Shown here piece by piece: positions 1 through 20,148 of a stretch of 20,148 nt of DNA. This DNA is from a virus. The notes beneath the pieces were generated by a model, which was given only the letters and a program-made list of their open reading frames with translations, was not told where the DNA came from and made no database searches. Location of the stretch: positions 1 to 20,148 of the IMG/VR virus record IMGVR_UViG_3300042392_000523. One strand, 5' to 3'. How positions within the stretch are numbered: the stretch's first letter is position 1; each line of letters starts with the position of its first letter. The translations under genes and the position numbers were made by a program.

Positions 1-1
1 T

Positions 2-1231
2 CCGCGTATGTACAAGGGAGCGATTGAATCTTTGGTGCGTAGGATGATTCCTTTCACTGACTTGATTCAGTTGACTCACTTGAAGTTACAACAAGTAATC
101 GCTCGTACAGTACCTGATGGTGTATTCATTGATGCCGATGGTCTTAACGAAGTGGATCTTGGTACAGGAAACGCGTACAATCCAGAGGATGCTTTGAGAT
201 TGTACTTCCAAACAGGTAGTGTTATCGGTCGTAGTTACACCCAAGATGGGGACTTCAACAATGCAAGAGTGCCTATCACTCAGTTGACTTCCAACTCTGG
301 TGCTGCTAAAACGCAGATGCTAATCGCAAACTACAACCACTACATGGACATGATACGCACCGCTACAGGACTCAACGAGGCCCGTGACGGTAGTAACCCA
401 GACCCGAACTCATTGGTTGGCTTACAGAAGTTGGCTGCGCTTAATTCAAACACAGCAACTCGCCACATCTTAGAGGGTGGTCTATACATATTCAGATCAA
501 TCGCGGAAGCATTGACCTATCGTGTGGCTGACATCCTTGAGTACGCTGATTTCAAAGATGACTTCATCAGTCGTATCGGCAAGTACAATGTGTCTATCTT
601 AAACGAAATCAAGGACTTGTACATTTATGACTTTGGTATTTTCTTGGAGATAGCACCGGACGAAGAGGAGCGCGCTCAACTTGAAGCCAACATACAGATG
701 GCTTTATCTAAGGGTGACATAAATCTTGAGGATGCAATTGACATCCGCGAGATCAAGAACCTTAAGATGGCAAACCAATTGCTGAAGGTGAAGCGTGTCA
801 AGTTGCAAGAGCAGAAGGACAAGATGGCTATGATGCAGCAACAGATGACTGCACAGCAGAACATGGAGTTGCAACAGATGGCTTCACAGTCTGCCCTTCA
901 GAAGATTCAAGCAGAAAGCCAAGCCAAGATGCAGATCAAACAAGCCGAGGTGGCTTTCCAAATTGAGATGTTGAAGGCAGAGGCAGGTCTTAAGCAGCAG
1001 TTGATGGCCGAGGAGTTCAGATACAACATGACTCTTGCTGGCATGGACGAGCAGCAGATCTCTAGCAGAGAGAAATCTAAAGAAGACGCTAAGTCAAAGA
1101 GAATAAGCCAGCAGAACAGCGAGCAATCGAAACTAATTAATCAGCGCAAGAACGACTTGCCGCCAATCAACTTCGAGTCCACAGAGGATTCTCTTGATGG
1201 CTTTGATTTGTCAGTGTTCGAGCCTCGCTAA
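2..1231 (+). CDS. Portal protein, C-terminal part (5' truncated by window edge)
   Basis: The reading frame is open from the first bases of the window, so the ATG at 8 is probably an internal Met. The visible 409 codons look like the end of a phage portal protein, the dodecameric ring at the DNA-entry vertex. Counting from the Met at 8, residues 15-35 are a long helix of the crown/stem type. Residues 119-144 hold the Thr-Gly-Leu-Asn-Glu stretch followed by the Asn-Pro-Asp-Pro-Asn-Ser-Leu-Val-Gly loop that I associate with portals of crAss-like and related Bacteroidota phages. Residues 220-250 resemble the segment on which neighbouring subunits pack. Residues 260-350 are a Gln/Met/Lys-rich coiled coil, which could line the barrel inside the capsid. 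Position just upstream of a scaffold-like gene and the capsid gene fits. The assignment rests on remembered family motifs and gene order, not on a search. The subfamily is less certain than the role. Confidence 0.78.
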   Translation, partial: PRMYKGAIESLVRRMIPFTDLIQLTHLKLQQVIARTVPDGVFIDADGLNEVDLGTGNAYNPEDALRLYFQTGSVIGRSYTQDGDFNNARVPITQLTSNSGAAKTQMLIANYNHYMDMIRTATGLNEARDGSNPDPNSLVGLQKLAALNSNTATRHILEGGLYIFRSIAEALTYRVADILEYADFKDDFISRIGKYNVSILNEIKDLYIYDFGIFLEIAPDEEERAQLEANIQMALSKGDINLEDAIDIREIKNLKMANQLLKVKRVKLQEQKDKMAMMQQQMTAQQNMELQQMASQSALQKIQAESQAKMQIKQAEVAFQIEMLKAEAGLKQQLMAEEFRYNMTLAGMDEQQISSREKSKEDAKSKRISQQNSEQSKLINQRKNDLPPINFESTEDSLDGFDLSVFEPR

Positions 1232-1251
1232 ACGATATTGAAAAAAATATA

Positions 1252-1259
1252 TAAATTTG
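1252..1259 (+). promoter_or_regulatory. Bacteroidota-type -7 element (TAnnTTTG)
   Basis: TAAATTTG in the 49-base gap between portal and scaffold genes matches the Bacteroidota primary-sigma -7 consensus TAnnTTTG exactly. The start codon of the next gene is at 1281, so the implied leader would be about 15 bases. No TTG-type -33 element lies at the usual 19-21 base spacing; the nearest TTG (1238-1240) is too close. The surroundings are very A/T-rich, so chance is possible. It would allow separate expression of scaffold and capsid genes. Confidence 0.4.
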
Positions 1260-1280
1260 TAAAAATTAAATCTAATCAAA

Positions 1281-2366
1281 ATGGAAATCCAAGTAAGAGA
1301 AGTAAAGGCTATTGAGGCCAAAGGAGTACAGGAACTCGAGAGAGAGTTGCTAGAGAAACACGAAGAGCAAATCAACAATGTTGATCCCGCTCTAAGTCTA
1401 GAACCAGATCCCGAACCGGCTCCCGAACCGATACAGGTTGAACTTCAAGAGCAAGACGTTCTTTCTTATATTAGCAAACGCTACAACAAGCAAATCAATT
1501 CTTTTGATGATTTGGTGGCTGAACGTTCCGACGAGCAATTGCCCGCGGATGTATCAGCCTACTTGAATTACCGCAAGGAAACAGGCAGAGGCTTTGAAGA
1601 CTTCATCAAGTTGAAGGAAGACTTCGATACAATGGAGCCTGACAATGTCCTTCGCAGTTACCTCAAGGCCACACAGGATGGATTGGATGATGATGATATT
1701 GATGTCATGATGGAAGACTACTCATACAATGAGGACTTGGACGATGACTCAACTATCAGAAGAGCCAAACTATCCAAGAAAAAAATGGTTGCAGAAGCCA
1801 AACAGTACTTCAACTCTCAAAAAGAGAAATACAAAACGCCCCTTGAGTCAAGTACGGCGAACGTTTCTCCAGAAGAAAAAGAAGAATTGCAGGCTTACAA
1901 GCAATATATATCGCAGGCAAAAACTATGGATCAAGAAGCCGAGCGTAAGCGTGAGTGGTTTTCAAAGAAGACCGACGAGGTATTTAATAATGAGTTCAAA
2001 GGTTTTGAATTTAAGTTAGACGACCAAGTTTTACGATTTACACCGGGGGATGCTGCTGAATTGAAGAAAGCCCAACTAACACCAACGAACTTCATATCGA
2101 AGTACTTGGATAAGGATGGGATGATCAATGATGCAACAGGTTATCATAGAGCGCTAGCGGTAGCAATGAATCCCGAAAGGTTTGCCAAGTACTTTTATGA
2201 ACAAGGCAGATCAGCCGCGACTGATGATGTTACTCGCAGAATTAAGAACATTAATATGAGCGAGAGACAATCACCCCAGCCGATGGCGAGTGACGGGTTC
2301 CAGGTTAAAGTGGTTGATCCTGATGCCGGCAAAGGCTTAAAAATCCGAAGTATCAAAAAAATCTAA
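1281..2366 (+). CDS. Scaffold-like acidic protein between portal and capsid genes
   Basis: The protein has 361 residues and lies between portal and major capsid genes, the usual place for a capsid scaffold. The sequence has a scaffold-like composition. The N-terminal 60 residues are charged and helical, with a Pro/Glu/Asp repeat at 41-51. Residues 57-135 form a helical region with several aromatic residues. Residues 134-157 are extremely acidic, with Asp runs. Residues 160-232 are a Lys/Glu-rich coiled coil. Residues 235-330 look like a compact helical domain. The last ten residues are basic (Gly-Leu-Lys-Ile-Arg-Ser-Ile-Lys-Lys-Ile), as in scaffolds whose C-terminus binds the capsid protein. 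The ATG follows an A-rich leader with no Shine-Dalgarno sequence. No protease signature is visible, so if this is a scaffold its removal would need a protease elsewhere or exit of the intact protein. I do not see a family-specific motif; an internal head protein is the alternative. Confidence 0.6.
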   Translation: MEIQVREVKAIEAKGVQELERELLEKHEEQINNVDPALSLEPDPEPAPEPIQVELQEQDVLSYISKRYNKQINSFDDLVAERSDEQLPADVSAYLNYRKETGRGFEDFIKLKEDFDTMEPDNVLRSYLKATQDGLDDDDIDVMMEDYSYNEDLDDDSTIRRAKLSKKKMVAEAKQYFNSQKEKYKTPLESSTANVSPEEKEELQAYKQYISQAKTMDQEAERKREWFSKKTDEVFNNEFKGFEFKLDDQVLRFTPGDAAELKKAQLTPTNFISKYLDKDGMINDATGYHRALAVAMNPERFAKYFYEQGRSAATDDVTRRIKNINMSERQSPQPMASDGFQVKVVDPDAGKGLKIRSIKKI

Positions 2367-2391
2367 AAACTAAAAACTAAACTAAACTACA
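2367..2391 (+). promoter_or_regulatory. A-rich ACTAAA-repeat leader of the capsid gene
   Basis: The 25 bases before the capsid ATG contain four ACTA units spaced by A runs and contain no purine-rich Shine-Dalgarno sequence. Bacteroidota ribosomes favour A-rich, unstructured upstream regions, so this could be a strong translation-initiation region for the most abundant virion protein. There is no TAnnTTTG element here, so transcription presumably comes from upstream. The role is inferred from position and composition. Confidence 0.35.
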
Positions 2392-3852
2392 ATGGCAGTT
2401 TTATCCACCCCGACCTTTCAGCTGCAGCCGAGTGCGCAGCAGGTCCCCCTATCTACTAACTACATTACCGACTTCAACTTCTTGAACCAGTATCTTCCTG
2501 ATACTTACGAGAAAGAATTTGAGCGTTACGGTAATCGTACTATCTCTTCTTTCTTGCGTATGGTTGGCGCCGAAATGCCATCAAACTCAGATATGATCAA
2601 ATGGGCTGAACAAGGCCGTTTGCACATCAAGTACATTAACTGTACTACAACTGTTTTGACTACAGCCGATACTGCAACTTTCACTATCAATGACGTATTG
2701 GTTCCTAACCGTGCTGCTATTGGTTTGACTGCTGGTACTATCGCTTTGCGTATTGGACAAACTGTTGTAATCACTCCTAACGTTGCTGGTCCTACTCAGA
2801 ACAAAGGTATCATTACCGGTACAAACCCAACCGCCGGTACTATCGATGTTGCCTTCTACGAAGCAGCCGGTATGACCAACGCCTTGGCTACTAACACTTT
2901 CACTATCTTCATCTACGGTTCTGAATTCAAAAAAGGAACTAACGGAATGCAAGGTTCTTTGGAAGCAGAAGATGAAATCTTCGACAACAGCCCTATCATC
3001 ATTAAGGACAAGTATGCTGTATCTGGTTCTGACATGGCTCAGATCGGATGGATTGAAGTTACTACTGAAAACGGAGCATCTGGTTTCTTGTGGTACTTGA
3101 AGTCTGAGCACGAGACTCGTTTGCGTTTCGAAGATTACTTGGAGACCGCTATGATTGAAGCAGTTCCTGCCGTTAGCGGATCAGGTGCTGTTGCTGCTGG
3201 TTTCAAAGGTTCTGAAGGTGTGTTCTATGTTGTGAACGACCGTGGAAACGTTTGGGGCGGTGGTAACCCAACCACTTTGGCTGACTTCGATTCTATCGTT
3301 TCTCGTTTGGACAAACAGGGATCTATCGAAGAGAACGTAATCTTCGTAAATCGTGATTTCAGTTTCGACATCGACGATATGTTGGCTACCTTGAATGGTT
3401 ACAATGGATCAGGTGCTTCTAACGCTGCCTCTTTCGGTTTGTTTGAGAACGACGTGAACATGGCATTGAACCTTGGGTTCAGCGGATTCCGTCGTGGTTA
3501 TGACTTCTACAAGACAGATTGGAAATACCTAAACGATCCTACAATGCGTGGTGGTTTGACTTCATCTACTACAGGTGCAAGTACTGCAAACGTTATCACT
3601 GGTTTGTTGGTTCCTGCTGGTTCTACAACTGTTTACGATCAGGTATTAGGTAAGAACGCCAAGCGTCCTTTCTTGCACGTTCGCTACAGAGCAACTGCTA
3701 CAGAGGATCGTCGTTATAAGACTTGGATCACAGGTTCTGCCGGTGGTGCTGCTACTAGCGACTTGGATGCTATGGAAGTTAACTTCTTGTCTGAGCGTTG
3801 TGTATGTACCTTGGGTGCTAACAACTTCGTATTGTTCCGTTACGGTGCTTAA
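2392..3852 (+). CDS. Major capsid protein
   Basis: This 486-residue protein forms the capsid shell. The N-terminus (residues 1-80) reads like the major capsid proteins of crAss-like and uncultured Bacteroidota phages that I recall: a Gln/Pro/Ser-rich arm, then Asn-Gln-Tyr-Leu-Pro-Asp (32-37), Glu-Arg-Tyr-Gly-Asn-Arg-Thr (44-50) and Phe-Leu-Arg-Met-Val-Gly-Ala-Glu-Met-Pro (54-63). Residues 84-180 are rich in Thr/Val/Gly and predicted beta, consistent with an insertion domain on a HK97-type fold. Residues 190-240 would carry the spine helix region, and the C-terminus (450-486) is a beta-rich axial-type end. Codon choice is extreme: of 21 Arg codons 19 are CGT, one CGC and one AGA, whereas neighbours use AGA/AGG freely. 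That fits very high expression. The gene is followed by a strong intrinsic terminator 37 bases after the stop codon. No pro-domain or protease is visible here. Confidence 0.87.
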   Translation: MAVLSTPTFQLQPSAQQVPLSTNYITDFNFLNQYLPDTYEKEFERYGNRTISSFLRMVGAEMPSNSDMIKWAEQGRLHIKYINCTTTVLTTADTATFTINDVLVPNRAAIGLTAGTIALRIGQTVVITPNVAGPTQNKGIITGTNPTAGTIDVAFYEAAGMTNALATNTFTIFIYGSEFKKGTNGMQGSLEAEDEIFDNSPIIIKDKYAVSGSDMAQIGWIEVTTENGASGFLWYLKSEHETRLRFEDYLETAMIEAVPAVSGSGAVAAGFKGSEGVFYVVNDRGNVWGGGNPTTLADFDSIVSRLDKQGSIEENVIFVNRDFSFDIDDMLATLNGYNGSGASNAASFGLFENDVNMALNLGFSGFRRGYDFYKTDWKYLNDPTMRGGLTSSTTGASTANVITGLLVPAGSTTVYDQVLGKNAKRPFLHVRYRATATEDRRYKTWITGSAGGAATSDLDAMEVNFLSERCVCTLGANNFVLFRYGA

Positions 3853-3888
3853 TCACTAACGAAATAAAAAAGTTGATTCATTTAATCT

Positions 3889-3919
3889 GGAGAGTGCTGG
3901 TAACGGCGCTCTCCTTTTT
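3889..3919 (+). terminator. Intrinsic terminator after the capsid gene
   Basis: A nine-base-pair stem (3889-3897 with 3906-3914, one T-G wobble) encloses an eight-base loop and is followed by five T residues (3915-3919). It ends the portal/scaffold/capsid transcription unit. The T run is short, and no -7 element follows before the next gene, so partial read-through probably feeds the gene at 3950. Confidence 0.82.
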
Positions 3920-3949
3920 AAAAAGTAAAAAATCATATCAAATTATATC

Positions 3950-4699
3950 ATGAAAAAACACGCAACACCCGTAGACAAAGTCTACAAACTAATTCACTCA
4001 TCTCCCCTTTCATTTACTATTCCTTCAAGGAGTACTAGGAGATTCCCATTATTGTGGTTTGATGAAGACCAAAATACTAACCGCCCATTGAGGTATGCGA
4101 TAAACCAAAAGAGCCCATTCGAGGATGAGCAAGATGGTAATCCACTCATTGAGCCTGTGATATTCGAAGATGGTATGCTTCGTGTTCCAAAGAACAACCC
4201 AGTCCTTCAGCAGTTTTTGTATTATCATCCGATGATGAACACCGTATTTGCGGAAGTAAACCACGAGAAAGATGCTCAAGCGGAAGTACAATTCTTGAAT
4301 GAAGAAGTGGATGCTTTGATTGAAGCACGTTCATTAACCATCGATCAATTGGAAAATGTATCTCGAGTTTTGTTTGGCAAAGACCCATCGGTCGTGAGTA
4401 CTGCCGAATTGAAAAGAGATGTATTGATTTACGCCAAGCAGGATCCAAGAGGATTCTTGAACTTGATCAATGATCCGATGTTGAAACTAGAATCTAATGT
4501 ACGTAAGTACTTTGACGGAAAAGTTTTGGCATTCAGAAACGGAAACAAGGAAGTTTGGTTTAACACTCCTTCAAGCAAGAAGAAGATGATCAACATTCCT
4601 TTCGGATCAGATCCCTACGTTGAGGTTACTTTGTACCTACAGACCGACGAAGGTATTGATGCATTGAAACTTCTAGACAAGAGTCTAGAGATGATCTAA
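3950..4699 (+). CDS. Conserved phage protein of unknown function, next to capsid gene
   Basis: This 249-residue soluble protein has no signal peptide or membrane segment. Residues 18-80 form the most distinctive part: a Pro-Ser-Arg-x-Thr-Arg-Arg motif (25-31), then Arg-Pro-Leu-Arg-Tyr-Ala (45-50), a Ser-Pro-Phe-Glu-Asp-Glu-Gln-Asp motif (55-62) and an Ile-Phe-Glu-Asp-Gly motif (71-75). I associate this block with a protein family that recurs near capsid genes of Bacteroidota phages, but I cannot attach a proven function. Residues 105-190 are mostly helical and charged; residues 190-249 contain several short strands. Its place directly after the capsid gene suggests a head accessory or head-completion role (inference). 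Intrinsic terminators lie on both sides, so it is expressed as its own unit or by read-through from the capsid gene. That could set its level below that of the shell protein. A DNA- or scaffold-associated regulatory protein is the alternative. Confidence 0.7.
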   Translation: MKKHATPVDKVYKLIHSSPLSFTIPSRSTRRFPLLWFDEDQNTNRPLRYAINQKSPFEDEQDGNPLIEPVIFEDGMLRVPKNNPVLQQFLYYHPMMNTVFAEVNHEKDAQAEVQFLNEEVDALIEARSLTIDQLENVSRVLFGKDPSVVSTAELKRDVLIYAKQDPRGFLNLINDPMLKLESNVRKYFDGKVLAFRNGNKEVWFNTPSSKKKMINIPFGSDPYVEVTLYLQTDEGIDALKLLDKSLEMI

Positions 4700-4721
4700 T
4701 AAACTTTATTTCTTATCAATC

Positions 4722-4751
4722 AGAGGGGGCAAACGCTCCCTCTTTTTTTTT
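4722..4751 (+). terminator. Intrinsic terminator before the connector/tail block
   Basis: A nine-base-pair GC-rich stem (4722-4730 with 4735-4743, one G-T wobble) has a four-base AAAC loop and runs into nine T residues (4743-4751). It is a canonical Rho-independent terminator and separates the capsid-side genes from the tail genes. A TAnnTTTG promoter element begins three bases after the T tract. Confidence 0.9.
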
Positions 4752-4754
4752 GTT

Positions 4755-4762
4755 TATCTTTG
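4755..4762 (+). promoter_or_regulatory. Bacteroidota-type -7 element before the connector/tail genes
   Basis: TATCTTTG matches TAnnTTTG exactly and sits between a strong terminator and the next start codon (ATG at 4777). The predicted transcript would have a leader of roughly 8-10 bases. The identical octamer occurs at 13459-13466 in another intergenic gap. No obvious -33 TTG element lies at standard spacing, because that position is occupied by the terminator stem. The location after a terminator is the strongest support. Confidence 0.55.
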
Positions 4763-4776
4763 CTTTAAACAATAAC

Positions 4777-5712
4777 ATGATTAATGAAGTAAGAAATACC
4801 GTGTTGTCCATATTGAATAAGAACAATTACGGATATATATCTCCATCAGACTTCAACTTGTTTGCTAGTCAAGCGCAGATGGAATTGTACGAAGAGATGT
4901 TTTCTGCCTACAATAAGATCATCATAATGGAGAACAGGCGCGAGTCTGGTACTGACTATGCGGACTTAAAAAGAACTTACGAAGAAGCGATGGAACTTTT
5001 TATTTCCAACAACCCTCTTCAGAACTTTGCAGGTAGCGTGTTTTTGCTACCAAGTTCAGCAACTACTGGCGACGAGTACTATATGATAGTAAAGATTATA
5101 TGCTATCCAACGGTGCTAGATAGTGGAGCCAATACCTCTGTGGTATCCTTTCAGTTGGTTGATAGTGGTGCTACTTTTACGACAGCAGGAATTGTTGCCG
5201 GAGACGTGGTAGTTAATACCACCACAAATACAGTGGCCAATGTAGTATTGGTTTCTAGCAACACGGTTTTATTATTAGACAATAACATATTCACCACAAC
5301 CCCTGCTAACTTCTTGGTATTAAAAGCCAGCGCAGCGGTGGAGGCAGAGAAGTTGACGCAATCAAAATCAACATTATTGAACACGTCAATGCTCACAGCC
5401 CCATCAACTTTATTCCCTGCATACACACAGCAGGCCAATGTAATGACAATTACACCTGTGAGTTATAAGGTTCCGGGCCAAGTGATTGCCAACTACTTCA
5501 GATACCCATTCGTTCCAAAGTGGACATACATTAGTTTGGCAGGTGGTGAGCCTGTATTCGATCAGACGCAACCCGACTACCAAGATTTTGAATTGTCTCC
5601 AGACTATGAGTACAAGTTGGCTACCAAGATATTGGAATACGCCGGTATGTCTATCAGAGAGACTGAGGTGGTTCAATTCGGAATGACACAACAAGCCCAA
5701 CAACAACCATAA
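4777..5712 (+). CDS. Head-to-tail connector-type structural protein with beta insertion
   Basis: The ATG at 4777 is the preferred start (311 residues). A TTG nine codons upstream is in frame but lies in the terminator T tract and before the predicted transcript start. Residues 1-90 are helical, opening with a short helix, a Tyr-Gly-Tyr-Ile-Ser-Pro motif (18-23) and a long amphipathic helix with Gln-Met-Glu-Leu-Tyr-Glu-Glu. Residues 122-184 are a Thr/Val/Asn-rich segment of short strands that looks like an inserted domain. Residues 205-260 are beta-rich. The last 42 residues contain Phe-Glu-Leu-Ser-Pro-Asp followed by a helix with Ile-Leu-Glu-Tyr-Ala-Gly-Met-Ser-Ile-Arg-Glu, an ending I recall from virion proteins of crAss-like phages. 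With the next gene it occupies the place of the portal-adaptor or collar proteins, so a connector role is likely. The exact ring it forms is unknown. Stop and next start are separated by three bases. Confidence 0.68.
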   Translation: MINEVRNTVLSILNKNNYGYISPSDFNLFASQAQMELYEEMFSAYNKIIIMENRRESGTDYADLKRTYEEAMELFISNNPLQNFAGSVFLLPSSATTGDEYYMIVKIICYPTVLDSGANTSVVSFQLVDSGATFTTAGIVAGDVVVNTTTNTVANVVLVSSNTVLLLDNNIFTTTPANFLVLKASAAVEAEKLTQSKSTLLNTSMLTAPSTLFPAYTQQANVMTITPVSYKVPGQVIANYFRYPFVPKWTYISLAGGEPVFDQTQPDYQDFELSPDYEYKLATKILEYAGMSIRETEVVQFGMTQQAQQQP

Positions 5713-5715
5713 ACC

Positions 5716-6639
5716 ATGGCTTATATATCCCAATATCAATACTACGAAAACAATGGTAACGCTCCAGAGAATGAGAACTGGGGCTCATACCAATATGTAA
5801 GTCTACAAGATATCGTCAAGAACTTTCAGTTGATGTATGCTGGTAACCACTCGCTAGTCAATAACGAGGAGCGGTACCGGATACTATTCCACGCAAAGAG
5901 GGCTGTCCAAGAGTTGAACTACGATGCATTCAAGGAGATTAAAGTCCTTGAACTTACCGTTGGTAGTAACTTGAGATACATTCTCCCTAGCGATTTCGTC
6001 AATTGGGTACGCATTTCTTTGTTCAGAGATGGTCTATTGAGACCAATGACAGAGAACGTTCAGATACTTTCTTCTAGCGCTTACTTGCAAGATAGCAAAG
6101 CCAACATCCTATTCGATCAGAACGGGAATATCTTACAACCACAGAACTCTCAGATAGACATGGAGCGATTGAAGGGAACCAAAAGAAACATCTACTTGAA
6201 TCCGGGCGGAATGTTTGATGGGCAAGAGGGTTGGAACATCGATGGCAATTGGTATTTTGACTATGGCATTGGCGCGCGCTTTGGATTAGAAACAGAGGTA
6301 GCGAACTTCAATCCAACATTCGCCATCGACAAGAAGGCAGGTGTAATCAACTTCAACTCTGACATGTCAGACCAACAATGTATCGTTGAGTATGTATCAG
6401 ATGGTATGGAGAACGGAGACGATTCTTTGATAACTGTTAATAAGTTGTTTGAAAAATATGTGTATGCCTATATTCAGTACGAGATACTCAGTTCTAAGTT
6501 GGGCGTACAAGAGTACGTTGTGGCTAGAGCAAGAAAAGAAAAGTCTGCATTACTTAGAAACGCAAAAATAAGATTGAGCAACATTCATCCCGGCAGACTA
6601 TTGATGAGTCTTCGTGGCATGGACAAGTGGATAAAGTAA
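5716..6639 (+). CDS. Tail-tubular/adaptor-like connector protein (T7 gp11 / P22 gp4 type role)
   Basis: This 307-residue protein resembles the adaptor or 'tail tubular A' class that binds under the portal in podovirus-type phages. Residues 29-45 form a helix, followed by Phe-His-Ala-Lys-Arg-Ala-Val-Gln-Glu-Leu (58-67), then Tyr-Asp-Ala-Phe-Lys-Glu-Ile-Lys (69-76), and the Leu-Pro-Ser-Asp-Phe-Val-Asn-Trp-Val-Arg motif (90-99). This combination recurs in connector proteins of crAss-like and marine Bacteroidota phages. Residues 100-230 are beta-rich and probably the part exposed on the outside. Residues 235-307 return to helix with a basic tail. It starts three bases after the upstream connector gene ends and stops one base before the large tail gene. 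The three are therefore surely co-transcribed. Role from motif memory and order; a different ring position in the collar is possible. Confidence 0.75.
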   Translation: MAYISQYQYYENNGNAPENENWGSYQYVSLQDIVKNFQLMYAGNHSLVNNEERYRILFHAKRAVQELNYDAFKEIKVLELTVGSNLRYILPSDFVNWVRISLFRDGLLRPMTENVQILSSSAYLQDSKANILFDQNGNILQPQNSQIDMERLKGTKRNIYLNPGGMFDGQEGWNIDGNWYFDYGIGARFGLETEVANFNPTFAIDKKAGVINFNSDMSDQQCIVEYVSDGMENGDDSLITVNKLFEKYVYAYIQYEILSSKLGVQEYVVARARKEKSALLRNAKIRLSNIHPGRLLMSLRGMDKWIK

Positions 6640-6640
6640 C

Positions 6641-9600
6641 ATGGCGAACACTACAAGGAATTTCATAGCAGGTAAAATGAATAAGGCCGTCGATGAACGC
6701 CTTATTCCTGACGGGCAATATATCGATGCTCTTAATGTTCGTATGGGTGCCACTGAGCAATCAGAGATAGGTGTCATAGAGAACTCAAAGGGTAACGTAT
6801 CCTTGACCACATTGACCTACATAGATGGCACGCCATTGAGTGCAGATGCGAGATGCATAGGATCACTTGCTGATGGAGAGAAAGAAACTATCTATTGGTT
6901 TATCCATGACTCCAACTTCCCAGTTGGTGCCACCGGCAAACTTGATATGATTGTTTCCTTCAATGCGTTAACAAACATATTAACCTACCACATCATCAGT
7001 ATCAACGATGGTAATGGTGACAATACCACACTTAACTTTGATCCAAAATATTTAATCACCGGTATTGACATAGTAAAGACAGGTAATCTCGATGAGAGTT
7101 TGTTGTTTTTTACTGATGATTACAACCCACCAAGGTTCATCAATGTACGCAGAGGATATCCAAATCCAGATCCCTCCACAAACGTAGATGAATTCAGTGC
7201 TGAGTCAATCCTTGTTGTAAAGAAACCACCAACGGAGGCCCCATCAATCAACCCCATTCTGACAGGAGGGCAAGATAACTTCATAGAGACTAGATTCATT
7301 TGCTTTGCTTATCGATATAGGTACGCAGATGGAGAGTACTCAGCAACATCCCAATTCTCAGCACCAGCATTTTCTCCAAACCCATTTGAATTCACTATAG
7401 ATAGTTACTTGAATGAGGGCATGGTTAATAAATACAATGCTGTTGAGGTTACATACAATACTGGTGGCCCGCTTGTAGTTGGTTTTGATTTGCTCTTTAA
7501 AGAAGCTGATGGCAATGTAATTCGTGTTATTGATAAACTAGATAAGACTGGCGGAGACTTTGAAACTGTTACATTTACATTCAACAACAGTAAGATATTC
7601 ACTATTTTACCACAATATGAATTGCTCAGGCTCTATGATAACGTGCCATTGCTTGCAAAGGCTCAGACATTGATGGGTAACCGCTTGATGTACGCCAACT
7701 ATGTGGAGGGTTATGACTTGATTGACAAGGATGGCTTTGCTGTGAAGCTGGAGTACTTTACCGAACTAATAACTGAGGTGATAGGTGAAACAGAGATAGT
7801 TGATTCAACAGCCGTTGGTGTGTACAATATCGACGGAGCACAATCAATTACCGATGCTACATTTGAGATTGATCTTGCGGGAATAAACTTAATAGCGGGA
7901 TCATCAATAAGCATAGAGTTTACATTCAGTCACTCATTGTTTAGCGGTGGCACGCCACCCGCGGAAACTACGACAAATGTATCTTTAACCTTTTCATTCT
8001 CTTTGGCCGTAGCGTATACATCAGTGTATGCCTTGGCAACTAGCCAAGAATTTCAAGAAGCAGTCGGCACAATCGCTAATATCAAGCCTGTATTCTCCGC
8101 AACTCCCGGAGCCCAAACATCGTGTGACGGAGTTACTCTTACAGATAGAGTGAACTGCGCTATACCAAATAACTTGGATTCTTTAATCAAGTTTGCTAGT
8201 GGTATAAACGCAGTCGCAGAACCCATTGCTATCATTACGAGTCCTGCTAGTTCAGTAATTGGATTTCAGTTAATAGCCATGGAGTTTGTTGATAACACCA
8301 CGACGCCAACTGTACAAATCTATGAGTACTATGGAGTAACGTTTGTAGAGGCTACGTTCCAAGAGATTTCTAATCCAACAAGTCTTCACAGCAACAGAGA
8401 TTATGAGATTGGTATCGTGTATATGGATGAATTTAATCGCGCATCTACCGCTTTAGTTAGTGAGCAAAATACCATTCACATCCCTTGTGGCTACTCTGGG
8501 AATAAGAACTCTATACAAGTACAAATACCCACGTCACAGGTAGCACCTGTTTGGGCTAAGAGATATAAGTTTGTAATCAAGCCAGACCAAGAGAATTATG
8601 AGACCATTTACACATCTATATTCTTTCTTGACCCATATTCAAATGATGCGTACTTTCTATTGGAAGGCGAGAATTCAAAGAAAGTTGAAACAGGAGACAG
8701 ATTAATTGTAAAGGCTGACACTTCTGGTCCTACTCAGCAATGCGTATACGCTACGGTTCTTGAGAAAGAGTCTAAAGCATCAGACTTCCTTACGATACCA
8801 AGTACATTGGATCCATCGGTGAATCTTCCTGTGCCATCAGGCGTTTACATGAAGATCAACCCAAACAGTTTCAATGTGGTTAATGATGAGTTGGCTATTA
8901 TAGCGCCGGGTAAAGTACAAGTCGACGAAGATGATGGCGGCGAATTTGTGTTGGCTTTTTACCCAATGAACAGATTTGATACAGCAACATCTACGTATGT
9001 AGATTATGATGTTCCCGCTGGAAGTCGTATTCGTTTGTATTTCAAGTTCGAACGTAAGGGAACCGGTGATGGAAATAAGAACTGTGAAAGACGTATCTAT
9101 ACGCTAGACAAAACTTTGGTAGCATCTGCTAACTATGACAACATGTTTGATTGGTGGAATGGCGACAATGTTCAAGTGATATTGAATGATGGTATACAGG
9201 ATGTAGGCGGAGGAGAATGCGATGTAGAAAACGATTATATACCAACAATAACGAATACTCTTGGGGATATTCCCGAAGCCGTTTGTACCAACTTCTATAG
9301 ATTCTTCAGAAATACTGATACTGCTAGCCCACAATTCAATACCCTACAATTAATGGTCAGGGGTACAAGGGCGTGTAGAAATATATTAAACAAAAAGAAA
9401 GCAAGATCAAGCGTCACTATAAACATAGAAGTGTTTAGGGCTGAGACTACTTGCATATTTGAAAGCGAACCACTTGATGCATTGCCAGATATCTTCTTTG
9501 AGAATGACATGTCTTTTGCAATAGATATAGATGGCAACCACCTAGGTGATCCAGCCAATCAGGATATCAATCAGGATATAGCCCTAGGGGTTACAGGCGT

Positions 9601-11323
9601 AATACATACAATGTTCTTCAACTGCTTTGCTTTCGGTAACGGAGCAGAGAGTTACAAAATTAGAGATTCTATCGTTGGAAGACCATTTAATCTAGGTAAC
9701 AGGGTTGTTTCAGTGTCTGAGCAAGATTACAAAAAAACAGACAGGTACGCAGACATTACTTATAGTGGCATATACAATGATGAATCAAACCTCAATAGAT
9801 TGAATGAGTTCAACTTAGGACTATTAAATTTCAAGCCATTAGAGGATTCATTTGGACCTGTATATATACTGGATGGTCGTGTAACCGATGTTCTGGTACT
9901 TCAAGAAGATAAAATATCCTATGTACTCGTAGGAAAAAACTTGCTATCAGACTCTGTTGGTGGCGGAGTGGTTGTTTCAATTCCAGAAGTATTAGGAAAG
10001 CAGATCGCTAGAGTTGAGAAGTATGGCATCAGTTTCAACCCAGAGAGTTATGTCAATTGGGGATACGATAGATACTTTACCGATGTAAAGCGCGGTGCTG
10101 TATTACAATTGAGAGGTGACTCATATGCGAACGATCAGTTGGCTGTGGTTTCTGAATTGGGAATGAGAACTTGGTTCCGTGATGAATTCATTACATCCTT
10201 CAATACTCAGAAACTTGGAGGATACGATCCCTACATGAGTGAGTATGTATTGGTTTCTAATGAGATTGATCTTCCTGTGGTAGAGCAATGCTTGGCTTGT
10301 GGAGTAAGTCAGACGTTTAGTTTCTTCTTACCCGGTGGATCAACATTCAGTTACTGCGTAAATGCAGGGCCATACGTTGGTGACTTGAATATAAACTACA
10401 CCGCTTCAGTTGATCCGGGTGCTACGTTCAATATCGAGGCTGACTACAATTCAAATGTCTATCAGACTGGATTCATAAATACATCTGGCGTATTGAGTTT
10501 CAATAAGAACTCTGGCAGCGAGGACGTTGTAAGCCTACAAATCACAACCACTGGCATCGTTACATTAACAGTGACTGTTAATTGCCCTGTGCTACAGATA
10601 ATGAGCGTAATCGAGGTAATGCTTACGAGCGATAGTGATTCGGGTCAGACCATCCATGCCCAATACAGGTATGCAGATGGCGCTTACATCTCTCCATTGC
10701 AATCCGCCGGCGTTACGTTCATCTCTGGAACAGCCAATCCGTTGGTTTCAAGATACAACGTAAGCGTAGGCCCACAAGGTGCAGGCAATATACCAACAGA
10801 CAACAGCACGGTTAGCATCATCTCGAACAAATTATCTACAGATACATTTGATTTTGATGCAGCCACTGATAAGTTTAGATACTTGAGAACAAACACTTTG
10901 TACTTAAATAACTCTGTTGACATCAGCGCTTTGCTTGTTGCGTCTAACTTGGCTACGCCGATTGTTACAACTGGCAATGTAAACCAATCTTCATTCAACT
11001 CTGGAACATTGGATGCTTACTTGTATTTGATTTGGGATCTAAGAGCATCAGCACCTGCTGAGTTGTGCTTCTCAAACACAACCATCGAAGATGTATGTTG
11101 CAGTTGTAGTCCTTGCGTTGACCCATGTTCTTACTATCAGTTTGAAAACATAGGAGCAACAACCGGGCAAGTGGATTACATCCCATGCGCGGGCGGACCA
11201 ACTATACCTATCATGATCCCTGCGGGTGAGCCAGCAAACGTGTGTGCTCAGAACGGAACGGCTCCGATAGTAATCTCAGGTGACATCACAATCACAGTAC
11301 TTCAAGATTGTGGATGTCCATAA
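6641..11323 (+). CDS. Very large tail stabilization / nozzle-type protein
   Basis: This is the largest complete gene (1560 residues) and probably builds the tail tube end or nozzle under the connector. The N-terminus has the Phe-Ile-Ala-Gly-Lys-Met-Asn-Lys-Ala-Val-Asp-Glu-Arg motif (8-20), then Gly-Gln-Tyr-Ile-Asp-Ala-Leu-Asn-Val-Arg (26-35). These are hallmarks of proteins annotated 'stabilization protein' in crAss-like and uncultured Bacteroidota phages. Residues 40-400 are repetitive beta sequence, compatible with a propeller-like core as in podovirus nozzles. An Arg-Tyr-Ala-Asp-Gly-x-Tyr motif occurs at about 227 and again at 1343, suggesting related domains at both ends. A conserved late block includes Gln-Glu-Asp-Lys-Ile-Ser-Tyr-Val-Leu-Val-Gly-Lys-Asn-Leu-Leu (about 1088), Phe-Asn-Pro-Glu-Ser-Tyr-Val (about 1133), and Leu-Gly-Gly-Tyr-Asp-Pro-Tyr (1192-1198). 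The last 140 residues look added: a Cys-rich stretch (five Cys in eleven residues near 1486-1496) and a terminal domain ending Cys-Gly-Cys-Pro that also ends the next gene product. Exact ring assignment is inferred. Confidence 0.75.
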   Translation: MANTTRNFIAGKMNKAVDERLIPDGQYIDALNVRMGATEQSEIGVIENSKGNVSLTTLTYIDGTPLSADARCIGSLADGEKETIYWFIHDSNFPVGATGKLDMIVSFNALTNILTYHIISINDGNGDNTTLNFDPKYLITGIDIVKTGNLDESLLFFTDDYNPPRFINVRRGYPNPDPSTNVDEFSAESILVVKKPPTEAPSINPILTGGQDNFIETRFICFAYRYRYADGEYSATSQFSAPAFSPNPFEFTIDSYLNEGMVNKYNAVEVTYNTGGPLVVGFDLLFKEADGNVIRVIDKLDKTGGDFETVTFTFNNSKIFTILPQYELLRLYDNVPLLAKAQTLMGNRLMYANYVEGYDLIDKDGFAVKLEYFTELITEVIGETEIVDSTAVGVYNIDGAQSITDATFEIDLAGINLIAGSSISIEFTFSHSLFSGGTPPAETTTNVSLTFSFSLAVAYTSVYALATSQEFQEAVGTIANIKPVFSATPGAQTSCDGVTLTDRVNCAIPNNLDSLIKFASGINAVAEPIAIITSPASSVIGFQLIAMEFVDNTTTPTVQIYEYYGVTFVEATFQEISNPTSLHSNRDYEIGIVYMDEFNRASTALVSEQNTIHIPCGYSGNKNSIQVQIPTSQVAPVWAKRYKFVIKPDQENYETIYTSIFFLDPYSNDAYFLLEGENSKKVETGDRLIVKADTSGPTQQCVYATVLEKESKASDFLTIPSTLDPSVNLPVPSGVYMKINPNSFNVVNDELAIIAPGKVQVDEDDGGEFVLAFYPMNRFDTATSTYVDYDVPAGSRIRLYFKFERKGTGDGNKNCERRIYTLDKTLVASANYDNMFDWWNGDNVQVILNDGIQDVGGGECDVENDYIPTITNTLGDIPEAVCTNFYRFFRNTDTASPQFNTLQLMVRGTRACRNILNKKKARSSVTINIEVFRAETTCIFESEPLDALPDIFFENDMSFAIDIDGNHLGDPANQDINQDIALGVTGVIHTMFFNCFAFGNGAESYKIRDSIVGRPFNLGNRVVSVSEQDYKKTDRYADITYSGIYNDESNLNRLNEFNLGLLNFKPLEDSFGPVYILDGRVTDVLVLQEDKISYVLVGKNLLSDSVGGGVVVSIPEVLGKQIARVEKYGISFNPESYVNWGYDRYFTDVKRGAVLQLRGDSYANDQLAVVSELGMRTWFRDEFITSFNTQKLGGYDPYMSEYVLVSNEIDLPVVEQCLACGVSQTFSFFLPGGSTFSYCVNAGPYVGDLNINYTASVDPGATFNIEADYNSNVYQTGFINTSGVLSFNKNSGSEDVVSLQITTTGIVTLTVTVNCPVLQIMSVIEVMLTSDSDSGQTIHAQYRYADGAYISPLQSAGVTFISGTANPLVSRYNVSVGPQGAGNIPTDNSTVSIISNKLSTDTFDFDAATDKFRYLRTNTLYLNNSVDISALLVASNLATPIVTTGNVNQSSFNSGTLDAYLYLIWDLRASAPAELCFSNTTIEDVCCSCSPCVDPCSYYQFENIGATTGQVDYIPCAGGPTIPIMIPAGEPANVCAQNGTAPIVISGDITITVLQDCGCP
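11126..11320 (+). other. C-terminal Cys domain, copy 1 (end of large tail protein)
   Basis: Residues 1496-1560 of the large tail protein follow the pattern Cys-x2-Tyr-x3-Asn, then Val-Asp-Tyr-x2-Cys-Ala-Gly-Gly, then Val-Cys-Ala-x-Asn, then Cys-Gly-Cys-Pro at the very end. The same arrangement of Cys, Tyr, Asn and Gly residues ends the next protein (12455-12631). I recall similar endings on tail and fibre proteins of other Bacteroidota phages, where they would act as interchangeable tips. Confidence 0.65.
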
Positions 11324-11335
11324 AAACAAAACAAA

Positions 11336-12634
11336 ATGGCAACTAGTTCAACATACTACTTAAACGGACCATCACTTGGGTCAGCGACCGCTGTGTTCAC
11401 TGACCCCGACTTGACTCTCTGCGCACCCGATGGGTTTTACTTTGACGGAATAATCGTAAGAGAACTAGTCTCTTGTGTATTACTTCCTCAGCAACTTTGC
11501 CCTGCTTGCGCGGATGCCTGTGGTGGATTCCCAATCTCTGAGTTGTCTGCTACCGGTGGATACTACGAGATTGCCATCCAATTAGGATCAGCAACAGGTG
11601 CAATTGTTATTGAGTTCGATCCATATACAGTGCCTTTAGGTATTGAGGTAATTTATGATGGAGTGGTTTATAACAAGATGAGTTCAACAAACTTTGGGTA
11701 CTTAGCGGGTGCAGCAAACTTGCCAACATACGTTGGTGAAACTGCATCTGATTGTGGTATCGTTGCAAACAGCCCTCACGTATTAGATAAGTATGTGTTC
11801 TATGGAGGAGTGTTTACCGTAACTGCATTCCCTGAAACTGTGAATGTATTATCAAGCCAATTGGATTTGACAGCCACTAACCCCGGTCCATGCTTTATCG
11901 TTATACCAAAGACTTCGCCATCACCAACGACAATGCAAATCAATATAATCGCTGCGTGCCCATTGTCTCAGTTTGATGTAACTATTGCTTGCCCCGTACC
12001 ATTGACGACTTTCTCTAGTAGTGATGTCAATGCAAGTGCTCTTCTTGCGTGTGCCGACTCTATTGATCAGCAGTATTTTGTGGAATATGTAAACGGTGGG
12101 GCTGGTACATTTGGTCTTTACGACTGGGTATTCCAAGATGTCAACGGAGAATTCGTTCTCCCTGATGGCTTCTACCATTCACCAAGTTCATGCCCTCCAC
12201 CAAACGATTGGTTCCAAGTTCAGAATGGAGTGATCGTTCAGTTCGGAACATGCGTTTATGGAAACAACTACCGCGTGTCTCGTTGTGGTGATGGACAAGA
12301 ATTGATTGTATCATCTGTAAGCCCAGTTAACCTAGGTGACATTGTCACATTGACCGGTGTAGTGGATTGCGTATACTCTGTCATTGCCTTTAGCGGAGGA
12401 ACAGCAGTAGATAGTATCAATGCAGTAATACCATTTGTAACCTGTGACGACATATGTAATACATACGACATCACTAACAACACATTGTTGACTGAGGGTG
12501 TTAGTTACCTTGATTGCGCTGGCGCTCCTCAGAGCACTACAGTTATTCCGGGTGCTACGGCTACGATATGTGCAAAAACAAACTCAATAGTTACTAACTT
12601 AACGCCTGTATTCACAGTGTGTGGTTGCCCATAA
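11336..12634 (+). CDS. Cys-rich tail tip / adhesin candidate
   Basis: This 432-residue protein is almost entirely beta-type and unusually rich in Cys for a phage protein. Residues 6-50 are an N-terminal domain with Tyr-Tyr-Leu-Asn-Gly-Pro-Ser-Leu-Gly-Ser-Ala-Thr-Ala-Val-Phe-Thr-Asp and Asp-Gly-Phe-Tyr-x-Asp-Gly-Ile-Ile-Val-Arg-Glu. I recall this motif from Bacteroidota-phage tail proteins. Residues 55-62 form a Cys cluster (Cys-Pro-Ala-Cys-Ala-Asp-Ala-Cys). Residues 72-180 hold a second beta domain. Residues 195-225 carry Val-Ile-Pro-Lys-Thr and a Cys-Pro-rich link. Residues 370-432 are the terminal Cys domain shared with the preceding protein. It starts 12 bases after the large tail gene with an A-rich leader. 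Likely a distal tail or host-contact component; attachment of cysteine-rich domains to two adjacent products supports a shared assembly site. No enzyme motif is visible, and receptor binding is only an inference. Confidence 0.62.
   Translation: MATSSTYYLNGPSLGSATAVFTDPDLTLCAPDGFYFDGIIVRELVSCVLLPQQLCPACADACGGFPISELSATGGYYEIAIQLGSATGAIVIEFDPYTVPLGIEVIYDGVVYNKMSSTNFGYLAGAANLPTYVGETASDCGIVANSPHVLDKYVFYGGVFTVTAFPETVNVLSSQLDLTATNPGPCFIVIPKTSPSPTTMQINIIAACPLSQFDVTIACPVPLTTFSSSDVNASALLACADSIDQQYFVEYVNGGAGTFGLYDWVFQDVNGEFVLPDGFYHSPSSCPPPNDWFQVQNGVIVQFGTCVYGNNYRVSRCGDGQELIVSSVSPVNLGDIVTLTGVVDCVYSVIAFSGGTAVDSINAVIPFVTCDDICNTYDITNNTLLTEGVSYLDCAGAPQSTTVIPGATATICAKTNSIVTNLTPVFTVCGCP
12443..12631 (+). other. 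C-terminal Cys domain, copy 2 (end of the 432-residue protein)
   Basis: Residues 370-432 follow Cys-x3-Cys-x2-Tyr-x3-Asn, then Val-Ser-Tyr-Leu-Asp-Cys-Ala-Gly, then Ile-Cys-Ala-Lys-Thr-Asn, then a terminal Val-Cys-Gly-Cys-Pro. Spacing of the key residues agrees with the end of the upstream 1560-residue protein, although the DNA has diverged. This indicates an old duplication or exchange of a terminal module rather than a recent copy. Confidence 0.65.
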
Positions 12635-12643
12635 TACTAAGAC

Positions 12644-13450
12644 ATGCCAAATTATACACTTACATATAGTCCAAGCGCAGAAGGATGGCCATCGTTCTAC
12701 TCATACAACCCCGATTGGATGATCGGTATGAACAATTACTTCTATACATTCAAGGGAGGTAACCTGTACAGGCACAACGTAAACGCTACGCGCAATAGAT
12801 TCTATGGCGTAAACTATCCATCTACAATTCAAAGTGTATTCAACGAGTCCCCATTGATCAACAAGTTATTCAAGACAATCAACATCGAAGGGGACGACAC
12901 ATGGGATGTGGATTTGTACACGGACATCCAAACGGATGGCTTCATTCTAGCGAACTACTTTGAGAAGAAGGAGCAAGCGTACTTCGCGTTCATCAGAAAC
13001 TCGGGTACAGTACCAGCAAGTCAAGCAGAATATCCACTTAGATCTGTCAATGGTATCGGACGGAGCGCGACGATCGTATCTACCGCTCCATCTGCGGTGT
13101 TGGTTAACTACTCCATCTCTCCATTGATCTCGATAGGTAGCATCATATCAATTGGCGATTACTTGTACTACTCACTTCCACCTACATACTCTACGCCAAT
13201 TTTGTTTGGTGAAGTAACTGGTATCAATGTGGACTTGAGGAATGGTATAAACCAATTGGTAGTGGACACAACCATCATCGGTGGTGGTATTCCTTTGATC
13301 CAAGACCCATACACAATGTACATAAAGAACTCGATTGCGGAGTCTCATGGCTTGCTTGGACACTACTGTGTGTTCACTCTAACCAATGATAATACCAACA
13401 AAATAGAGTTGTTTACACTTGAGTCTGAAGTGATGAAAAGTTATCCTTAA
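12644..13450 (+). CDS. Conserved tail-associated protein of Bacteroidota phages
   Basis: This 268-residue protein starts nine bases after the Cys-rich gene. Its N-terminal 75 residues carry aromatic-rich motifs that I recognise as recurring in uncultured Bacteroidota phage genomes: Glu-Gly-Trp-Pro-Ser-Phe-Tyr-Ser-Tyr (13-21), Trp-Met-Ile-Gly-Met-Asn-Asn-Tyr-Phe-Tyr (25-34), Phe-Lys-Gly-Gly-Asn-Leu-Tyr (36-42) and Pro-Ser-Thr-Ile-Gln-Ser-Val-Phe-Asn-Glu (59-68). Residues 74-115 include Leu-Phe-Lys-Thr-Ile and Tyr-Phe-Glu-Lys-Lys-Glu. Residues 140-245 are mixed beta with several Ile/Gly-rich strands. No signal peptide, transmembrane helix or catalytic motif is evident. Position at the end of the tail genes points to a baseplate, tail-tip or fibre-attachment component (inference). 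The family is familiar, the function is not established to my knowledge. Confidence 0.62.
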   Translation: MPNYTLTYSPSAEGWPSFYSYNPDWMIGMNNYFYTFKGGNLYRHNVNATRNRFYGVNYPSTIQSVFNESPLINKLFKTINIEGDDTWDVDLYTDIQTDGFILANYFEKKEQAYFAFIRNSGTVPASQAEYPLRSVNGIGRSATIVSTAPSAVLVNYSISPLISIGSIISIGDYLYYSLPPTYSTPILFGEVTGINVDLRNGINQLVVDTTIIGGGIPLIQDPYTMYIKNSIAESHGLLGHYCVFTLTNDNTNKIELFTLESEVMKSYP

Positions 13451-13458
13451 AAAAATAA

Positions 13459-13466
13459 TATCTTTG
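13459..13466 (+). promoter_or_regulatory. Bacteroidota-type -7 element before the acetyltransferase gene
   Basis: TATCTTTG is identical to the element at 4755-4762 and matches TAnnTTTG exactly. It lies in a 23-base gap, with the ATG of the next gene only seven bases after the octamer. If used, the transcript would start within a few bases of the ATG, giving a nearly leaderless message. No -33 element at normal spacing is visible. Confidence 0.5.
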
Positions 13467-13473
13467 TAAGTAT

Positions 13474-13884
13474 ATGGCACTCCATGCTAGGCTACTGACA
13501 CCCACAGATTACGATACCATTTTAGTAGAATGGTGGGGTGATTGGGGATGGGCAGCGCCACCACAAGACTTCCTCCCAGAAGGTGGCTTGAGTGGTATCA
13601 TGGTATTGGACGACGACACACCTGTGTGTGCCGGCTTCTTTTATACCACCAACTCTAGCGCGGCATGGGTGGATTGGATCATATCGAACAAGCAATATAA
13701 AAAGAAACCCGAGAGAAAGGAAGCGCTATTGATGTTAATTGAAATATTGACAGCGACTTGCAAGAACCTTGGGTTTAAATATGTGTACGCACTAATCAAG
13801 CACCCCTCATTGGTTAACGTGTATAAGTCAATTGGATACGAAGAAGGGGATAGTTATAACAAAGAAATGATAATCAAACTTTAA
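13474..13884 (+). CDS. GNAT-type N-acetyltransferase-like protein
   Basis: This 136-residue protein has the size and element order of a small GNAT-fold acetyltransferase, which would transfer an acetyl group from acetyl-CoA to an amine. Residues 41-58 form the central strands (Gly-Ile-Met-Val-Leu, then Cys-Ala-Gly-Phe-Phe-Tyr). Residues 65-72 (Trp-Val-Asp-Trp-Ile-Ile-Ser-Asn) match strand 4. Residues 79-98 are the helix after the CoA-binding loop, residues 101-108 (Phe-Lys-Tyr-Val-Tyr-Ala-Leu-Ile) match strand 5, and Val-Tyr-Lys-Ser-Ile-Gly-Tyr (116-122) matches the usual C-terminal motif. The pyrophosphate-binding loop normally reads Gln/Arg-x-x-Gly-x-Gly/Ala; here it is Lys-Lys-Lys-Pro-Glu-Arg-Lys-Glu-Ala, so activity or cofactor binding may be altered. 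The substrate is unknown. A promoter-like element precedes it and a four-base gap links it to the next gene. Placement among virion genes suggests action on a phage or host protein during assembly or takeover. Confidence 0.68.
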   Translation: MALHARLLTPTDYDTILVEWWGDWGWAAPPQDFLPEGGLSGIMVLDDDTPVCAGFFYTTNSSAAWVDWIISNKQYKKKPERKEALLMLIEILTATCKNLGFKYVYALIKHPSLVNVYKSIGYEEGDSYNKEMIIKL

Positions 13885-13888
13885 AATC

Positions 13889-14805
13889 ATGGCAGCAATA
13901 ACAGCAGCGACAGCAGCAACAATCTCAGCAGTAGGAACAATAGCAGGTACCGCAGCAGCAGCAGGTGGTACCTATATGTCATTTAGGGGGGCGGCCAAGC
14001 AAAGAAAAGCGGCCGACACCGCAAGAGCAGAAGCGGACAGGCTTATGCAAGAAGCAAGAAAAAGAGCAGAAGAGAATGTGTACAAAGCATTGTCGCTATC
14101 TAAAGAACCATATGATAGGGCTAGGGAGTCTGCACTTGTGCAAGGCGCTCAAGCCATTGAAGCAGGGATGGAAAGCGAAAGAGGCTCTGCGTCTACCGCC
14201 GGTCGTGTACAGATGGCTCAGAATGAAATGCAAAGAGACATTGCAAACGAGCAGACACAACAGATTCAAGCATTAAATATGACGATAGCCGAGGAAGATG
14301 CTAGATTGAAAGACTTTACTGCTAATGTAAATATGACTGAGGCAGCCGGGGCTCAATTAGCAGCGAAGGATGCTGATGAAGCCGCAGCAGCATTTACAGC
14401 CCAAGGAGTACAGGGTCTTGGGGCAACAGCAAAAGTTATTGGAGACGCTCTTCCGTTGTACTACAAGACAGCAGGAGCACAGCAATACTCTAAGTTGATT
14501 GACCAAGGTACTGCTGCTGGTCTTGACATGCAGGGTATACAGAATTCTCTAGAAAAAGCTGCTAGCAACAATCCAAAATATGCAGCGTTTAAAGGAATTG
14601 GATCGAAGACTCCGCAGGAGGCACAAGTAATAATAAGCGGTTCTGATCTTGGTACATTAAGGGAGTTGGTAGAAGGTAATCCATTCCAAACATCGCGCCC
14701 CATACCTGCTCCGCAGGAGATTGCGCAACTTCCTCCAAATCTTTTTCCGAAGAATCGTCAATACACCCCGAACTCCAACGTGAACCCATTTGATATATAC
14801 GGAAG

Positions 14806-14809
<4 letters not shown>
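13889..14809 (+). CDS. Internal virion / ejection-type protein (Ala-rich, coiled coil)
   Basis: This 306-residue protein has the profile of the small internal core protein of podoviruses (T7 gp14-type). Residues 1-31 are an Ala/Gly/Thr-rich hydrophobic helix that could enter a membrane. Residues 33-75 are a highly charged coiled coil (Arg/Lys/Glu/Ala). Residues 85-165 continue as a Gln/Ala/Glu-rich helix. Residues 170-235 are mixed, and residues 265-306 are a Pro/Asn-rich tail. No signal peptidase site follows the hydrophobic segment. The order short hydrophobic protein, mid-sized soluble protein, giant protein matches the internal-protein order of T7-like phages, which supports a role in passing DNA through the cell envelope. 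I see no residue-level signature linking it firmly to gp14. A minor tail protein is the alternative. Its stop codon overlaps the next start by four bases (ATGA), implying coupled translation. It is the only gene here ending in TGA. Confidence 0.58.
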
Positions 14810-16659
<1,850 letters not shown>

Positions 16660-16661
16660 TT

Positions 16662-19600
16662 ATGCCAAACTTAAAAGAAATATTGAAAGAGTTTGTAGCC
16701 ACAGCAAATGCAGGTGAATACAAAACAGAAGGTGAATTGTTGTCAGCGTTTCCAGAGTTAAGTGGGTACAATTCAAACACATTAAAAGAGTTTGTATCCA
16801 CTGCAAATGCTGGTCAATATGCAAACGAGGATGAGTTGTTAGCAGCGTTTCCCGAGTTCGGCCAAGAAGTAAAAAAAAAAGAAGAGTCAGTTCCTCTGTG
16901 GCTTCAAAAGCAAGAACAGCAACCAAAGCCAAAGCAAGAACAAACACTCCCGTTTTTGGAATCCAAGCCTTCGGGTATTTCTTTGGGATCTCAAAGAGTT
17001 CCTGAGACTGCCCCTATGTTTGAGGCTCCTCCAATGAGGACCCCCGAAGAAGCACAAGCAATAGTAGAAGCACCGGAAGACCAATCAAAAGTAGCAGAAT
17101 CTGAACAGGGTTGGCTGCTGAACACTGTATCATCCCTTGATAGGGGATTTGCCAAAAACTTAATAGGCAATCCAGTAAAGGGAATGGGTACGCTCCTAGA
17201 GGGGGCAACGTCAAAAGTATTTGGAGGCACAGGAAAGGGCCCAATCAGTGATGCGTTAATAAGTTTTGGCAACTACTACAACAATGCCATTGACGAACTC
17301 ACTCCTCAAGATGAAGACTTTAAGAATACTTTAACAGATCAATTTGGCCAAGCATTCGGTCAAGTTGCATCGTTGATAATGACAGGTGGTATTGCTGGTG
17401 CAACTAAACAAGGTGTTGCAGTTGCGGCTACTGCTCCAACAGGTATCATTGGTACTGTTGGTGCAGCGGGTAAGCAACTAGCTTCTACATTGGTAAGCCC
17501 AGTAGCAATCAGCGGTGGTCTATCTATGGGTCAAGCAGAGTTTGACAGAGCAAAAGAAGCAGGTGCTACAGACGAACAAGCATACGAGATATTCTTCAAG
17601 AACGCCGCTGTTGGTTCAGTGCTAGAGCAGATTCCTGTTATGCAGTTCTTGAAACGATTCAACCAATCAACAGCCGGCGGTGTAACGAACTACATCAAGA
17701 CCAAAGGTGTTGCAGGATTGACAGGTGGATTCGAGGAGATGACTACTGAGGTTCTTCAACAATTATACTCCAACAAAACTGCTCAAGAAGTATACAACAT
17801 AAACCAACAACTGCTCGAGGGAGTGGGTGAGTCTGGTGGTGTAGGCTTTGGAGTTGGTTTCATCTTGAACGCGATGGGCGCTAGAGTGAAGAAGTTAAAG
17901 AAGGAGGGCAACACAGCAGAGGCTCAGTTGATTGAAAGCCAGATAGATAATTTTGAGTCTGCTCCTCCAGTTCCGCCACCTACATATAGCATCAATGGTA
18001 TAAAGATAGAGGCTCCAGAAGTCATCAATCAAATGATTGACAATATGGATGCGACAGATTTGGCTAACTCAAATATAGAAATAACCAATGATCCAGAGTT
18101 GAGTGTGAAGATGCAGGACAAGATGGTGACATCTTCCATCAAGGAGGAAGTCCGTTCAGCAAATCCGGATATAGATGAGGATACATTGGATCAGATTACC
18201 GCGTTAGAAAAAGAGCGCAAGAAGTTCGAAGGCAAGAAGACGCAGTCAGCCAAGGACAAACTTGCTTCCATCAATTTACAAATAAAAACACTACAAGAAA
18301 ATGCCGTTCAAAAGCCAAGCACAGAGGAAAGCGTGTTACGCGCAGAAGAATCCCAAGTGGGATTGCAAGAAGTGGGAGAAGGAAACGCCCAAGTCCAAGC
18401 CCCTGCCGAAGAAGTTGTCAAAGAAGAAGTAGTAAGTCCTGCTATCGCCAAGATAGAAGAAAGACGACAAGAAGAATTGAGTCGAGATGAGAATGTAGAA
18501 CTTTTATATCCATTAACGCTCGAAGAAAATCCAACAAGAGAACAGAAAGAACGTCTTGCCAAAAACGAACAAGATAAAAAAGATAGGCAAGAGAGAAGGG
18601 ATAAGATAAACGCAGAGTATGATGCGCAGAGAGAGGTTCAACTTTCCAAAGAGAAAGCAGAGCCAATTACCGACGAGGAATTGCAAGCGGAATTCGATCG
18701 TATCAGCATTCCCGAGGATACGGAAGCAGTGTCTCCGGCGACACCGGTACTCAGCGAAGAGTCTCAAAAAGTAAAGACCCAATTAGAGGATTTTAAAAAT
18801 ACTTTTGATGAAGCATACAATGCAGTGTACCCAAGATATGATACACCCCAAGCCAAAAGATCTGCTATTGCCAAGTCTAAGAGAGCGATAAAGAAATTAC
18901 AGCAAATGATGGGTTTTGATATTGGGGCCTATGGGGAGTTGGATGCAAATCAAACCAAAAAAAGAGAATCGCTTTATTCATTGAGGGAAAATAAAGATTA
19001 TGATTCATACGATCAGATGGTTGCCGCCTATCAAAAAGATGTGGCCAACGGCAATCAATCAGATTTAGTTACTTCTATTAATACATTACTTGGTATTGCA
19101 CCTATAGAGGTAGCAGCACCGGTAGCAAAGGCTGCTCCAAAAGTATCTTCGAAGACACCAAAGGCTAAGAGCGTTCCTATTCCTGTGGCCATCCCCAAGC
19201 CTACTGCACCTGCGCCCAAGCCTGTTGCTGTGGTATCACAACCCGCGCCAAGGATACAAGGACCAGAGGCATTACGTCAAGAGTATACCAATAAGATTAA
19301 CGATGTAAGAGTAAACAAAGACAAGTCTCGTACACCAAAGCAAATTGAAGAAAGGATTGTAGAACTCAGAGCCGAGTACAAGAAACTCGATGCTGAGATG
19401 ACAGCGCCAAGACCGAAGGCAGAACCTGAAGCAAAGTCAGCACCCAAGAAAGCAGCGCCTATACCAAAGGCAGAAGCAAAACCTGTACCAGTGGTATCAA
19501 AGAAAGATCAAGCAGAGATTAAGAGACTTGAGGATGAGATAGATTACTATCAACGTCAGATTGAAGATGCGACTGAAGAACTAGGAAATACTAATTATAA

Positions 19601-20148
19601 CTACGAACAAGTCGAAGCAGAAGTCGAAAAAGAAAGAGAGGAATTAGAAGGAAAGAAAATGTCAAATCAGAAGAGAGAAGACGCAACAGACGAACTCGAT
19701 GCCAAACTTGACACAGCCGAAAGTGAGCGTGACTCCTACTTAGAGCAATACAATGATCAATTAAAAGAGGCAGAGAAGGAAAAGAGGAAAGCCGAAAAAA
19801 AACTTGCCAAGTTGCAAACCAAGCAAGTCGAGACTAAGGCAGAGCCTACTTCAGTAGTACAGGAAGACGAGCCGTCATATGAGGATATCAAAGACATTGA
19901 AGAAATATATGACATCCTTGACGAGGATGAGGATGAGGATGGTGATGATTTTGAACCTAAGTCAGAGAGCTTTCTTAAAAAATCCTCAAAGATATTGGAT
20001 AATGCTAGCAATGGTATAAATAAGTTCAAACGTGAGAACTTGTCTATGGGTCTACCCGTAGTAACAGCAGAGGCTATTGTTAAAGCCTTAAAAGTATTGG
20101 TGAAAGGTGGTATCTTATTGGAAGAAGCAATCCCAAGGGTGGCTACTA
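16662..20148 (+). CDS. Giant multidomain internal/cargo protein, 3' end beyond window
   Basis: From the ATG at 16662, two bases after the upstream stop, the frame stays open to the window end: 1162 codons without a stop. An AAGGA at 16652-16656, five bases before the ATG, is a rare Shine-Dalgarno-like element here. Residues 8-66 hold two tandem copies of a 26-residue motif. Residues 67-130 are a Gln/Lys/Pro-rich linker. Residues 150-420 are a membrane-active-looking region with Gly/Ala/Ile/Val-rich segments (about 228-295 and 390-407) and a Gly-Gly-Phe-Glu-Glu-Met-Thr-Thr-Glu-Val-Leu-Gln-Gln motif (354-366). Similar blocks occur in large internal and polyvalent phage proteins. Residues 500-760 are charged helices. 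Residues 815-870 are Pro/Ala/Lys-rich. Residues 945-1060 are a long coiled coil, then an acidic run near 1085-1097. The last residues (Ala-Ile-Val-Lys-Ala-Leu-Lys-Val-Leu-Val-Lys-Gly-Gly) start a new helical domain. Probably injected or packaged with DNA. Enzymatic domains, if any, lie beyond the window. Confidence 0.72.
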   Translation, partial: MPNLKEILKEFVATANAGEYKTEGELLSAFPELSGYNSNTLKEFVSTANAGQYANEDELLAAFPEFGQEVKKKEESVPLWLQKQEQQPKPKQEQTLPFLESKPSGISLGSQRVPETAPMFEAPPMRTPEEAQAIVEAPEDQSKVAESEQGWLLNTVSSLDRGFAKNLIGNPVKGMGTLLEGATSKVFGGTGKGPISDALISFGNYYNNAIDELTPQDEDFKNTLTDQFGQAFGQVASLIMTGGIAGATKQGVAVAATAPTGIIGTVGAAGKQLASTLVSPVAISGGLSMGQAEFDRAKEAGATDEQAYEIFFKNAAVGSVLEQIPVMQFLKRFNQSTAGGVTNYIKTKGVAGLTGGFEEMTTEVLQQLYSNKTAQEVYNINQQLLEGVGESGGVGFGVGFILNAMGARVKKLKKEGNTAEAQLIESQIDNFESAPPVPPPTYSINGIKIEAPEVINQMIDNMDATDLANSNIEITNDPELSVKMQDKMVTSSIKEEVRSANPDIDEDTLDQITALEKERKKFEGKKTQSAKDKLASINLQIKTLQENAVQKPSTEESVLRAEESQVGLQEVGEGNAQVQAPAEEVVKEEVVSPAIAKIEERRQEELSRDENVELLYPLTLEENPTREQKERLAKNEQDKKDRQERRDKINAEYDAQREVQLSKEKAEPITDEELQAEFDRISIPEDTEAVSPATPVLSEESQKVKTQLEDFKNTFDEAYNAVYPRYDTPQAKRSAIAKSKRAIKKLQQMMGFDIGAYGELDANQTKKRESLYSLRENKDYDSYDQMVAAYQKDVANGNQSDLVTSINTLLGIAPIEVAAPVAKAAPKVSSKTPKAKSVPIPVAIPKPTAPAPKPVAVVSQPAPRIQGPEALRQEYTNKINDVRVNKDKSRTPKQIEERIVELRAEYKKLDAEMTAPRPKAEPEAKSAPKKAAPIPKAEAKPVPVVSKKDQAEIKRLEDEIDYYQRQIEDATEELGNTNYNYEQVEAEVEKEREELEGKKMSNQKREDATDELDAKLDTAESERDSYLEQYNDQLKEAEKEKRKAEKKLAKLQTKQVETKAEPTSVVQEDEPSYEDIKDIEEIYDILDEDEDEDGDDFEPKSESFLKKSSKILDNASNGINKFKRENLSMGLPVVTAEAIVKALKVLVKGGILLEEAIPRVAT
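16683..16859 (+). repeat. Tandem 26-residue protein repeat at start of giant protein
   Basis: Copy 1 covers 16683-16760 (residues 8-33) and copy 2 covers 16782-16859 (residues 41-66), a 33-residue period. The copies share 19 of 26 residues: Leu-Lys-Glu-Phe-Val-x-Thr-Ala-Asn-Ala-Gly-x-Tyr, then Glu-x-Glu-Leu-Leu-x-Ala-Phe-Pro-Glu. Each reads as two short helices joined by a Gly turn. I have a memory of similar tandem motifs at the start of other large Bacteroidota-phage proteins. Confidence 0.85.

Follow-up and report, generated by a model that had tools for sequence, protein, structure and literature searches.

A putative giant ejection protein of a Flavobacteriia podovirus with an exchangeable N-terminal tag and a candidate poly-A slippage site

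Podovirus ejection proteins are encoded at the end of the virion block in the order small, medium, giant, as in T7 (gp14, gp15 and gp16) and N4 (gp52, gp51 and gp50), and the syntenic trio gp73-72-71 of the N4-like phage DEV has been identified as ejection proteins (PMC10925440). In crAss001, large cargo proteins (gp45, gp46, gp47, gp49 and gp50) follow the muzzle gene. Polyvalent proteins (Iyer et al. 2017, PMC5512222) are giant and modular with a swapped payload, and the same paper reports an involvement of the N-terminal region of the N4 virion RNA polymerase (vRNAP) in injection. Bacterial RNA polymerase (RNAP) slips with high efficiency at A9, or at nine A or T, and Thermus thermophilus dnaX (tau/gamma) yields two products by such slippage because both shifted frames stop soon (PMC5009743).

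Here we describe a window of viral DNA, the whole of a 20,148-b IMG/VR record, that ends in a giant open reading frame (ORF). The block runs from a partial portal through the major capsid protein (MCP), ring-type proteins and the muzzle to proteins of 306 and 617 amino acids, with the giant last:

2..1231, plus strand: portal protein, C-terminal part (phrog_6547)
2392..3852, plus strand: probable major capsid protein (phrog_13704, virion structural protein; 71% identical to MW202828)
6641..11323, plus strand: muzzle protein (PF25731, E 2.5e-10)
13889..14809, plus strand: 306-aa companion with a hydrophobic Ala/Gly N-terminus (phrog_13764, virion structural protein), in the position of a small ejection protein, like T7 gp14
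14806..16659, plus strand: 617-aa companion, in the position of a medium ejection protein, like T7 gp15
16662..20148, plus strand: giant ORF, of which the contig covers the first 1162 codons without reaching a stop; about 1,150-1,550 aa expected beyond it

The order 306-617-giant parallels T7 gp14-15-16, N4 gp52-51-50 and crAss001 gp45-46-47, and we observed it in almost every readable locus (about 20 distinct contigs that reach that far). The giant is the last virion-block gene, after small and medium ejection protein genes, which is the mark of a podovirus giant ejection protein. Like those proteins it is mostly helical, and one of its segments resembles the N-terminus of N4 vRNAP; unlike them, the window group has no detected lysozyme, transglycosylase or RNAP, and the two companions share no sequence similarity with N4 gp51 and gp52. 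The GenBank records of phi40:1 and phi18:3 state MS/MS detection for the syntenic gp099, gp100 and gp101 and for gp120, gp121 and gp123, respectively. Virion presence rests on these record notes for the giants of two relatives, which are linked to the window giant through elemo and synteny and, for phi40:1, also through the tag and A-run described below. Block order, the MS/MS notes and the N4-like segment all support the original prediction of a podovirus ejection or cargo protein. The window giant is probably the N-terminal half of such a protein from a Flavobacteriia podovirus, and it is very probably delivered into the host cell.

Judged by MCP and ring proteins, the nearest named phages are MW202828 (Manatee Spring, 69-71%), Maribacter phage Panino and Elemovirus, followed by Pachyviridae and Pervagoviridae of Cellulophaga and Tenacibaculum. 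The resemblance to crAss001 lies in large cargo placed after a homologous muzzle gene. Yet despite the muzzle's Pfam match, none of the MCP and ring matches falls in Crassvirales, the window MCP being nearest to Elemovirus/Pachyviridae-type phages; moreover, crAss001 cargo has neither tag duplication nor A-run, and the window has no RNAP motif.

The giant frame contains no stop across its 1162 codons (16662-20147, plus strand), and because the window is the whole record, its open end is the end of the contig. In five close relatives the complete giant is a single ORF of 2,289-2,735 aa (L003, 2486; L024, 2503; L057, 2735; L058, 2501; L059, 2289), and two further giants are similar (L004, 2544 aa; L026, 2496 aa). 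About half of the window giant is therefore absent from the contig; the possibility that the frame stops shortly past the window is contradicted by every complete relative. Identity of relatives to the window giant over aa 140-600 is 55-87%, which, together with the single long ORFs, places the frame far beyond chance. An exact match to the contig end was sought in viral contigs for extension and gave no hit, and genome contigs contained no relative. Within the window, the giant is laid out as follows:

16683..16757, plus strand: N-terminal tag copy 1, aa 8-32, LKEFVATANAGEYKTEGELLSAFPE, helix-turn-helix in the model (pLDDT 60-70)
16782..16856, plus strand: N-terminal tag copy 2, aa 41-65, LKEFVSTANAGQYANEDELLAAFPE, helix-turn-helix in the model (pLDDT 60-70)
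16871..16880, plus strand: A10 homopolymer, proposed slippage site and tag/body seam (codons GTA AAA AAA AAA G, V-KKK)
16887..17105, plus strand: proline-rich linker, aa 76-148
17106..17978, plus strand: Gly/Ala-rich region, aa 149-439, all-helical in a low-confidence model, with unrelated sequence in its place in distant members
17562..17861, plus strand: N4-vRNAP-like segment, aa 301-400, resembling N4 virion RNAP residues ~332-433 (N-terminal injection region)
17979..18329, plus strand: folded coupling domain, aa 440-556 (bb-aa-b-aaa in the model, pLDDT ~75-82)
18330..19847, plus strand: variable middle with a charged stretch, a small helical domain (aa ~691-850), Pro/Ala/Lys linkers and a coiled coil; no recognised enzyme
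19848..20147, plus strand: acidic run and beginning of the segment that in relatives lies before the ~1,200-aa C-block

Structure models of the giant's parts were built on shallow alignments, and that of the N half (overall pLDDT 48) is too weak for a fold search. The features first read from the letters are largely borne out: the Pro/Ala/Lys linkers lie chiefly at aa 851-990, a charged, coiled-coil-like stretch at aa 991-1062 and the acidic run (42% D+E) at aa 1063-1110. The supposed Gly/Ala-rich, membrane-like region is indeed rich in these residues (14% G and 11% A over aa 149-439); its highest 19-residue Kyte-Doolittle mean is only 1.43, and so it holds no classical transmembrane span. Inside it, aa 301-400 align with N4 vRNAP residues 332-433 over ~100 aa (hhalign 85%, E 7e-6; reversed control E 0.12), and phrog_2206 matches at E 2e-6 in the window and 6e-11 in L024. 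No other part of the N half is as widely conserved as the coupling domain, whose end recurs even in MW202828 and elemo.

The window ends just upstream of a C-block of ~1,100-1,200 aa known from relatives. This block occurs in two sequence types that, past a shared start, are distantly related (hhalign 88%, E 3e-6; reversed control E 0.22), and window-like tails are paired with both. Its model in relatives is all-helical (pLDDT 69, pTM 0.61) and matches in Foldseek the ends of phage giant proteins, with E 2e-8 to 6e-4 for PolyVal/LPD entries; the matches include an elemo 'structural protein' (E 1e-6), a PolyVal ART (E 2e-8) and large polyvalent proteins (E 2e-7). A fold search of the C-block against the PDB gave no match (best E 0.07). 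The middle part of the giants is swapped between relatives. A zincin motif (HEXXH) with the expected context occurs in 11 of 29 members, against 0.1 by shuffling, and distant members carry DUF7178, DUF3293, phage L5 gp82-like, nucleotidyltransferase-like or GNAT-like domains, as well as phrog_3170, a domain that a 'large polyvalent protein' of a Planktothrix phage shares.

The expectation of tethered modules with more sequence downstream is thus borne out by swappable parts and by the length of complete relatives. Enzyme-like modules are confined to more distant relatives, and neither the window part nor its closest relatives (L003, L024, L004 and L026) has a recognised enzyme or effector domain. 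Pfam finds no transglycosylase, a domain that the original prediction had named for a search, and no lysozyme in ~25 members, and a PDB sequence search with a relative returned nothing convincing. Polyvalent-protein character, also raised there, is matched in the C-block fold (relatives only), the zincin motif and the giant, modular, payload-swapping build, but not by any recognised effector in the window part or nearest relatives; the accessible part of Iyer et al. makes no mention of a tag or A-run. Because no enzyme is recognised in the window part or the nearest kin, the conserved function of the giant is probably structural or ejection-related, with enzymes optional.

The two tag copies (aa 8-32 and 41-65) align to each other with a score of 98, where 200 shuffles reach no more than 34 and other stretches of this protein no more than 33, and are identical at 59 of 75 nucleotides. 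A doubled short motif opens 19 of the 21 giants tested, scoring above all shuffles while control windows stay near background; real sequences were scored at all split points and shuffles at coarser ones, a small bias that the margins far exceed. The motifs themselves fall into at least six unrelated-looking types, for example 28-residue helix-turn-helix units, 'NIPSPxEFYG' and 'ELDEFGIPxKK'. Tags also reassort with bodies: L057 carries the window's tag on a different body, and in L003 and L024 the window's body follows different tags. An unrelated protein of 472-490 aa, encoded between the 306 and 617 homologs in L038 and L039, begins with the same tag type as well. The tail of the 617-aa protein shows no pattern of co-swapping with the tag. 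These sequence comparisons suggest that the tag can be exchanged as a module and mostly consists of a doubled motif; we propose that it serves in docking.

L047 has a partial related protein at that same place between the 306 and 617 homologs. A search with a back-translated tag pattern gave no match. In a PDB sequence search, one tag matched the designed toroid dTor_9x57R (E 7e-6), which we judged a chance match to designed helical repeats; nothing else there was convincing. The original prediction had caught the tandem repeats and missed the A-run after them, the most unusual feature.

Directly 3' of the tag, all 27 tabulated giants, elemo included, have a run of A9-A11, usually as GTA AAA AAA AAA G. 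Panino's giant is the sole relative checked that lacks this tag-A-run start. In contrast to the window group, the giants of N4, LIT1, EE36, crAss001, phi14:2 and Panino have no A-run, so that the run appears specific to one Flavobacteriia/Bacteroidota podovirus group. In 509 kb of loci, comparable A-runs on the coding strand are all but absent elsewhere, and only one of 62 other KKK in the same genes contains one, namely the true tag end of L042. Across 2.9 million viral contigs, the pattern GTA-A9-GANGAR-NNN-GT matched 25 times, always at a tag end 50-94 codons past a start (22 scored as doubled; three contigs already known). A codon-neutral search of the same contigs for L[IVM]GVKKK[DE] found GTA AAA AAA AAA at 50 of 50 tag junctions (four assigned by eye owing to a contig-end cut or GTG start) and AAA AAA AAA in none of 24 unrelated proteins (Fisher p 6e-20 with related sequences counted as independent). 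Because the sequences are related, with 43 distinct upstream sequences among the 50, these counts are not independent. This codon use means that the constraint acts on nucleotides. We found no earlier description of the tag and A-run in the open-access literature, which is weak evidence of absence; what appears new here, from sequence comparison, is that a swappable tag and an A9-A11 junction encoding KKK start the giants.

The window's run is an A/T homopolymer of at least nine within a coding region and is conserved in nucleotides beyond the encoded peptide, both signs of a slippage site. In all giants, both shifted frames stop soon after it. The arrangement resembles Thermus thermophilus dnaX in its run of at least nine, its full-length ORF in register and its early stops in both shifted frames; it differs in being a phage virion gene with predicted slippage. 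Since slippage is known at nine A or T, both shifted frames stop and the constraint is on nucleotides, we rank programmed transcriptional slippage first, ahead of a recombination seam, ribosome pausing and phase variation.

The best overall explanation, to which we assign a probability of about 0.6, would be a tagged giant ejection or cargo protein made in two forms by slippage. The giant would travel in the particle together with the 306-aa and 617-aa proteins and enter the cell before the DNA does. The short tag, the coupling domain and the ~1,200-aa helical C-block would be its conserved parts, with an exchangeable payload between them that bears enzymes in some relatives and is apparently empty in the nearest. 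RNAP (or the ribosome) would slip on the 9-11 A's directly after the tag, a step yielding two products that we hold at slightly better than even odds: tag plus giant in register, and a slipped, tag-only product of ~45-155 aa (114 or 124 aa in the window, as computed from the shifted frames). The two forms would then compete for the same docking sites and fix the number of bulky giants per particle; such stoichiometry control is a speculative step and, taken by itself, rather unlikely. The proposed logic of short and extended forms that share an N-terminal part at a set ratio for assembly recalls the lambda G/GT frameshift, which is a ribosomal -1 shift, whereas the window group has a homopolymer, with no conservation of a stimulating RNA structure downstream (mean z -0.25).

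The run could instead be a recombination seam, a short shared sequence through which tags are exchanged between bodies, any slippage product being irrelevant. The reassortment of tags and bodies favors such a seam, and identity does change at the run: between the window and L024 it rises from 0.23 in the 30 nt before to 1.0 in the 30 nt after, and between the window and L057 it falls from 0.87-0.90 in the tag (two blocks further upstream) to ~0.3 beyond. However, a stretch of ten bases offers little for homologous exchange, and in-register errors are badly tolerated in an A-run. Run length and register stay fixed between variable flanking bases, and in L055, at 57% GC and with AAA at 15% of Lys codons, the junction is still A10, which needs selection of its own. 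We consider the seam unlikely. Slightly less likely still is that KKK is selected as protein, as a charged hinge or protease site, with AAA AAA AAA stalling or slowing the ribosome to let the tag fold or dock first, and no second product arising. KKK is indeed preserved along with the nucleotides, and a small helical unit is predicted for the tag, but this leaves unexplained the constant preceding GTA (50 of 50 tag junctions versus 9 of 24 non-tag proteins), which lengthens the run to 10 past the lysines.

Homopolymers of 9-11 are typical contingency tracts, and replication slippage there could turn the giant on in some members of the phage population and off in others. Four deposited genomes (phi13:2, phi18:3, phi46:3 and phi19:3) would fit such phase variation: their run is A9, and it is there that the tag frame meets the different frame of the giant. 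This Baltivirus/Bacelvirus case could also be a reverse arrangement in which the giant needs slippage, or a homopolymer miscall. Every other giant is in register, and a virion protein carried in the particle, as the MS/MS note places the phi18:3 giant, is a poor candidate for switching off; we regard phase variation as improbable. The separate tag ORF of phi18:3, gp122, has no MS/MS note on its record, and no tag-only peptide has been reported in virions. Finally, a virion-packaged RNAP or other early enzyme, the activity raised in the original prediction and in keeping with an N4/crAss-like block position and the vRNAP-like segment, is very improbable, as the N4 mini-RNAP profile gives nothing convincing (E >= 0.03 in all giants), the sole match to the crAss D.DGD catalytic motif lies inside the window's acidic run and is not a true motif, and the 63.8-kb relative G001 has no evident large RNAP-like ORF.

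Returning to programmed slippage, we tentatively extend it, at somewhat below even odds, to the Bacteroidota podovirus group: poly-A slippage may set the ratio of tag alone to tag plus giant, with the tag as a general cargo-loading label exchanged between proteins and phages at the A-run. How phages choose the proteins they load beside their DNA, and in what copy number, is largely an open question, and most crAss and N4-like cargo is not resolved in published structures, as far as the accessible parts of those reports extend. The portable tag, which giant ejection proteins and sometimes an unrelated second protein carry, offers a concrete candidate for a loading signal, and the nucleotide-conserved A9-A11 at its end points to a simple copy-number setting. 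For annotation, a miscounted run leads gene callers to split or mis-start these genes. Isolates that carry these features already exist (phi38:1, phi40:1, Gundel_1 and elemo), and should the tag prove to be a loading signal, chosen proteins could be put into phage particles with its help.

The tag, the short N-terminal module of the giant proteins, is given its own ORF of ~87-103 amino acids by the annotation in four Baltivirus/Bacelvirus genomes, in a frame that differs from the giant's, and the two frames meet at an A9 run.

L010 16119-16394, separate tag ORF
L066 11310-11633, separate tag ORF
L065 11119-11439, separate tag ORF
L063 12056-12376, separate tag ORF

A giant-type tag also heads an additional protein in two relatives' loci, L038 and L039, where the body is unrelated to the giant. 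This protein, present as a cut copy in L047 with a body related to that of L039, sits in all three loci between the homologs of the 306-aa and 617-aa proteins, which are encoded upstream of the giant.

L038 1583-2998, additional protein, tag seen
L039 740-2209, additional protein, tag seen
L047 2-1180, additional protein, cut

Besides the giant's A-run, the only A/T homopolymer of at least 9 nucleotides in the window is T9 at 4743-4751, at the start of a ring-protein gene (annotated start 4750). Among the relatives, an A10 run at L014 19314 lies in an AT-rich, apparently non-coding stretch upstream of a GroEL-like gene (relative G001).

The phrog_3170 domain of L004 and L026 also occurs in mycobacteriophage hypothetical proteins and in proteins of cyanophages, whose annotations differ: lysin, RelA/SpoT or large polyvalent protein.

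L004 aa 958-1136, phrog_3170 domain
L026 aa 1025-1095, phrog_3170 domain

Elsewhere in the window's virion block lies a 136-aa protein that has no Pfam match; its counterpart in MW202828, a near named phage (Manatee Spring), is annotated as an acetyltransferase.

13474-13884, 136-aa protein

The muzzle (6641-11323) and the next protein (11336-12634) end in similar Cys-rich segments (YIPCAG...DCGCP and YLDCAG...VCGCP, respectively), a resemblance that suggests a common C-terminal domain.
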